From NCBI GenBank assembly GCA_002842515.1, contig PHDC01000001.1, positions 248,001-312,000 of the forward strand: a stretch of 64,000 nucleotides of DNA, written 5' to 3'. A program made the position numbers and the translations under genes. The notes under the pieces are model-generated. The model did not search any database. It was not told where the DNA came from and saw nothing but the letters and a program-made list of their open reading frames with translations. Positions 1 to 64,000 of the stretch are shown piece by piece (within the stretch, counting starts at the first letter, position 1; the number at the start of each line of letters is the position of its first letter). The DNA comes from Bacteroidetes bacterium HGW-Bacteroidetes-5. Lineage in GTDB: Bacteria; Bacteroidota; Bacteroidia; Bacteroidales; UBA932.

Positions 1-1
1 T

Positions 2-1210
2 GCTAAAGCACTAGGTAGAAAATACGGGAGAATCTCTTTAGGAGGGCTTCACGATGAGTCCGAAATTAGAGGTCACAGAAGAACATATATAGGTGCAATG
101 CCCGGAAGGATAATCAGTACGCTTAAGAAATCGGGAACATCAAACCCTCTAATTGTATTAGATGAGATTGATAAAGTGAGCAGCGATTTTCGCGGAGATC
201 CCGCCTCTGCACTTCTGGAGGTTCTGGACCCGGAACAAAACACAGCTTTTCACGATAACTATTTAGATATAGATTACAATCTGTCTAATGTCCTCTTTAT
301 CACAACTGCCAACAATATCAGCTCTATACACCCTGCGCTTAAAGACAGAATGGAGCTTATAAATGTTAGCGGATATCTGGCAGAGGAGAAGCGCTATATC
401 GCAAAGGATCACCTTATACCAAAGCAAATCGAGGCTCACGGATTGGTCCGCAGTCAACTTAAAATCAACAAACAGGGCATTGATACAGTAATAAACGAAT
501 ACACAAGAGAGTCCGGAGTTAGAGGGCTTGACAGACAAATAGCAAAAATAGCACGAGTGACTGCAAAGAGAGTTGCCCTTGGAGAGAGTCGCCCGGCAGT
601 TATTGGCAGCAAAGAGGTAAAGGAGATACTTGGGCTTCCTGTTTATCAACCGGATGTACAAAAGGGTAACGAAGCTTCCGGGGTTGTAACAGGACTGGCC
701 TGGACTCAGAATGGAGGTGAAATTCTCTTTATTGAGTGCAGTCTGAGTAAAGGTAAGGGAATCCTCACAACTACAGGAAACCTCGGAGATGTAATGAAGG
801 AGTCTGCAACAATTGCATATCAGTATCTTAAAGCGAACCCTCACTTAATGAATATGACAAATAAAGAGTTTTCCGAAAAAGATATTCATATTCACGTTCC
901 CGAGGGGGCAATTCCAAAGGACGGCCCCTCTGCCGGTATTACAATGGTGAGCGCAATGGCATCTGCTTATATGAAAAGCAGGGTGAAAAGTGGTATTGCT
1001 ATGACCGGTGAGATTACTCTAAGAGGGAAAGTACTCCCTGTAGGTGGTATAAAAGAGAAGATTCTTGCTGCCAAAAGGGCAGGTATTAAGATTGTCATTT
1101 TACCTGCAGATAATGAAAAGGATGTAAAGGATATTAAAGAGATCTATCTCAAAGGTCTTACATTTAAATATATGAGTTCGATTTCGGATGTAGTTGAATT
1201 TATCTTCTAA
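2..1210 (+). CDS. lon: Lon protease, C-terminal part (5' end outside window)
   Basis: ATP-dependent serine protease that unfolds and degrades misfolded and regulatory proteins in the cytoplasm. The reading frame is open from the first bases of the window, so only the last 402 residues are present. It begins inside the AAA+ module, with the conserved Lon stretch around GGLHDE and GHRRTYIGA followed by the Walker B region VLDEIDKV. The C-terminal third is the S16 protease domain, with the catalytic serine in PKDGPSAG and the partner lysine in [11 protein letters not shown]. The stop lies one base before the ung start, so the two are probably co-transcribed. An internal ATG at 98 is not the true start because homology continues upstream of it. 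Identification is secure. Confidence 0.97.
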
Positions 1211-1211
1211 T

Positions 1212-1874
1212 ATGGACATTGCAATTGAGAGCTCCTGGAAGAGTGTACTCAAAGATGAGTTTGAGAAGGAGTATTTTATACGACTAACTAAAAGCATTAG
1301 AGATGAAAAGAGTTCCGGAGTTATCATATATCCAAAGGGCTCAAATATCTTCAATGCATTTAACTCAACCCCATTCGATAAAGTAAAGGCAGTAATTCTT
1401 GGACAGGATCCATATCACGGAAAGGGACAAGCTCACGGGTTATCTTTTTCTGTTACAGATGGCACTCCGCTCCCACCCTCTTTACAAAATATCTTCAAAG
1501 AGATAGAGTCAGACTTAGGAGTAACTCCACCCAAATCCGGAAATCTGCAGAGATGGGCAGATCAAGGTGTCTTTCTTCTAAATGCCGTATTGACGGTAAG
1601 AGCAGGTGAGGCAGCATCTCACAGCAAAATCGGGTGGATAGAGTTTACTGATGCAGTTATCCGGCACCTCTCTAATGAGAGAAACGGAATTGTATTTATG
1701 CTCTGGGGAAATTTTGCAAAATCAAAAAAAGATCTTATAGACTCCGGCAAACATTTTATTCTTGAGGCTGCACACCCCTCTCCATTGGCACGGGGTGCTT
1801 TTTTCGGATGCCGCCACTTCTCTGCAACCAATAATATTCTAATCTCACAAGGGAAAGAGCCGATTAACTGGTAA
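1212..1874 (+). CDS. ung: Uracil-DNA glycosylase, family 1
   Basis: Removes uracil from DNA to start base-excision repair. The 220-residue protein has the catalytic water-activating motif GQDPYH at residues 64-69, the LLNAVLTV segment near 122-129 and the DNA-intercalation loop HPSPL at 188-192. These are the family 1 signatures, and the length is normal for the family. I chose the ATG one base after the lon stop. A TTG 18 bases upstream is in frame but lies inside lon and adds residues not typical of Ung. Close spacing suggests read-through from lon. Confidence 0.96.
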   Translation: MDIAIESSWKSVLKDEFEKEYFIRLTKSIRDEKSSGVIIYPKGSNIFNAFNSTPFDKVKAVILGQDPYHGKGQAHGLSFSVTDGTPLPPSLQNIFKEIESDLGVTPPKSGNLQRWADQGVFLLNAVLTVRAGEAASHSKIGWIEFTDAVIRHLSNERNGIVFMLWGNFAKSKKDLIDSGKHFILEAAHPSPLARGAFFGCRHFSATNNILISQGKEPINW

Positions 1875-1887
1875 TAACCGAGATAAT

Positions 1888-2547
1888 CTACTCCCTCTCT
1901 CCAAATATAAGTGAACCAACTCTAATAATTGTGCTACCGTGCTCAAGAGCTATTTTATAGTCCGATGACATTCCCATAGACAATTCACTAAATTGGCTGT
2001 TTTCAACAAAATAATTAGATTTTAAATCATTAAAAAGTGAATGAAGAAACGAGAACTCCTCCTTTATAAGATTAGAGTCATCTGTAAATGAAGCCATCCC
2101 CATAAGGCCACAAATTTTTACATTTTCAAACTGCTCCTTCAAAGCTACAATGTCATACAGCTCACTTCTGGAAAGACCCTGTTTTGTTAACTCGCTTGAT
2201 ATATAAACCTGTAAGAGGAGATTGACTTTCACACCCTTTTTACCGGCCTCCTTATCTATCTCTTTTAAAAGGTTAAGGGAATCTACGGAGTGAATTAGAG
2301 TAACCTTTTCAATAATATATTTAATCTTGTTTGTTTGAAGATGTCCAATAAAGTGCCATCTTATATCATCCGGCAATTGTCCCATCTTCCGGCTTAACTC
2401 TTGAGGTCTGTTTTCGGCAAAATCTTTTACACCCAAATTGTATGCCTCAAGAATATCTTCGATTGGCTTAAATTTAGAAACTGCCACCAATTTTACATTT
2501 GGCGGCAGATCTTGTTGTAATCTTATGAGGCTCTCTTTAGAAATCAT
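1888..2547 (-). CDS. YggS/PLPBP-family pyridoxal-phosphate homeostasis protein
   Basis: Single-domain PLP-binding protein of the YggS/PROSC family. These proteins adopt an alanine-racemase-like TIM barrel and buffer intracellular pyridoxal phosphate rather than catalysing a reaction. Visible marks are the PLP-lysine segment VAVSKFKP near residues 21-28, FAENRPQEL near 43-51, WHFIGHLQTNK near 64-74, and the C-terminal phosphate-binding RVGSLIFGER. At 219 residues it has the expected length. It is the last gene of a minus-strand run DUF349-yidC-yggS, 17 bases after yidC, and converges on ung. Confidence 0.93.
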   Translation of the reverse strand: MISKESLIRLQQDLPPNVKLVAVSKFKPIEDILEAYNLGVKDFAENRPQELSRKMGQLPDDIRWHFIGHLQTNKIKYIIEKVTLIHSVDSLNLLKEIDKEAGKKGVKVNLLLQVYISSELTKQGLSRSELYDIVALKEQFENVKICGLMGMASFTDDSNLIKEEFSFLHSLFNDLKSNYFVENSQFSELSMGMSSDYKIALEHGSTIIRVGSLIFGERE

Positions 2548-2564
2548 CTTTTAGATTCAAACTA

Positions 2565-4427
2565 CTATCTTTTATTTTTTGTTTGCTGTTGTTGAGCTCT
2601 GTATGCATTATCCAACCTCTCCTGAAATTTAGATTTCTTTTTTGGAGTTGCTGCCTTCTCCTGCAATTTTGCGTATATCTTCGCTTCGTCAACAAAATAT
2701 TTTCGGATTAGCCAAGTCTGACCAATTGTAATCACATTTGACAACATATAGTAGTAACTCAATCCGCTTGAAAAATTATTACACAACACAAGAAGAAATA
2801 GCGGCATAAAGTAGAGTGACATATACTTCATCCCTGCCATCTGAGGCCCTGCACTCATCTGGTCTATATTCATTCTGGAGTAGAAGTACATCGATACAGC
2901 CATCAGAATTGCAAACAGAGAGACGTGATCTCCGTAAAGAGGAATTGTAAATGGTAGCGATAAAACCGAATCATATGCACTTAAATCTTCTGCCCATAGA
3001 AAACTCTCCTGTCGTAATTCAAATGATGCAGGGAAAAAGCGGAACATAGCAAAAAGGATAGGGAACTGCAAAAGCATTGGCAGGCAACCTCCAAACATAC
3101 TTACACCTGTTTTGCTGTAGAGTGCCATCACCTCCTGCTGCTTTTTCATAGAGTCTTCACTCTTCGGATATTTTGCATTAATCTTGTCTATCTCCGGTTT
3201 AAGAACCTTCATCTTTGCAGATGACATATAGGACTTCAGGGTTAAAGGCGATATAACAATTTTGATTAGTATCGTAAGCAAAAATATTATCAGACCAAAA
3301 TTTGTTATAAACCTGCTAAGAAAATCAAAGACAAGAATAACAATATATCTGTTTATCCATCCAATAATCCATCCTCCAAGAGGTACAATCTTCTCAAAAC
3401 CATAGTCATACGATTTTAGAGTCTTGAAATGGTTTGGCCCGTAGTAAAACTCAAGCGGGATATTTATCTCGGGAGAGTCAACATAAGGAACCTGCATTAT
3501 TGCGTTGCAACGCATTAGGTTATTGTCGGGGTCACCCTCAGGATAGACAACATATGAGAGAAGTCCGCTATTGAAATTATCCTTTGCAACCATAATTGCA
3601 GAGAAGAACTGTTGCTGGAAAGCAAACCAGTTCACCTTGGTTCTCACCTCTTCGGTAGCATTATCCTTTCTCAGGCCAAGATCCTCAACTGACTTTGAAT
3701 TTGGAAATTTATATACAATAGTGGAGTAGTTCTTTTCATTGTCATATCCCTTCTCCTGCCTTGGCATATCAATACTCCATTCAAGATCCAAAAATGAGAT
3801 GTTTCTGGGTATATGCTTGTTCATCCCAACCAATCTGATGTTAAAATCCATCATATAGCTCTCAGCCGGAAGAGTATACTTATATTCAACAAATGATTCC
3901 CGGTCTATGTAGAGTCGGTAGACAAGTGATGTATCGTCAGATGAGTAGAGATTAAATCCAAAATTTGATGTTGATAGTTGCTGGTTAGTAAAGAGATTAA
4001 GGGAAAGATTGCTTCTCTTCTCCTTAAAAAGCATAAGATCAAGACTGTCATATGTCTTAAACTCCTTAACCTGAACACTCTTGGGCTGGGCACCAATATT
4101 TGAGAACTCAACTTTAATGAACTTATTCTCAAGAACTTTTCTCTCATCTGCTGCAATACTAGCGATGCTTAAGAGAGTGTCCTTATACATTGTGTTGGTT
4201 CTATCCGCTGTTATTGCATCTGCAACTGGTATAGAATTGCTGTCGAGGGATAGCGGGGGGGTGGTTTTAGCCATCTCTTGGGCAACCCTGTTCGCCTCTA
4301 CTCTGGCGATTGAGTCAGTTTTTGCCCTCTCTCTCTCCTGCTCCTTGAAAATTTTTGAATTGTACCAGCTGAATCCAATTAATATGGCACCTATCAGTAC
4401 AAACCCAAGTATCGAATTTTTGTTCAT
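2565..4427 (-). CDS. yidC: Membrane protein insertase YidC
   Basis: Inserts inner-membrane proteins, alone or with SecYEG. The 620-residue protein has the Gram-negative layout: an N-terminal transmembrane anchor (about residues 7-21), a large periplasmic beta domain to about 350, then the conserved five-helix insertase core. The core shows the family stretch around GGCLPMLLQFPILFAMFRFFPASFELRQ. A lysine/glutamine-rich basic C-terminal tail fits ribosome contact. It sits 7 bases after the DUF349 gene and 17 bases before yggS, so it is translated from the middle of a three-gene operon. Confidence 0.97.
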   Translation of the reverse strand: MNKNSILGFVLIGAILIGFSWYNSKIFKEQERERAKTDSIARVEANRVAQEMAKTTPPLSLDSNSIPVADAITADRTNTMYKDTLLSIASIAADERKVLENKFIKVEFSNIGAQPKSVQVKEFKTYDSLDLMLFKEKRSNLSLNLFTNQQLSTSNFGFNLYSSDDTSLVYRLYIDRESFVEYKYTLPAESYMMDFNIRLVGMNKHIPRNISFLDLEWSIDMPRQEKGYDNEKNYSTIVYKFPNSKSVEDLGLRKDNATEEVRTKVNWFAFQQQFFSAIMVAKDNFNSGLLSYVVYPEGDPDNNLMRCNAIMQVPYVDSPEINIPLEFYYGPNHFKTLKSYDYGFEKIVPLGGWIIGWINRYIVILVFDFLSRFITNFGLIIFLLTILIKIVISPLTLKSYMSSAKMKVLKPEIDKINAKYPKSEDSMKKQQEVMALYSKTGVSMFGGCLPMLLQFPILFAMFRFFPASFELRQESFLWAEDLSAYDSVLSLPFTIPLYGDHVSLFAILMAVSMYFYSRMNIDQMSAGPQMAGMKYMSLYFMPLFLLVLCNNFSSGLSYYYMLSNVITIGQTWLIRKYFVDEAKIYAKLQEKAATPKKKSKFQERLDNAYRAQQQQTKNKR

Positions 4428-4434
4428 AATAAAC

Positions 4435-6270
4435 CTATTCGTATTGTTTGTCTATTAACTTAATCTTCTCCTCTATCTGCACCAGCTCCTCTCTTGCAAT
4501 TGAGATCTTCTTATCAATATCACTGAATATTGAATCTGCGTTTTTAGATTTAGCAAAAAATCCTTTGTTGTTTTCCAGAAGAGCGATATCCTGTTCCAGC
4601 TGCCTGAATTTCTGAAGTAATTTATCTCTCTCTACTTTAATACCTCTGTCACCTTTGGTAGAGCTCTGAAGCTCTTTTATGTGTTTTCTGAATCTTACCA
4701 GTTTGTTTTCGTTATCGCTGCTGCGAACATCGGCGAATTTAACATCAACTGCGTGCCTGTAGGCAGCCTGAATTCTCTCCTTATCTTTAAGAGGTACATA
4801 ACCAATCTCATTCCATCTTTGCTGGAAATCTTTGAGTGCTTCGAGATTCTCTGCAGATTTGGTCTCCGGTTTAAATGCATTTATCTCATCAATAAGATCC
4901 TGCTTCTTTTTAAGGTTATCGTCATAGCTCTCCTCCACAGTAGAGAAGTGTTTAGCCTTGTTTTCAAAGAATAGATCACAGGCAGCTCTGAACCTTTTCC
5001 AAACTAAATCGGATTGTTTTCTGGCAACCGGCCCTATCTCCTTCCACCTCTTTTGCATAGCAATGAGCTGATCTGTGGTTTTTTTCCAGTCCTCACTGCC
5101 TTTTAAGGCTTCTGCCTGCTCACACAACGCCAGTTTTTTATCCAGATTATCCTGCATTACCTTCTTAAAGTTCGAATAGTAATCTCTCTTGGCGTTATAA
5201 AACTTATCACAAGCAGCTCTGAATCTATCGTAAATCCTCTGATTATCTTTTTTGGAGGCAAATCCAATTCCTTTCCACTCAATCTGGAGGTTTTCCATTG
5301 ATTTTGAAAGTACATTCCAATCTCTATCGTCCCCCTCTGTAGCTGCAATAGCCTCTGCACGTTCACATATGGATGTTTTAAGATCCAAATTTGATTTCTG
5401 ATCCTCCTTAAGACCTTCAAAATGATCTTGCTGTCTTTTGTTTATATTGGATGTTGCCAGTTTAAATCTGTTCCAGATCTCCTCTCTTAACTCCTTTGGT
5501 ACAGGGCCAAGTTCTCTCCACTCTTCGTGATACTTCTGAAGTTTCCTAAAAGCCTGAACAACGTTTGGCTCATCCATAAGCTGCTCTGCTTTTTCACATA
5601 AATCAGTTTTTATCTCCAGATTTTTCTTAAGATCAAGATCTCTGAGCTCATTGTTTATCTTAACGAAATCGTAGAACTTTTCAATAAGAAACTGGTAAGT
5701 ATCCCAAAGGTCCTTGCTGTTTGCCTGAGGTACCGGACCTACCATTTTCCATCTGTTCTGAAGTTCCCGGAAGGATGGGAAAGTGTGCTGCAGATCTTCC
5801 TGCTTGTCCAATAATCCCTTGAGTTCGTCAATAATCTCGTTTTTCTGTCTCAGATTATCCTCTTTGTTTCTCTCTAAAACCTGTAAAAACGAGGTTCTCT
5901 CAACTTTATATCTGTTGTACAACTCTTTAAAACCTCTCTCCAGCTCTGCAAACGGATTGCTTGACACAATATTCTCCTCTGAACTCTCCTCATCCTCTTT
6001 CTCGTCGTGAACTGGGAGTGTCATTCCGGCTGCAATCTTCTCTTTTTTCAAAGTTTTGTAAAAAGCGGCCTTTATTGAGTCAGCAAATTTGTACATCTCG
6101 TGCTGATCCCTTCTCTCAAGAAGATCTTGAAAGTTCTGGATAATCTCTTTAAGGCTTAACTCTGAAAAATCCGTATTGATTGTTTCCGGATCTGTATTTG
6201 TCGTATTTTCAAGGGGTTTTATCTCCTCGAATTGCTCTTGTGGAGCAGAGTTGTTGATTTCTTGGGTCAT
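4435..6270 (-). CDS. DUF349 repeat protein
   Basis: Highly charged, predicted helical cytoplasmic protein of 611 residues. It contains at least five DUF349 units of about 70-75 residues, each marked by a W-x2-(I/L/V)-G core such as RWKMVGPV, EWRELGPV, EWKGIGFA, RWKEIGPV and RWNEIGYV, followed by an (I/L)xxRFxxACDxFF-like helix. The acidic N-terminus (about 1-110) is not repeated. The C-terminus is coiled-coil-like. The family's role is unknown. I start at the ATG at 6270: an upstream TTG at 6303 is in frame but overlaps the TATATTTG promoter box that would serve this gene. It leads the operon with yidC and yggS. Confidence 0.88.
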   Translation of the reverse strand: MTQEINNSAPQEQFEEIKPLENTTNTDPETINTDFSELSLKEIIQNFQDLLERRDQHEMYKFADSIKAAFYKTLKKEKIAAGMTLPVHDEKEDEESSEENIVSSNPFAELERGFKELYNRYKVERTSFLQVLERNKEDNLRQKNEIIDELKGLLDKQEDLQHTFPSFRELQNRWKMVGPVPQANSKDLWDTYQFLIEKFYDFVKINNELRDLDLKKNLEIKTDLCEKAEQLMDEPNVVQAFRKLQKYHEEWRELGPVPKELREEIWNRFKLATSNINKRQQDHFEGLKEDQKSNLDLKTSICERAEAIAATEGDDRDWNVLSKSMENLQIEWKGIGFASKKDNQRIYDRFRAACDKFYNAKRDYYSNFKKVMQDNLDKKLALCEQAEALKGSEDWKKTTDQLIAMQKRWKEIGPVARKQSDLVWKRFRAACDLFFENKAKHFSTVEESYDDNLKKKQDLIDEINAFKPETKSAENLEALKDFQQRWNEIGYVPLKDKERIQAAYRHAVDVKFADVRSSDNENKLVRFRKHIKELQSSTKGDRGIKVERDKLLQKFRQLEQDIALLENNKGFFAKSKNADSIFSDIDKKISIAREELVQIEEKIKLIDKQYE

Positions 6271-6300
6271 ATTTACAGGCAAAAAATGGTTAATAACTCG

Positions 6301-6308
6301 CAAATATA
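6301..6308 (-). promoter_or_regulatory. Bacteroidota -7 box for DUF349-yidC-yggS
   Basis: TATATTTG on the minus strand matches the TAnnTTTG -7 consensus of the Bacteroidota housekeeping sigma factor. It is 31 bases upstream of the ATG at 6270. No clear -33 TTG partner was seen, so this rests on one element. Confidence 0.5.
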
Positions 6309-6317
6309 CAAAAAAAG

Positions 6318-6347
6318 TTTGCTAACGTTGTGATTTATGTAAATTTG
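6318..6347 (+). promoter_or_regulatory. Bacteroidota promoter for trmD
   Basis: TTTG (6318-6321), 18 bases, then TAAATTTG (6340-6347) match the TTTG/TAnnTTTG housekeeping consensus. The -7 box ends 4 bases before the trmD ATG, so the message would be nearly leaderless if this box is used. Confidence 0.6.
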
Positions 6348-6351
6348 CACT

Positions 6352-7038
6352 ATGATACGTATAGATATCCTTACAGTTGTCCCTGAACTGCTTGAAAGCC
6401 CGCTTAATTACTCTATTGTTAAAAGAGCACGAGATAAATCTCTTGTTGAGATAATTGTTCACGATATTCGTGAATATGGAAAAGGGAGATATCATCAGGT
6501 TGATGACTACCCTTTCGGGGGAGATGCAGGAATGGTGCTTATGATTGAACCTATCTTTAAGATTATTTCCAAATTAGAGAGAGAGAGAGAGTATGACGAG
6601 GTTATATACTTGAGTCCCGACGGAGATCTGCTGGATCAAGCCACAAGTAATATGCTCTCTTGTAAAAGTAATCTTATACTTCTTTGTGGTCATTACAAAG
6701 GTATAGATCATCGTATTCGAGAACACCTCATTACAAAAGAGATATCCATAGGTAACTATGTTCTCAGCGGCGGAGAGCTGCCTGCAGCAATTCTTTGTGA
6801 CTCAATTATAAGACTAATTCCCGGGGCTATTTCCGATGAGACATCTGCCTTAAGCGACTCTTTTCAGGATGATCTTCTTGCCCCACCAATATATACCCGG
6901 CCAGCCGAATTCAATGGCTGGAGAGTTCCTGATGTTCTACTGAGCGGTAATCCAAAATTAATAAAGGAGTGGCAGGAGCGTGAATCTACAGAGAGGACAA
7001 AGAGACTCAGACCCAAGCTTTTCAATGATGGCGACTAG
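6352..7038 (+). CDS. trmD: tRNA (guanine37-N1)-methyltransferase
   Basis: SPOUT-class enzyme that uses S-adenosylmethionine to methylate G37 of tRNAs with G at position 36, preventing +1 frameshifting. Motifs include the N-terminal [11 protein letters not shown], the PFGGDAGMV loop near residues 59-67, [10 protein letters not shown] near 109-118, and the SAM-binding trefoil knot segment [15 protein letters not shown] near 129-143. At 228 residues the length is normal. It is monocistronic here, without the rimM/rplS neighbours seen in proteobacteria, and its end overlaps the convergent ferredoxin gene by 4 bases. Confidence 0.97.
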
Positions 7039-8570
7039 AAGCCGAAATCATCTACTTTTACCTTTTCCTGTTTATCTTCAGTAGGTTTGAGAGCTACGCC
7101 GTGTACAGCTTTGGCATATACAACCATTGCCTTTTCCGGCACCGCAGGACAGATATACTCACAGCCTCCACACCCGATGCAGATATCTACATTCAGGCTG
7201 GGGATATAGAGCGAGCCCTCACCATAAGGAACCATAGTTATTGCTTTGGTCGGACAATGTTCGTCACACGCACCGCAATCTGTACCATCTGTATGAACAA
7301 TACATTTCTCCAGGAAGAATTGTGCCTCTCCAATCTGTGATAGCTGTTTATCCTCGATACTCATCGGTTTTAATGCATCGTTAGGGCAAACAGTAGTACA
7401 CATATTACACTCATAACCACAGAAATGGTGTTTAAAACTTAGTACCGGTAAAAGCACACCATCTAATCCATACTCCATTGAAGCAGGTTGAATAATATTG
7501 TTTGGACAAGCAGAGACACAGGCATAACAGGCAGTACAATTTCTTTTGAGATGATCTATACTTACAGCACCCGGCGGTGCTATTCCGGTAATTTTAGGTT
7601 TTGACGAGAGTAGTGGTTTAAAGTTTATCGCCTTTGCGGCCAAAGCTGTACCTACAAGCCCCATAGCAATAAGAGCTCTCCTTCTCTCATTTGAGGCAGG
7701 TTCAATCTTTTCAATTTTTTTATTCTCTTTAACTCTCAGTGAAATTTTGTAACTTATGGCTGCTCTTTTACAGACCTGCATACAGTTTTGACACGATACA
7801 CATCTGCTTTCATCTACACTCTGGTTTTCAAGGTCAATACACTGACTTTTACAGTTTATAACACATAACCCGCATTTGTTGCACTTAGATTCATCAATTT
7901 TTGGTTTATATATTGAAATCTTAGAGAGCATCCCCAGAAGAGTACCAACAGGACAAATTGTATTGCAGTATAGTCTCCCTCTTAAAGAACTGAAAATTAT
8001 AACTGCTGAGATAAAGAGGAGTGCAAATATGAATGAGCCGACTGCAAAATGTGCGTAGCTTCTAAAGAAAATTGCTTCAGGGAAGATGTTGGAAAGCGCG
8101 TTGTGGAGGAGCTGTTCTACTCTGCTAATAATTTCGTTTGACACTCTACCCCAGTTTGAGTAAGGGTCAAGCCAGGCAATAGGAGCAGTGACACCACCAA
8201 TGAAGAAAATCGCAATTATACTAAGAACTGAGTATCTGATCCAATTTTTTGGTTTATCGTACTTAAATCTCCTTTTTTTCTTTGATTTAAAAAGATTTGC
8301 AACCCTTGTGGTGCTGTCCTGAAAAGTGCCTAATGGGCAAAGAGTTGAACAATAGACCCTCCCAAAAAGAAGAGTCAGAAGAATTAATAGCACAAAAACT
8401 ACGGCACCTCCGGAAAAAATCCCCAATAATGACGGGACAAACTGAATTTTCAGAAATTGTGAAAAGAGGGCACTCTCTCTGTTTACAAAAAATATAAAGG
8501 CTGCAGTGATACCAATTATAAAAACGAGTGAAACGGCAACTCTCACCCATTTTAAAATTTTATAGTTCAT
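7035..8570 (-). CDS. Membrane polyferredoxin, NapH-like domain fused to NapG-like domain
   Basis: A 511-residue iron-sulfur membrane protein. Residues 1-215 carry four to five transmembrane helices and the CxxxCP pairs C74/C78 and C202/C206 typical of NapH/YccM/CcoG-type proteins. Two 4Fe-4S motifs follow (C230-C240 and C257-C267). At 296-298 an Arg triplet precedes a hydrophobic stretch, resembling the Tat signal at the start of NapG. The C-terminal part then reads like NapG, with PPGAVS near 332-337 and four cysteine clusters (C345-C355, C384-C395, C432-C439, C464-C474). It probably carries electrons between the quinone pool and another redox partner. No nitrate reductase gene is nearby. 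The DUF362 gene is 4 bases upstream in the same operon. Family placement is firm; the physiological reaction is unknown. Confidence 0.82.
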
Positions 8571-8574
8571 ATTT

Positions 8575-9507
8575 TTATCCTATTTTGATTCTCTCTACTT
8601 TAAGATTGTCAATATCAGTTGTTCCAAGCTTCATCTTCTCTGCTATTCCAATATGACTCACCTCTTCCAGCTTCATCTCCCGGAATTGGTTGAAAAAGCG
8701 AACGGCAGCAGTGTCAACTGCAACAATATCTGCAGATATAAATAGGGCTTTCGGGTTTTGAACATCTTCAATACTTTTCCCTTTAGGCCCGTTTTGGGTC
8801 ATAATTCTGTATGCATCTACAATATTTAAAACCGGCATCTTTGGATAAGTTGCGCAATCTGCAATGCACTGCTGAAGATCGTTTGAGTGCCAGAATCTTC
8901 TGTCCCATACTATGCCCATATAATTTTTCATAGCTATGGTCATTCTTGCCCCTCCGTGGTTTTTAAGTACCGGAACATTTATCCACACATCACAATCAAT
9001 TATTGACTCGTGTATTTTAACCTCTTTGAGTCTTACTCCCTTAGGGAGAGGAACTGATTTATAATATTTTTCATCGTGAGCAAAGGCAAGCTTGGCACCG
9101 GCTGCTTTTGCAGCTGCCTCAATACCACTGTTTTTGTAACACGATTGCCATTCATCGCAAGTGTGATCAAAAACTGTAACCTCTGCCGCTCCTGCAGCTA
9201 GACAATCTTTGACAATTTCGGCAATAAGCTCCGGGTTTGTATTTGCAGCAAATTCCGGCCGTTTATCCCAACCTATATTGGGTTTAACCACTACTTTCTG
9301 CCCCTTTTTAACAAATTTAGATATGCCGCCCATTGCCGCAATGCCCTTTTTGTACATTTCGCCAGGTTCACCGCCCATAACTGCAACCAAATCATTGGAT
9401 GCAGAGACACTCATTTTTTCTCCGGCTAAAAGATTATTGCTTTTTAACTGAACAGCTCCTGCTATACCTCCCAGAATTGCAGTTTTTATAAAATTCCTAC
9501 GTTCCAT
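8575..9507 (-). CDS. DUF362 protein with Tat-like signal
   Basis: A 310-residue DUF362 protein. The N-terminus MERRNFIKTAILGGIAGAV has the twin-arginine pattern followed by a hydrophobic segment, so export by Tat is likely. Family features include VVKPNIGWDKRPEFAANTNPE near residues 71-91, VFDHTCDEW near 110-118, and VPVLKNHGGARMTIAMKNYMG near 179-199. DUF362 proteins are commonly found with ferredoxin-type partners; their chemistry is not established. The gene precedes the polyferredoxin by 4 bases, so the two probably form one redox unit. Confidence 0.85.
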   Translation of the reverse strand: MERRNFIKTAILGGIAGAVQLKSNNLLAGEKMSVSASNDLVAVMGGEPGEMYKKGIAAMGGISKFVKKGQKVVVKPNIGWDKRPEFAANTNPELIAEIVKDCLAAGAAEVTVFDHTCDEWQSCYKNSGIEAAAKAAGAKLAFAHDEKYYKSVPLPKGVRLKEVKIHESIIDCDVWINVPVLKNHGGARMTIAMKNYMGIVWDRRFWHSNDLQQCIADCATYPKMPVLNIVDAYRIMTQNGPKGKSIEDVQNPKALFISADIVAVDTAAVRFFNQFREMKLEEVSHIGIAEKMKLGTTDIDNLKVERIKIG

Positions 9508-9524
9508 ATAGTATTAGATTTTTA

Positions 9525-9532
9525 CAAATATA
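9525..9532 (-). promoter_or_regulatory. Bacteroidota -7 box for the DUF362-polyferredoxin operon
   Basis: TATATTTG on the minus strand, 18 bases before the DUF362 ATG, matches TAnnTTTG. A -33 element is not obvious. Confidence 0.5.
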
Positions 9533-9573
9533 CAATATCATCACAATATTTAAACTAAACCTCTACCAATTTT

Positions 9574-9581
9574 TAAATTTG
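9574..9581 (+). promoter_or_regulatory. Bacteroidota -7 box for DUF4492-cydAB
   Basis: TAAATTTG matches TAnnTTTG and lies 25 bases before the DUF4492 ATG, leaving a short leader. It is divergent from the DUF362 promoter, about 40 bases away. No clear -33 TTG was seen. Confidence 0.5.
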
Positions 9582-9606
9582 TGTTATCTTAGTAGAAATT
9601 TTTTCT

Positions 9607-9816
9607 ATGAAGGAGCCACTTGTAAAACGCATCTGGTTGTTCTATTATGAAGGTTTCAAGAGTATGACTCTTGGTAAGACATTGTGGGCTATTATCCTCA
9701 TAAAACTCTTTATTATGTTTTTTGTGCTTAAACTCTTTTTTTTTAAAAGTGAGCTAAGCGTATACCCTACGAAAGAGGAGAAGTCAAAACACGTGATTGA
9801 GAAATTAACCGAATAA
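9607..9816 (+). CDS. DUF4492 small membrane protein upstream of cydAB
   Basis: A 69-residue protein matching the DUF4492 family: RIWLFYYEGFKSMTLGKTLW near residues 8-27, then one transmembrane helix (about 28-46), then a charged tail. In Bacteroidota this family is typically encoded just before cydA. It is a candidate accessory subunit of cytochrome bd, comparable in position and topology to CydX/CydS-type small subunits, but that role is inferred from context only. The gap to cydA is 66 bases with no terminator seen, so co-transcription is likely. Confidence 0.85.
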   Translation: MKEPLVKRIWLFYYEGFKSMTLGKTLWAIILIKLFIMFFVLKLFFFKSELSVYPTKEEKSKHVIEKLTE

Positions 9817-9882
9817 CGGAATTAATCAGATAACCATATTATAATTAAACTAGAAAACCTAAACTAACTAAATTATAAAACT

Positions 9883-11457
9883 ATGTTTTTAGCTTCATTA
9901 CTAGGTCTTTCCAGACTTCAGTTTGCCCTTACGGCTATGTTTCACTGGATATTTGTCCCTTTGACAATTGGTCTTGGAATTATCATTGCCATTATGGAGA
10001 CATACTATGTAAGAACCGGAAATGAGTTCTGGAAAAGGACAACAAAATTCTGGATGAAAATCTTTGCGATTAATTTTGCAATAGGCGTTGCAACAGGAAT
10101 TATTCTTGAATTTCAATTTGGAACAAACTGGAGTAACTACTCCTGGTTTGTCGGTGATATTTTTGGTGCCCCTTTGGCAATAGAGGGAATATTTGCATTC
10201 TTTCTTGAGAGTACTTTTTTTGCAATTATGTTTTTTGGTTGGAATAAAGTGAGCAAGAATGTTCACCTTCTCTCAACCTGGCTTGTTGCAATCGGAACAA
10301 TTTTAAGTGCACTCTGGATTCTTGTGGCTAATGCCTGGATGCAATACCCTGTTGGTATGGAATTCAATCCGGACACTGCAAGAAATGAGATGGTTGATTT
10401 TTGGGCAGTAGCACTCTCTCCGGTTGCGCTGAATAAATTTATACACACCGTATCCAACTGTTTTGTTCACGGAGGAGTTGTTGTAGTGGGTATATCTTCC
10501 TGGTATCTTCTCAGAAAAAGAGAGGAGGAGTTTGCTCGTAAAAGTATAAGAATAGCAGCTGTTTTCGGACTAATCTCACTTGTTGTTTTAATATGGTCAG
10601 GTGATGGCTCTGCATATCACGTTGCAAAAAAACAACCAATGAAACTTGCTGCAATGGAGGGTCTTTACATAAGTAAGCCGGGAACTCCTATCGTTGCTTT
10701 CGGTATCTTGAATCCGAATAAAACAATTGCCCGTTTAGAGAGCGACTCTCTCGGGTATGCTCTTGAAAAGCCGTATCTGTTCAATATTTCAATCCCTCAG
10801 GGGCTCTCTCTTTTAGTTGACAGAAAGCTGAATACATTTGTACCAGGAATAGAAGACATTATACAGGGAGGATACACATATGTAGATGAGCTTGGAAATG
10901 AAAAGGTTGCTCTACCTGTAAGGGAGAGGATGAAAAGAGGTAAAATTGCAATTGATGCCCTTGCGCTCTACCATAAAGCTAAAGAAGCATCAGACGAAGA
11001 GGGGAAAGCGCTTGCTCTGGGAGAGCTAAAAGAGAACTTCTCTCATTTCGGGTATGGTTTCATTGAGAAACCGACAGACATAGTCCCTAATGTTCCGTTG
11101 ACCTTCTATGCTTTCAGAATAATGGTTATTCTCGGAGGTTTTTTTATTGCTTTTCTCGGACTTGCAATTTACCTGGAAAGGAGAGCGTTACTATCTAGAA
11201 ATCGTTGGTTTTTATACCTGTCAATAGTTAGTATTCCGCTGGTATATATCTGTACTCAGGCCGGATGGATTGTTGCGGAGGTAGGAAGACAGCCCTGGAC
11301 TATACAAGATCTCTTAACAACAGGGGCCTCCGTCTCGGGTGTTAGTACTTCATCTGTAGCGACAACCACAATTATGTTCTTTGTACTCTTCTCTGTACTG
11401 CTGGCTGCAGAGCTTACCATACTATTTAAAGTAATTAAAAAAGGGCCATCTGCCTGA
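9883..11457 (+). CDS. cydA: Cytochrome bd ubiquinol/menaquinol oxidase subunit I
   Basis: Catalytic subunit of the high-affinity bd-type oxidase, which oxidises menaquinol and reduces O2 to water in the inner membrane and detoxifies oxygen in anaerobes. The 524-residue protein has multiple transmembrane helices. It shows the LSRLQFALTAMFHWIFVPLTIG N-terminal helix carrying the conserved heme-ligand histidine (about residue 21), MQYPVGMEFN near 153-162, the long periplasmic Q-loop region (about 250-390), and the conserved GWIVAEVGRQPW near 464-475. The length matches long Q-loop CydA proteins. It is followed 32 bases later by cydB. Confidence 0.97.
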   Translation: MFLASLLGLSRLQFALTAMFHWIFVPLTIGLGIIIAIMETYYVRTGNEFWKRTTKFWMKIFAINFAIGVATGIILEFQFGTNWSNYSWFVGDIFGAPLAIEGIFAFFLESTFFAIMFFGWNKVSKNVHLLSTWLVAIGTILSALWILVANAWMQYPVGMEFNPDTARNEMVDFWAVALSPVALNKFIHTVSNCFVHGGVVVVGISSWYLLRKREEEFARKSIRIAAVFGLISLVVLIWSGDGSAYHVAKKQPMKLAAMEGLYISKPGTPIVAFGILNPNKTIARLESDSLGYALEKPYLFNISIPQGLSLLVDRKLNTFVPGIEDIIQGGYTYVDELGNEKVALPVRERMKRGKIAIDALALYHKAKEASDEEGKALALGELKENFSHFGYGFIEKPTDIVPNVPLTFYAFRIMVILGGFFIAFLGLAIYLERRALLSRNRWFLYLSIVSIPLVYICTQAGWIVAEVGRQPWTIQDLLTTGASVSGVSTSSVATTTIMFFVLFSVLLAAELTILFKVIKKGPSA

Positions 11458-11489
11458 TTTCATAGATTTAACCATTAAAATTATTGATT

Positions 11490-12632
11490 ATGCTATATTT
11501 TCTTCAACATTACTGGTGGCTGCTGGTCTCTCTGCTTGGTGCAATTCTGGTTTTTCTAATGTTTGTTCAGGGAGGTCAATCTCTTCTGTTTGGGATAGCA
11601 AAAAACAACGATGAGAAGACGCTTCTCATTAACGCACTCGGTCATAAATGGGAACTCACCTTTACTACTCTTGTAACATTTGGGGGAGCAATTTTTGCCT
11701 CTTTTCCTCTCTACTATTCCACAAGCTTCGGGGGCGCATACTGGCTCTGGATGGCAATACTCTTTCTTTTCGTAATCCAGGCTGTATCATTTGAATACAG
11801 AGGTAAAGCCGGGAATCTTCTCGGTGCAAAAAGCTACGAGACATTCCTGTTTCTTAATGGTCTGCTTGGTACTATTTTAATTGGAGTAGCTGTAGGTACA
11901 TTTTTTACGGGCGGCTCATTCGTTATGAATAAGATGAGTATCACCAATATAGCCAATCCGGTAATCTCACACTGGACAAACGGATGGCACGGACTGGATG
12001 CTATTGCAGTACCTTTTAACCTTTTAATGGGTATCGTTGTCTATTTGGCAGCCAGAACACTGGGGCTACTCTATGTCATTAAGCAGATAGACCTCGACTA
12101 TCTGGTTAAAAAGGCTAAAGTTCAGATCAAAGTAACCGGCGTTGCTTTTGTTCTTGGCTTTGTGGCTTTGCTGGCAGCCCTATTTACAATGACAGGTTAC
12201 TCAGTAAGTCCGGAGAATGGACTTATCTCTCCTGTAAGGTATAAGTACTTCTTTAATATGGTTGAGTTAATATGGCCTGCAATAATGCTTGTTACCGGGG
12301 TTGTGCTTGTATTGGCCGGCATAGGTACTGCGCTCTTCTTTAAAGGTAAAAACAGCTTTTTCCTTACAGGTGGGGGTGTTGTATTGGCTGTGTGGAGTAT
12401 ACTTATATGTGCTGCTTTTAACAATACCGCTTTTTTCGTTTCGAATATAGATATTCAGCAATCGCTCACTCTTTATAACAGCTCTTCAAGTGAATTTACT
12501 CTTAAGGTGATGGCCTATGCATCATTGTTTATCCCTTTTGTACTGGGGTATGTAATTTTTGTCTGGAGGTCGCTTACAAAAACAAAAATGAGTAATGAAG
12601 ATATAAGCCTTCCGGACTCACATAAATACTAA
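11490..12632 (+). CDS. cydB: Cytochrome bd oxidase subunit II
   Basis: Second core subunit of the bd oxidase, 380 residues with about eight to nine transmembrane helices. Typical stretches are the N-terminal YFLQHYWWLLVSLLGAIL helix and a central WTNGWHGLDAI segment. I chose the ATG at 11490; a TTG two codons earlier is possible but less likely. It ends at a strong bidirectional terminator shared with the convergent membrane-protein gene, which closes the DUF4492-cydA-cydB operon. Confidence 0.95.
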   Translation: MLYFLQHYWWLLVSLLGAILVFLMFVQGGQSLLFGIAKNNDEKTLLINALGHKWELTFTTLVTFGGAIFASFPLYYSTSFGGAYWLWMAILFLFVIQAVSFEYRGKAGNLLGAKSYETFLFLNGLLGTILIGVAVGTFFTGGSFVMNKMSITNIANPVISHWTNGWHGLDAIAVPFNLLMGIVVYLAARTLGLLYVIKQIDLDYLVKKAKVQIKVTGVAFVLGFVALLAALFTMTGYSVSPENGLISPVRYKYFFNMVELIWPAIMLVTGVVLVLAGIGTALFFKGKNSFFLTGGGVVLAVWSILICAAFNNTAFFVSNIDIQQSLTLYNSSSSEFTLKVMAYASLFIPFVLGYVIFVWRSLTKTKMSNEDISLPDSHKY

Positions 12633-12650
12633 AGAGCAGAATAATATTAA

Positions 12651-12689
12651 AAAGAGAGGGTTACCAAAATTTTTGGTAACCCTCTCTTT
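12651..12689. terminator. Bidirectional terminator between cydB and the convergent gene
   Basis: A perfect inverted repeat of 19 bases per arm around one central base (12651-12669 and 12671-12689). T-rich sequence follows on the plus strand and an A-rich stretch precedes it, so it can end transcripts in both directions. It lies between two convergent genes. Confidence 0.9.
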
Positions 12690-12691
12690 TT

Positions 12692-13549
12692 TTATCTTCC
12701 TGAGACAACAGCTCCCTTTTCGTGATCATATTCGCTTCCTCCGGTACTATGTGGGATGCAGTATACCATTAGAGTTACAACTGCAGCCAATATTAAAAGA
12801 TATTTGCGAGGTTTGGTTCTGTTTAAAGCCAGGGCAGCTACCCAAAACAAGAATGCAACGAGTGTCTTATTATCTGTAAGGTCTTCGCCAAATGGCCACC
12901 CTGTCCAGAAAGCTCCAAATGCATACTTCTGGACGATAGGTCCAAGAATTAAACCCCCTAATCCTAATGCAATTAGCACTAAATAAGCATATTTGAGAGA
13001 TTTTTCATATCGGTAAAAAGCTGTTATTCCTGAGTAGTTTGCAAGAAGCATAGCAATAAACATCAGTAAGATATGAGGTATAAGGACAAACGATGGAACA
13101 GGAGATTTGAATCTTATAATGACACCCTCCTCCTCACATAGAACTACTTCACTGCCATCTTTAACCAATACCGGATAGTAAATTAATTTTCCGGCTGGTG
13201 GTTGTGATGGGAAATCAAATGAGTAGACTCCGTTGTTGTTTATAGCCTCTATTTGCTGGAGTGAGTCACCTGAGGGATATCTTTTAAAGAGAATTTTAAT
13301 GGTAAAATTATCTTGTAAAACAGGATTAACTTTAAATTCAAGCTTTGAATATCTCTCCTGAATATTTTTTTGAACTGCCTCAGTTAGGGTTACCAAAGTC
13401 TCGGAAGTTCTTGGGAATTTTACTTTATAATCTATATTCTCAATTGTGAATTTTACCCTTTTGGGATTTGTCGGCCCGGTTAATCTCTGGTATATTACTG
13501 CTGTGATAGTTATCAAAACCGCAAAAAACCAAAATAGGAAATTTTTCAT
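12692..13549 (-). CDS. Unknown inner-membrane protein
   Basis: I do not recognise this 285-residue protein beyond its topology. It has an N-terminal membrane anchor (about 4-20) and a predicted extracytoplasmic beta-rich domain of about 130 residues containing KFTIENIDYKVKFPRTSET. Three to four transmembrane helices then run from about 152 to 268, with a conserved-looking loop FGAFWTGWPFGEDLTDNK near 212-229. That loop has some of the look of heme-handling membrane proteins, but no CcsA WWD motif is present. It is convergent with cydB and shares its terminator. The neighbouring respiratory genes hint at an envelope or redox role without proof. Confidence 0.6.
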   Translation of the reverse strand: MKNFLFWFFAVLITITAVIYQRLTGPTNPKRVKFTIENIDYKVKFPRTSETLVTLTEAVQKNIQERYSKLEFKVNPVLQDNFTIKILFKRYPSGDSLQQIEAINNNGVYSFDFPSQPPAGKLIYYPVLVKDGSEVVLCEEEGVIIRFKSPVPSFVLIPHILLMFIAMLLANYSGITAFYRYEKSLKYAYLVLIALGLGGLILGPIVQKYAFGAFWTGWPFGEDLTDNKTLVAFLFWVAALALNRTKPRKYLLILAAVVTLMVYCIPHSTGGSEYDHEKGAVVSGR

Positions 13550-13623
13550 ATATTATAGTTTAAATTACTTAATGTAAGGTTATATTACACAATAGTTGCA
13601 TAACTATTATCGGGCTACAACAA

Positions 13624-15315
13624 CTACAGCTCTATCTGCAGAATTATCTCTTGTAAATTTCTTTTGATAACCACCTGAGTTTTGCTTCCCTGTTTTAATT
13701 CCCCGAGAGCCGTCATATAATCATATATATTGTTTATCTTTTTTGAGTTCATATTTATTATAATATCACCCTCTTTCATTCCTGCAATCTGGGCAGGTCT
13801 GCCGTCGGTTACTGAACCAACCCTGAATCCATCCCCTTTCTCGTAAGTAAAATCGGGAATTAAACCAAGGGTAACTTTAAATGACCTTCTGGTGTCGGAA
13901 GCGGTTGCCATAGATTTTATGTATTCCGGTTCAAACCTACTCTCTATAATCTCTGAAATAATAGAGGTCAGATACTCTGTTACCATTGTTAATCCCTTAA
14001 AATTAATTAGTTTAGCATCATCATCAGGAGTGTGATACTCTTTATGAACACCAGTAGTGAAGTAGAGTACAGGAACCCCTTTGTTGTAAAATGAAGAGTG
14101 GTCTGAAGGACCAAAACCATCATTTGTAACTGTCAACTGAAAGTTAAAATTCTCGTTGACTTTACGAATTAAACTATCTGCCCCCTTGAATGTTCCGGCC
14201 CCCCCTGTCTGAAGTTTGTTCTCTTTCATTCTGCCTACCATATCAAGATTTAACATCATTGACGGCAGTCTATTTAAAGCTAAAAGAGTATCTGCCAAAA
14301 TTTTAGAACCAATTAATCCTCTCTCTTCCGCTCCGAATGCTGCAATAGCAACACCATAATTACCTTTATTTCCAGACCACTTTTTATTAAACAATTCCGA
14401 GAGGACTCTGCCTGATTCAAGGACAGAGACTACTCCGCTTGCATTATCATCTGCTCCATTGTGTATCCCCTCACCGGAGCGCAGCATAGAGCCACTCCCC
14501 TCTCCTCCGTTTCCAAGGTGATCATAATGAGCTCCGGCCATAATATACCTATTATCTATTCCCGGTTTAACTGCCGCGATATTATATGATCTGGCACGAA
14601 CTACATTTATTTTGCCTGCAATCTCACAGAATAGATTTTTCTCATTTAAAAAAACCTCGGCCAGACTATCAGATATCCATATTACAGGAATTGAGACTCC
14701 GGAAGAGCGACTCTTGCCGGATATAGAAGAGGCATCGGATGAGTAAAATAAGAGGGCTTTAAAGCCCAGTAACGAAACAGGAGTTGTATAGAACTGAATA
14801 GAATCGTAGGGAACCTTAACTAATAATAACTTCCCGTCAAAAACCTTTTTCATCGGAGAAGATTCTATCGCTGACGGATTTTCCGAGAGTCTCTTCAAAT
14901 CACCAAAATCCATAGCCATAATCTCTCCCCCAACTTGAACATTTGGTGAAATGGGATGAATTCTGAAATCTACTCCCACCTTAAGATCTCTACCCAAAGT
15001 TCTGAATGTTGATCCGGAAACAACCTCTCTGTGAATTGTAAAGGTAAACGGAATTAATATAGAACTTCCGATAAGGGGTACAAATCCATAATCTCTGAGT
15101 TGATTCGCAATAAAAGCAGCAGAAATTGAATCCTCCAATGTCCCCGGTGCTCTTCCCTTCATTGAGTTGTCGGCAAGAAATAAAAGATTAGTTTTTAATC
15201 TAATCGAGTCAATTTTAAATTGCTGACCGTTTATATTTAGAGGTAAAAGACTAATTACCAGAACAAAAAAAATGATTCGTGATGAACCACCTGAATAAAA
15301 TATTTTATTTAACAT
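13624..15315 (-). CDS. Secreted M28 metallopeptidase with C-terminal PDZ domain
   Basis: A 563-residue exported zinc aminopeptidase-like protein. An N-terminal signal peptide (about residues 1-30) ends near NINGQQ. A PA-like insertion domain spans roughly 100-245. The M28 catalytic domain follows, with metal ligands in GAHYDHLG (His, Asp), GADDNASG (Asp), FGAEERGL (catalytic Glu pair), LDMVGRM (Asp) and EYHTPDDD (His). A PDZ domain at about 475-563 (EGDIIINMNSKKI) probably guides substrate or partner binding. Such proteins act in the periplasm or at the surface on peptides. It stands alone, divergent from the ABC/GntR cassette. Confidence 0.9.
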   Translation of the reverse strand: MLNKIFYSGGSSRIIFFVLVISLLPLNINGQQFKIDSIRLKTNLLFLADNSMKGRAPGTLEDSISAAFIANQLRDYGFVPLIGSSILIPFTFTIHREVVSGSTFRTLGRDLKVGVDFRIHPISPNVQVGGEIMAMDFGDLKRLSENPSAIESSPMKKVFDGKLLLVKVPYDSIQFYTTPVSLLGFKALLFYSSDASSISGKSRSSGVSIPVIWISDSLAEVFLNEKNLFCEIAGKINVVRARSYNIAAVKPGIDNRYIMAGAHYDHLGNGGEGSGSMLRSGEGIHNGADDNASGVVSVLESGRVLSELFNKKWSGNKGNYGVAIAAFGAEERGLIGSKILADTLLALNRLPSMMLNLDMVGRMKENKLQTGGAGTFKGADSLIRKVNENFNFQLTVTNDGFGPSDHSSFYNKGVPVLYFTTGVHKEYHTPDDDAKLINFKGLTMVTEYLTSIISEIIESRFEPEYIKSMATASDTRRSFKVTLGLIPDFTYEKGDGFRVGSVTDGRPAQIAGMKEGDIIINMNSKKINNIYDYMTALGELKQGSKTQVVIKRNLQEIILQIEL

Positions 15316-15341
15316 ATTTATATCTCTATATCAATTGATTA

Positions 15342-15349
15342 CAAATATA
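15342..15349 (-). promoter_or_regulatory. Bacteroidota -7 box for the M28 peptidase
   Basis: TATATTTG on the minus strand, 27 bases before the M28 ATG, matches TAnnTTTG. The same intergenic region carries the promoter of the divergent ABC cassette. Confidence 0.5.
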
Positions 15350-15372
15350 GCCATAAAAAATAAAAAAAAAAA

Positions 15373-15403
15373 TTTGGTAGTATTGAAATTGTGTTTACTT
15401 TTG
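15373..15403 (+). promoter_or_regulatory. Bacteroidota promoter of the ABC/GntR cassette
   Basis: TTTG (15373-15376), 19 bases, then TACTTTTG (15396-15403) fit the TTTG/TAnnTTTG pattern. The predicted start site falls inside the repeated TACACTAA sequence that may be the GntR operator, as expected for autorepression. Confidence 0.65.
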
Positions 15404-15404
15404 C

Positions 15405-15430
15405 AGTGCACTACTACACTAATACACTAA
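15405..15430. promoter_or_regulatory. Candidate operator of the YtrA-like GntR regulator
   Basis: AGTGCA (15405-15410) is followed after 12 bases by TACACT (15423-15428), giving a near-inverted repeat. TACACTAA also occurs twice in direct tandem (15415-15422 and 15423-15430). The site begins right after the -7 box. Bacillus YtrA operators are reported, from memory, to use AGTGTA/TACACT half-sites, which would fit, but no binding data exist here. Confidence 0.45.
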
Positions 15431-15454
15431 AGCAAATTTTAAAATTTATATAAT

Positions 15455-16285
15455 ATGGTATTAATTCAGAATCTTAAATTTAGTTACGGCAAACAGGCTG
15501 TTTTCAACAATGTAAATCTGCAACTGGAATCCGGAAAAATTTATGGTTTACTAGGTCAGAACGGAGTTGGAAAGACCACTTTGCTCAAGATTATTTCCGG
15601 TTTTTTAAAAGTTGGAAAAGATGAGTGCACTGTAAAGGGTTACTCACCGTTTGAAAGATCCCCCCTATTTCTGGAAAATGTAATCTTTGTTCCGGAAGAT
15701 TTTATTGCACCGGATACGATTGTAAATGATTATGCCAAATTTAGAGGAGAGTTCTATCCAAAATATGATTCAAATAAGTTTGGTAGATTAATGAACGATT
15801 TTGAGGTTAACGGGAATTATAAGTTCAATAAACTTTCATACGGCCAGCAAAAGAAGGCACTGATTGCATTTGCTTTGTCAACCAACACAAATTTGATTTT
15901 ATTGGATGAACCTAGTAACGGACTGGATATCCCTTCTAAAAGTCAGTTAAGAAAGGTGGTATCTGAGGCTTCAACTGACGATAGCTGCATTATCATCTCA
16001 ACCCATCAGGTAAGAGATCTGGAAAATCTCATTGATCCAATTATTATTCTGGATAAAAACGGAGTACTACTTAACGAGTCAATAGAAAGGATTTCTCAAA
16101 AACTTCTCTTTTCATTTGCAAGTATTCCAGATAATAGCGCACTTTATAATGAGTCAACTCCCGGGGGATATATCTCTGTAAGAAAGAATGAATCTGATAT
16201 GGAAACGAGAGTAAATATTGAGGCACTATTCAACACAACTTTAAAGAACAGAACGAAGATTTCGGAGCTGTTCGGAAAATATTAA
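15455..16285 (+). CDS. ABC transporter ATP-binding protein (YtrB-like)
   Basis: Nucleotide-binding subunit of an ABC-2-type transporter, 276 residues. Walker A is GQNGVGKTT near residues 34-42, the signature is LSYGQQKK near 127-134, and Walker B is LILLDEPSNGLD near 148-159, followed by the H-loop ISTHQ near 185-189. The signature LSYGQ is a variant of LSGGQ, common in this subfamily. It is the first gene of a cassette with a permease (15 bases later) and a GntR repressor, an arrangement typical of ytr/bcr-like systems linked to cell-envelope stress or peptide antibiotics. Substrate unknown. Confidence 0.9.
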   Translation: MVLIQNLKFSYGKQAVFNNVNLQLESGKIYGLLGQNGVGKTTLLKIISGFLKVGKDECTVKGYSPFERSPLFLENVIFVPEDFIAPDTIVNDYAKFRGEFYPKYDSNKFGRLMNDFEVNGNYKFNKLSYGQQKKALIAFALSTNTNLILLDEPSNGLDIPSKSQLRKVVSEASTDDSCIIISTHQVRDLENLIDPIIILDKNGVLLNESIERISQKLLFSFASIPDNSALYNESTPGGYISVRKNESDMETRVNIEALFNTTLKNRTKISELFGKY

Positions 16286-16300
16286 TTTAATTGAAAAAAT

Positions 16301-17116
16301 ATGAAAAATACATTTGACATAAACAGATTCTATAAGCTTTTTAAAAAAGAGTTTAAGGAGCGGATTCCCCTGATTTTAAAATATGCAGCAATATTTTCTC
16401 TTATTCTGGTAGGAATCTGGCTCACATCTCTGTTGATCAATAAAAATATGAGAGTACCAATGGATGTCAGGATAGTCTATATCTCATTTTCTGTGTTCCT
16501 GGCAATGATAATGGCTCCTTTTTCCCTTTATAAAGATTATAATCATTCAAAAAAAGGTCTGGATTATTCTTCATTACCTGCATCAGTTCTGGAAAAATAT
16601 ATCAGTATGGTATTAATGTCGTTAATAATAATGCCGTTAATAATAATAGCCTCAATTCTTTTTACCGATTCATTTATAGCGCTGTTAAGTCCTCAATATT
16701 TTACAGGATACTTATTGAACGAAACTTTTTTTGAGAGTATTTCCCAAAAATCTTTTGCTGAAATTTTCATTTTACCCTCTATGTTTCTTTTTGGAAATCT
16801 GATATACAGGAAAAATAAAGTACTAAAAACAATTTTAACAACATTAGGGATATACCTAATTATTACTATAGTGTTATCATTTATCTTACTCTACGTATTT
16901 AAAGACCAAATGGCAGTAATAGCCGATGCTATGGAGGGAAAAACAAAATTCAGTATAGACTTAAGAAATATGTATGACCTCTACAATAGTGAATTCTTGG
17001 CAGGATATCCCGGAATAAGGTTTACTGTTGGTCTATTTGCTCTGCTTTATAGTATCGGACTGCCTGTTGGTTCGCTGGCCGGTTCTTATTACAGAATGAA
17101 AACTATACAATACTAG
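16301..17116 (+). CDS. ABC transporter permease (membrane subunit)
   Basis: A 271-residue hydrophobic protein with about six predicted transmembrane helices, starting with a cytosolic amphipathic segment FYKLFKKEFKERIP and a first helix near residues 28-46. No catalytic motif is expected. Its position between the ATPase and the GntR regulator, with short gaps of 15 and 6 bases, identifies it as the membrane partner of the ATPase. The substrate cannot be read from the sequence. Confidence 0.8.
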   Translation: MKNTFDINRFYKLFKKEFKERIPLILKYAAIFSLILVGIWLTSLLINKNMRVPMDVRIVYISFSVFLAMIMAPFSLYKDYNHSKKGLDYSSLPASVLEKYISMVLMSLIIMPLIIIASILFTDSFIALLSPQYFTGYLLNETFFESISQKSFAEIFILPSMFLFGNLIYRKNKVLKTILTTLGIYLIITIVLSFILLYVFKDQMAVIADAMEGKTKFSIDLRNMYDLYNSEFLAGYPGIRFTVGLFALLYSIGLPVGSLAGSYYRMKTIQY

Positions 17117-17122
17117 ACGATT

Positions 17123-17467
17123 ATGGAATTCACAGAACATAAACCGATATATCTCCAGATTTCTGATAAAGTGTGTGACAGAATTGTAAATGGCGAATGG
17201 AATGCCGATGACAGAATTCCCTCCGTCAGGGAGTATGGAACGGAGTTGGGGGTAAATCCCAATACGATAATGAGGACATACGAACATCTTCAAAATAAGG
17301 ATATAATACAAAACAAAAGAGGTGTTGGCTATTTTGTATCAACAAATGCAAAGGAAAAAATCATTGCAATGCAAAGAGAGCAATTTCTTAATGAAGATCT
17401 GCCCGAACTTAAGAGAAAGATATTGCAGTTGGGTATAGATCCGTGTAAACTATTTGATTGTAAATAA
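17123..17467 (+). CDS. GntR-family transcriptional regulator, YtrA type
   Basis: A 114-residue regulator with an N-terminal winged helix (about 9-75). Its opening PIYLQISDKVCDRIVNGEW, SVREYGTELGVNPNTIMRTY in the recognition helix, and the wing KRGVGYFVS are standard GntR features. The short C-terminal tail (about 40 residues) is the YtrA type, which dimerises without a large ligand domain. These repressors usually control the ABC operon in which they lie. The gene follows the permease by 6 bases and precedes a small exported protein by 16 bases. Confidence 0.92.
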   Translation: MEFTEHKPIYLQISDKVCDRIVNGEWNADDRIPSVREYGTELGVNPNTIMRTYEHLQNKDIIQNKRGVGYFVSTNAKEKIIAMQREQFLNEDLPELKRKILQLGIDPCKLFDCK

Positions 17468-17483
17468 AATAACTAATCAGAAA

Positions 17484-17726
17484 ATGAAAATTATTGCGCT
17501 GTCTCTTATTTTAGTAACATCGTTTTTTAACAATGGATACTCAAAAAATACAAAAAAACAGAGTCTACCAGATTACTGTCAGATGGTTAGAATATATAAA
17601 AACGGAGATAAAATACAGCCATCTTCGAAAGAAATTGAGAAGATTCTCAATCAAACAATACCACACACATTACAAAAGATATCCAAAACCGGAATCAATC
17701 CATTAAATATTTTTTCTAAACAATAA
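17484..17726 (+). CDS. Small exported protein of unknown function
   Basis: An 80-residue protein with a signal-peptide-like N-terminus (hydrophobic residues about 3-14, then NNGYSKN). I start at the ATG at 17484; a TTG 30 bases upstream overlaps the GntR gene. The C-terminal segment (about 57-80, ending in the pattern L-x2-I-x3-GINPLxIF) resembles in outline the end of the preceding GntR protein (LGIDPCKLF). The function is unknown. It lies between the regulator and the tandem outer-membrane proteins and may be part of the same transcript. Confidence 0.6.
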   Translation: MKIIALSLILVTSFFNNGYSKNTKKQSLPDYCQMVRIYKNGDKIQPSSKEIEKILNQTIPHTLQKISKTGINPLNIFSKQ

Positions 17727-17787
17727 CCACTTGTTGTAAATTCCTTCCACTAACCACTAATTGAAATACTTATAAAAAACACATTGT

Positions 17788-20214
17788 ATGCGTAAATTAA
17801 TTCTGCTCACATTAGCTCTTCTTATTTCATCTACATCGATTTTTGCAGTAAAAAATAATGGTATAATTCAGGGTAAAGTTATCGAAAAAGAGAGTATGAA
17901 AGCTCTTCCATATGCTACGGTAAGTATCACAGATACAGATAATAAAATCATTACCGGCACTATAACATCAGAAGACGGTTCTTTCAAAATTACAAACCTC
18001 CAAAACGGAGTAGTAAATATAAAAGTCTCATTCATTGGATTCAGAGACACTACATTATCGGTTAAAATTGAAGATTTGTCCACTATTAAAGATATCGGAA
18101 CAATTCTATTGTCGGCCGATATGTTAAATCTTAAATCGGTAGTAGTTACTGCAAAAGTTCCTGTGATTGAACAGAAACTTGATAAACTTGTGATGAATGT
18201 TTCAGAAGCTGTAACCACTCAGGGAAGTAATGCACTTGAAATACTTCGAAAAGCACCCGGTGTAAGTATTGATCCGTCCGGCAATATATTGCTAAACGGT
18301 TCACCTGTACAGGTTTGGATAGATGGAAGACCATCCAACTTAAGCGGACAGGAGCTTGAGTCTCTTTTATCAGGTACAGACGGTTCTACAATTGACAAAA
18401 TTGAAATTATTTCACACCCATCAGCGAGATATGATGCAGAAGGTGGTGGCGGAATTATAAATATTAAAACCAAGAAAAATTTCTCCAAAGGCTTGAATGG
18501 AAGCGTAAGGTCTTCATATAATAGTGCTTACGACCAGATGTATTATCAAGCTGCAGATGGATCATTAAATTTAAACTACAGAACGGATAAAAGTAACACT
18601 TCGATAACTTATAGCCCAAGATATAATGAGCACTTTGAAAAGATAACCACATTGACGGATATGGGCTCCGCAAGAGTTCTTGAAGGTTACACAGATATGT
18701 CGTTAAATATTATGAATCACGGAATAAGAGTATCAAATGACTTTTTTATAAATAAAACTAATATATTCGGATTCATAGTAAACGGGCTTGTAAGCGATGT
18801 GAAAAGTTTTACTCGTCCGGGATCAGGCAACAAACTTCTAATAAATAATATAAATACAGAGATAACAAATTCAGAAATAGAGGGAGATGAGAATTTTGAT
18901 TTTATCAACACAAATCTCAACTATTCAAAATCATTCAGGAACTCACAAGAGTTGACCCTGAATGCCGATTATGGTTATTATGACATTACAAAATTCAATA
19001 CTCAGGAGAATCTTTTCTATGATAACAACAATGTTGAGATAAGAGACCCACAGATATTCAGGAGTAACTCCTCACAATATATTAACATATACTCATTCAA
19101 AGCCGACTATGAGTTCACAATTTTGAAGAAATATCGTATGGAGAGCGGTCTGAAATGGGCCAGAAGTATTACAGATAATGATATGCTTCGTGAAGACCAG
19201 CTTAACAATATCTGGACAAAAAATCAAATACTAAGTTCTGTTTTCAAATATAATGAAGATATAAGTGCAGCATATTTTTCAGCGGCAAGACAACTGAATC
19301 CCAAGATAAGTATAAAGGCAGGTTTAAGAATAGAAATAACTCAGGCTCAAGGCGATTGGATTAGTGCAGATACATTGACAACAAAGAGCTATTTAGATCT
19401 TTTCCCAACTCTATTTATTGGTTACAATCCGAATAAAAATTTAAGGCTAGGTCTCTCATACACTCTGAGGGTCAAACGTCCTAATTTTAGACAACTTAAT
19501 CCGTTCCGTATTTATCTGGATGCTTTAAGTTCAGTTGAGGGAAATCCCGATCTTGATCCCCAATACAACAATCAAATAACTCTCTCCTTAGGGTTCAAAC
19601 AATATTTTAACATCTCTATTGCAGGTCAGTACACAAATAACGCGATAATTCAGAACCCCTACTTTAATACTCAGACAGGAGAAAAGATGATCATATGGGA
19701 TAACTTCGGGAAACAAAATTTCACCGGAGTAGGTTTGTCGGTAACAGAATATCCAATTAGTAAGTGGCTTAACCTCAATAGCAATATATTCCTCTCTCAT
19801 TTGACCAACAGCTCCGGAGATTACAAAGAGAACTCCTTTTTTACACAAGGATTTATAAGTACAACATTTCTCCTTCCGCAAAATTATAAAGTTGAGCTAA
19901 TTGGTACATATCAATCGGGGCTTCCGTACGGGTATTTCAAGGTTAGACCAACAGGTGATATTACAATTGGAATAAAGAAGGGATTTTTGGATAATAGAGG
20001 AAATGCCTCTCTGACATTCAGTGATATACTTAATACGCAGAATACAAGAATTAGTTTAAATAATGGACCAATTAATAGTTACTCGCTTGACAATAATCAG
20101 AAAACACAAAAGATAACTCTTACTTTATCTTTTAGATTCGGTCAGAGTAAAGCCTCAAAAGCAAGAAAAGTTGGTGAATTAGAAGAGGGTTCGCGGGTAG
20201 GCACTTCAAATTAG
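17788..20214 (+). CDS. Outer-membrane beta-barrel (TonB-receptor-like) protein, copy 1
   Basis: An 808-residue exported protein. A signal peptide (about 1-21) is followed by a carboxypeptidase-regulatory-like beta-sandwich (about 27-115, IQGKVIEKESMKALPYATV), a plug-like region with KLVMNVSEAVTTQG, LRKAPGVSIDPSGNILLNG and GGGGIINIKTKK, and a long barrel of alternating aromatic strands ending in an aromatic/basic strand (FRFGQ). This is the OMP_b-brl_3 group of TonB-dependent-receptor relatives. No SusD partner is adjacent. It ends at a clear terminator and is followed by a paralogue of exactly equal length, so local duplication is likely. Substrate unknown. Confidence 0.85.
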   Translation: MRKLILLTLALLISSTSIFAVKNNGIIQGKVIEKESMKALPYATVSITDTDNKIITGTITSEDGSFKITNLQNGVVNIKVSFIGFRDTTLSVKIEDLSTIKDIGTILLSADMLNLKSVVVTAKVPVIEQKLDKLVMNVSEAVTTQGSNALEILRKAPGVSIDPSGNILLNGSPVQVWIDGRPSNLSGQELESLLSGTDGSTIDKIEIISHPSARYDAEGGGGIINIKTKKNFSKGLNGSVRSSYNSAYDQMYYQAADGSLNLNYRTDKSNTSITYSPRYNEHFEKITTLTDMGSARVLEGYTDMSLNIMNHGIRVSNDFFINKTNIFGFIVNGLVSDVKSFTRPGSGNKLLINNINTEITNSEIEGDENFDFINTNLNYSKSFRNSQELTLNADYGYYDITKFNTQENLFYDNNNVEIRDPQIFRSNSSQYINIYSFKADYEFTILKKYRMESGLKWARSITDNDMLREDQLNNIWTKNQILSSVFKYNEDISAAYFSAARQLNPKISIKAGLRIEITQAQGDWISADTLTTKSYLDLFPTLFIGYNPNKNLRLGLSYTLRVKRPNFRQLNPFRIYLDALSSVEGNPDLDPQYNNQITLSLGFKQYFNISIAGQYTNNAIIQNPYFNTQTGEKMIIWDNFGKQNFTGVGLSVTEYPISKWLNLNSNIFLSHLTNSSGDYKENSFFTQGFISTTFLLPQNYKVELIGTYQSGLPYGYFKVRPTGDITIGIKKGFLDNRGNASLTFSDILNTQNTRISLNNGPINSYSLDNNQKTQKITLTLSFRFGQSKASKARKVGELEEGSRVGTSN

Positions 20215-20246
20215 TTTTCATAGTATTAGCCTCCATTTTTTTAGTT

Positions 20247-20278
20247 AACAGGGTTGCCGGCAATATGGCAACCCTGTT
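20247..20278 (+). terminator. Terminator after the first barrel gene
   Basis: A perfect 12-bp stem (20247-20258 with 20267-20278) and an 8-base loop, followed by a run of T residues. It separates the two paralogous barrel genes into different transcripts or attenuates the second. Confidence 0.88.
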
Positions 20279-20386
20279 TTTTTTTGTATAAATCTTCTTT
20301 TTGCTGCAACTATTTTATCAACATTATCGTCTATATGTGTGAAAAGTATACTATGTATTACAAACTACTAAACTATCACAAATACT

Positions 20387-22813
20387 ATGCAACGCAATTT
20401 TTTTTTACTCCTTCTTTTGACAACAACAATTTTCACATCGCTCTACTCAAAGAACAATCTTACAATATATGGTAAGATAATTGAAAAAGAGAATGGTAGA
20501 CCACTCTCTTTCGCTACTGTTGTCATCCAAACTGCAGATAATGCTATATTAAGCGGCACAATCTCTGGTCAGGATGGAAGTTTTAGTCTGATTAACTCTA
20601 CAGATGGTGAGTGTAGGGTTAAAATATCTTTTATCGGGTTTCGAGATACAACACTAAAAATTGAGCCTTCGGCAAATAAAAGTACTATAGATCTCGGAAA
20701 TATTGCACTTTCGGAAGATATTGTAGCTTTAAAAAGCGCTGTAGTATCTGTAAGAGTACCTGTAATTGAACAAAAGCTGGATAAGATCATAATGAATGTG
20801 GCAGAGGCAGTTTCGACACACGGAAGCAGTGCTCTTGATATTCTAAAAAAGGCACCGGGGGTGAGTGTCGACCCTTCTGGAGAGATTCTTCTAAACGGTT
20901 CTCAGGTACAGGTATGGCTAGATGGCAGACCTTCAAATATATCCGGGAGTGATCTTGAAGCTCTCTTAAGCGGAACAGACGGCTCGACTATAGACAAAAT
21001 TGAAATCATCGCCCACCCCTCTTCTAAATATGATGCCCAGGGATCCGGCGGTATAATTAATATCCGAACTAAACGCAATTTTGCAAAAGGTGTAAACGGC
21101 TCTTTAAAAGGTTCCTATACCGGAGCTTCATACGATAAATATTATCACGCTGCAGATGCTACATTTCTTATTAATCACAGAAGTGAGAAAAACAGTATGT
21201 CGTTTAGCTATAATCCAAGATACATTCAGGGGTTTAATAGTTTTAAAACCATAACAGATATGGGCACCGGTAACATTGTCAACAGTAAAACATTTCTCTT
21301 AAGAAACAATAACGGACATAATTTAAAGCTTTCAAACGATTGGTTCCTTAACAAAAAGAATATTCTAGGTTTTATAGTAAGCGGATCTTTTAGAGATTTG
21401 ACTGATTCATCAGATGTTGACACCGGAAGTGAATACTATCAAAACGGAAATTTAGTACAAAACGCATCCACAAAGATAATAAACGAACTGAGTTTTGATA
21501 ATCTGTATGCAAACATAAACTACACACACTATTTTAAAGAGAATCAAGAGATTACTCTTAACGGAGATTATAGTTTATTTAATATGGACAGAGATAGCAG
21601 ACAGGGAAGTTATTTTACAGATCCGGCAGGTAATGAGAGTAAAGTTCCCGATATATTCAACACAACCTCTGCACAAAGTATTAAAATTGCATCATTTAAA
21701 GCAGACTACGAGCAAAGTATTAATAATAACGCAAAACTTGAGGCAGGATTTAAGTGGGCTCAAAGCAGGACAGACAACAACTTGGTAAGGAGAGATTTCA
21801 AAGATGCTATATGGGTACCGAACATTAATCAAAGCACAATATTTCAATACAAAGAGAATATAAGTGCAGCATATATAACTCTCTCAAAGCAATTTAATCC
21901 TAAATTTAGCATTAAAGGCGGGATAAGAGCAGAACTGACACAATCTAAAGGAGATTGGATTTCATCTGACACAGTTACAACTAAAAACTACCTGGACCTC
22001 TTTCCTTCTGTTTTTATAGGCTACAATCCAAACAAAAAAGTGAGATGGAGTGCTTCGTACACACTTAGGATTCAAAGACCTAATTTTGAACAGCTCAACC
22101 CTCAAAGATTTTATATCGATGCCACAAGCTCTGCATTAGGTAACCCTGATATAGATCCTCAATATAGTCACCAGCTGAGTCTCTCACTGGGGTTATCTCA
22201 GTATCTAAATTTTGGGATAAATGGTCAGTTTAGAAACAAAACAATAGTACAGACACCTAGTCTGGATAGTGAGAGCGGAGATAAACTTTTAAAGTGGAGT
22301 AATTTCGGGCAACTGAAAATGTTGGGAGTCAATGCATCTGTTACAGAATATCCTGTTGCTAAATGGTTAGTGATGAACGGAAATATATCTTTATCATACG
22401 TTAATAGCTATAACAGCACCTATTCCAAAGAGATAATCTTTACACAAGGAAATATTGGAGCAAGCGTGATTCTACCAAAAGATACCAAAATTGAGTTTAC
22501 CGGGTACTACCAGTCCGGAGTTCCCTACGGTTATTTTAACTTGAAACCCAAAAGCGATTATACCCTTGGAGTGAAAAAAGGAGTTCTTGAGAACAGAGGA
22601 GTAATCTCAATTCTTGCAACTGATATTTTTGGTACAAACTATAACAGAATCTCTCTCACAGATAATGTATTCAAAAACTATGAGTTTGTTCAAAGAAATA
22701 AGAGCAAACAAATCATAGTCACCTTTACATACCGGTTTGGGCAGAGTAAATCACAAAAACAGAGAAAAGTAGGAAATCTTGATGAGACCTCCAGGGTCAA
22801 CTCCGGAAATTAG
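20387..22813 (+). CDS. Outer-membrane beta-barrel (TonB-receptor-like) protein, copy 2
   Basis: An 808-residue paralogue of the preceding protein with the same domain order: signal peptide (about 1-21), carboxypeptidase-regulatory-like domain, plug-like region and barrel. The plug region is almost unchanged ([35 protein letters not shown]), while surface-loop regions of the barrel differ more, suggesting divergence in ligand specificity. A 170-base gap with a terminator lies upstream, and I see no clear TAnnTTTG box there. Its stop overlaps the convergent folD stop by 4 bases. Confidence 0.85.
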
Positions 22814-23676
22814 TTCCCGGATGCTATTAAAGTATTTTTCAACAATGAAATTATAGTCATAGGTCCAACCCCTCCCGGAACAGGAGTTATGTATGAACAC
22901 TTAGGTGCAACCTCATCAAATTTCACATCACCAACAAGTTTGAAGCCGCTCTTAGTATCGGCTTCAACTCTTGTTATACCGACATCAATTACAACTGCTC
23001 CCTCTTTAACCATATCCCCCGTGAGAAATTCCGGAATACCAAGGGCAGCAATAATTATATCTGCATTTAAAGTATGCTCTTTTATATCTCTTGTTCTACT
23101 GTGACATATGGTAACAGTACAGTCACCTGGATTTGATTTTTGCGAAAGCAGATTTGCCATAGGTCTACCCACAATATTGCTTCTGCCAATTATCACGCAG
23201 TTCTTCCCGGATGTTTTAATATTATATCTGGACAAAAGTTCGATTATACCTGCCGGAGTTGCAGATACAAATGTTGGCAGTCCAAGAAGCATCTTACCTA
23301 CATTAACCGGATGAAAACCGTCAACATCTTTTTTTGGGTCTATTGCTTCAATAACTTTCTGCTCATCAATATGTTTTGGCAAAGGGAGCTGAACGATGAG
23401 TCCATCTATTTCCGAATTGCCGTTGATCTTTGAGATCTCTGCTAAAAGTCTCTCTTGTGAAGTCTCGTCCGGTAAGCGAATAAGGGTGGAGTCAAAACCA
23501 ACCTGCTTACAGGCTCTCTCTTTATGACCAACATATGTTTGTGACGCACCATCATCACCGACTAAAATTGCCGCCAAATGAGGCCTTTTGCCGCCTTTTC
23601 TTATTACCTCTTCTACCTGTAATGCAATTTCACCTTTAATTGTATCGGCAGTTGCTTTTCCGTCTAAAATTACCAT
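22810..23676 (-). CDS. folD: Bifunctional methylenetetrahydrofolate dehydrogenase/cyclohydrolase
   Basis: Interconverts 5,10-methylene-THF and 10-formyl-THF for purine and fMet-tRNA synthesis. The 288-residue protein has the catalytic [14 protein letters not shown] region (the lysine of YxxxK), the QLPLPKHI segment, [11 protein letters not shown], and the Rossmann motif [14 protein letters not shown]. The C-terminus has [13 protein letters not shown] start at the ATG at 23676; a longer in-frame extension to 23754 would overlap ffh and adds a non-homologous 26 residues. It follows ffh by 25 bases. Confidence 0.96.
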
Positions 23677-23701
23677 ATCAGTAGTTGTAAATAAAATATT
23701 A

Positions 23702-25036
23702 TTACCTTTTTCGCAGTGACCCCATTGCTCTGGCTGCCTTTGCAGCACCACCACCGGTCATACTCTTCATCATCTTTCTGGTATCGTCAAACTGCTTGAT
23801 TAGTCTGTTAATCTCGGCAATTGATGTACCACTGCCGTCTGCAATTCTCTTTCTTCTGCTTCCGTTAAGAATTGCCGGATTATCCCGCTCAACCTGTGTC
23901 ATAGACTGTATAATTGCCTCAATACTTTTAAATGCAGAGTTATCCATCTCAACATCCTTAAGCATTTTTCCCATTCCGGGAATCATAGAGGCAAGATCCT
24001 TTATGTTTCCCATCTTCTTTATCTGCTGAATCTGACTGAAAAAATCACTTAGCGTAAACTGGTCCTTGGCCAATTTTTTCTGTAGCTTTCTTGCCTCCTC
24101 TTCGTTGTACTGCTCCTGTGCCTTCTCAACCAGAGAGACAACATCTCCCATACCCAGAATTCTATCTGCAATCCTTTTCGGGTGAAATACATCCAGAGCC
24201 TCCATCTTCTCACCGGAAGAGACAAACTTGATGGGTTTGTTTACAACTGCCTTTATCGATAGAGCTGCTCCGCCTCTGGTATCTCCGTCCAGCTTGGTAA
24301 GTACAACTCCGTCAAAATTGAGCCTTTCGTTGAAAGTTTTTGCCGTCTCTACAGCATCCTGACCGGTCATTGAGTCAACTACAAATAGAGTCTCAGTAGG
24401 ATTAACGGCTTTTTTTACAGCCTCAATCTCCTGCATCATCTCCTCGTCAATTGCCAAACGACCTGCGGTATCTATAATAACAAGAGAGTAACCCTCCTGT
24501 TTTGCCTTTGATATTGCACTCTTTGCAATCTTTACCGGGTCTTTTACCCCCTCTTCGCTATATACATCAACCCCTACCTGCTCTCCCAGAATTTTAAGCT
24601 GCTCAATTGCAGCCGGACGATAGACATCACAAGCTACCAAAAGAGTCTTGAGTCCCCTTTTTGTTTTGCAGTTTAAGGCCAGTTTTCCGCTGAAAGTGGT
24701 CTTACCTGAGCCCTGAAGTCCTGCAACCAATACAATTCCGGGGTTTCCTTTTATCATTATGTCCGATGCCTCACTACCCATTAACAGCGTAAGTTCGTCG
24801 TGAACAATCTTGGTCATCATCTGACCTGGTCTTACCGCTTTAAGAACATCCTGTCCCAGAGCTTTTTGTTTAACGTCGTCACAAAAGTTCTTGGCTATCT
24901 TATAGCTTACATCGGCATCCAGCAGAGCTTTCCTAATCTCTTTTAGGGTTTCGGCAACATTGATCTCGGTTATCCGACCCTCACCTTTGAGGAGTTTAAA
25001 GGAGCTCTCCAGTCTATCTATTAAATTTTCAAACAT
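23702..25036 (-). CDS. ffh: Signal recognition particle protein Ffh
   Basis: GTPase of the bacterial SRP that binds 4.5S RNA and signal sequences of nascent membrane proteins. The 444-residue protein has an N-domain helical bundle, the G-domain P-loop [15 protein letters not shown] near residues 107-121, [11 protein letters not shown] near 138-148, DTAGRL near 190-195, and [14 protein letters not shown] near 247-260. The methionine-rich M domain (about 300-444) includes [20 protein letters not shown] and a C-terminal MMKSMTGGG. The length is normal. Confidence 0.98.
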
Positions 25037-25065
25037 CTTTTTTAGAAATTAGGCTGCAAAAATAG

Positions 25066-25674
25066 TCATTTTTGTATATATGACCTTAGGATTTTTCTTC
25101 CATCTTCGTTTACAACAGATTCTAGGTGATACCTTACAAGTTCGGAGTGGAAAAGGAATGGGTCTTTCAAATAAATATAGGAGCCGTTCCAGGAGTATAT
25201 CTTTGCCATTGCAGATGTAAAAAAGAGCGATGTAAGCTCTTTATTAATATCCACTCTGTATAGACCCTCAGCCATACCTCTCTCCAAATTTTCATATATT
25301 ATTCTTGAATAGAAACTTACTCTGTTTGAGTGGTCCAGGACCTTAAGGTCAGGAAGATATTTTGAGGAATCTGTAAGCAGGAGTGGTCCTATCTGTTCAA
25401 GTGTTTTGTTCATCATACTGCTTGTATGAAACAGGGCCTCAATTGCATTTTTTCCCTGGCTGAGAGAGAGGTTAATTTTAAACTCAATATCTTCAATAAT
25501 GAACTTCATTACAGTTCTCATCAACTCCTCCTTAGAGTTGAAATTATTGTATAGTGTCTTCTTAGTAAGTTTAAGTTCGGCTGCAATATCATCCATTGTG
25601 AGTTTCAAACCCTTCTTACGAAAAAGGTCATATACTTTTGTTACATATCTCTCTTTTGAACTGACTCTTGCCAT
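25066..25674 (-). CDS. TetR/AcrR-family transcriptional regulator
   Basis: A 202-residue regulator. The N-terminal helix-turn-helix (about residues 10-56) has LTMDDIAAELKLTKKTLYNNFNSKEEL, a standard TetR recognition helix; the rest is an all-helical ligand-binding domain with no recognisable ligand signature. It lies between lysA (19 bases upstream) and ffh (29 bases downstream) on the same strand, so it may be co-transcribed, but its target is not evident from context. Confidence 0.9.
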   Translation of the reverse strand: MARVSSKERYVTKVYDLFRKKGLKLTMDDIAAELKLTKKTLYNNFNSKEELMRTVMKFIIEDIEFKINLSLSQGKNAIEALFHTSSMMNKTLEQIGPLLLTDSSKYLPDLKVLDHSNRVSFYSRIIYENLERGMAEGLYRVDINKELTSLFFTSAMAKIYSWNGSYIYLKDPFLFHSELVRYHLESVVNEDGRKILRSYIQK

Positions 25675-25693
25675 AGTATTTTGATTTTAAAAA

Positions 25694-26842
25694 TTATTCT
25701 GAATAGTAGTCTGGTGCCAGATCTTTTTGATTATATCTCATTGCCATAACCTGCCCGTATGCTCCGGCAGATCTGATAGCCATAATATCACCTCGTTTAG
25801 TCTCAGGAAGCAGTAGGTTTTTAGCAAAGCGATCACTGGACTCACAAATTGGACCGACAACATCGTATCTCATACCCCTTCCCACAGATGTGAGGTTCTC
25901 AATTTTATGTGATGCCTGGTAAAGCGCAGGTCTGATAAGATCGTTCATACCTGCATCCAGAATTGCAAACTTTCTTCCCTTACCAAACTTAACATAGAGT
26001 ACTCTTGATATAAGCGACCCACACTGTGCCACAATGGCTCTGCCCGGTTCAAAATGTATCTGTTGATATGGCTCTCTTATCAATTTTTTATCAATGATCG
26101 AGAAGTAAGATGCAAAGTCAGATATAGGGGTAGTATCAGGATCATTGTAGTCAATCCCAAGTCCTCCGCCCAAATTCAGATTCTCAATTTTCACTCCTTT
26201 ATCCTTAAAATTGGCAGAGATTTCGTTTACCTTATTGGCCAACATATCAAAGACATTCAAATCTGTTATCTGCGACCCTACGTGAAAGTGGAGTCCTGAA
26301 AGCTTAATATTGGAACACTTTGCTATAGCACTCAACACATCGTCAAACATCCAGTGACTTATGCCGAATTTATCCTGAGAACGCCCGGTTGAAATATATC
26401 TATGAGTATGAGCATCTATATCCGGATTTATTCTCAAGGATATAGAGGCAGTTTTTCCCATCTTCTTGGCAATAGAGTCTATAACCTCTATCTCAGGAAT
26501 TGATTCACAATTGAATGAAAAAATTTCACCCGCAAGAGCAGTTTCAATCTCTTTGTCCGACTTTCCAACTCCGGCGTAAACCACCTTTTTGGGATCAAAC
26601 CCCGATTTGATAGCTAAAGAGACCTCGTTTCCGCTAACACAATCTGCTCCCAAACCGTACTCTTTTATGATATCCAGAATTTCTAAATTCGCATTTGCTT
26701 TAAATGCATAGTGTGCGTGGAACTTATATTTTCTTAGTTCTTTGGTATACAAATCAAGAGTTTTTTTTAAGAGCGATAAATCATAGTAGTAAAAGGGAGT
26801 ATCAATTGTATTAAATCTCTCAACTGTTTTTGTGTCGAACAT
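25694..26842 (-). CDS. lysA: Diaminopimelate decarboxylase
   Basis: PLP enzyme that decarboxylates meso-diaminopimelate to lysine, the last step of lysine synthesis. It is a fold-III alanine-racemase-type decarboxylase of 382 residues. The PLP lysine is in HYAFKANAN near residues 44-52, with HVGSQI near 191-196, the glycine-rich phosphate loop GGGLGIDY, EPGRAIV, and the dimer-interface GPICESSDRFA. The length is slightly short for LysA but usual for Bacteroidota. A related carboxynorspermidine decarboxylase is a possible alternative, since a deoxyhypusine-synthase-like gene is divergent. LysA remains the best call. Confidence 0.88.
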   Translation of the reverse strand: MFDTKTVERFNTIDTPFYYYDLSLLKKTLDLYTKELRKYKFHAHYAFKANANLEILDIIKEYGLGADCVSGNEVSLAIKSGFDPKKVVYAGVGKSDKEIETALAGEIFSFNCESIPEIEVIDSIAKKMGKTASISLRINPDIDAHTHRYISTGRSQDKFGISHWMFDDVLSAIAKCSNIKLSGLHFHVGSQITDLNVFDMLANKVNEISANFKDKGVKIENLNLGGGLGIDYNDPDTTPISDFASYFSIIDKKLIREPYQQIHFEPGRAIVAQCGSLISRVLYVKFGKGRKFAILDAGMNDLIRPALYQASHKIENLTSVGRGMRYDVVGPICESSDRFAKNLLLPETKRGDIMAIRSAGAYGQVMAMRYNQKDLAPDYYSE

Positions 26843-26873
26843 AGTGTAATTATTTGTAATGATTCAATAGCGA

Positions 26874-26881
26874 CAAAAATA
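26874..26881 (-). promoter_or_regulatory. Bacteroidota -7 box for lysA
   Basis: TATTTTTG on the minus strand matches TAnnTTTG, 31 bases before the lysA ATG. It probably drives lysA-tetR-ffh-folD, whose gaps are all under 30 bases. Confidence 0.45.
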
Positions 26882-26890
26882 GTAAAAAAC

Positions 26891-26919
26891 TTGTTCTTAA
26901 TTTAAAATATCTATCTTTG
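26891..26919 (+). promoter_or_regulatory. Bacteroidota promoter for the deoxyhypusine-synthase-like gene
   Basis: TTG (26891-26893), 18 bases, then TATCTTTG (26912-26919) fit the -33/-7 consensus. The -7 box ends 40 bases before the ATG at 26960. Confidence 0.65.
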
Positions 26920-26959
26920 TCCAAAATTAATTGTATATACAACTGAAAATTATATCGTG

Positions 26960-28024
26960 ATGAAACCAACTAAGAGAGAGCTCCTGAAAGATATTGTCAA
27001 ACACATAGATGTTACAGCATTTGACTCTTCGTACATAATAGATTCAATGCGCGATATGTCATTTAGTTCAAGAGATACCGCCTCTGCTGCAGACATTCTG
27101 CAGATGATGATAAACGACAAAGAATCAACTAACTGGCTCATTCTTGCAGGTAGCACCTCCGCTGGAGGATGTATGCAGGCTTATGTGGATATGATACGCT
27201 TTAATATGATTGATGCTGTATGTGCTACCGGTGCATCAATTATTGATATGGACTTTTTTGAAGCACTCGGCTTTAAACACTACAAAGGGTCTCAATTTAT
27301 TGATGACACTCATTTGAGAGGCAACTATATAGACAGGATCTACGATACATACATAGACGAAGAAGAGCTTCAAATGTGTGATTCAACAATAAAGAAAATT
27401 GCAGATTCACTTGAACCTCGTCCATACTCCTCAAGAGAGTTTATACACGAAATAGGGAAATGGCTCTCAGTTAATTCGGTTAAAAAGAACTCATTGATTC
27501 AGACAGCTTTTGAGCACAATGTTCCCATTTTTGTACCTGCTTTCAGTGATTGCAGTGCTGGGTTCGGGCTGGTAATGCATCAGGTAGAGAGAATGAAAGA
27601 GGGTAAACCCTATCTCTCTATAGACTCTGTTGCAGATTTTCGTGAGCTCACAGAGGTAAAGATGTCTGCAAAGAGCAGCGGTCTATTTATGATAGGTGGA
27701 GGTGTTCCAAAAAATTTTGCACAGGATACTGTTGTTTGTGCAGAGTGTCTGGGATTTGATGTTCCAATGCATAAATATGCCGTTCAGATTACTGTTGCAG
27801 ATGTTAGAGACGGTGCCTGCTCATCTTCTACACTTAAGGAGGCCAACTCCTGGGGTAAGGTAGACACTGCTCACGAACAGATGGTATACGCCGAAGCAAC
27901 TACCGTTGTCCCTCTTATTATCAGTTATGCATACCATAAAGGAGACTGGAAAAAGAGAGAGGCTAAAAACCACTCCCTCTTATTTAAAAATGGAACGCGG
28001 GGAACCGGAATTCTACTGGGTTAA
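26960..28024 (+). CDS. Deoxyhypusine-synthase-family protein
   Basis: A 354-residue member of the DHS fold family. In eukaryotes and archaea, DHS transfers the butylamine group of spermidine to eIF5A; bacteria lack eIF5A, and bacterial relatives probably act on small amines, for example making homospermidine, or on unknown targets. The protein has GSTSAGG near residues 64-70, CATGASIIDMD near 88-98 and FMIGGGVPKNF near 243-253, and keeps the lysine corresponding to the DHS active-site lysine in NSWGKV (Lys300). I prefer ATG 26960; a GTG directly before it is possible. It is divergent from lysA and ends at a hairpin terminator. Confidence 0.87.
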   Translation: MKPTKRELLKDIVKHIDVTAFDSSYIIDSMRDMSFSSRDTASAADILQMMINDKESTNWLILAGSTSAGGCMQAYVDMIRFNMIDAVCATGASIIDMDFFEALGFKHYKGSQFIDDTHLRGNYIDRIYDTYIDEEELQMCDSTIKKIADSLEPRPYSSREFIHEIGKWLSVNSVKKNSLIQTAFEHNVPIFVPAFSDCSAGFGLVMHQVERMKEGKPYLSIDSVADFRELTEVKMSAKSSGLFMIGGGVPKNFAQDTVVCAECLGFDVPMHKYAVQITVADVRDGACSSSTLKEANSWGKVDTAHEQMVYAEATTVVPLIISYAYHKGDWKKREAKNHSLLFKNGTRGTGILLG

Positions 28025-28040
28025 TGACTAATAAAACATA

Positions 28041-28075
28041 AACAGAGGCTGTCTAATAATTAGGCAGCCTTTGTT
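28041..28075 (+). terminator. Terminator after the deoxyhypusine-synthase-like gene
   Basis: A 16-bp stem with two G-U pairs (28041-28056 with 28060-28075) and a 3-base loop. The following T-rich stretch is short and interrupted, so efficiency may be modest. The stem would also form on the opposite strand, where the convergent small membrane gene ends. Confidence 0.7.
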
Positions 28076-28119
28076 ACTTTATATACAGTCGCCACTTATG
28101 CGTGGAAAGATTTTATTGA

Positions 28120-28530
28120 TTATTTATGCTTAGACATTTTGGATTCTACAATAAATCCTACAATAAGACCAAGACCTCCAAAGCAGAGTGTAGATGCTCC
28201 ATAAACAACGCTCATAGATTGCATAGTCTCATATGAAATTGAGCCGGAAGAGCCATACATCCCATATGCTATTACGATTCCGACTAAAAGGCCGAAACCC
28301 AAACCCATCAAAAGCGATCCAATTCTTAAGGATAAAAATTTGTTGCTAAAGTTTTTTCCTTCACCAAAAATTCTTGAAATATCCAAGTTCTCAATATTAG
28401 TGCTGCTAATTTGAGATAGTCTCTCAATAATCATAATCCGCTCTTTCTTCCTGGCAAACAACTCTACCAGTTTATAGAAGGCATAGGCGCCTATTCCGAA
28501 TGTAACCGGAATTGAGATAAATTCCATCAT
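28120..28530 (-). CDS. Small membrane protein, DUF6249-like, divergent from the ECF sigma gene
   Basis: A 136-residue protein with an N-terminal transmembrane helix (about 6-22), a short basic cytosolic segment (ARKKERIMIIERL), and two C-terminal helices (about 68-90 and 105-130, both glycine-rich). The layout resembles DUF6249 membrane proteins of Bacteroidota; the match is from pattern memory and moderate. The gene has its own ECF-type promoter facing away from the sigma-factor gene, so it is a likely member of that regulon. Confidence 0.65.
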   Translation of the reverse strand: MMEFISIPVTFGIGAYAFYKLVELFARKKERIMIIERLSQISSTNIENLDISRIFGEGKNFSNKFLSLRIGSLLMGLGFGLLVGIVIAYGMYGSSGSISYETMQSMSVVYGASTLCFGGLGLIVGFIVESKMSKHK

Positions 28531-28575
28531 ATTGTCAAATTTTAAATTAAAAAAGTAATTTTGTTTTGCTCTTTT

Positions 28576-28601
28576 GACGATATAATTTAAAAAAGGTTAC
28601 A
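28576..28601 (-). promoter_or_regulatory. ECF-type promoter for the divergent membrane protein
   Basis: Read on the minus strand: TGTAAC (28601 down to 28596), exactly 16 bases, then CGTC (28579-28576). This matches the general ECF promoter form (AAC in -35, CGTC in -10, 16-bp spacer). It mirrors the sigma-gene promoter, and the two -35 boxes form one inverted repeat. Confidence 0.7.
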
Positions 28602-28605
28602 GATT

Positions 28606-28631
28606 TGTAACCATTAGTTTAGAGATGCGTC
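28606..28631 (+). promoter_or_regulatory. ECF-type autoregulatory promoter of the sigma gene
   Basis: TGTAAC (28606-28611), exactly 16 bases, then CGTC (28628-28631), followed by TAAT. This is the classic ECF promoter form. The -10 is only about 10 bases from the sigma ATG, so the message would be almost leaderless. Confidence 0.72.
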
Positions 28632-28641
28632 TAATAGCTGA

Positions 28642-29205
28642 ATGAAAAGAGACGAGGAGCTGCATACAATAGAGTTAATCCGTAATGGGAACCTGGAGCT
28701 TTACAAGGTTATTGTAGAGGAGTACTCTCCCAGAGTACTCTCCGTAATAAGAGGTGTCTTGCCCTGTAAAGAGGACGCAGAGGAGTTGGCTCAGGATGTA
28801 TTTGTAAAAGCATTTTTCTCTCTAAATAAATTCAGGGGTGACTCCTCTCTTTCAACCTGGCTCTTTAGAATTGCCTATAATATGTCAATTTCTAAAACCA
28901 GATTGAAAAAAGTTAAATTCGTACCAATTGAAAGTGCACAAATTGAGTCAAATAATTATTTCGATATCTCTGAAGAAGAGAGATATATAAAAGAGAAGAG
29001 ATTTGAGTTGCTAAACAGAATGTTGTCCTCTCTTGATCCATCCGAGAGATTTTTAATTACTCTGTTTTACAACCAAGAAAAAAGCATTAAAGAGATATCA
29101 CAGATTACAGGAATAGGAGAATCAAATATTAAGGTAAAACTCCACCGAATTAAGAAAAAAATGGGTGAAATGGTGGGTGAAAAAATGGAGGTAAGTTATG
29201 GATGA
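28642..29205 (+). CDS. ECF-family RNA polymerase sigma factor
   Basis: A 187-residue ECF sigma factor. Region 2 includes SVIRGVLPCKEDAEELAQDVFVKAF near residues 33-57 and the -10 recognition segment FRGDSSLSTWLFRIAYNMS near 64-82. Region 4 (about 128-180) has the helix-turn-helix KSIKEISQITGIGESNIKVKLHR. There is no region 1 or 3. It overlaps the downstream membrane gene by 8 bases, the usual sigma/anti-sigma coupling. The ECF-type promoter directly upstream suggests it activates itself. Confidence 0.95.
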   Translation: MKRDEELHTIELIRNGNLELYKVIVEEYSPRVLSVIRGVLPCKEDAEELAQDVFVKAFFSLNKFRGDSSLSTWLFRIAYNMSISKTRLKKVKFVPIESAQIESNNYFDISEEERYIKEKRFELLNRMLSSLDPSERFLITLFYNQEKSIKEISQITGIGESNIKVKLHRIKKKMGEMVGEKMEVSYG

Positions 29206-29617
29206 AAAATTTGAAAAAGATGAGCTGTTAAGGGATCTTCTAAATGAAATCAATTACAGATCTGCTCCCCTATCTTTTGCGGAGAGAGTCTCTTCAAAAA
29301 TTGAGTCAGAGAGAGTAAGAAGAGAGAGGCGAACTGAAACAATTCAGATTATTGTAGTATCACTTTGTGCATCTGCACTATTGATTCTTTCATTTATATA
29401 TCTTAATAACAGGTACTTCAACCTAACCCTTGAAGATTTGCGCCTCTTTAACTCAGATTTTGGAGTTAAACACCTTCTCTACAGAGTAAAAGGAATTTTT
29501 ATTAGTGACGGCACTTTGCTATGGTATATATTAGCTGCAAATACAGCATTACTCATTGTGATACAACAATTTGTACAGAATTATTTGTACAGTTCGGGAA
29601 GAATTGGAAAGAGCTAA
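29198..29617 (+). CDS. Putative membrane-bound anti-sigma factor
   Basis: A 139-residue protein with an acidic and charged N-terminal cytosolic region (about 1-50), which could hold the sigma factor, a transmembrane helix at about 50-68 and a second at about 108-125. I see no zinc-binding HxxxCxxC motif of ZAS anti-sigma factors and recognise no named family. The call rests on its 8-base overlap with the ECF gene and on topology. It may work with the divergent membrane protein as a signal-sensing unit. Confidence 0.65.
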   Translation: MDEKFEKDELLRDLLNEINYRSAPLSFAERVSSKIESERVRRERRTETIQIIVVSLCASALLILSFIYLNNRYFNLTLEDLRLFNSDFGVKHLLYRVKGIFISDGTLLWYILAANTALLIVIQQFVQNYLYSSGRIGKS

Positions 29618-29629
29618 TAAAATAAACAT

Positions 29630-31108
29630 CTACTGATGCTCCGCTCTTAACAGATCAAATATTGTTTTTACGGGAGAAAAGGTGGTTACAGGAACCTCAA
29701 CAAACAGTGTGTTCCACTGACTCATTGCGCCATTCCACAACCCCGGCAGTTCAAGTGCTTTGATTGGTCTCCCCTCAGCACTCTTGTAGGAGATAAAACC
29801 TGTCTCGGGGTCAACATATTTGTGCAGATCAAATTTGTCGCCTCGAAAGTTTTTAATTGAGCATACAATATCGACAGGATTGAAATGTGTAGATCTCTCA
29901 ACCATCTCCCTTATCTTTAGATCCTGAATATCTAGTTGCGCGCTCTCAAGTATTTGCAATGAAGTTGCACCATCTGCATCTTTTACTATGTAGGGGCCAC
30001 CTCCCGGTTCTCCTAGGTTCTTAACCATACCGCACACTCTTACAGGGCGGTTAAGTTTGGCCCAAAGATAATCCTTTAGTATCTCCTTTGGAATATGTGG
30101 TATAGCAATAGAGAACTCCCTCTCCAGAAAAGTGATTATCTCCTTAAATAATTTGTCATCCTTACTACACTCCAGAGATTTAAGATATTGATTTATTTTT
30201 AGTTGTAACTCAATTAATGTACCAATCAAAACTCGTTTCCAATGAATAGTATCTGTGGTGAGCTCATCTCTGCAGATATTGTCTATGTTCTTAATTACTA
30301 CAATATCTGACTCTATTTCGTTTAAATTTTCAATAAGTGCCCCGTGGCCGGCGGGACGAAAGAGGAGGTTTCCGTCTGCACCTCTGAACGGCCTGTTATC
30401 CATATCTACAGCGATAGTGTCTGTTGCAGCTTTTTGTTGAGTAAAGGTAACCTCAAATTTGCATCCGTACATTCTCTCATAATCGTTTTTTACCTGCATT
30501 AGAAGTTGCTCAAAACCAATAAGATGCTCTTTTGAAACAGTTACTACCATTCTGGCTATGCCATCAAAAGTTTTGGCATATTTAGATGCTTCGGCAAGGT
30601 GCTCTTCAAATGGAGTTCTGACTTTTTTACCATATCTGTGAAATTTTATAAGCCCCTTCGGCATTGAACCGTAGCCAAGACCTTCCGGCATAAGCAGCAA
30701 TCTTAAAATAGACTCTTGACTTTCAGGGTTGAAAGATGGACAATTTGAGAGTTCATCGTAAAAAGGGAACTTTTTTAAATTTGAGAATAGAGTTGTAGCG
30801 GGAGACTCTTGTGAAATAGTGTTACCGTTTTCAATAGTACTTAAAGCTTCGTAAAGATCTTTAAACATCCTTGTTGCAGCCCCGGACGCTGGAACAAATT
30901 TGCATATCTCTCCATTATAACTCTCATATCTGTTTAATGCCTCTCTCTGCTCTTTGCGGGAGAGCACTTTAATTCCCTTGACAGGGGTCGCAGGGGCAAC
31001 TATATCCAAAAATGGAAATCCACTCTTGAAATGGTCTAACTGTTTGTGAATATCATTTACACTTGCACCTCTCTGTTCAACCTGTTTTAAATCCAATTCT
31101 GTAAGCAT
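29630..31108 (-). CDS. DUF4301 family protein
   Basis: A 492-residue cytoplasmic protein matching the Bacteroidota family DUF4301. Characteristic stretches are FVPASGAATRMFKDLYEAL near residues 72-90, LPEGLGYGSMPKGLIKFHRYG near 139-159 (in context MPEGLGYG), FRPAGHGALIENLNEI, CGMVKNLGEPGGGPY, and a C-terminal ELPGLWNGAMSQWNT. The first motif resembles nucleotidyltransferase-type nucleotide binding, but biochemical function is not established. It is the last gene of the recF-DUF721-pdxB operon. Confidence 0.85.
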   Translation of the reverse strand: MLTELDLKQVEQRGASVNDIHKQLDHFKSGFPFLDIVAPATPVKGIKVLSRKEQREALNRYESYNGEICKFVPASGAATRMFKDLYEALSTIENGNTISQESPATTLFSNLKKFPFYDELSNCPSFNPESQESILRLLLMPEGLGYGSMPKGLIKFHRYGKKVRTPFEEHLAEASKYAKTFDGIARMVVTVSKEHLIGFEQLLMQVKNDYERMYGCKFEVTFTQQKAATDTIAVDMDNRPFRGADGNLLFRPAGHGALIENLNEIESDIVVIKNIDNICRDELTTDTIHWKRVLIGTLIELQLKINQYLKSLECSKDDKLFKEIITFLEREFSIAIPHIPKEILKDYLWAKLNRPVRVCGMVKNLGEPGGGPYIVKDADGATSLQILESAQLDIQDLKIREMVERSTHFNPVDIVCSIKNFRGDKFDLHKYVDPETGFISYKSAEGRPIKALELPGLWNGAMSQWNTLFVEVPVTTFSPVKTIFDLLRAEHQ

Positions 31109-31126
31109 AGTATTCTATTTTGAAGT

Positions 31127-32251
31127 TCATCCGTTTATTAGCAGTTGCTTTAAAATCTCCTTTTGTTCGGCTGTTAACTCCCTTCTATATTTGTAATTAG
31201 CTCTAATCTGTTCAAATAGATGCGGTGCTCCTCTGAGCGCTCTATCTTCGTTCCATATCGGGAATGTAGAGAGAAGCAGTGAGGCAGCATTTTCTATGGG
31301 AGTAAGCTTTATATCTTTAACAAACTCAATTTTGGAAGAGGTTGGTAACTGTATTGTGTAGTCATTGAGCTTCTCGATTGAGTAGTGTTTGGCAAAATTT
31401 CGAAGTGTAAAAAGAGTGGCGTTTATTTTTCCCTCCAGCGAGTAGCCGGCAATGTGAGGAGTGGCGATGTTGGTCATCTTCAAAACCTCTCTGTTTATAT
31501 GAGGTTCATCTCTGTAAACATCCAGAATAACAGGGCCAAGTGACTCCCTCTCTCTTATTAAAGCCATATCATCTACCACCTCTCCCCTGCTACTATTTAT
31601 AAATATTGCCCCCTTAACCATTTTTGAGAAAAAAGCACCGGAGCACATACTGTCGGTTGTTTTGTTAAGTGGTACGTGCATAGATACAATTTCACAATTT
31701 TTTAAAATGGTTTCAAGATCATAATAATCCTCTGTTGTAAGTCTGTACTCTCCGAAAGATGGGTTGGGGAATCCGATTTGTATATTTTCCTTTTTGGGAG
31801 GGTCACACCTAAAGACGGTAAACCCGAGATCGAGGAACAAAGCAGCCACTCTTTCACCAACACTCCCCGCTCCTACGACTCCTATTGTCCTTGGCAGAGT
31901 TTTAAGTCCCTCTCTCTGAGCAACAGCAATCAATGATGTAATAACATATTGCACCACTCCCTCCGAATTACATCCTGCAGCATTGTAGATGCTTATGCCT
32001 GCATTTTTACAATATTCTGAATCGATATGATCTAAGCCTATGGTGGCACTAAAAATTGCATTAACTCTAGTGTTATTCAGTAAATTGAAATCACACTTTG
32101 TTCGGGTTCTTATGACAAGAGCGTCTGCATTTTGAACTTCGAGATTGTTTATGAGCTCTCCTCTAAGATATTTTACACTGCAATATGGCTCCAGAACTCC
32201 CTCAATAAAGGGGATGTCGGCATCTACCACTATATTAAATCTTCCACTCAC
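31127..32251 (-). CDS. pdxB: 4-phosphoerythronate dehydrogenase
   Basis: NAD-dependent 2-hydroxyacid dehydrogenase family member that oxidises 4-phosphoerythronate in the DXP-independent (deoxyxylulose-linked) route to pyridoxal phosphate. The 374-residue protein has the Rossmann motif GVVGAGSVGERVA, the catalytic Arg in NSSRGEVVDD, Glu in DVYRDEP, and His in TPHIAGYSLEGK. The last motif and the C-terminal extension (about 290-374) distinguish PdxB from SerA-type enzymes. It starts with GTG that shares one base with the DUF721 stop codon, implying translational coupling. Confidence 0.9.
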   Translation of the reverse strand: MSGRFNIVVDADIPFIEGVLEPYCSVKYLRGELINNLEVQNADALVIRTRTKCDFNLLNNTRVNAIFSATIGLDHIDSEYCKNAGISIYNAAGCNSEGVVQYVITSLIAVAQREGLKTLPRTIGVVGAGSVGERVAALFLDLGFTVFRCDPPKKENIQIGFPNPSFGEYRLTTEDYYDLETILKNCEIVSMHVPLNKTTDSMCSGAFFSKMVKGAIFINSSRGEVVDDMALIRERESLGPVILDVYRDEPHINREVLKMTNIATPHIAGYSLEGKINATLFTLRNFAKHYSIEKLNDYTIQLPTSSKIEFVKDIKLTPIENAASLLLSTFPIWNEDRALRGAPHLFEQIRANYKYRRELTAEQKEILKQLLING

Positions 32252-32541
32252 TACTTTAATATCAACACTTTAACAATTTCTTCACCAAGTTTCTCGTTCA
32301 TCTTTTTCACAATATTGAGTCTCTCCATAAAGAGATAATTTCTTGCCGGTGAGGATGATATCTTACAAAAAAGTCTTCCATCTTTAAAGAACTTCTCCAA
32401 GGTGTATTCTGCATACCTCTTCCCGACAACCTCATCCCAGGTTTCGAAAATTCTCATTCTGAGAATACCCTCATCCAGACCGGAGCTCTTTAAGAAATCC
32501 CGGAAAAGATCTCCAACTTTTACTACTCGCTCTCGTCTCAT
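32251..32541 (-). CDS. DUF721 (DciA-like) protein
   Basis: A 96-residue DUF721 protein. The core includes MRIFETWDEVVGKRYAEYT near residues 26-44 and a C-terminal RNYLFMERLNIVKKMNEKLGEEIV. DciA, the bacterial ancestral replicative helicase operator, carries this domain, and short DUF721 proteins next to recF are common in Bacteroidota. Helicase loading is a plausible but unproven role here. The start overlaps the recF stop by 4 bases. Confidence 0.82.
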   Translation of the reverse strand: MRRERVVKVGDLFRDFLKSSGLDEGILRMRIFETWDEVVGKRYAEYTLEKFFKDGRLFCKISSSPARNYLFMERLNIVKKMNEKLGEEIVKVLILK

Positions 32542-33626
32542 AGAACTACACCGGATTTAATCTCAAATGAAGAGCTGCTTCCGTTAATTTTATTAAGAAT
32601 AGCCTCAACTCTAACCTTATTGCTGTCAGTAATAAAAATCTGACCAAAAAAATTGGAAGATACCAGGTTTAAAAGCGCCTCAACTCTCTCCATATCCAAT
32701 TTATCAAAGACATCGTCAAGCAGTAACAGTGGTGCCTTTTTGTAAATATCTCTCATAATTTCAAACTGAGCCAGCTTTAGTGATATCAGGAAGGATTTCT
32801 GTTGACCCTGTGAACCGGATGTCCTGTATGGATAGTTATCCATAAAGAACAGTAGATCGTCTCTGTGAACCCCGCAAGTGGTATACTTAAGTGCATAATC
32901 TTTTGGCCGGCACCTGTTCAATAACTCCATAAGCCCAGCCTCCTGGAGGTCTGACTTGTAAACAATAGAGATACTCTCCTTACCGCCGGAGAGCATTTTA
33001 TAGTACTTATCTGCAATTGGCATTAACAAACTTGTAAACTCTGCCCTTTTTGTGAATATGTAGGATGCGTTTACCGACATTCTTTGAGAGAAAGTGTCAA
33101 GAAGCTCCTCATTAACATCCTGTGATTTAAGAAGTTTGTTTCTCTGTAAAAGAAGATGGTTATAGTTTTGCACTTTTCGCAGATACTCCTTATCTAATTG
33201 CGATAGTATTGAGTTTATAAATCTCCTCCTCTCCTCTCCCGACTCATTAATAAGACAGGTATCGTAAGGAGAGACCATAACAATGGGGATAAGACCTATA
33301 TGTTCAGATATCTTGCTATAACTTTTGTTGTTTCTTTTAATGTGTTTTATACCATCTCTCTCCATAGAGACTGAGATATTTTCGAAAGAGTCGTCATCTC
33401 TGGTATACTCTCCTGAAATTCTGCAGATATCACAACTATACGCAATTGAGTGTATATCTGTGTTTGAGAAATAGCTTTTGGTCATAGAGAGGTAGTAGAT
33501 TGCATCCAAAAGGTTTGTTTTGCCTGAGCCGTTCATACCCGTAATACAATTCAACTTAGGTGAAAACTCTATTTCTGCTTCGGAGATATTCTTAAATCCG
33601 GAGATTATTATCCTTTTTAAATACAT
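32538..33626 (-). CDS. recF: DNA replication and repair protein RecF
   Basis: SMC-like ABC ATPase of the RecFOR pathway, which helps load RecA at gaps. The 362-residue protein has Walker A GMNGSGKTNLLDA near residues 30-42, the signature region TSGSQGQQKSFLISLKLAQ near 270-288, and Walker B LLLDDVFDKLD near 305-315. I start at the ATG at 33626; a TTG two codons upstream is also in frame. The TAACTTTG box at 33646-33653 supports a nearby start. Confidence 0.95.
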   Translation of the reverse strand: MYLKRIIISGFKNISEAEIEFSPKLNCITGMNGSGKTNLLDAIYYLSMTKSYFSNTDIHSIAYSCDICRISGEYTRDDDSFENISVSMERDGIKHIKRNNKSYSKISEHIGLIPIVMVSPYDTCLINESGEERRRFINSILSQLDKEYLRKVQNYNHLLLQRNKLLKSQDVNEELLDTFSQRMSVNASYIFTKRAEFTSLLMPIADKYYKMLSGGKESISIVYKSDLQEAGLMELLNRCRPKDYALKYTTCGVHRDDLLFFMDNYPYRTSGSQGQQKSFLISLKLAQFEIMRDIYKKAPLLLLDDVFDKLDMERVEALLNLVSSNFFGQIFITDSNKVRVEAILNKINGSSSSFEIKSGVVL

Positions 33627-33645
33627 CTGCAACCTGGTTGGCTCA

Positions 33646-33653
33646 CAAAGTTA
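33646..33653 (-). promoter_or_regulatory. Bacteroidota -7 box for recF-DUF721-pdxB-DUF4301
   Basis: TAACTTTG on the minus strand matches TAnnTTTG, 19 bases before the recF ATG. Confidence 0.5.
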
Positions 33654-33673
33654 CTACTTTTATCGATTTATAA

Positions 33674-33703
33674 TTTGAGATTAGATAAAATATTGTAATT
33701 TTG
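33674..33703 (+). promoter_or_regulatory. Bacteroidota promoter for the TPR gene
   Basis: TTTG (33674-33677), 18 bases, TAATTTTG (33696-33703): both elements fit the consensus. The ATG is 24 bases downstream of the -7 box. Confidence 0.65.
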
Positions 33704-33726
33704 CACCCTGCTAAAAAACCGTAGAA

Positions 33727-34395
33727 ATGTCAAAAAAAATTAAACATCAAGATCCGGAAGAGAGTGTAGAGAACGCTCTGAACAAGACCGAGCAAATTAT
33801 CGAAAAGCACAAGAATACACTTCTGTACTCTGTTATTGCTATTTTAGTAATCTCTGCAATCGGATTTGCATATCAGCAACTGTACCGTAAGCCCTTAAAA
33901 GAGGAGGCTCTTGCGCAAACATTCGTTGCCGAACAATTTTTCCGTGCAGATTCATTTGCACTTGCACTCAACGGAGACGGTAATGCTTTGGGCTTTAATC
34001 AGATTATTGATGAGTACGGCTCTACAGCTGCAAAATCTGTATATCTGTATGCCGGCATCAGCGAACTTCAGCTTGGAAATTTTGATCAGGCAATCAAACA
34101 TCTGAAAAAGTATAAATCAGACGATCCTATTATGCAAGCCAGAGCACTTTGCAACATAGGAGACGCATATGCTTCTCTTATGAATAACAAAGAGGCTCTT
34201 AACTACTATCTCAAAGCCGCAAATCACGCAGAGAATGTTTTTGCAGCCGGGTATCTGCTTAAAGCTGCTTTAATGCAAGAAGAGCTGGGTAATAAGGTTG
34301 AGGCAATCAAAATTTATGAGGAGATAAAAGTTAAGTATCCTCAGAGTATGGAGGGCTACGAGGCCGATAAATATATTGCAAGGATAAAACAGTAA
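33727..34395 (+). CDS. Membrane-anchored tetratricopeptide-repeat protein (YfgM-like)
   Basis: A 222-residue protein with a charged cytosolic N-terminus, one transmembrane helix (about residues 36-53) and a periplasmic domain of TPR-like helical pairs from about 65 to the end (AKSVYLYAGISELQLGNFDQA, ALCNIGDAYASLMNNKEALNYY, LLKAALMQEELGNKVEAIKIY). The topology matches YfgM, an ancillary SecYEG chaperone partner, but the role in Bacteroidota is not known. It is followed by yebC after 31 bases. Confidence 0.85.
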   Translation: MSKKIKHQDPEESVENALNKTEQIIEKHKNTLLYSVIAILVISAIGFAYQQLYRKPLKEEALAQTFVAEQFFRADSFALALNGDGNALGFNQIIDEYGSTAAKSVYLYAGISELQLGNFDQAIKHLKKYKSDDPIMQARALCNIGDAYASLMNNKEALNYYLKAANHAENVFAAGYLLKAALMQEELGNKVEAIKIYEEIKVKYPQSMEGYEADKYIARIKQ

Positions 34396-34426
34396 TCTGG
34401 AATTTCTCCGGGGAGATAACTCTATT

Positions 34427-35143
34427 ATGGGAAGAGCATTTGAATTCAGAAAAGAGCGTAAAATGAAGCGTTGGGGCAATATGTCCCGTGTCTTTACGCG
34501 TTTGGGAAAGGAGATTACTATGGCTGTCAAAGGCAGCGGACCCGATCCCGACAATAATCCCAGGCTCAGGGCTCTAATATCAACTGCCCGTTCGGAAAAT
34601 ATGCCCAAAGATAATATCGAAAGAGCTATCAAACGCGCAGTCGAGAAAGATCACAGTGAATATAAAGAGGTAGTTTATGAAGGGTACGGCCCTCACGGAA
34701 TTGCATTCCTGATAGAAACAGCAACAGATAATACAACCCGTACAGTAGCCAATATCAGAAGCTATTTCAACAAATTTTCGGGATCACTAGGAACCTCAGG
34801 GAGTGTAGAGTTTATGTTTGAGCACAAATCCGTTTTCAAAGTTAAAAGCACACAACAACTTGACCTGGAAGAACTTGAACTGGAGATGATAGACTTTGGA
34901 GCAGAAGAGCTCTTTATGGAGGAGGATGAGCTGGTTATATACGGAAGTTACGAATCTTACGGCGCAATTCAAAAATTTATAGAGGAGAAGGGATTTGAAC
35001 TTGTGACCGGTGGGTTTGAGAGAATTCCTAACACAGAGCTAAAGAGACTGGAAGGGGATGCCAGAATTGAAATTGAGAAACTTATAGATAAATTTGAAAA
35101 TGATGATGACGTTCAAAACGTTTATCACACAATGGAGCCGTAA
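34427..35143 (+). CDS. YebC/PmpR family protein
   Basis: A 238-residue member of the YebC/TACO1 family. Members have been described as DNA-binding regulators, and more recently as ribosome-associated factors that ease translation of proline-rich stretches. The N-terminal lysine-rich start (residues 1-30), PDPDNNPRLR near 42-51, ARSENMPKDNIERAIKR near 57-73, YEGYGPHGIA and the TDNTTRTVANIR stretch identify it. The length is usual. It ends at a strong terminator. Confidence 0.93.
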   Translation: MGRAFEFRKERKMKRWGNMSRVFTRLGKEITMAVKGSGPDPDNNPRLRALISTARSENMPKDNIERAIKRAVEKDHSEYKEVVYEGYGPHGIAFLIETATDNTTRTVANIRSYFNKFSGSLGTSGSVEFMFEHKSVFKVKSTQQLDLEELELEMIDFGAEELFMEEDELVIYGSYESYGAIQKFIEEKGFELVTGGFERIPNTELKRLEGDARIEIEKLIDKFENDDDVQNVYHTMEP

Positions 35144-35161
35144 TTATTTCTCAATCATAGC

Positions 35162-35187
35162 AAAAATGCCCCAATCGGGGCATTTTT
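35162..35187 (+). terminator. Terminator after yebC
   Basis: An 11-bp stem, AAAAATGCCCC pairing with GGGGCATTTTT, around a 4-base loop, merging into a T-run. Confidence 0.9.
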
Positions 35188-35207
35188 TGTTTCATTTAGT
35201 TAGTTTT

Positions 35208-35239
35208 TTTGGCATACTCTTTATATTTTTATACCTTTG
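35208..35239 (+). promoter_or_regulatory. Bacteroidota promoter of the methylmalonyl-CoA block
   Basis: TTTG (35208-35211), 20 bases, TACCTTTG (35232-35239). The epimerase ATG lies 43 bases downstream of the -7 box. It probably drives the whole decarboxylase operon. Confidence 0.65.
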
Positions 35240-35282
35240 GCGCTTCTTATAAAATAAACATTAAATCAATAAATTATTCACA

Positions 35283-35693
35283 ATGAAACTATCGCATATT
35301 GAGCACATCGGTATCGCCGTTAAATCTTTAGATATTGCAATACCTCTTTATGAAGAGCTGCTTGGTCTAAAGTGTTATGCCGTAGAAGAGGTTAAAGACC
35401 AAAAAGTTAAGACCGCATTCTTCAAAATTGGCGAGACAAAAATTGAACTGTTGGAGAGTACAGATCCCGATGGTCCAATTGGTAAATTCATTGAAAAAAA
35501 GGGTGAAGGTGTTCACCACATTGCTTTTGCAACAACTGAGGGTTTGCAAAACAGTCTGGACGAACTTTCCGAAAAAGGTGTTCAGCTTATTGACAAAGCA
35601 CCTCGCAAAGGTGCTGAGGGGCTAAGTATAGCATTTTTACATCCAAAATCTACAGGAGGAATCCTTACAGAGTTGTGTGAAAATCCTTCATAA
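35283..35693 (+). CDS. mce: Methylmalonyl-CoA epimerase
   Basis: Interconverts (R)- and (S)-methylmalonyl-CoA, linking methylmalonyl-CoA mutase to the decarboxylase. The 136-residue protein is a single glyoxalase/VOC domain: HIEHIGIAVKSLD at residues 4-16 (metal-binding His near the start), FFKIGETKIELLE near 46-58, and EGVHHIAFAT near 77-86 with the second His. A Glu near the C-terminus (ILTELCE) completes the metal site. It is the first gene of the operon, 39 bases before the carboxyltransferase, and the context fits propionate production from succinate. Confidence 0.94.
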   Translation: MKLSHIEHIGIAVKSLDIAIPLYEELLGLKCYAVEEVKDQKVKTAFFKIGETKIELLESTDPDGPIGKFIEKKGEGVHHIAFATTEGLQNSLDELSEKGVQLIDKAPRKGAEGLSIAFLHPKSTGGILTELCENPS

Positions 35694-35732
35694 ACTTATT
35701 GACAAAAAATTAATCTTAATATAGATAATAGA

Positions 35733-37286
35733 ATGAGCCAACAACTGGAACAGGTTAAAGCGCTGATACAACTTCGTGAAAAGGCGCGCTTGGGAGGTGG
35801 TCAGAAAAGAATTGATGCACAGCATCAAAAAGGAAAATACACTGCCCGCGAAAGAATCGCTATGCTTCTTGATGAAGGAAGTTTTGAAGAGTTTGATATG
35901 TTTGTAACACATCGGTGTACAAACTTCTCAATGGAGAAGATGAGATACCTGGGAGATGGAGTTATTACAGGCTACGGAACAATTGACGGTAGGCTTGTCT
36001 ATGTATTTGCCCAGGACTTTACTGTTTTCGGCGGTTCTCTCTCTGAGAGCTTTGCAATGAAAATTTGTAAAATAATGGATCAGTCAATGAAGATGGGTGC
36101 TCCAGTAATCGGCATAAACGATTCAGGAGGTGCACGAATCCAGGAGGGTGTAAATGCACTTGCAGGGTATGCGGAGATTTTTCAAAAAAACATCCTTGCA
36201 TCAGGAGTGGTTCCACAAATTTCTGCAATCTTTGGCCCTTGCGCCGGAGGAGCTGTCTACTCCCCTGCTCTCACCGATTTCAATATAATGACTAAGGGTA
36301 CCAGCTATATGTTCCTTACCGGACCTAAAGTTGTTAAGACTGTAACGGGAGAAGATGTAACTCAGGAACAGCTTGGAGGTGCAAGCGTACACTCAAGTAA
36401 AAGTGGTGTTGCCCATTTTGCTGTTGATAGCGAGGAGGAGGGAATCAAAGTGATTCGCGAACTTTTAGGCTATCTACCGCAGAACAACCTTGAAGAGGCC
36501 CCTATTGTCCACACATCTGACCCTATAGACAGACTTGATGACTCTCTGAATGAGATAATCCCCGATAGCCCTAATAAACCATACGATATGTATGAAGTTA
36601 TCGGGAGCATTGTTGACGACGGAAAATTCCTTGAGATTCACAAAGATTATGCACCCAATATTATAGTTGGGTTTGCCCGTTTCAACGGAATATCTGTTGG
36701 AGTTGTGGCAAATCAACCTAAAGTTCTTGCCGGGGTTCTGGACATCAACTCATCCAGAAAAGCAGCCCGTTTTGTGAGATTTTGCGACGCATTTAACATA
36801 CCACTTGTAACACTGGTAGATGTACCCGGTTTTCTACCCGGAACACAGCAGGAGTACGGCGGAATTATTCTTCACGGAGCAAAGCTGCTATATGCATACG
36901 GAGAGGCAACTGTTCCAAAAATAACGGTAACTCTCAGAAAATCATATGGCGGAGCCTATTGCGTGATGAGCAGCAAACACCTTCGCGGAGATATAAACTA
37001 TGCCTGGCCTACAGCAGAGATAGCAGTTATGGGACCATCTGGTGCTATTGAGGTTCTTTACGGGAAAGAGATGGCAGAGTCAGAAGATCCTGCAGCTTTT
37101 GCTTTAGAGAAAGAGAAGGAGTATCGTGATGCTTTTGCAAATCCATATAACGCTGCCAGATTTGGATATATAGATGATATTATTGAGCCGAGAAATACCA
37201 GGTTCCGTATTATCAGATCACTGCAGCAACTTGCAACCAAAAAGGTCTCTAATCCTCCGAAGAAGCATGACAACCTGCCACTATAA
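35733..37286 (+). CDS. mmdA: Methylmalonyl-CoA decarboxylase/acyl-CoA carboxylase carboxyltransferase subunit
   Basis: Transfers the carboxyl group between methylmalonyl-CoA and the biotin carrier. The 517-residue protein has the two-lobed crotonase-type carboxyltransferase fold: [21 protein letters not shown] near residues 20-40, [12 protein letters not shown] near 128-139, [15 protein letters not shown] near 164-178, [13 protein letters not shown] near 366-378 and the C-terminal AVMGPSGA. The sequence alone does not separate decarboxylase from propionyl-CoA carboxylase beta subunit. The adjacent gamma-like, biotin carrier and membrane beta subunits point to the Na+-pumping decarboxylase. 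No biotin carboxylase gene is nearby, which agrees. Confidence 0.92.
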
Positions 37287-37305
37287 CCAAATAACCGGTA
37301 AAATA

Positions 37306-38235
37306 ATGAAAAGAAGTTGCATTATACTTGCGTTGTTAGGGTTGATGATAAGCTCAAATGTGTTGTACTCCCAGAATATGTCTGATATTCGTATTAACGA
37401 AATTCTGGTTACAAACACAGATGATTTTGAAGATGATTTCGGCAATAAAAGCGGATGGATTGAGCTGTTTAATACATCATATGCCACCGTGGATATATCC
37501 GGCTGTTATCTTACAAATGACCCGAATAACCTTACAAAATACTTGATTCCCAGGGGTGATATCCTAACGAAAATCAAACCCAGGCAGCACACTCTCTTCT
37601 GGGCAGATTCTGAGCCCTACAGAGGTACATTCCATATTAACTTTTTGCTTAGTGATTCTCACGAAATTCTTTTTGTAAGCAGTGACGGCAGGACAATACT
37701 TGACAGAGTTGTTATACCTCACTCAGTACTTTCGGAAAATGTCTCATATGGAAGATTCAGAGATGGCGTTGAAGTTAAGGGTAAAGATAAATCAATCGAT
37801 ATAGAGAAAACCTGGGGGGTACTTTCAAGAACATCTCCAAGCACAAATAACTACGGTGCAGATATTGAACCTCCAGGAATGATTCTTATGAAAATTGACC
37901 CTTACGGTGCAATAATGTCTTTCACTGCAATGTCAGTTGTATTTCTCTCATTAATACTACTATACATTGTATTCAAAAATACAGGAAACTACAATATAGG
38001 GCTAAGCAGAAAAAAGGCAGAGCGAGCAGCTAAAGGAAGCAAACGCGTAGTCTCCGAAGAGGAGATATCTGCCGAAGTTTTTGCAGCCATCTCTACAGCA
38101 CTTCACACCTATTTTGAAGATGACGAAGCACACGATATTGAGCACACTATTCTAACCATAGATAAAGTAACCAGAAATTACTCACCGTGGAGTTCAAAAA
38201 TTTACACTCTCAGAGAGATACCTAAAAAAAATTGA
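37306..38235 (+). CDS. OadG-like gamma subunit fused to a lamin-tail domain
   Basis: A 309-residue protein. A signal peptide (about 1-23) is followed by a lamin-tail-like beta-sandwich (about 25-165) with IRINEILVTNTDD, NKSGWIELFNTS and YLTNDPNNLTKYLIP motifs. Then comes a transmembrane helix (about 200-222) and a cytosolic tail (EEEISAEVFAAISTALHTYF, with WSSKIYTLREIP at the end), typical of OadG/gamma subunits that assemble the decarboxylase. Classical OadG is only about 80 residues, so this is an enlarged form whose large domain faces the periplasm. It lies 19 bases after mmdA and 17 before the biotin carrier. I chose the ATG at 37306 for the signal peptide; an upstream in-frame start lies inside mmdA. 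Confidence 0.82.
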   Translation: MKRSCIILALLGLMISSNVLYSQNMSDIRINEILVTNTDDFEDDFGNKSGWIELFNTSYATVDISGCYLTNDPNNLTKYLIPRGDILTKIKPRQHTLFWADSEPYRGTFHINFLLSDSHEILFVSSDGRTILDRVVIPHSVLSENVSYGRFRDGVEVKGKDKSIDIEKTWGVLSRTSPSTNNYGADIEPPGMILMKIDPYGAIMSFTAMSVVFLSLILLYIVFKNTGNYNIGLSRKKAERAAKGSKRVVSEEEISAEVFAAISTALHTYFEDDEAHDIEHTILTIDKVTRNYSPWSSKIYTLREIPKKN

Positions 38236-38252
38236 ATTAATCTGTAATCAAA

Positions 38253-38675
38253 ATGAAAGAATATAAATTAAAGATAAACGGTAACGACTACGCTGTAACA
38301 GTTGTCAATATTGAAGACACCATAGCAGAGGTTGAGGTGAACGGAATTCCATTCAGGGTTGAGATTGAAAGGCCGGCAAAAAAGCAGAGTGTACCGCTTT
38401 CAAGAATTAATAAACCCGCTAAGGTTGAGGCAAATATAGTACGTCAGCCTACATCTGGACTGGAGACTGTCATCTCCTCTCCTCTACCAGGAGTGATCCT
38501 GGAGGTGGTTGTTAAAGAGGGAGACTCAGTTAAAAAAGGTCAAAAACTGCTGATACTGGAGGCAATGAAGATGGAGAATGTAATTGAGTCCTCTGCAGAC
38601 GGCAAAATTGTTACTCTTAAGGTAAATAAAGGAGACTCCGTTCTAGAAGGTGCTCCTCTAATAATTATTGGATAA
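38253..38675 (+). CDS. mmdC: Biotin carboxyl carrier subunit of methylmalonyl-CoA decarboxylase
   Basis: A 140-residue protein: an N-terminal small beta domain (about 1-38), a short linker (about 40-68), and a C-terminal biotinyl domain (about 72-140) with the biotin-attachment motif EAMKMEN, Lys106. It shuttles the carboxyl group from the carboxyltransferase to the membrane beta subunit. The linker is shorter and less Pro/Ala-rich than in many decarboxylases. The gene ends one base before the beta-subunit ATG. Confidence 0.92.
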   Translation: MKEYKLKINGNDYAVTVVNIEDTIAEVEVNGIPFRVEIERPAKKQSVPLSRINKPAKVEANIVRQPTSGLETVISSPLPGVILEVVVKEGDSVKKGQKLLILEAMKMENVIESSADGKIVTLKVNKGDSVLEGAPLIIIG

Positions 38676-38676
38676 G

Positions 38677-39837
38677 ATGGAAAACAACGGAATTTTTTCA
38701 CTCCTGGCAGAAAATCTAAAGACTTTTCTTCAATATACCGGTTTTGCAAATGCAACTTTCGGACATATTTTTATGATTCTAATAGGATTGCTCTTTATCT
38801 ATTTGGCAATAAAGAAAGATTGGGAGCCACTTCTGCTCATACCAATAGGTTTTGGTATTGTCATTGGGAATATTCCGCTCTTCCCCGGACTGAGTATAAG
38901 TGTTTATGAAGAGGGATCAGTTCTTAATATTCTATATCAGGGAGTTCAAAAAGGGTTCTACCCACCTCTGATATTTTTAGGTATAGGAGCAATGACAGAC
39001 TTCTCCGCACTGATCTCCAATCCAAAACTTATGCTTATTGGAGCTGCAGCTCAGTTTGGTATCTTTGGAGCTTATGCAATAGCACTAATAGCTGGTTTCG
39101 CACCTGCCGAAGCCGGAGCAATTGGTATAATCGGAGGAGCAGATGGTCCGACCGCGATATTTCTCTCTTCCAGACTTGCTCCAGACTTGATGGGTGCAAT
39201 TGCTGTATCTGCTTACTCATATATGGCACTGGTTCCTGTAATACAGCCGCCTATTATGAGATTATTAACCACTCACAAAGAGCGTCTGATAAGGATGAAA
39301 CCTCCTAGAGCAGTATCACAGACGGAGAAGAAACTCTTCCCGATAATCGGATTTCTTCTAACGGCTTTTATAGTGCCATCGGGCTTACCACTGCTTGGAA
39401 TGCTCTTCTTTGGAAATCTTCTTAAAGAGAGCGGTGTTACCAAAAGGCTGGCAGAGACAGCCCGCGGACCGCTTATCGACATTGTAACTATCCTCATTGG
39501 TGTAACTGTAGGATGTTCAACTCAGGCAGATAAATTCTTGCAACTTAAGTCTATCTACATTTTCGCACTTGGTGCAGGATCATTTGTAATTGCAACTACT
39601 GCAGGAGTACTCTTTGTTAAAGCCTTTAACCTAATACTGAAAGAGGGGAATAAAATTAATCCTTTGATCGGGAACTCGGGCGTATCTGCTGTTCCCGATT
39701 CGGCCAGGGTTTCAAACAGTATTGGGTTGGAATACGATAAAACCAACTATCTTCTTATGCACGCAATGGGGCCAAATGTGGCTGGCGTAATAGGTAGTGC
39801 TGTTGCAGCCGGAATTTTACTCGGATTTTTGAGTTAA
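38677..39837 (+). CDS. mmdB: Na+-translocating decarboxylase beta subunit
   Basis: Integral membrane subunit that decarboxylates carboxybiotin and uses the energy to export Na+. The 386-residue protein has about nine to eleven helices. The conserved motif GIIGGADGPTAIFLSSRLAP, carrying the Asp known to be essential in Klebsiella OadB, is near residues 150-169, and a second conserved helix near the C-terminus contains GPNVAGVIGSAVAAG. I start at the ATG at 38677; a TTG three codons upstream overlaps mmdC. It ends at a terminator before the V-ATPase promoter. Confidence 0.93.
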   Translation: MENNGIFSLLAENLKTFLQYTGFANATFGHIFMILIGLLFIYLAIKKDWEPLLLIPIGFGIVIGNIPLFPGLSISVYEEGSVLNILYQGVQKGFYPPLIFLGIGAMTDFSALISNPKLMLIGAAAQFGIFGAYAIALIAGFAPAEAGAIGIIGGADGPTAIFLSSRLAPDLMGAIAVSAYSYMALVPVIQPPIMRLLTTHKERLIRMKPPRAVSQTEKKLFPIIGFLLTAFIVPSGLPLLGMLFFGNLLKESGVTKRLAETARGPLIDIVTILIGVTVGCSTQADKFLQLKSIYIFALGAGSFVIATTAGVLFVKAFNLILKEGNKINPLIGNSGVSAVPDSARVSNSIGLEYDKTNYLLMHAMGPNVAGVIGSAVAAGILLGFLS

Positions 39838-39858
39838 GATATTATAAATATCGGTTAA

Positions 39859-39889
39859 GAAAGCGTCTTTTTTGGGCGCTTTTTTTTAT
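39859..39889 (+). terminator. Terminator between the decarboxylase and V-ATPase operons
   Basis: AAAGCGTC pairs with GGCGCTTT (8 bp with one G-U), followed by at least eight T residues. The V-ATPase promoter begins within this structure. Confidence 0.75.
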
Positions 39890-39904
39890 TTTTTCCTATC
39901 TTTG
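39871..39904 (+). promoter_or_regulatory. Bacteroidota promoter of the V-ATPase operon
   Basis: TTTG (39871-39874), 22 bases, TATCTTTG (39897-39904). The spacing is slightly long. The -33 element lies inside the upstream terminator hairpin. Confidence 0.55.
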
Positions 39905-39926
39905 ACGAATTAAAATTTAATGAGAT

Positions 39927-40541
39927 ATGCAAAATAAATTGCAAGAACTTACTGATAAACTTTATACCGAAGGCTTATCAAAGGGTAAAATTGAGGCCGA
40001 AGAGCTAAAGGCAAATGCAAAAAAAGAGGCAGAAGAGATAATTGCCAAAGCAAAGGAGGAGTACAATCTAATTTTGGACAAAGCAAAAAAGGACTCTCTG
40101 GATTACAAAATCAAGATTGAGAACGAAATTAAGATGGTATCCAGGCAAACTCTTGCAAAAGTAAAACAGAACATAGAGGAGGTTGTTACAACCAAGGCTA
40201 TACAAAACCCTGTTAAAGAGGCTATTGAAAGCAAAGAATTTTTAGGTTCTTTAATTAAAAGCGCTATTACATCCTTCAACCCGGATAACAGTGACTCTGT
40301 GAGCCTAGAGATCCTTCTACCTGAATCGCTAAAAACAGAGTTGGACTCGTTTATCAAAAACGATATTATCAAACAACTAAATGCGACAGTAGAGTTTTTC
40401 TACGACAAAAAGATTCAGACAGGTTTTAAAATCGGCCCTAAGGGCGAAGGTTACTATATAAGCTTCACAGATAAAGATTTCCAGGGTTTACTAGCTCAGT
40501 ATCTCAAACCAAAAACCCGTGAATTCTTATTCTCTGAATAA
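39927..40541 (+). CDS. V-type ATPase subunit E
   Basis: Peripheral-stalk subunit, 204 residues. The N-terminal half is a long charged helix/coiled coil (about 1-90, with KIEAEELKANAKKEAEEII) and the C-terminal half a small globular domain (KTGFKIGPKGEGYYISFTD-like region near 170-190). This is the standard E-subunit layout. No separate G/H subunit gene was seen, so the partner stalk helix is either elsewhere or replaced. It is first in the operon and is followed by DUF2764 after 2 bases. Confidence 0.85.
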   Translation: MQNKLQELTDKLYTEGLSKGKIEAEELKANAKKEAEEIIAKAKEEYNLILDKAKKDSLDYKIKIENEIKMVSRQTLAKVKQNIEEVVTTKAIQNPVKEAIESKEFLGSLIKSAITSFNPDNSDSVSLEILLPESLKTELDSFIKNDIIKQLNATVEFFYDKKIQTGFKIGPKGEGYYISFTDKDFQGLLAQYLKPKTREFLFSE

Positions 40542-40543
40542 CA

Positions 40544-41182
40544 ATGAGAAACTACCACTACATCATATCGGGGCTTCCGGATATTGCACTTGACTTCGAA
40601 AACACAGGTTTCGATCTTGAGTCTCTATTCGCCCATATTTCTGATATGAGTACACCGGAGGATATCCGTTGTATTGAGTGGCTGTTTTTCGGGCTCAAAG
40701 AGGAGAATCTCAACAATCACTTCTACAGAGCAGCCCGAAAAATGCCCAATAAATTCATTCGGGAATATTTCACTACAGATCTTGAAATAAGAAATATACA
40801 GGCAGCCTATCTTGCCAGAAAGAGTTCACAAGATCCATCTGACTTTGTAATCGGAAGCGGCGAGTTTACCGATTCATTAAAAAACAGTAAAGCTGCAGAT
40901 ATGGGTATTACACATCTGAGCGAACTCTCAGCTCCGGTTCTAAAGATTCTGGAAAATGAAAACATACTGGAGAGAGAGCAACTTCTGGACCTGCTTCGCT
41001 GGGAGAGAGCCAACGAGATTTGTACTTTCAGCTATTTTGACATCAATGTGATACTCTCCTTCTTGCTAAAGGCATCAATCGTGAAGCGCTGGGCTAAGTT
41101 AGACAGAAAAAGAGGGGCTGTCATTTTCAAAAAATTTGTTGATGAGGTTAAGGGCTCATTTAATATGGATAATAAAAACTAA
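40544..41182 (+). CDS. DUF2764 protein of the V-ATPase operon
   Basis: A 212-residue cytoplasmic, mainly helical protein of DUF2764. Features are MRNYHYIISGLPDIALDF at the start, IEWLFFGLKEENLNNHFY near 43-60, NIQAAYLARKSS near 84-95, and WERANEICTFSYFDINVILSFLLKASIVKRW near 153-183. It occupies the operon position where other A/V-ATPases encode subunit C, the linker between rotor and stator. The helical composition and the motif NIQAAYLARK, close to helical motifs in subunit C (N-x-R-x-x-L), make it a candidate functional replacement. Not demonstrated. Confidence 0.83.
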   Translation: MRNYHYIISGLPDIALDFENTGFDLESLFAHISDMSTPEDIRCIEWLFFGLKEENLNNHFYRAARKMPNKFIREYFTTDLEIRNIQAAYLARKSSQDPSDFVIGSGEFTDSLKNSKAADMGITHLSELSAPVLKILENENILEREQLLDLLRWERANEICTFSYFDINVILSFLLKASIVKRWAKLDRKRGAVIFKKFVDEVKGSFNMDNKN

Positions 41183-41185
41183 TAT

Positions 41186-42937
41186 ATGAAAACCACAGGA
41201 ATAGTTACAGGGATTATCTCCAATCTTGTCACCATAGAGGTTGATGGTCCCGTTGCTCAGAACGAGATCTGTTACATTGACCTTTCCGGAACGAGAATGA
41301 TGGCAGAGATAATCAAGATTAACGGAAAAGAGGCTTTTGTTCAGGTTTATGAAAGTACCAGAGGTCTTAAAGCCGGAGATAAGGCGGAGTTTGCCGGACA
41401 CTTGCTTGAGATAGATCTTGGCCCGGGAATTCTTTCAAGTATTTATGACGGACTTCAAAATAATCTGGAGACAATGAAAGGGGTCTTTCTTACCAGAGGT
41501 GAGTACACAATTGCCTTAGATCCGGATAAAAAGTGGGAGTTTACACCCTTTGCAAAACCCGGCGATGAAGTTATTGCTGCGGACTGGCTTGGTGAGGTAA
41601 AAGAGGGATGGTTGCCTCATAAAATTATGGTTCCCTTCTCTTTTGACGGCAGCTATACAATCAAATCAATAGTCAATGCAGGTGAGTATACTGTAAATGA
41701 CACCATTGCTGTTCTCGTTAACGAATCCGGAGATAGCATCAATGTAACTATGAAGCAGAAATGGCCTGTAAAGATTGCCATTACAAAATATAGGGACAAA
41801 CCGAGACCATTCCGTATAATGGAGACAAGAGTACGGGTAATTGACACATTCAACCCGATTGCAGAAGGGGGAACTGGATTTATTCCGGGACCCTTCGGTA
41901 GCGGAAAGACAGTACTTCAACACGCAATATCTAAACAGGCAGATGCAGATGTAATCATATTCGCAGCTTGTGGAGAGAGAGCAAATGAGGTTGTTGAGAT
42001 ATTCACAGAGTTTCCAAAACTTGAAGACCCGCGTACCGGAAGAAAGCTGATGGAGAGAACCACAATTATCTGCAACACTTCTAATATGCCTGTTGCAGCC
42101 CGTGAGGCATCTGTATATACTGCAATGACCATTGGAGAGTATTACAGGGCTATGGGGTTAAAGGTCTTGCTGCTTGCAGACTCTACATCACGCTGGGCAC
42201 AGGCTCTGCGTGAAATGAGTAACAGGATGGAGGAGCTTCCGGGAGCAGATGCCTTCCCGATGGACCTGCCTGCAATTATCTCAAGTTTCTATGCCAGAGC
42301 AGGAATTGTTAATCTCAATAATGGTCAAACAGGTTCTGTCACCTTTATCGGTACAGTATCTCCGGCAGGAGGTAACTTAAAAGAGCCCGTTACCGAATCA
42401 ACCAAAAAGGCAGCCCGGTGCTTCTTTGCACTATCTCAGAACAGAGCAGACAGAAAGAGATACCCTGCTGTCGATCCGATAGATTCATACTCAAAATACC
42501 TGGAGTATCCGGAGATTATCGAAGATTTTAAAAAGAGAATCGGAGAGGATTGGGTAGAGAAGGTTCTGCGTGGCAAAAACCTTGTACTACGCGGTAAAGA
42601 GGCATACGAACAGATTAATATCCTGGGAGATGACGGTGTCCCTCTGGAGTACCATAAGAGATACTGGAAATCTGAGCTAATGGATTTTGTAATTCTTCAG
42701 CAGGACGCGTTTGATAAAATTGATGCAAACTGTCCTATGGAGAGACAAAGTTATATGTACTATCTTGCACTTGATATTTGCGAAAGCGAGTATGAATTTG
42801 AAGATTTTGAAGAGTGTGGAAATTTTTACAAGAAGATAATTAATATTTTGCGCCAAATGAACTACTCACTGTTTAAGAGTGAAGAGTTCAATAAATATTT
42901 GGAGCAACTTAATACCGAATTGAACAATGGCAAGTAA
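41186..42937 (+). CDS. V-type ATPase catalytic subunit A
   Basis: Nucleotide-hydrolysing subunit, 583 residues. An N-terminal beta barrel (about 1-75) and the bulge domain typical of A subunits are followed by the P-loop GPFGSGKT near residues 234-241, the GERANEV segment near 262-268, LLADSTSRWAQALREMS near 327-343, and TGSVTFIGTVSPAGGN near 382-397 in the catalytic core. The length is normal. It overlaps subunit B by 11 bases, ensuring coupled translation. Confidence 0.97.
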   Translation: MKTTGIVTGIISNLVTIEVDGPVAQNEICYIDLSGTRMMAEIIKINGKEAFVQVYESTRGLKAGDKAEFAGHLLEIDLGPGILSSIYDGLQNNLETMKGVFLTRGEYTIALDPDKKWEFTPFAKPGDEVIAADWLGEVKEGWLPHKIMVPFSFDGSYTIKSIVNAGEYTVNDTIAVLVNESGDSINVTMKQKWPVKIAITKYRDKPRPFRIMETRVRVIDTFNPIAEGGTGFIPGPFGSGKTVLQHAISKQADADVIIFAACGERANEVVEIFTEFPKLEDPRTGRKLMERTTIICNTSNMPVAAREASVYTAMTIGEYYRAMGLKVLLLADSTSRWAQALREMSNRMEELPGADAFPMDLPAIISSFYARAGIVNLNNGQTGSVTFIGTVSPAGGNLKEPVTESTKKAARCFFALSQNRADRKRYPAVDPIDSYSKYLEYPEIIEDFKKRIGEDWVEKVLRGKNLVLRGKEAYEQINILGDDGVPLEYHKRYWKSELMDFVILQQDAFDKIDANCPMERQSYMYYLALDICESEYEFEDFEECGNFYKKIINILRQMNYSLFKSEEFNKYLEQLNTELNNGK

Positions 42938-44246
42938 AGCATTTCAGAAGATATACACCCAGCTGGAGTCTATAACAAAGGCTACAGTTGCCCTTAGAGC
43001 ACAAGGAATTACCAATGAAGAGCTTGCAACAGTAGACGGGCGTCTGGCTCAGGTTGTGAAAATTAAACGAGATCTAATCACTCTTCAGGTCTTTGCGGGT
43101 ACCGAAGGTATTCCAACAAACGCAGAGGTTATCTTCTTCGGTGAACCCCCTTCACTAAATGTAAGTGAAGATCTTTCGGGACGTTTTTTCAACGCATATG
43201 GTGACCCAATTGATAATGGTCCCAAAGTTGAGGGAGAGAATCGTTTTATCGGGGGGCCGTCTGTTAACCCATACAAAAGGATGCAACCTTCGGAGATAAT
43301 ACCTACCGGAATTGCAGGAATTGACCTAAATAACACCTTGGTTTCGGGACAGAAGATTCCATTCTTTGCAGATCCAGACCAGCCATACAATCAGGTTATG
43401 GCACAAGTTGCACTAAGAGCAGATGTAGATAAGATTATCCTCGGAGGGATGGGACTCACAAATGATGACTACCTCTATTACAAACAGGTTTTCGAAAATG
43501 CCGGAGCTCTCAATAAGATCATAAGCTTTGTAAATACAACCGAACAACCCCCTGTTGAGAGGTTGCTTATTCCGGATATGGCACTGACTGCCGCTGAGTA
43601 CTTTGCAGTAGATAAAAATGAGAAGGTACTGGTCTTGCTTACCGACATGACCCTCTATGCAGATGCACTGAGTATTGTTAGTAATCGTATGGATCAAATC
43701 CCTTCAAAGGATTCAATGCCGGGCTCTCTCTACTCCGATCTTGCAAAGATATATGAGAAAGCGGTACAACTTCCGGATGGAGGATCAATTACAATTATTG
43801 CCGTAACAACACTTAGCGGCGGCGACATAACACACGCAATTCCGGATAATACCGGTTACATTACCGAAGGGCAGCTTTTCCTGAGAACAGACTCAGATAC
43901 CGGGAAGGTAATTGTAGATCCGTTCCGTTCACTTTCAAGATTGAAACAGCTGGTAATCGGCAAAAAAACAAGAGAGGATCACAATCACGTTATGAATGCT
44001 GCAGTTAGGCTCTATGCAGATGCTGCAAATGCAAAAACCAAACTGGAGAACGGATTCGATCTTAGTGACTATGACCTGCGCTGCCTCAACTACGCTAAAG
44101 ATTACTCGAACAAGCTGTTATCCATAGAGGTGAATATTAACACAACTCAGATGCTTGACACAGCCTGGGAGCTCTTTGCGAAATATTTCACACAGACAGA
44201 GGTGAGTATTAAAGAGGAGATTACTCAAAAATACTGGAAGAACTGA
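42927..44246 (+). CDS. V-type ATPase subunit B
   Basis: Non-catalytic nucleotide-binding partner of subunit A, 439 residues. It has EVIFFGEPPSLNVSEDLSGRFFNAYG near 68-93, PTGIAGIDLNNTLVSGQKIPFF near 126-147 in place of a true P-loop, as expected for B, LTDMTLYADALSIVSNRMDQIPS near 237-259, and GSITIIAVTTLSGGDITHAIPD near 285-306. It follows A in the operon and precedes D by 12 bases. Confidence 0.96.
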   Translation: MASKAFQKIYTQLESITKATVALRAQGITNEELATVDGRLAQVVKIKRDLITLQVFAGTEGIPTNAEVIFFGEPPSLNVSEDLSGRFFNAYGDPIDNGPKVEGENRFIGGPSVNPYKRMQPSEIIPTGIAGIDLNNTLVSGQKIPFFADPDQPYNQVMAQVALRADVDKIILGGMGLTNDDYLYYKQVFENAGALNKIISFVNTTEQPPVERLLIPDMALTAAEYFAVDKNEKVLVLLTDMTLYADALSIVSNRMDQIPSKDSMPGSLYSDLAKIYEKAVQLPDGGSITIIAVTTLSGGDITHAIPDNTGYITEGQLFLRTDSDTGKVIVDPFRSLSRLKQLVIGKKTREDHNHVMNAAVRLYADAANAKTKLENGFDLSDYDLRCLNYAKDYSNKLLSIEVNINTTQMLDTAWELFAKYFTQTEVSIKEEITQKYWKN

Positions 44247-44258
44247 TACTATTAGAGA

Positions 44259-44858
44259 ATGGCAATTAAATTTCAATTTAACAAAACATCGCTTAACGAT
44301 CTTAACAAACAGCTTAAGGTTCGGATAAAAGCGTTGCCAACTCTAAAAAACAAAGAGTCTGCACTTCGAATGGAGGTCAAAAGAGCAAAGGACAAATCTG
44401 AAGAGCTCACAAAACAGCTCTCCGATGCTCTTGAGTCTTACAACTATCTTGCAGGGCTCTGGAATGAATTTGAACCCGGGTTAATATCTGTTAAAGATGT
44501 TGAACTTGAAATTGTCAAGATTGCTGGAATACGGACTCCGTTACTCAAAGATGTTATTTATGAGGTAAAACCTTTTAACCTTTTTGTAAAACCTCTCTGG
44601 TATAGTGACGGGATAAAGATTCTAAAGCAACTTGCCCAACTTGGAATTGAGTCTGAGGTCTATCTGGAGAAGATGAGGCTTTTAGACCACGCCAGAAAAA
44701 AGACCACCCAAAAGGTTAATCTTTACGAGAAGGTTCAGATTCCTGGTTATCAGGAGGCAATATTGAAGATAAAACGCTTTATGGAAGATGAGGAGAACCT
44801 CTCTAAAGCTTCACAAAAAATTGTCAAAAAAAGACAACAGCAGGAGGATAAGGTATGA
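44259..44858 (+). CDS. V-type ATPase subunit D
   Basis: Central rotor-shaft subunit, 199 residues, almost entirely long helices forming an antiparallel coiled coil (about 7-60 and 130-199). The D family is recognised by FNKTSLNDLNKQLKVRIKALPTL near the start and a C-terminal RLLDHARKKTTQKVNLYEKVQIP-like segment. A separate subunit F gene was not found in the operon. Its stop overlaps the start of subunit I by 4 bases (ATGA). Confidence 0.9.
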   Translation: MAIKFQFNKTSLNDLNKQLKVRIKALPTLKNKESALRMEVKRAKDKSEELTKQLSDALESYNYLAGLWNEFEPGLISVKDVELEIVKIAGIRTPLLKDVIYEVKPFNLFVKPLWYSDGIKILKQLAQLGIESEVYLEKMRLLDHARKKTTQKVNLYEKVQIPGYQEAILKIKRFMEDEENLSKASQKIVKKRQQQEDKV

Positions 44859-46666
44859 TAGTAAAAATGGATAAATACTCTTTTATTGTCTTTCACAAAG
44901 AGCTTGACCCCTTTTTAGAGAGGGTTCAGGAGCTGGGAATGGTAGACATATCAAGGGAGAATAAAGCTATTGACGACCACTCAAGAGATCTTTTTGCGGT
45001 AAACAGGCGTTATTTAAATGCTATAAAGAGATTAAGAGCTCAGTTTGAATCTGCAAATGAAGAGGATCAAAAAAGTTTAGTTGCTCTTGAGGGCATCTCT
45101 AAATTCACGGACAATGAACTTCTTAACTATACGCAAGAGAGCTTAAACAACAAAGATCTTTGGGAACAGGAGAGTGAACAACTTAAAAGAGAGTATGAGG
45201 AGTCCGGTTTATGGGGTATTTTCCACAAAGAGGAGATTGCCAGAATTGAAAAAATCGGCTACACATTGCACCTCTACTCTGTTTCGGAGAAAAGCTTTAA
45301 ACCGGAATGGGAGAGTGAATATGTTCTTCAAATACTAAATCAAGTCAACGGTAAGATCTATTTTGCCATTCTGGTTCCCAAAGGGGAGGAGTTTCGTTTT
45401 GAACTTCCGGAGAGTAAGCAACCTCAAAGATCTTGTGATCTGCTTAAATCCAGATTAGAAGAGCTTAACGAGAAGATTATCGGCATCAATAAAACCATAC
45501 TCTCTCTTAGCTTGGAGATTGGCAGGCTTGAAGGGGCAATGAAAAACCAGGCCGGTGAGCTGGACCTCTATTTAGCAGGTCAATCATCTTTAAAAGAGGC
45601 AGAGGGAACAATTGCCCTACTAACAGGATTTGCTCCCGTAGATAACAGAGAGACAATCAAAGCAGTACTTGATAGCGAAGGGATCTACTACCTTATAGAG
45701 GAGGCAGTAAAGGCAGATAACCCGCCTGTAAAGTTAAAAAACAACTTCTTTGCAAGATTGTACGAACCAATTGGAGATCTATATATGCTGCCCAAATATG
45801 GAGAGCTGGACCTAACCCCCTATTTTGCTCCATTTTATATGCTCTTCTTCGGTTTATGTCTCGGAGATATGGGCTACGGTCTGGTACTCTTGATTGGCTC
45901 CACAATTGCTAAATTCAAACTCAAGAAATTCAGAGGGTATCTCACTCTTATACAGTTTCTTGGACTGGGAGCAGTGCTGATGGCGTCACTCTCGGGTGTC
46001 TTTTTCGGCGCCTCGCTTAAAGATTTGATTCCTATGCCCGACTCAGTAAAAGAGCTCTTCTTTTCAGACCTGAAGATGTTCTGGTTTGCAATAGTTTTCG
46101 GGCTTTTCCAGATAGTTTTTGCCAGATTGCTCAATGCTGTCTACTCAATAATTTCAAAAGGGTGGCAATATGGAATGAATAATATCGGGTGGTCAATATT
46201 AATTGTTTGGGCAGCACTTAAATACGCCTCAACAATGTCAGAAGATATAACAGTACCTCTACTTATGAATTATGCCGCAATTGGTGGTGCATTTTTAATA
46301 CTCGCATTCTCGTCCGACAGTAAAAACATATTTGCACGAATAGGAAGCGGAGTTGTAGCCTTTTGGGATGTCACCTCTCTTTTCGGGGATATGCTCTCAT
46401 ATATCAGGCTTTTTGGATTGGGTACAGCCGGAGCAATTTTAGGAATGGTTGTTAACTCTGTTGCAATAAGTATGTCCTCAATTCCATATATGGGATGGTT
46501 CCTGGCTGCTCTTATGCTGCTGGTGGGACACCTTCTGGTGCTGATGCTGTCAAGTCTAGGGGCTTTTGTACACCCTATGCGTCTGACATTTGTCGAGTTT
46601 TACAAAAATGCAAGCTTTGCCGGAGGAGGCAGACCTTTTCGTCCACTTGGAAAAGAGCCACAATAG
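44855..46666 (+). CDS. V-type ATPase membrane subunit I (a-subunit)
   Basis: Stator membrane subunit that forms the ion half-channels, 603 residues. The N-terminal half (about 1-320) is cytosolic with long coiled coils. The C-terminal half has seven to eight transmembrane helices. The conserved Arg facing the K-ring is in FGDMLSYIRLFGLGTAG near residues 510-526. PYFAPFYMLFFGLCLGDMGYGL near 321-342 is also characteristic. Na+ versus H+ specificity cannot be read from this subunit alone. Confidence 0.94.
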   Translation: MIVKMDKYSFIVFHKELDPFLERVQELGMVDISRENKAIDDHSRDLFAVNRRYLNAIKRLRAQFESANEEDQKSLVALEGISKFTDNELLNYTQESLNNKDLWEQESEQLKREYEESGLWGIFHKEEIARIEKIGYTLHLYSVSEKSFKPEWESEYVLQILNQVNGKIYFAILVPKGEEFRFELPESKQPQRSCDLLKSRLEELNEKIIGINKTILSLSLEIGRLEGAMKNQAGELDLYLAGQSSLKEAEGTIALLTGFAPVDNRETIKAVLDSEGIYYLIEEAVKADNPPVKLKNNFFARLYEPIGDLYMLPKYGELDLTPYFAPFYMLFFGLCLGDMGYGLVLLIGSTIAKFKLKKFRGYLTLIQFLGLGAVLMASLSGVFFGASLKDLIPMPDSVKELFFSDLKMFWFAIVFGLFQIVFARLLNAVYSIISKGWQYGMNNIGWSILIVWAALKYASTMSEDITVPLLMNYAAIGGAFLILAFSSDSKNIFARIGSGVVAFWDVTSLFGDMLSYIRLFGLGTAGAILGMVVNSVAISMSSIPYMGWFLAALMLLVGHLLVLMLSSLGAFVHPMRLTFVEFYKNASFAGGGRPFRPLGKEPQ

Positions 46667-46702
46667 AGAGAATAAAATTGAATTAAATAAATATTAAATT
46701 AA

Positions 46703-47167
<465 letters not shown>

Positions 47168-47188
47168 GGTTTTCAAACAAAAATTATT

Positions 47189-47222
47189 GGGTGTTAAGGT
47201 TAATTTTCGTACCTTAACACCC
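47189..47222 (+). terminator. Terminator of the V-ATPase operon
   Basis: A perfect 12-bp stem, GGGTGTTAAGGT with ACCTTAACACCC, around a 10-base loop, followed by TTGTTTTA. Confidence 0.88.
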
Positions 47223-47262
47223 TTGTTTTATTATTGATATTCATAAATAAACTTCTTATTTT

Positions 47263-48648
47263 ATGGCTCTTATAAAATCTATATCAGGTATCAGAGGTAC
47301 CATAGGAGGAGAATCCGGCTCATCGTTTACCCCTTTGGATATTGTTAAATTTACATCTGCATATGCATCGTTCATAAAACATCGCTCTGGCAAAAAAAGC
47401 AGGTATAGAGTTGTTCTTGGAAGAGACGCGCGTATCTCCGGGGAGATGTGCGACCATATTGTTTGCGGGACCCTCACAGCTTGCGGTATTGATGTCATCA
47501 ATGCAGGGCTGGCCTCTACACCCACAGTAGAGATGGCGGTTATCTTCGAACGGGCAGATGGTGGAATTATTCTCACTGCATCTCACAATCCAAAAGAGTG
47601 GAATGCCCTTAAACTTCTCAACGAGAGGGGGGAATTTCTTGATGCACAGGATGGGGAAAAGTTGCTTTCTATTGTGGACTCCGGTATTTTTGAATTTTCT
47701 GACGTAGACAATCTGGGAATTATCACCAAAAAAGATTTTACAAAACAGCATATAGAGGCTGTACTCTCCCACCCTCTTGTAGATACAGAGGCTATCTATC
47801 GCGCAGGGTTCACCGTTGTTCTGGATGCCGTGAACTCTGTTGGAGGCATTGTTATGCCGGCTTTGCTGGAGGCAATGGGAGTAACTGTCATCAAAATTAA
47901 CTGTGAACCTGACGGCAGATTTCCTCATAACCCGGAACCTCTACCCGAGCATCTGACACAACTATCATCTACTGTCGTAAAGTCAGGTGCAGATATGGGA
48001 ATAGCAGTTGATCCCGATGTAGACAGACTTGCCCTAATTAACGAAGATGGAAATGCATTTGGCGAGGAGTACACTCTTGTTGCGGTTGCAGATTATTTTC
48101 TAAAGCATAAAAAAGGGGCAACAGTCTCAAACCTTTCATCCTCAAGAGCTTTAAAAGAGGTTACAGAGGCTGCGGGAGAGAGTCACTATGCATCTGCAGT
48201 GGGTGAGGTAAATGTCGTAACGGAGATGAAACGAGTTAACGCTGTAATAGGCGGCGAAGGCAATGGAGGAGTTATAGTTCCGGACTTACATTACGGAAGG
48301 GATGCATTGATAGGAAGTGCACTTATTCTCAGTTTTCTGGCAAAAGAGAGATGCACCCTGAGTGAGCTTAAAAAAAGGTATCCTCAGTACTCGATCTCAA
48401 AGAACAAGATTGATCTCTGTGAGGATACAAATATTGACCAAATCTTAGCTGAGATAAAAAAAATCTATAGCCAACATAAGATTAGTGAGATAGATGGGCT
48501 AAAGATAGATTTTGAGCAGCAAAGGATGTGGGTACATCTTAGAAAATCCAATACAGAACCAATTATCCGCATATATGCTGAGGCTCCTACTCTTGATCAG
48601 GCCAACTTATTGGCATCGGAAATTATGTCGGAAATTAAAAACTTATAA
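47263..48648 (+). CDS. glmM: Phosphoglucosamine mutase-type phosphohexomutase
   Basis: Alpha-D-phosphohexomutase of 461 residues, probably converting glucosamine-6-P to glucosamine-1-P for UDP-GlcNAc, with phosphomannomutase as the alternative. The start SISGIRGTIGG, the active-site phosphoserine motif TASHNP (Ser107), the metal-binding DPDVDRLA near 245-252, GEGNGGVI in the sugar-binding loop and RKSNTEPIIRIYAE in the phosphate loop are all in place. The archaeal-like GlmM form with RKSNTEP is common in Bacteroidota. The next gene encodes a NamZ-like protein, 2 bases away, agreeing with amino-sugar metabolism. Confidence 0.88.
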   Translation: MALIKSISGIRGTIGGESGSSFTPLDIVKFTSAYASFIKHRSGKKSRYRVVLGRDARISGEMCDHIVCGTLTACGIDVINAGLASTPTVEMAVIFERADGGIILTASHNPKEWNALKLLNERGEFLDAQDGEKLLSIVDSGIFEFSDVDNLGIITKKDFTKQHIEAVLSHPLVDTEAIYRAGFTVVLDAVNSVGGIVMPALLEAMGVTVIKINCEPDGRFPHNPEPLPEHLTQLSSTVVKSGADMGIAVDPDVDRLALINEDGNAFGEEYTLVAVADYFLKHKKGATVSNLSSSRALKEVTEAAGESHYASAVGEVNVVTEMKRVNAVIGGEGNGGVIVPDLHYGRDALIGSALILSFLAKERCTLSELKKRYPQYSISKNKIDLCEDTNIDQILAEIKKIYSQHKISEIDGLKIDFEQQRMWVHLRKSNTEPIIRIYAEAPTLDQANLLASEIMSEIKNL

Positions 48649-48650
48649 AG

Positions 48651-49877
48651 ATGTTTTCATTCAGAACAACACCGCTTCTGGAACAGCCGGATATGGTATT
48701 AAAGAGCGGAAAAGTTGCCATTTTATGCAACCAAACAGCCTGGCATCCGGGAAATGGAGAGTATCTATTTGAGACTCTCTACTCAAGGGGTATCCTCAAA
48801 AGAGTCTTTACACCCGAACACGGCCTCTTTGGGGAGCTTCAGGATCAGGCTAAGTTGGATAAAACAGATGTTTATAACAATCTCGGAATGCAGGATTGTG
48901 AGTTTGTCTCTCTCTATGGAAGCGACGAAGAGTCGCTTAGCGCACAAGCTTCCAAGCTTACAGACATAGATGCTCTGATAATTGAACTTCAAGATGTTGG
49001 CTCCAGATACTACACCTTTAACACTACCATTTTAAACCTGTTTAAGACACTTAAAAGGGAGGGGATAAACCTGCCTGTCTATCTGGTAGATAGAGTTAAT
49101 CCCGCCGGACGACAGGTTGAGGGGACAATGTTAAGGGAAGAGTATGCCTCATTTATCGGAATTGAGGGAATACTTCACCGCCACGGTCTTACAATAGGTG
49201 AAATGGCTCACTACCTCTACAACGAGATCAATGCAAAATTTCCTCTCCATATCATATCTTACCAGGCAGAGGAGTCCTACAGCAATATGCTGCCCTGGAG
49301 CATCCCCCCATCTCCCAATATACCAGGGCTCTTCACCTGCAACTTTTACAGCGGCCAGTGTCTCTGGGAGGGAGCCAATGTTAGTGAGGGCCGTGGTACT
49401 ACAAGACCTTTTGAGATGTTTGGTGCACCATATATGGAGTCACTGGCAGGCTACAATCAAAGAGAGGGTTACAAGAATTGGAACGACCCAAATCACCCTA
49501 TATATGACCCGGCCGTCTATGTACGCTGGACAAAGTTCATACCTGTTTTTCACAAATATCAGGGAGGGACCTGCTTCGGGTTTCAACTCCACCCTCTACC
49601 GGGAATAAACTACCACGCACTGGCACACAATTTGCGTATTATGAACTTTATCTTTAAAAATTGCCCCGAATTTGCTTTCCGGGAGGGTAAGTATGAAGCA
49701 GGAAACGATAAAACAGCCATAGAGCTGCTGCTTGGAGATAATATGCTTCTTAACTACATTCAGGATAAAGTGTTATGGGATGATGTTAAAGAGCATATGA
49801 AGATAGAGGAGCAGAAATGGATCAGAAAGGTCAAAAAGACTCTTTTGTATGATATGCCCCTGTTTAGAAGCAAATAG
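48651..49877 (+). CDS. DUF1343 protein (NamZ-like exo-N-acetylmuramidase family)
   Basis: A 408-residue protein of DUF1343, the family of NamZ, which releases terminal N-acetylmuramic acid from peptidoglycan fragments. The match includes VAILCNQTAWHP near residues 23-34, VFTPEHGLFGE near 52-62, LIIELQDVGSRYYTF near 107-121, VDRVNPAGRQVEGTM near 147-161, and ANVSEGRGTTRPFEMFGAP near 242-260. No signal peptide is present, unlike secreted NamZ, so it may act in the cytoplasm on recycled muropeptides. Close linkage with the hexosamine mutase suggests cell-wall sugar recycling. Confidence 0.88.
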   Translation: MFSFRTTPLLEQPDMVLKSGKVAILCNQTAWHPGNGEYLFETLYSRGILKRVFTPEHGLFGELQDQAKLDKTDVYNNLGMQDCEFVSLYGSDEESLSAQASKLTDIDALIIELQDVGSRYYTFNTTILNLFKTLKREGINLPVYLVDRVNPAGRQVEGTMLREEYASFIGIEGILHRHGLTIGEMAHYLYNEINAKFPLHIISYQAEESYSNMLPWSIPPSPNIPGLFTCNFYSGQCLWEGANVSEGRGTTRPFEMFGAPYMESLAGYNQREGYKNWNDPNHPIYDPAVYVRWTKFIPVFHKYQGGTCFGFQLHPLPGINYHALAHNLRIMNFIFKNCPEFAFREGKYEAGNDKTAIELLLGDNMLLNYIQDKVLWDDVKEHMKIEEQKWIRKVKKTLLYDMPLFRSK

Positions 49878-49918
49878 CAAAAAGTAAATTATTTTATAAT
49901 TATATTAAAAACTTAATA

Positions 49919-50671
49919 ATGTCAAACCCGGTTTTATCAGAAAAAATATTCAAAGAGGCATCTTATGCCACATATAGTGAAACAATGACAGTAAAAGGGA
50001 CAGCTATGAAGTCCCTAATTCTTGTCTTTATGGTACTCGCAGGAGCATCCTACACCTGGAAAGTTTTTTACGAATCGCTTAACCCGGGTGCCACAAACCC
50101 CTGGATGTGGGGAGGACTGATTGGAGGGTTAATTGTAGGCCTCATTATCAGTTTCAAACCTCATCTTGCACAGTATCTTGCACCCGTATATGCGGTTCTG
50201 CAGGGTCTTTTTCTGGGGGCCATATCTGCAATGTTTAACAACGCTTTCGCATTAACAGCACCCGGAATAGTGATAAACGCCACTCTTCTTACAATTGTCA
50301 CCGCTCTAGTAATGCTCCTTATTTACAGAGCCAACATTATAAAGGTAGATGGTAAATTTGCAAGGATAATGGTTATTGCCGTTAGTGCAATAGGGTTCTA
50401 CTATTTAATCAGTATTGTACTCAGTATGTTTGGTGTAAACCTTACAATGCTTCACAACAGCAGCCCTCTTAGCATTGGAATTAGTATTGTTATTGTGATT
50501 GTAGCAGCATTTTCTCTGCTTATGGATTTTAATTTTATCGAGAAAGCATCTGCAGCAGGTGCTCCAAAGTATATGGAGTGGTATGGAGCATTCGCTCTTA
50601 TGGTTACTCTTATATGGCTCTATCTGGAGCTGCTTAAACTCCTTGCAAAATTCGCAGGTAACAGAAACTAG
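49919..50671 (+). CDS. Bax inhibitor-1/YccA family membrane protein
   Basis: A 250-residue protein with about seven transmembrane helices. It belongs to the BI-1-like group typified by YccA and YbhL, with [26 protein letters not shown] near residues 21-46, [16 protein letters not shown] near 90-105, and a C-terminal [40 protein letters not shown] near 202-241. Homologues have been linked to membrane-protein turnover (YccA with FtsH) or Ca2+ leak. No specific role can be read here. Confidence 0.9.
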
Positions 50672-50702
50672 TTAACATATATAGAACTAACAGAGATAAA
50701 TA

Positions 50703-50733
50703 TTTGCTTAATAACAATATTTTTGTACATTTG
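50703..50733 (+). promoter_or_regulatory. Bacteroidota promoter for rpmE2
   Basis: TTTG (50703-50706), 19 bases, TACATTTG (50726-50733) fit the consensus well. The ATG at 50764 is 30 bases downstream, which excludes an upstream in-frame start at 50704. Confidence 0.68.
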
Positions 50734-50763
50734 CAGCCCCATAATATTATAAATTATACCAAA

Positions 50764-51015
50764 ATGAAAAATGGAATCCATCCCGAAACCTACCGTCTTG
50801 TAGCTTTCAAGGATATGTCAAATGAGCACGTATTTATTACCCGCTCTTGTGCAAACACCAGAGAGACAATTGTTCACGAAGGTGTAGAGTATCCGGTTAT
50901 TAAACTTGAGATATCTAATACATCACACCCTTTCTATACAGGTAAGATGAAACTTGTAGACACTGCAGGTCGTGTTGACAAATTCCTTAACAGATACAAG
51001 AACGTTAAAAAGTAA
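50764..51015 (+). CDS. rpmE2: 50S ribosomal protein L31 type B
   Basis: An 83-residue ribosomal protein L31 lacking the zinc-binding CxxC motifs of type A, hence the C-minus type B. Family marks are [19 protein letters not shown] at the start, FITRSCANT near 26-34, [34 protein letters not shown] near 45-78. The gene has its own strong promoter and ends at a terminator shared with the convergent BlaR1 gene. Confidence 0.96.
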
Positions 51016-51037
51016 ACTTTATAACAATACAGAATTC

Positions 51038-51074
51038 AAAAAGCTGCCTCCTGTCAAATGGGAGGCAGCTTTTT
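51038..51074. terminator. Bidirectional terminator between rpmE2 and the BlaR1-like gene
   Basis: AAAAAGCTGCCTCC pairs over 14 bp with GGAGGCAGCTTTTT around a 9-base loop. A T-run on one side and an A-run on the other allow termination in both directions. Confidence 0.9.
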
Positions 51075-51104
51075 TTTACCCTTAATTTTTATTACTTGAC
51101 TTGT

Positions 51105-52373
51105 TTAATGAAGTTGAAATATTACCGGGAACACATAAACAACCGAAACGCTCTCTCCTTTATGTTTTCCGGGTGTCCACGCAGGTGACATAGATACCAC
51201 TCTTACAGCCTCCTCATCAAGGAGTTTGTGTACGCCTCTTACCACTTTTACATTTTTTAGATTGCCCTTCTCATCAATAAGGAACTGCAGGATAACCCTC
51301 CCCTGTATCTTTGAAGCTTTCGCTTCGGCAGGATAGACCAGTCTCTCTGCGACCCATTTTGTAAATGAATTCTCATCACCGCCCATAAATGTCGGTTTTA
51401 CCTCAACCATCATAAACGGCAACTCTTTTTTGGTAGTATCGGTGAGTTCAATATTCCCCTTAGTTGAAGAGGTCAATTGAGACTCATCACTTGTGATAGT
51501 ATTACCATCTGCCTTATTAAAAGCGACGAAAGTAAACAGAAGTGTTAATGTAAGCAGGGAGGCCGATACGGCAAAAAATCCTGCTCTCTTTTGTTCCAGA
51601 TTTTCCATTTTTTTGAATCTTTTTAATGTTAGTGATTTATTAAGGCTGCTGGATAGATAGGGAGATGCTCCAAATTGTGAATTCAGCAACAGATTTCTAT
51701 ATAGATTTAATGAGCCGCCGCTCTTTAAGACATCTCTGTCTGCTTGGAATTCGTGCGTCTCTACGAGAAGTTTTTTGAATAGATAGATTATGGGGTTAAA
51801 CCAAAGAAATATTGAAATAAAGTTAACTAATAGAATGTCTGCAGAGTGGTTTCTGTTGATATGGGAGAATTCGTGCTTTATAATATACTCTCTGTCCAAC
51901 TCATCTGTTGAGTTATTTATAAAGATATTGTTCATAAATGAGAACGGAATCTCTACCCTTTTACTGCTCACAATAGTATACTTTCCAAAACCAACTCTCA
52001 CAGAGTCCAGGTAAATGGTTACAATTTTCATCAGGTGAATAATAAGGAATATCAAATAGAGAGCAGAAATAGAGATATAGATATCCCAAACAATGTTTTT
52101 GAGCATCTTCAGAGTAAAAAATGCAGAATCTGTAGAAGCGAGTCCGGAGGCATCTGCACCCACTACAATAGGATTTAGATTTATTCCAAAAGGTGATGAT
52201 AGCTCCACAGGAATCGATATAAGAGGAAAGAGAGAGATGGCAACGAGAGATAAAAGGATGTATACTCTTTGAAATGTATAGCTTATCTCTTTGATTGTAA
52301 TCAATCTAAAGATCAGGTAGAGCAGAGCACCACAAAAAAGTGACTCAATGAAATATGATATTAGTGCATTCAT
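51105..52373 (-). CDS. BlaR1-type M56 membrane metallopeptidase with C-terminal TonB domain
   Basis: A 422-residue sensor-peptidase. The first 120 residues hold three transmembrane helices. The M56 zinc site HEFSHINRN (HExxH) is near residues 166-174, with HEFQADRDVL following. A fourth helix lies near 267-287. Instead of a penicillin-binding sensor domain, the C-terminus (about 325-422) is a TonB C-terminal-like domain, with WVAERLVYPAEAKASKIQGRVILQFLIDEKGNLKNVKV as the family hallmark. It lies 24 bases after the BlaI gene, the classic repressor-protease pair. The signal it senses is unknown. Confidence 0.9.
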   Translation of the reverse strand: MNALISYFIESLFCGALLYLIFRLITIKEISYTFQRVYILLSLVAISLFPLISIPVELSSPFGINLNPIVVGADASGLASTDSAFFTLKMLKNIVWDIYISISALYLIFLIIHLMKIVTIYLDSVRVGFGKYTIVSSKRVEIPFSFMNNIFINNSTDELDREYIIKHEFSHINRNHSADILLVNFISIFLWFNPIIYLFKKLLVETHEFQADRDVLKSGGSLNLYRNLLLNSQFGASPYLSSSLNKSLTLKRFKKMENLEQKRAGFFAVSASLLTLTLLFTFVAFNKADGNTITSDESQLTSSTKGNIELTDTTKKELPFMMVEVKPTFMGGDENSFTKWVAERLVYPAEAKASKIQGRVILQFLIDEKGNLKNVKVVRGVHKLLDEEAVRVVSMSPAWTPGKHKGESVSVVYVFPVIFQLH

Positions 52374-52397
52374 AACATTAGATTGTTAAAGTATTAT

Positions 52398-52784
52398 TTA
52401 CTCTTTCTCTTTTTTATGACTCTCCATAATCTTCATTATCTCATTAACCTCATCAAGTGATATCTCCTCTTTTTTTGAGAGGAAAGAGACCAGATTTGGT
52501 AACGAGTTAGAAAAGAATGAGTGCAATACCCCTTTCATATATACATTCAGGTATGCCTCGCGTTCAATTAAAGGAAAATAACAATGGGTTTTCCCATATG
52601 ATTTGTGCGAAACAAATCCCTTCTTTTCAAGAATCCTTACGATGGTAGATACTGTATTGTAGGCCGGTTTAGGTTCAGGCATATCCTCAAGCAGTTCATT
52701 GACAAATGCCTTCTTTCTGATCCACAGAGGCTGCATTATTTGCAACTCTGCTTTAGTCAGCTCTTTAATCTCATTTTTCCTCAT
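52398..52784 (-). CDS. BlaI/MecI/CopY-family transcriptional repressor
   Basis: A 128-residue winged-helix repressor. KELTKAELQIMQPLWIRKKAFVNELLEDMPEPKPAYNTVSTIVRILEKKGFVSHKSYGKTHCYFPLIER spans the DNA-binding domain (in segments at about 6-75), and the C-terminal half is the dimerisation helix pair. The partner M56 protease is encoded immediately downstream and is expected to cleave it on induction. A TTAGTTG/CAACTAA palindrome 21 bases upstream of the start is a likely autoregulatory operator. Confidence 0.94.
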   Translation of the reverse strand: MRKNEIKELTKAELQIMQPLWIRKKAFVNELLEDMPEPKPAYNTVSTIVRILEKKGFVSHKSYGKTHCYFPLIEREAYLNVYMKGVLHSFFSNSLPNLVSFLSKKEEISLDEVNEIMKIMESHKKEKE

Positions 52785-52804
52785 ATCTCAAATAAACTAT
52801 TAAG

Positions 52805-52820
52805 TTAGTTGTTCAACTAA
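52805..52820. promoter_or_regulatory. Candidate BlaI operator
   Basis: TTAGTTG (52805-52811), 2 bases, CAACTAA (52814-52820): a perfect dyad 21 bases upstream of the blaI ATG. A further TTAGTT occurs at 52826-52831. It also lies about 70 bases upstream of the divergent TIGR02757 gene. Confidence 0.5.
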
Positions 52821-52879
52821 ACTTTTAGTTAACAAATATCTTGCCAAATTTTAAAACAAAACTGAATGCAGGAGTTTTG

Positions 52880-52887
52880 TATATTTG
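52880..52887 (+). promoter_or_regulatory. Bacteroidota -7 box for the TIGR02757 gene
   Basis: TATATTTG matches TAnnTTTG but lies only 4 bases before the ATG at 52892, so a leaderless or near-leaderless transcript is implied. The -33 region is unclear. Confidence 0.4.
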
Positions 52888-52891
52888 TAAT

Positions 52892-53602
52892 ATGAAAATT
52901 GCAGATTTAGATTTGGTAACTTTATCAGATGAGTATAACAACCCTAAGTACTTTACCGACGATCCCATTAAGTATCCGAAGTACTTTTATGATAACTATA
53001 AGCAAGGGAAATCCCCTCTTCAGGATATTGAAATAGCCGCAATTCTTTGTGCTCACCTTGCCTGGGGAAGAAGGGAGATGATTGTAAGGAGTTGTGAAAG
53101 GTTGATGGATGAGATGAAGTGGTCTCCCTACAATTATGTTATCGGTGGGAAATATCGCAACGACAACTCAAGTCTTCACAGAACAGTCAAGTGGAGTGAA
53201 GTGGCAAAAATTTGTACAAATCTAAGGGAGTTCTATTTAAATAATGAGACTCTGGAGCTACTCTCAGTGCAAATGATTCGAGAAGTTATATTTGGTCGTA
53301 AAGAGGACCCAAAAGCTGCCAATAAAAAGATACATATGTTTCGCAGATGGATGGTTAGAGATGACTCTAAGGTAGATTTGGGAATCTGGAAGAGAATAAC
53401 TCCTGCAGATCTTATCATTCCCCTGGATGTACACGTACACCGAAATGCTCTTGCACTTGGCATCACCACTCGTAAAAGCGCAGATATCATTACAGCACAA
53501 GAGATTACAAATTATCTTAAGCTTATTTTTCCCGGAGATCCCTGCAAAGGTGACTTTGCTCTGTTTGCATACTCTGCATCTAAAACTAAAAAAATATTGT
53601 AA
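52892..53602 (+). CDS. TIGR02757 (DUF2400) family protein
   Basis: A 236-residue protein of the TIGR02757/DUF2400 family, which is Bacteroidota-enriched and of unknown function. Recognisable parts are DIEIAAILCAHLAWGRREMIVRSCERLM near residues 43-70, HMFRRWMVRDD near 148-158, LIIPLDVHVHRNALALGI near 173-190 and the C-terminal PGDPCKGDFALFAYSAS. The helical arrangement with LDVHVHR resembles HhH-GPD DNA glycosylases, but no catalytic proof is visible. I start at the ATG at 52892, because the in-frame TTG at 52841 lies upstream of the promoter box. Confidence 0.85.
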   Translation: MKIADLDLVTLSDEYNNPKYFTDDPIKYPKYFYDNYKQGKSPLQDIEIAAILCAHLAWGRREMIVRSCERLMDEMKWSPYNYVIGGKYRNDNSSLHRTVKWSEVAKICTNLREFYLNNETLELLSVQMIREVIFGRKEDPKAANKKIHMFRRWMVRDDSKVDLGIWKRITPADLIIPLDVHVHRNALALGITTRKSADIITAQEITNYLKLIFPGDPCKGDFALFAYSASKTKKIL

Positions 53603-53627
53603 CTTTACCTTCAAGTGAAATAACCTG

Positions 53628-54209
53628 ATGGCTAATCTATTTATAATATCCGGGTGCAACGGAGCCGGGAAAACAACTGCATCGTATACAATTCTTCCTG
53701 AGATGCTTTCTTGCAAGGAGTTTGTTAATGCAGACGAGATAGCAAGAGGGCTCTCCCCATTTAAACCTGAGAGTGTCTCCATACAGGCCGGTAAGATTAT
53801 GCTGGAGAGAATCCAGAACCTTATATCTAACGGCACAGATTTTGCACTTGAGACAACGCTTGCAACAAGGACTCACGCCAATGTAATCAAATATGCACAA
53901 GCAAGCGGATATAAAGTGACATTGGTATTTTTCTGGTTAAACCTTCCAAGCCTTGCAGTCGAGAGAGTTAAGATGAGAGTAGCATCCGGTGGTCATAATA
54001 TTGAAGAAAAAACTATCCGAAGACGATACGATATTGGAATAAAAAACCTATTTTCGCTTTATATTCCGTTGTGTGAATATTGGATGATAATAAATAACTC
54101 CTCGATCCCTCAAGAACTTATTGCTGAGGGAGGTAGCAAAATGGAACTAAAAATTTACAACAAACCTACCTACAACAAAATTGCTAATTATGAGCGAAAT
54201 AGAGACTAG
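53628..54209 (+). CDS. Zeta-toxin-like P-loop kinase
   Basis: A 193-residue P-loop protein of the zeta toxin family. Walker A is GCNGAGKT at residues 9-16; NADEIARG (about 35-42) and LETTLATRTHANVI (about 74-87) correspond to substrate and nucleotide-binding loops of zeta-like kinases; RRRYDIGIKN (about 131-140) carries the lid arginines. True zeta toxins phosphorylate UDP-N-acetylglucosamine; many chromosomal relatives have unknown substrates. It overlaps a 51-residue gene by 20 bases at its 3' end and follows TIGR02757 by 25 bases. Confidence 0.85.
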   Translation: MANLFIISGCNGAGKTTASYTILPEMLSCKEFVNADEIARGLSPFKPESVSIQAGKIMLERIQNLISNGTDFALETTLATRTHANVIKYAQASGYKVTLVFFWLNLPSLAVERVKMRVASGGHNIEEKTIRRRYDIGIKNLFSLYIPLCEYWMIINNSSIPQELIAEGGSKMELKIYNKPTYNKIANYERNRD

Positions 54210-54345
54210 AGAACTACGAGAAAATATTCTCAATGGTTTGAACATCGCCCTACATCGCCTTATTCAGGAAAAAAAGAAGAGTAATTCGGAACTGGCCATC
54301 TCAAACAGAGGTAAGGTGGTAAAAATACGAGCCACAGAATTATAA
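54190..54345 (+). CDS. 51-residue protein overlapping the zeta-like gene
   Basis: Short gene starting at ATG 54190 inside the end of the zeta-like gene (20-base overlap, different frame). The product begins MSEIETRELRENILNGLNIA and ends with KVVKIRATEL. It is charged, with a predicted amphipathic helix (about 5-33) and a short basic beta-like end. I recall similar small proteins beside zeta-like kinases in Bacteroidota, so a partner or antitoxin role is a reasonable hypothesis. The overlap predicts coupled translation. Confidence 0.65.
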   Translation: MSEIETRELRENILNGLNIALHRLIQEKKKSNSELAISNRGKVVKIRATEL

Positions 54346-54360
54346 TTTTCTTTATTCGTT

Positions 54361-55929
54361 ATGTTTACTAAAAGAACTTTAACACTACTGCTAGCAATTT
54401 TTGGCAGTAGTTTTTTATTTTCACAGATTCGATTCTCAACATCTTTTGACTCCGGAAGTATTGGAAGTTACAAATTGATGGATTCTGTATGGGTAAAGAG
54501 GGGAGTCAAAGACTCCATTTTAACTCTGTCTTACGAAATTGATTCCAGATTTGACCCGATTAACCCTATTGATACAGCCTTGAGGCCCAGTGCCAGATGG
54601 TACCACTTTAAAATGGAGGGAGTCAAAGATAAGCAGCTCTTTCTGACAATTAGAAACTCAGAGGTAATACGCCCATTCTACTCCTACGATGGTGTTAACT
54701 ATACAAGATTTGAATCAGTAGAAAATATCTACAAAGGGTCAATTAATAAAATATTTACCCGGGATACAGTTTATATCTCTCATTTCGTGCCGTATCCATA
54801 CTCAAGAAACCGAGATAAGATAGACCAATGGAGGGTAATGCCAGATGTAAAACACGAGGTTATTGGTACAAGTTATTTGGGACTTCCTATTGAGATGCTA
54901 ACCATTACAGACGAGAGTGTAAACGACGCTAAGAAAAAAAGGATTTGGATACACGGACGCTCTCACCCTAGCGAATCACCTGCAAGCTGGCATCTGGAAG
55001 GGATGGTGGACATTATAACCTCCGATACTCCATTCGGTAAAGAGCTTAGAAAAAATACTATCTTTTATATTGTACCATTTATTAATCCTGACGGTGTAAT
55101 GGGGGGGTTCTCCAGGTCTTCATCTACAGGAGTTAATATTGAGGTAAACTGGGACAGACCAGACTCTCTGACAATGCCGGAGATAAAAGTTTTAAAAAAA
55201 ACACTGGAGAGAGTAACCTCAGAAGCACCGCTGGATCTGCTGCTTAATATGCACTCACAGATATCAAGTTCTGTCACATACTGGATTCACACCGCAGAGT
55301 CTACAACAGAGAGGTTCCTAAAGGAGCAGTTGCTACTTTCCAGTCTGACAATAAACTATTCGCCATACTACAGGCCTGTAGATCAAAGTTTCTCTGCGGT
55401 GGCTCCAAGATATTTTGAAGGATGGATCTGGAATAAGTTCCAAGAGAGAAGTGTTGCCATAACTTTTGAAACGCCCTACACCTTTTATAATCAAAACAGA
55501 GATGGTACCTGGGTATCAACCGAAAACCTTCGCGAACTGGCAAACTCATCACTTCTTGCCATAAGTGATATGATGAACCTAAGCAGAGAGACAAGGATTC
55601 TGATTGATAACGAAAGCGGAAAGGGGCAGCGTAACTGGAGAGTCTCAATTGATCCAAAAAATGTTTTTTTTGGAGATAGCTTTTATGTTTCTCAAAAAAA
55701 GGGGGCAAGAGTAAAAATTGTATCTCCGATTCTTGAAGATGGAGAGTATACTCTCTATCGTTGGGTTGTCGGACCTGCAGATGAGATTTTTCCTGAGGAT
55801 AGAAATATCTGGACAAAGATTGAGGAGATTAAAGTTAAAGGTGGCAAAAAGGTGCGTTTCGTTTACAGGTCGTTAGAGGAGGGAGAAAAAATTGATTCAT
55901 TTATGCTGGTTAAGCAATCAAATCAATAA
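54361..55929 (+). CDS. Secreted M14-family zinc carboxypeptidase
   Basis: A 522-residue exported carboxypeptidase. A signal peptide (about 1-21) is followed by a beta-rich N-domain (about 25-150). In the M14 catalytic domain, zinc ligands are in HGRSHPSES (HxxE) near residues 199-207 and LLNMHSQ near 296-302, and the catalytic Glu is in AITFETPY near 363-370. The substrate is probably peptides or cell-wall stem peptides in the periplasm. A terminator-like hairpin lies within codons 8-17, described separately. Confidence 0.88.
   Translation: MFTKRTLTLLLAIFGSSFLFSQIRFSTSFDSGSIGSYKLMDSVWVKRGVKDSILTLSYEIDSRFDPINPIDTALRPSARWYHFKMEGVKDKQLFLTIRNSEVIRPFYSYDGVNYTRFESVENIYKGSINKIFTRDTVYISHFVPYPYSRNRDKIDQWRVMPDVKHEVIGTSYLGLPIEMLTITDESVNDAKKKRIWIHGRSHPSESPASWHLEGMVDIITSDTPFGKELRKNTIFYIVPFINPDGVMGGFSRSSSTGVNIEVNWDRPDSLTMPEIKVLKKTLERVTSEAPLDLLLNMHSQISSSVTYWIHTAESTTERFLKEQLLLSSLTINYSPYYRPVDQSFSAVAPRYFEGWIWNKFQERSVAITFETPYTFYNQNRDGTWVSTENLRELANSSLLAISDMMNLSRETRILIDNESGKGQRNWRVSIDPKNVFFGDSFYVSQKKGARVKIVSPILEDGEYTLYRWVVGPADEIFPEDRNIWTKIEEIKVKGGKKVRFVYRSLEEGEKIDSFMLVKQSNQ
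54384..54416 (+). terminator. Terminator-like hairpin inside the M14 signal-peptide codons
   Basis: ACTACTGC (54384-54391) pairs perfectly with GCAGTAGT (54404-54411) around a 12-base loop, followed by five T residues. It could end transcripts from the zeta-like/51-residue genes or act as an attenuator relieved by translation of the M14 start. Confidence 0.5.
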
Positions 55930-55948
55930 AACGAAAGAGAATTTTTAA

Positions 55949-55956
55949 TACCTTTG
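55949..55956 (+). promoter_or_regulatory. Bacteroidota -7 box for tRNA-Gly
   Basis: TACCTTTG matches TAnnTTTG and ends 9 bases before the first tRNA base, the expected start-site distance. Confidence 0.6.
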
Positions 55957-55965
55957 CACCATAAT

Positions 55966-56038
55966 GCGGCAGTAGCTCAGTCGGTAGAGCATCAGCTTCC
56001 CAAGCTGAGGGTCGTGAGTTCGAACCTCATTTGCCGCT
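55966..56038 (+). tRNA. tRNA-Gly (anticodon CCC)
   Basis: A 73-base cloverleaf without an encoded CCA end. The acceptor GCGGCAG pairs with TTGCCGC (one G-U), the D-arm includes AGCTCAGTCGGTAGAGC, the anticodon stem TCAGC/GCTGA encloses loop TTCCCAA with anticodon CCC (reads GGG), and the T-arm includes GTTCGAACC. The discriminator base is T. It has its own -7 box upstream and a rho-independent terminator 22 bases downstream. Confidence 0.97.
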
Positions 56039-56059
56039 CTATCTTCGAACAAGCTTTAT

Positions 56060-56098
56060 GGCACTTTAAAAATGAAAAACTTTTTAGAGTGCCTTTTT
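56060..56098 (+). terminator. Terminator of tRNA-Gly
   Basis: A 13-bp stem with one G-U pair (56060-56072 with 56081-56093), 8-base loop, then TTTTT. An ATG at 56072 that would extend the next gene upstream lies in this structure, so that extension is unlikely. Confidence 0.85.
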
Positions 56099-56115
56099 AA
56101 ATTTAAAATTATTTC

Positions 56116-56123
56116 TATATTTG
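56116..56123 (+). promoter_or_regulatory. Bacteroidota -7 box for the first AraC-type gene
   Basis: TATATTTG matches TAnnTTTG, 14 bases before the ATG at 56138. It supports that start over the one at 56072. Confidence 0.5.
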
Positions 56124-56137
56124 GCTATTCTATTAGT

Positions 56138-56737
56138 ATGAACGAACTACTCCAGAGCTACGTCTCTTCATATAAAGTGAGGCTTTATATTAAAAATATG
56201 GTTTGTATCCGCTGTAAGATGGTGGTAAAGGCAGAACTTGAGAAGCTCGGCATAGGTTATATTTTAATTGAACTGGGACAAGTTGAGATATCACAGGAGC
56301 TCAGTTCAGAACAGATGTCACAATTGGATGTCGCACTCAGGAGATCCGGTCTTGAGCTTATTGATGACAAAAAGGGCGTTCTTATAGAGAAGATAAAATG
56401 CATTATTATAGAGACTGTCCACTACTCAGAGGAGAAAATAAAGGTAAATCTTTCCGATTACATAAGCGACAAACTTAATTACGACTATACCTATCTGGCA
56501 AGCCTCTTTTCTGAGGTAACCGGCATCACTATAGAAAAATTTTATATCGGTCATAAAATCGAAAAAGCAAAAGAGTTATTGGTTTACAATGAGCTAAATC
56601 TCACAGAAATAGCATACAATTTAGGCTATAGCAGTGTGGCACATCTTTCAAATCAATTCAAGAAATTCACCGGACTAACTCCTTCTCACTTTAAAAAACT
56701 CAAGAATAAAAGACGCTTAATGCTCGAGAATCTGTGA
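56138..56737 (+). CDS. AraC-type regulator with HMA-like MxCxxC N-terminus, copy 1
   Basis: A 199-residue regulator. The N-terminal 75 residues read VRLYIKNMVCIRCKMVVKAELEKLG with Cys23 and Cys26, the MxCxxC metal-binding loop of heavy-metal-associated (HMA) domains in the right beta-alpha order. The C-terminal 100 residues form a full AraC DNA-binding domain, with a first helix-turn-helix near residues 110-130 and the second, LTEIAYNLGYSSVAHLSNQFKKFTGLTPSHFK, near 152-183. The start is chosen because a further upstream ATG lies in the tRNA terminator. It has a paralogue 300 bases downstream. A metal- or redox-responsive regulator is the best guess; Cys pairs can also sense thiol stress. Confidence 0.85.
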   Translation: MNELLQSYVSSYKVRLYIKNMVCIRCKMVVKAELEKLGIGYILIELGQVEISQELSSEQMSQLDVALRRSGLELIDDKKGVLIEKIKCIIIETVHYSEEKIKVNLSDYISDKLNYDYTYLASLFSEVTGITIEKFYIGHKIEKAKELLVYNELNLTEIAYNLGYSSVAHLSNQFKKFTGLTPSHFKKLKNKRRLMLENL

Positions 56738-56850
56738 ATAATGTAATTTTTTCAGATAATAGTGTAACGTTTTTTTATTAAAAGAGTGCCAAATTTACAT
56801 TAGAACGGTTATTCATTTTTATAATCGAAACTTAGAGCTAATGTCATCTT

Positions 56851-56857
56851 AGGAGGG
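56851..56857 (+). promoter_or_regulatory. Strong Shine-Dalgarno site before the lmo0937-type gene
   Basis: AGGAGGG is a near-perfect Shine-Dalgarno sequence, unlike the weak or absent ones elsewhere in this window. Its spacing favours ATG 56864 or 56867 over the ATG at 56858, which abuts it. Confidence 0.6.
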
Positions 56858-56866
56858 ATGGGAATG

Positions 56867-57022
56867 ATGGGAAATTTACTTTATATTTTAGCGGTTCTTT
56901 TAATTATAGCCTGGCTGGTAGGTCTGGTGGGGTTTAATCTTGGAGGTATTATCCATATACTTCTTGTTTTTGCAGTTGTTGCAATTCTTTTAAGAATAAT
57001 TCAAGGCAGGAGATACAGGTAG
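56867..57022 (+). CDS. lmo0937-type small membrane protein
   Basis: A 51-residue hydrophobic protein with the layout of the lmo0937 family: MGNLLYILAVLLIIAWLVGLV as first helix, a glycine turn (FNLGG), and a second helix (IIHILLVFAVVAILLRII) with a basic end. Members are often induced by envelope or general stress. ATG 56858 or 56864 are alternative starts. It stands between two paralogous AraC-type genes, 20 bases before the second. Confidence 0.75.
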   Translation: MGNLLYILAVLLIIAWLVGLVGFNLGGIIHILLVFAVVAILLRIIQGRRYR

Positions 57023-57042
57023 TCATCCTGGTAACTTTTATT

Positions 57043-57603
57043 ATGAAATTGTATATAAAAAATATGGTATGCATCAGGTGTATTATGACTGTCAGAGCTG
57101 AACTAGAAAAACTAAAGGTTAGCAATATTCAGGTTGAGCTCGGAAAAGCAGAGTTTAAAGAGAGCCTTACACAGTTACAACTTGATATGTTGAATGCCGG
57201 GCTGATTGAAGCCGGGCTAGAGCTAATTGAAGATAAGAACATAAAAATCATAAAAGATATAAAACGAGCTATAAATGAATTAATTAATTTCCCGGAAGAC
57301 AATCAGAAGATAAACTTATCTGAGTTTATCACCGAGAAATTACAGTGCAACTATCCAAATGCATCAAAGTTGTTCTCAAAGTCAGAAGGGATAAGTATTG
57401 AAAAATACTACATAATAGAGAGAGTAGAGGCAGTTAAAAAGATGCATATACAAGAGGGTCTCTCACTTACAGAGATATCATATCGCTTGAAATACAGCAG
57501 TGTATCTCATCTTTCGAATCAGTTTAAAGATGTTACCGGGTTAAACGCTTCAAACTTTAAGGAGATTTGGATCAATAAGAGACTCTCACCATCAAAAATC
57601 TGA
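57043..57603 (+). CDS. AraC-type regulator with HMA-like MxCxxC N-terminus, copy 2
   Basis: A 186-residue paralogue of the upstream AraC-type regulator. It begins directly with the HMA-like unit MKLYIKNMVCIRCIM (Cys10, Cys13) and ends with the AraC domain, whose second helix-turn-helix is LTEISYRLKYSSVSHLSNQFKDVTGLNASNFK near 144-175. The CIRC pair is conserved between copies although the linker has diverged. It is probably co-transcribed with the lmo0937-type gene. It may regulate the following YtxH/holin-like genes. Confidence 0.85.
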   Translation: MKLYIKNMVCIRCIMTVRAELEKLKVSNIQVELGKAEFKESLTQLQLDMLNAGLIEAGLELIEDKNIKIIKDIKRAINELINFPEDNQKINLSEFITEKLQCNYPNASKLFSKSEGISIEKYYIIERVEAVKKMHIQEGLSLTEISYRLKYSSVSHLSNQFKDVTGLNASNFKEIWINKRLSPSKI

Positions 57604-57682
57604 TAATAAATCACTTATATCAGCCGTTTAAAATTTTCTTATAAGATAATATAGATATTCAAACAAATTTAAAAACAAAATT

Positions 57683-57949
57683 ATGAGTTTAGGAAAAATC
57701 GTTTTAGGAACACTTGCGGGATTGGCTGTCGGTGCAATGCTCGGAGTTTTATTTGCTCCGGATAAGGGTTCTAATACCCGAAAAAAGATCTCTAAAAAGA
57801 GAGAAGAGTATGCAGAAAATTTAAAAGAGAAGTTTGATGAATTTGTTGACGCAGTCTCTGCAAAAGCTGAGGAGTTCAATGAGACAGTTGAACAGGAGAT
57901 AGAAGATGTAAAAGGTCAGGTGAAAGAGAAATTTAAAGCTAAAGCCTAG
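57683..57949 (+). CDS. YtxH-domain stress protein
   Basis: An 88-residue protein with an N-terminal glycine-rich hydrophobic helix (about 6-25, GTLAGLAVGAMLGVLFAPDKG), the RKKISKKREEY motif, then a long charged helix (about 45-88). This is the YtxH family, linked in Bacillus to general stress. Membrane anchoring with a helical cytosolic or periplasmic tail is expected. It starts a run of closely spaced genes (12, 6 and 5 bases apart). Confidence 0.9.
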   Translation: MSLGKIVLGTLAGLAVGAMLGVLFAPDKGSNTRKKISKKREEYAENLKEKFDEFVDAVSAKAEEFNETVEQEIEDVKGQVKEKFKAKA

Positions 57950-57961
57950 TAATCAACTGCA

Positions 57962-58306
57962 ATGGAAGAGAATAATGTAAGCACTTTTGAGACACTTCTG
58001 ACTAGAACAGAAGATTATGTAAAAACAAGCTTTGAACTTTTTAAGTTAAATACTCTTAACGAGATATTAAAGGTGGTTTCTGCAGTGATAGCAAAGGCAA
58101 CCCTCTTACTGTTCTTCTTCACATTTTTTCTGTTAGCCTCGGTTGCTATTGCAATTTTAGTTGGAGATGCTCTCGGTGAGTTGTGGCTTGGATTTATTAT
58201 TGTTGCTGCATTTTACGGCATCATAGCATCTGTAATCTCTCTCTTTTTTAGTAATTGGTTTAAAAATGTAGTGAGTAACTTTATTATCAAACAGATAGTG
58301 AAATAA
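57962..58306 (+). CDS. Holin-like membrane protein (phage holin superfamily, PF07332-like)
   Basis: A 114-residue protein with an N-terminal amphipathic segment (about 1-40, RTEDYVKTSFELFKLNTLNEILKVV) and two transmembrane helices (about 43-68 and 74-98). This pattern is annotated as phage holin family in many chromosomal stress clusters. There are no other phage genes here, so a cell-envelope role is more likely than lysis. Lies between YtxH and an unknown gene. Confidence 0.75.
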   Translation: MEENNVSTFETLLTRTEDYVKTSFELFKLNTLNEILKVVSAVIAKATLLLFFFTFFLLASVAIAILVGDALGELWLGFIIVAAFYGIIASVISLFFSNWFKNVVSNFIIKQIVK

Positions 58307-58312
58307 ATTCAA

Positions 58313-58702
58313 ATGAAAAACATAAATTCAAAAAAGGATCTGGAAAAAGCAATATACGCCCTTGCGCAATTACAAAGCGCACAGGGTGAATTGCTTAAAG
58401 CCCAATTCGAAAGAAGCATTGAGAGTCTTAAACCGGTAAATATCATTAAAAACTCATTTAATAATATGGTAAAATCCCCGGACTTACTGACAAATATTCT
58501 GAGCACCTCTGTAGGACTGACATCCGGGTATGTAAGCAATAAAATCTTTGTAGGTAACTCCAGAAACATTATTAGAAAATTTATTGGAGGCATTATCCAG
58601 GTTGGAGTAACAACCATAGTATCTTCAAATCCGGAAACAGTAAAGAGAGTTGGACACAAGATTATTGGAACCATTTTCCATAGAGGATCTCAAAAAAAAT
58701 AA
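58313..58702 (+). CDS. Unknown protein of the YtxH/holin-like cluster
   Basis: A 129-residue basic protein that I do not recognise. The N-terminal half is helical and charged (LEKAIYALAQLQSAQGELLKAQFERSIE, about 10-37). A moderately hydrophobic glycine-rich stretch (about 88-107, FIGGIIQVGVTTIVSS) could be a membrane-associated helix. It is 6 bases after the holin-like gene and 5 before the permease gene, so it belongs to the same transcript. Confidence 0.6.
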   Translation: MKNINSKKDLEKAIYALAQLQSAQGELLKAQFERSIESLKPVNIIKNSFNNMVKSPDLLTNILSTSVGLTSGYVSNKIFVGNSRNIIRKFIGGIIQVGVTTIVSSNPETVKRVGHKIIGTIFHRGSQKK

Positions 58703-58707
58703 CTACT

Positions 58708-59796
58708 ATGGAAGATAAACAAATCATCCCCTTTTATGTGAGAATATCAATTTTCATAACCGGTATGTATTTCTTTGTATACATCCTGTATATTACCCAG
58801 GGGATAGTTATTCCAATTATTTTTTCAATATTCTTTGCTATCGTTCTCAACCCTATTGTCAATCTCTTTGTAAGATTCAAATTCAACAGAGTCATAGCAA
58901 TCGCACTTAGTGTAACACTTACTCTGGTATTGATTGCCACTTTCGGCACATTTCTCTTTTCGCAGGCAAGCAAGTTTAGTGAGTCGTGGCCGGTACTGGT
59001 TGAAAAATTTACAGAGTATTTAAATCAGTCTATATCTTGGGCTTCAGACTATTTTAACATTAAGCCTCAAAAGGTTGTTGACTGGATTGCCAATACAAAA
59101 AACGAATTCATTGAGGTGAGCGGCTCCTCTGTAGGAAAAACTCTTCTAAATATTGGCAGCGGTCTCTTTTCACTATTACTTATTCCGGTGTATGTGTTTA
59201 TGATTCTTTTTTACCAGCCTTTGTTGCTTGAATTTTTTCATAAGCTTTTTGGAACCGGTAACCGTAGTAAATTGAATGAGATAATTACCCAAACTAAAGT
59301 AGTTGTACAGAGGTACCTGACAGGACTTTTCATCGAAACAATAATTATAGCCATACTCAATTCAGCTGCATTACTTGTTCTAGGGATAGAATATGCAATT
59401 CTGCTTGGGATAATAGGTTCACTTCTGAATCTTATCCCATATATTGGAGGATTGGTAGCAGTAGCTATGCCAATGATGATTGCCGTTGTTACCAAGTCAA
59501 CAGCCTGGTATGCTCTCTATGTTCTTATTCTCTATTATATAATACAACTTATAGATAACAACTATATTGTTCCAAAGATTGTGGCTTCCAGGGTAAAAAT
59601 AAATGCTCTTGTATCAATAGTGGCCGTAATTGCCTTTGGAGTCCTATGGGGAGTACCGGGGATGTTCATCTCTATTCCGCTTATGGCAATCATAAAGTTG
59701 ATTTTTGATCGCATAGATTCACTTAAACCGTGGGGATTTCTTATCGGAGATACTATGCCAACTGCTACAAGACTCATTTTCAAGAAAAAAGTGTGA
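58708..59796 (+). CDS. AI-2E-family permease
   Basis: A 362-residue membrane protein with seven to eight helices of the AI-2E family (TqsA/YdiK/PerM-like). Typical parts are GIVIPIIFSIFFAIVLNPIVN near residues 27-47, FLIPVYVFMILFYQPLL-like helix near 155-172, LGIIGSLLNLIPYIGGLVAVAMPM near 231-254 and LWGVPGMFISIPLMAIIKL near 312-330. Family members have been proposed to export signalling molecules or Na+(Li+)/H+; substrate is open. Last gene of the YtxH run. Confidence 0.88.
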   Translation: MEDKQIIPFYVRISIFITGMYFFVYILYITQGIVIPIIFSIFFAIVLNPIVNLFVRFKFNRVIAIALSVTLTLVLIATFGTFLFSQASKFSESWPVLVEKFTEYLNQSISWASDYFNIKPQKVVDWIANTKNEFIEVSGSSVGKTLLNIGSGLFSLLLIPVYVFMILFYQPLLLEFFHKLFGTGNRSKLNEIITQTKVVVQRYLTGLFIETIIIAILNSAALLVLGIEYAILLGIIGSLLNLIPYIGGLVAVAMPMMIAVVTKSTAWYALYVLILYYIIQLIDNNYIVPKIVASRVKINALVSIVAVIAFGVLWGVPGMFISIPLMAIIKLIFDRIDSLKPWGFLIGDTMPTATRLIFKKKV

Positions 59797-59812
59797 ATGT
59801 TGTAATAATTCC

Positions 59813-59834
59813 ACCATTTTGTGTAATGGTTTTA
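59813..59834 (+). terminator. Weak terminator-like hairpin after the AI-2E gene
   Basis: ACCATT and AATGGT form a 6-bp dyad with a 6-base loop, followed by TTTAT. It may be a weak terminator or a protein-binding dyad in front of the ice-binding-protein gene. Confidence 0.4.
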
Positions 59835-59879
59835 TATCTCTATAATGCGACCTTACAGATATATTACTAATACTTAATA

Positions 59880-62800
59880 ATGATGAGTACAAAGCAAAAA
59901 TTAGCTGATGATAACTTTAAGATCACCGGTAACTGGGAGAACCAGCCAAAAAAACTTAAAGAGAGAATTCACAACAAAAGCAAGGGTATCGTAAAAGTAT
60001 TCAGAGGAATCTGGATAGTGACTCTTTTGCTTAGTGTGTTCTTGTGGCAGTGCCGGAAGGACGATTTTACAGGGGAGGTCAAGGTCATTTGTCCTGAGGT
60101 AATCTCAACTGACCCTGTTGGTGGAGCCACCGATGTTCTTCTAAATAAGCTCATATCGGCAACCTTCAACACTGCGATGGACGGTATGACCATAAACACA
60201 ACAACTTTTACACTCAAACAAGGAAGCACCCCAATCCCGGGGACAGTATCCTATTCAGGTGTAGTTGCAATTTTTACCCCAGCGGTTAATCTTGCTGCCA
60301 ACACAGCTTATACCGCAACTATTACAAAAGGGGCGAAAGACCCTCTCAAAAATGCAATGATTGCAGATTATGTCTGGAACTTCACAACGGGCAGTGCACC
60401 GGCAGTTGTTTCAACCGATCCTGCAAATGGTGCTTCAGGAGTTCCTTTAGGGAAAGTAGTCTCTGTACTATTTAGCAAGCCTATGAGCTCTACTTCACTT
60501 AACTCCTCTACATTCACTATTACCCAGGGGATCACTCCTGTACCAGGTGTGATAACCTACTCCGGTAATACGGCTTTGTTTACCCCGACATCAAACTTTA
60601 CGGCAAATACGGTCTACACAGGAACAATCACTACCGGAGCAAAAGATGTTTTGGGCAACTCAATAATGAGTAATTATGTGTGGAGTTTCAACACCGGTAC
60701 TTTACCTGCGGTAATCTCGACAGATCCGGTAAATAATGCAGTAAATGTAGCCTTGAGTAAAATCGTAACTGCTACATTTAGTAAAGCGATGGATGTAACA
60801 ACTCTTAACAACACAACCTTTACAGTTAAACAGGGGGTTAATGTTGTTGCCGGAACAGTTACCTATTTTGGTAATATTGTAACATTTACACCATCTGCTC
60901 CTCTTTTACCGAGCACTCTTTACACCGGAACTATTTCATCCGATGTTAAGGATGTAACCGGGAACAAACTTCCTGCCAACTATGTATGGAGTTTTACTAC
61001 CGGAAATTTACCACTGGTTATTTCGACAGATCCAATAAACCTGGCTGTTAATGTAATCCGGGATAAGGTAATTTCTGCCACTTTTAACAAGCCTATGGAT
61101 ATGCTCTCCATAAATAGCACAACCTTTACAGTTAAAAAGGGTGCTGTTAATGTTGCCGGCACGGTAACATACAGTGGAATGAAGGCATCGTTCACACCGG
61201 CTGCAAGCCTGGATCCAAACACACTTTATACCTGTACACTAACAACAGGCATTAAAGACGAAGGCTCAAATGCAATGGCTGCAAATTATACCTGGACTTT
61301 TACAACTAACGCATTACCATTTGTTGTATCTACAGACCCACTCAATAATGATGTAAATGTAGAGTTGGATAAAAAGATAACAGCAACCTTCAATACAGCG
61401 ATGGATCCGTTATCAATGAACACAGCAACTTTTACCCTTAAACAGGGTACAATTACAGTCGCAGGTGTTGTTACATATTTTGGTAATATCGCAACATTTA
61501 CACCAAATATTGCACTATCTCCGGGTACGCTTTACAACGCATCAATTACAACAGGAGCAAAAGATGTCGTGGGTAACCAACTGGCTGCAAATTATAACTG
61601 GAGCTTTACAACCGGCGCAGTACCTGTAGTTGTATCCACAGACCCGATAAATAATGCGGTAAATGTAGCTTTAAGCAAAATCATCACAGCGACTTTCAGT
61701 AAAGCTATGGATGTATCCACACTTAACGCTTCAACTGTTACAATCAAAAATGGTTTGATACCGGTTACAGGGGTTATCACATATTTTGGGAACATTGTAA
61801 CCTTCACTCCATCCGCTCCTCTGTTACCGGGTACTCTCTACACAGGAACTATCACATCTGCTGTTCAGGATGCCACAGGTAACAACCTTGCAAATAACTA
61901 TGTTTGGAGCTTCACAACCGGAGCTTTACCTTATGTAGTATCTACAGACCCACTGAACTTAGCAGTTAATGTTCCTCTTGACAAGGTAGTCTCTGCTACA
62001 TTCAGCAAAGCTATGGATCCGCTCACTTTCAACAACACAACCTTTACAGTTAAAAAAGGTGCTGTTAATGTAGCAGGCTCTGTAACATATTTTGGGATGA
62101 AGGGTTCGTTTATACCTAATTCAAATCTGGATCCAAATACTGTTTACACTTGTACTGTAACTAATGGTGTTAAAGATGCAACCGGAAATGCAATGGCTGT
62201 AAATTACACCTGGAGCTTTACAACAGGCAGTTTGCCGGATATTACCAGACCAACTGTTATTTTGACATCTCCACTATCCAATGCAGTTAATGTTGCAGTT
62301 GGTGTAAATGTAACAGCAACATTCAGCGAGCTTATGGATAACACCTCAATCACCAATTTAACCTTTACATTGAAAAAAGGGTTGGTATCTGTTGCAGGTT
62401 TGGTATCATACAGCGGATTGATGGCTACATTTAATCCAAACGACAATCTGGAGTCCGGAACTACATATCGTGCAACTATAACCACAGGTGCTAAGGATGT
62501 TGCTGGAAATACACTAATAAGTAATTATGAGTGGGACTTTACAACAAGCTTACCTGCAGGCCCTCTTGGAATTGATCTAAGAACAGCCGGTGCCTATGCT
62601 GTACTGGCAGGGTCAGGAGTTACAAATACCGGTCCGACAATTATTAATGGAGATTTGGGTACAAGTCCAACCGGAACAATAAATGGGTTCCCTCCGGGAA
62701 TTGTTAACGGAGTGATTAATGCTGCCAACGCCTTGGCTGCACAGGCTAAACTGGATTTAACAACTGCATTCAATGATGGTCAGTCAAGATCTACCAGTGC

Positions 62801-63176
62801 AATCAGTCTTCCAGGAGATTTGAGCGGACTTACCCTCACACCGGGGCTATATGTTAACTCAACATCTGTTCTTCTATCAAGCGGGTCAGTATGGCTCGAT
62901 GCACAGGGTGACGCAAACGCAACCTTTATCTTTAAGATGGGCTCTACACTCACATCTTTGGCAGGTACTTCGGTCATTTTGAGCGGTGGTGCACAGGCTA
63001 AGAACATCTACTGGATTGTGGGAACTTCGGCTACACTTGGTACAAACTCCATTTTTTACGGAAACATCCTTGCCGATCAGTCTATAACTCTTTCAACAGG
63101 TGCCGTATTAAACGGAAGAGCACTTACGAGGATTGCAGCAGTATCACTGGATGCAAGTCTGGTAAACAAACCATAA
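59880..63176 (+). CDS. Large exported protein: eight Ig-like (Big_5/SbsA-type) repeats plus DUF3494 ice-binding domain
   Basis: A 1098-residue protein. A hydrophobic segment (about 44-56) ends at Cys58 (LSVFLWQC), a loose lipobox, so lipidation is possible. From residue 72 there are eight repeats spaced by exactly 102 residues (starts 72, 174, 276, 378, 480, 582, 684, 786), each with STDP, a DK or SK step, ATFxxAMD, and a closing W-x-F-T-T. The C-terminal domain (about 896-1098, with GIDLRTAGAYAVLAGSGVTNTG and IYWIVGTSATLG) is DUF3494, the ice-binding fold, which in many cold-free species serves as an adhesion or matrix domain. The first 43 residues, before the hydrophobic segment, are unusual (see findings). 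Confidence 0.9.
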   Translation: MMSTKQKLADDNFKITGNWENQPKKLKERIHNKSKGIVKVFRGIWIVTLLLSVFLWQCRKDDFTGEVKVICPEVISTDPVGGATDVLLNKLISATFNTAMDGMTINTTTFTLKQGSTPIPGTVSYSGVVAIFTPAVNLAANTAYTATITKGAKDPLKNAMIADYVWNFTTGSAPAVVSTDPANGASGVPLGKVVSVLFSKPMSSTSLNSSTFTITQGITPVPGVITYSGNTALFTPTSNFTANTVYTGTITTGAKDVLGNSIMSNYVWSFNTGTLPAVISTDPVNNAVNVALSKIVTATFSKAMDVTTLNNTTFTVKQGVNVVAGTVTYFGNIVTFTPSAPLLPSTLYTGTISSDVKDVTGNKLPANYVWSFTTGNLPLVISTDPINLAVNVIRDKVISATFNKPMDMLSINSTTFTVKKGAVNVAGTVTYSGMKASFTPAASLDPNTLYTCTLTTGIKDEGSNAMAANYTWTFTTNALPFVVSTDPLNNDVNVELDKKITATFNTAMDPLSMNTATFTLKQGTITVAGVVTYFGNIATFTPNIALSPGTLYNASITTGAKDVVGNQLAANYNWSFTTGAVPVVVSTDPINNAVNVALSKIITATFSKAMDVSTLNASTVTIKNGLIPVTGVITYFGNIVTFTPSAPLLPGTLYTGTITSAVQDATGNNLANNYVWSFTTGALPYVVSTDPLNLAVNVPLDKVVSATFSKAMDPLTFNNTTFTVKKGAVNVAGSVTYFGMKGSFIPNSNLDPNTVYTCTVTNGVKDATGNAMAVNYTWSFTTGSLPDITRPTVILTSPLSNAVNVAVGVNVTATFSELMDNTSITNLTFTLKKGLVSVAGLVSYSGLMATFNPNDNLESGTTYRATITTGAKDVAGNTLISNYEWDFTTSLPAGPLGIDLRTAGAYAVLAGSGVTNTGPTIINGDLGTSPTGTINGFPPGIVNGVINAANALAAQAKLDLTTAFNDGQSRSTSAISLPGDLSGLTLTPGLYVNSTSVLLSSGSVWLDAQGDANATFIFKMGSTLTSLAGTSVILSGGAQAKNIYWIVGTSATLGTNSIFYGNILADQSITLSTGAVLNGRALTRIAAVSLDASLVNKP
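60093..62552 (+). repeat. 306-bp tandem coding repeats (eight units)
   Basis: Eight in-frame units encode the Ig-like domains. Starts are 306 bases apart for units 1-8, and the last unit has a 12-base insertion. Units 3 and 6, and units 4 and 7, are more alike than neighbours, indicating block duplication of three units. Confidence 0.88.
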
Positions 63177-63211
63177 TTTGAAAAGGACAAAACTTTATAA
63201 ATGAAAATTTT

Positions 63212-64000
63212 ATGTTACGAAAAATAATGACAGTAATAGTGATGATGGCAGTTATAACTGTATCATTACAGGCACAGGAGGGTATAAGACCTCAGCCAAA
63301 GATATGGTTTGGGTTCTCCGGTGCAGCAAATTTAAATTCCTATACCGGAACAACACAAAAGTTGAATTCGGAGTTGTTTGCCCCCGGTGCCTTTCACAAC
63401 GGCTTCGGAACAGGAATGTACACCTCTTTTCTTCTTGAGTACAGGCCGAATCCGGTTTTGGGATTTATGCTAAATGTCGGTTATGATAACAAAGGGGGAA
63501 AGTTTCACACTGTGATGGCTCCTTGTAACTGCCCGGCAGATCTATATGCAAAAATCAGCTACTTCTCTATCGACCCGAGTATTCGGATTGCTCCGTTTGC
63601 ATCAAATTTCTATATGTTTTTTGGAGCAGGATATAGCTACAATCTAAAATCTGATTTTCTTTACAAACAAGATCTTCAAGAGGATGTCTATTCGGAGTTC
63701 AGCGATATGCAAAAAAATAGCTGGTCTACTCATATCGGAATTGGTTATGAGATACCTCTATCAACAATTGACAGCCCCAATCAGGTAAATCTCTCTCCAT
63801 TTGTTATGTTTAAACCATATTTTGGGCAGGATCCCCGTTCAATTGAGAGCTGGTCAATATCAACTTTACGAGTTGGTGTTGCAATAAAATTTGGTAAAAC
63901 AAAGGCAAGGAAACAGGAGGCTCCGGTCTATTACACACCTGTTGCACCTGTCACTCCCGTTGCACCTGTTGTAATTGAGAGAGATGTCCAGTTCAATGTT
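63212..64000 (+). CDS. OmpA-family outer-membrane protein, N-terminal part (3' end outside window)
   Basis: The frame from ATG 63212 stays open to the end of the window (263 codons). A signal peptide (about 1-22, ending VSLQAQ) is followed by an eight-stranded-barrel-like region with alternating aromatic residues (WFGFSGAANLN, MLNVGYDNKGGKF, FYMFFGAGYSYNL, THIGIGYEIP, LRVGVAIKFG). A proline-rich linker (PVAPVTPVAPV, about 243-253) follows, typical of the hinge before the C-terminal peptidoglycan-binding OmpA domain, which must lie downstream. It sits 35 bases after the DUF3494 gene, probably the same operon. Confidence 0.85.
   Translation, partial: MLRKIMTVIVMMAVITVSLQAQEGIRPQPKIWFGFSGAANLNSYTGTTQKLNSELFAPGAFHNGFGTGMYTSFLLEYRPNPVLGFMLNVGYDNKGGKFHTVMAPCNCPADLYAKISYFSIDPSIRIAPFASNFYMFFGAGYSYNLKSDFLYKQDLQEDVYSEFSDMQKNSWSTHIGIGYEIPLSTIDSPNQVNLSPFVMFKPYFGQDPRSIESWSISTLRVGVAIKFGKTKARKQEAPVYYTPVAPVTPVAPVVIERDVQFNV

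Follow-up and report, generated by a model that had tools for sequence, protein, structure and literature searches.

Two probable back-to-back ECF-type promoters between an ECF sigma factor operon and a divergent DUF6249-like gene in Bacteroidota

We analyzed a stretch of 64,000 nucleotides, here called the window, from Bacteroidetes bacterium HGW-Bacteroidetes-5. The intergenic region studied here separates an ECF sigma factor gene from a divergently oriented gene for a small membrane protein. The relevant features are as follows.

28120-28530, minus strand: DUF6249-like small membrane protein, 136 aa (PF19762, E 9.2e-6, 26 bits)
28576-28601, minus strand: predicted ECF promoter of the divergent DUF6249-like gene; predicted start near 28569-28567, giving a leader of about 37-39 nt
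28595-28612, no strand: dyad GGTTACA-GATT-TGTAACC, read from the sequence, sitting where two -35 boxes meet
28606-28631, plus strand: predicted ECF promoter of the sigma / anti-sigma-like operon, assigned by motif and conservation; predicted start near 28638-28640
28642-29205, plus strand: ECF sigma factor, 187 aa (Pfam Sigma70_r2 2.6e-14, Sigma70_r4_2 1.1e-11; TIGR02937 4.1e-28)
29198-29617, plus strand: probable anti-sigma factor, 139 aa, assigned by position, hydropathy and an AF2 model; its start overlaps the sigma stop

The original prediction had named a sigma factor, an anti-sigma factor and a divergent DUF6249-like membrane protein. The flanking genes agree with this and encode an ECF sigma factor, a protein with two membrane helices and a DUF6249-like protein. 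The sigma factor exceeds the cut-offs for Sigma70_r2 and Sigma70_r4_2 and reaches 98.1 bits with TIGR02937 (cut-off 42.9), and the solved structures found for it by sequence are general ECF sigmas. The 139-aa protein has short N-terminal helices followed by two membrane helices (hydropathy; AF2 mean pLDDT 81.4). It matches no family over its cut-off (the best Pfam match is only PF13800, E 0.022), and none of 41 downstream-gene products matches a Pfam anti-sigma family at E <= 0.01. Therefore, the label “anti-sigma” follows from position and topology, i.e., a gene that adjoins and overlaps the sigma gene and a product with a short N-terminus and membrane helices. With these properties, the 139-aa protein is a probable anti-sigma factor. 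The divergent protein carries an RKKER motif after its first hydrophobic stretch, and its AF2 model consists of three long helices (mean pLDDT 80.3). Because its 26 bits fall under the curated PF19762 cut-off of 33 bits, we call it “DUF6249-like”. A sequence search of solved structures with this protein found nothing better than E 0.19.

The dyad is perfect over 7 bp, with the arms GGTTACA (28595-28601) and TGTAACC (28606-28612) flanking the loop GATT (28602-28605). Outward from it on the plus strand, the -35 box TGTAAC (28606-28611) is followed by 16 bases and then by the -10 box CGTC (28628-28631). The minus strand has the same arrangement, with TGTAAC at 28601-28596, 16 bases and CGTC at 28579-28576, seen on the plus strand as GTTACA (28596-28601) and GACG (28576-28579). 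Direct reading thus confirms the dyad and both outward TGTAAC-N16-CGTC elements exactly as originally described. TGTAAC-N15..17-CGTC occurs twice in the 64-kb window, both times at the paired site, against 0.07 expected occurrences; 1 of 100 shuffles of the window had two. An AAC-type -35 box, a spacer of 16-17 bp and a CGTC-type -10 box that are kept in relatives are the sequence properties of autoregulated ECF promoters, and all were found here. A suggested genome scan for the half-site revealed no enrichment of TGTAAC/CGTC in the organism's own genome (7 matches, versus 16 for the reversed pattern).

Orthologues were gathered by protein, not by motif, which yielded 21 loci in the genus and 23 other family loci with upstream sequence (L013, which has none, was left out). 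Both motifs are present at a 16-base spacing in all 21 genus loci and, with a spacer of 15 or 16 bases, in 18 of the 23 other family loci. Not one of 22,000 shuffles in this genus and family test had both motifs. The earlier idea of two ECF-type promoters, one for each divergent gene, is therefore supported by the spacing observed in relatives. Within the genus the 16-base spacers have drifted, with 41% and 56% pairwise identity, around motif positions that are identical by construction, as all 21 loci matched exactly. The divergent pair is also specific: it occurs in one place each in 47 of 398 family genomes, while the reversed-pattern control occurs in none of the 398. In an order-wide draw, the pair was found in 11 of 295 genomes and the control in none.

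Five family loci lack one or both motifs. L028 and L029 have neither motif, and they have weaker sigma matches. L018 has one side only, its exact sigma-side site being lost by one base, and a weak DUF6249-like ORF (E 4e-4) is present there. L016 and L026 likewise have one side only: no DUF6249-like gene was found upstream and the divergent promoter is absent, while the sigma promoter is kept. However, L026 extends only about 440-450 bases upstream, and the DUF6249-like gene could sit further away there.

The distance between the two -35 boxes is not fixed. Across the protein-found relatives this gap ranges from 2 to 58 bp, while each -35 box stays 15 or 16 bases from its own -10 box. An alignment across relatives had been proposed as a check; in the relatives, the spacing of both promoters is kept, but the dyad as a unit is not conserved. 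Given that the gap drifts while both sites persist, the elements behave as two separate ECF promoters, and a dyad is present here because two inverted -35 boxes stand 4 bp apart.

A dyad that stands between divergent genes and has perfect 7-bp arms around a 4-bp centre could instead be an operator, bound by a dimeric regulator. However, a protein that grips both arms would not tolerate the variable arm distance in relatives, whereas two promoters would, and the spacing from each arm to its own CGTC is preserved. The outer (seventh) base, moreover, is symmetric in 10 of 19 sites whose arms are close and in 46 of 54 sites whose arms are apart, among the matches listed, and in L016 and L026 the right promoter stays although the left one and the DUF6249-like gene are missing. 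We regard an operator as very unlikely. Alternatively, the dyad might act as RNA, in the form of a hairpin, an attenuator or a bidirectional terminator. A consensus scan does flag the dyad and a T-tract as terminator-like on both strands, and the scanned 1.7 kb has 4 terminator-like sites versus 1.0 expected. Yet the dyad lies upstream of both predicted starts and so outside both main transcripts, and in relatives the loop can be tens of bases long. An RNA function thus appears extremely improbable.

The original prediction also proposed that the touching -35 boxes may prevent two polymerases from binding at once. If this contact were a device, there would be room for one polymerase and the two transcripts would be mutually exclusive. 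The centres of the -35 boxes are 10 bp apart in the window and, judging by footprint size, two holoenzymes at this distance would probably clash. Steric overlap is therefore plausible in this genome, and gaps of at most 5 bp recur in at least three genera (g1, g6 and g21). However, the gap is 3-5 bp in 9 of the 21 genus loci and 22-31 bp in the other 12, and it reaches 58 bp in family loci. Since it varies so widely within one genus, contact is not what selection keeps, and the proposal is not supported as a design. There is also no preferred helical phase between the promoters. The gaps had seemed clustered, with R of 0.21-0.26 at a period of 10.5, but other periods scored higher in every set and we rejected phasing. 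For the matches listed, exp(-nR^2) at 10.5 is 0.001 at 95% identity (n 100), 0.04 at 80% (n 73), 0.06 at 65% (n 55) and 0.2 at 55% (n 33). In sum, steric exclusion does not explain the arrangement, a conserved collision design and helical phasing are not supported, and we find it unlikely that contact is a device.

A scan of public genomes with the exact pattern gave at least 118 stretches; among the titles of 80 of these, 67 name Bacteroidota and 13 name other groups. Combined with the family and order loci, there are at least 158 records with at least 127 distinct cores, some genomes being included twice. Among the matches listed, an ECF sigma gene lies on exactly one side in 144 of 158 records and on both sides in none; of the 14 records that have no ECF sigma gene, five are near a locus end. 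Setting a minimum sigma score of 120 bits reduced the 115 distinct sigma-linked sites among these matches to 105. In the ten lower-scoring sites that were dropped, no DUF6249-like partner was seen, and three of them have no partner ORF listed. Because the 105 sites were found by exact pattern, their motif conservation is by construction.

A DUF6249-like gene lies opposite the sigma gene in 100 of the 105 sites among the matches listed, and the other five are cut by a locus end. The model for DUF6249-like proteins was refined in iterations on the same set that was then tested, and Pfam provides the independent check: 49 of 52 aligned DUF6249-like proteins, including that of the window, match PF19762 at E <= 0.01. 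On the other side, 97 sites among the matches listed could be tested for a downstream gene, and 83 of them have an ORF that starts within -30 to +60 nt of the sigma stop. Of these 83 ORFs, 58 overlap the sigma stop, and four lack a membrane helix and are possibly read in the wrong frame. The downstream proteins are mostly of 110-160 aa with two membrane helices. The trio of sigma, anti-sigma-like and DUF6249-like genes, which had been proposed as the core of the regulon, is a conserved unit among the matches listed.

Some matches to the pattern have other surroundings. Eight loci (L092, L096, L102, L138, L146, L168, L171 and L179) have divergent TGTAAC-N16-CGTC pairs with lower-scoring ECF sigma genes, and with other divergent partners or none found. 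Some of these loci are titled Acidimicrobiia, Acidimicrobiales, Doudnabacteria, Anaerolineae or Alphaproteobacteria. In a Nostoc punctiforme record (L148, 466-543), the match is one perfect 78-bp palindrome and no ECF sigma gene was found beside it; it is probably a different kind of element.

The sigma gene of the window starts with an ATG located 10 nt after CGTC, and an in-frame TGA directly precedes this ATG. Such short distances are common. Among the matches listed, the first possible sigma start lies 9-13 nt after CGTC in 76 of the 105 sites, and nine more reach this range with the next in-frame start; of the remaining 20, eleven belong to one genus (g21, assigned by matching cores), all with TTG-called starts. 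In 47 of the 76 sites no further start codon occurs within 14 codons, so the choice of start is firm there, whereas the other 29 leave room for a later start. In most of the 100 loci among these matches, the start of the divergent gene lies 26-71 nt beyond its own CGTC. ECF promoters usually initiate 7-9 nt past CGTC, so a start codon at 9-13 nt would leave a leader of 0-5 nt in most loci. The sigma mRNA should therefore be near-leaderless, as predicted from the distance between CGTC and the start codon. This point is absent from the original prediction. Leaders under 10 nt are reported for about 3.7% of cases in B. thetaiotaomicron (PMC7366714) and leaderless transcripts for 5.5% in F. psychrophilum (PMC9723704). 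In a phylum where, by these reports, short leaders are uncommon, a -10 box 9-13 nt before the start is a clear prediction about translation.

A further element upstream of the sigma gene is TAATTTTG (28556-28563, plus strand), a possible primary-sigma -7 box of the form TAnnTTTG that points at the sigma gene. Among the matches listed, 17 of 72 representative sites have a box of this type no further than 60 bp upstream, versus 5 for a reversed control. The element could allow basal sigma transcription with a longer leader.

In 25 genomes of the genus, TGTAAC-N16-CGTCWWW finds the promoter pair of this gene trio (hereafter, the module) in all 21 that have an orthologue, as well as 19 other places. 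At 13 of these 19 places, a second ECF sigma gene begins 10-21 nt further on. In L215 and L245, the motif stands 19 nt before similar ORFs in two genomes. A tighter consensus with at most one mismatch gave 3, 5, 4 and 5 matches in four genomes, of which two each are the module; the reversed control gave 5 to 10. Apart from the module, the four genomes have no match in common. The regulon is likely narrow and local, although weaker sites would be missed by a motif scan. The small regulon that had been envisaged thus agrees with the scan as far as it goes, but a second ECF sigma gene shares the core motif. One instance is in the genome of the window (L036, G000 C1:2101431-2101456), where the ATG of a different ECF sigma gene follows TGTAAC-N16-CGTC after 11 nt, and other genus members are similar. 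A very short sigma leader is therefore not confined to the module.

This second sigma factor raises the question of which protein reads the module promoters. They could be real but read mainly by another ECF sigma in a cascade, and not by the adjacent one. The L036 site suggests that specificities may overlap, the 13 genus matches before the second ECF sigma gene could mean that this other sigma reads the module promoters too, and sigma-sigma cascades have been proposed (PMC3817407). By contrast, the promoter pair is tied to the sigma / DUF6249-like locus. In the genus the seventh base also differs, with TGTAACC or TGTAACT at module sites and TGTAACA at the 13 second-sigma sites. In addition, among the matches listed, both sites of a locus have the same second base after TGTAAC in 46 of 73 representatives, versus 29.3 expected. 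This agreement fits one shared reader, but relatedness can also cause it, and it is absent at gaps of at most 5 bp (8 of 19 versus 7.7 expected, among the same matches). We consider a cascade unlikely; cross-talk between the module sigma and the second ECF sigma is possible. We also looked for sigma residues that track the base after TGTAACC. The top columns (F142, K147, S69, H168 and E6) are scattered over the protein, so we claim no specificity residue.

The observed sequence, spacing, conservation, gene linkage and start-codon distances are very probably explained by two independent promoters of the same specificity that stand back to back and are read by the sigma factor of 28642-29205, with the dyad as a by-product. 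From these observations we infer sigma recognition, the start sites, the anti-sigma role and the function of the DUF6249-like protein as follows. One promoter would drive the sigma gene and the overlapping anti-sigma-like gene, and the other the divergent DUF6249-like membrane gene. Upon release from the anti-sigma factor, sigma and RNA polymerase would start transcription in both directions, and the operon would then amplify itself, with production of the membrane protein keeping pace. The sigma mRNA would begin about 0-5 nt before its AUG, and the leader of the DUF6249-like mRNA would fall a little short of 40 nt. The dyad would not be an operator, but would simply arise where the inverted -35 boxes meet.

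The pairing of the two genes extends beyond the family. In a class-wide search, the N16 pair was found only in the window's own genome among 247 genomes, and in none of the 239 from other orders. This search alone is misleading, because in other classes and orders the spacer of such loci is 17 bases long. A search for the DUF6249 family in 99 phylum genomes gave matches in 27. An ECF sigma gene is near DUF6249 in 27 of 28 loci, with flanks of about 1.5 kb on each side and the window's own locus not counted. The arrangement is divergent in 24 of these 27; neither L267, whose sigma gene is on the same strand, nor L274, where no sigma was found, counts among the 24. TGTAAC with NGTC is present on both sides in 14 of the 24 divergent loci and on the sigma side in 16 (i.e., two have it on the sigma side only), and eight have neither. 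L281 is scored here as a miss since its called sigma start overruns the site, although a site exists on its DUF6249 side. The distance between TGTAAC and NGTC in these loci is mostly 17 bases, and none of 7,200 shuffles had both. The pattern was picked after viewing the sequences, and its strength is thus somewhat flattered; the gene-pairing count is unaffected. In all 16 sigma-side loci, a possible start lies in frame 9-12 nt past GTC. L283 and L287 have a further start at 7 nt, and the ORFs called in L266 and L277 already begin before the site. Given the sigma linkage and the paired motifs outside the order, the sigma-DUF6249 pairing seems older than Bacteroidales. Only tentatively, and with some doubt, we suggest an old module found throughout Bacteroidota, consisting of an ECF sigma, a two-helix anti-sigma of no known family, a divergent DUF6249 protein that would act as a co-regulator or sensor, a promoter pair read by the sigma and a near-leaderless sigma mRNA.

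Parts of this arrangement are ordinary. ECF sigmas usually autoregulate (PMC3817407) and TGTAAC / CGWC is given as the SigX promoter of B. subtilis (PMC12153292), so an autoregulated ECF operon and such a promoter are, by these accounts, already known. As in operons of this kind, the sigma gene has its own promoter type and the probable anti-sigma gene lies directly downstream (PMC3817407). The module adds an inverted promoter of the same type that faces a fixed divergent DUF6249-like partner, and its sigma start is mostly 9-13 nt from the -10 box. SigX-type promoters share the core (-35 TGTAAC, -10 CGWC; PMC12153292), but belong to a different phylum; the spacer here has 16 bases, and other Bacteroidota loci mostly have 17, with a variable first base in the -10 box. 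In the Das/Dma pairs (ECF21) of Bacteroides, an ECF sigma of Bacteroidota likewise has a membrane anti-sigma as its neighbour (PMC13088901). Dma, as described there, reaches the outer membrane with a beta-barrel, unlike the two-helix module protein of mostly 110-160 aa. The SM6 class of Flavobacterium psychrophilum has mapped starts with a CGT -10 box and includes one ECF sigma / anti-sigma operon, but it is linked to type IX secretion genes, and its description mentions no divergent DUF6249 pairing (PMC9723704).

In the literature searched, whose scope leaves out the main ECF classification and the EcfO work, we found no account of a fixed DUF6249 partner in divergent orientation, of the paired promoters or of a short leader of the sigma mRNA. 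In the same literature, the one work that names DUF6249 concerns a family of plant kinases. A class I anti-sigma neighbour is reported for only 6% of Bacteroidetes ECFs (PMC7406223), and a phylum-wide module, if real, would fill part of this gap. The three-gene unit and its predictable promoter pair are thus a testable handle on both the anti-sigma gap and DUF6249.

The genome of the window has a second module outside the window (L210, G000 C1:1719258-1720465). It comprises, one after another on the same strand, a DUF6249 gene that exceeds the cut-off with 74.6 bits, an ECF sigma gene and a small gene downstream; TGCAAC-N17-CGTC stands in front of them. Within the window, a gene of the deoxyhypusine synthase family (PF01916, E 3e-90) occupies 26957-28024 on the plus strand, in a bacterium. 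It adjoins the ORF 25694-26842, which resembles a PLP-dependent decarboxylase, and the two genes are perhaps involved in polyamine synthesis.
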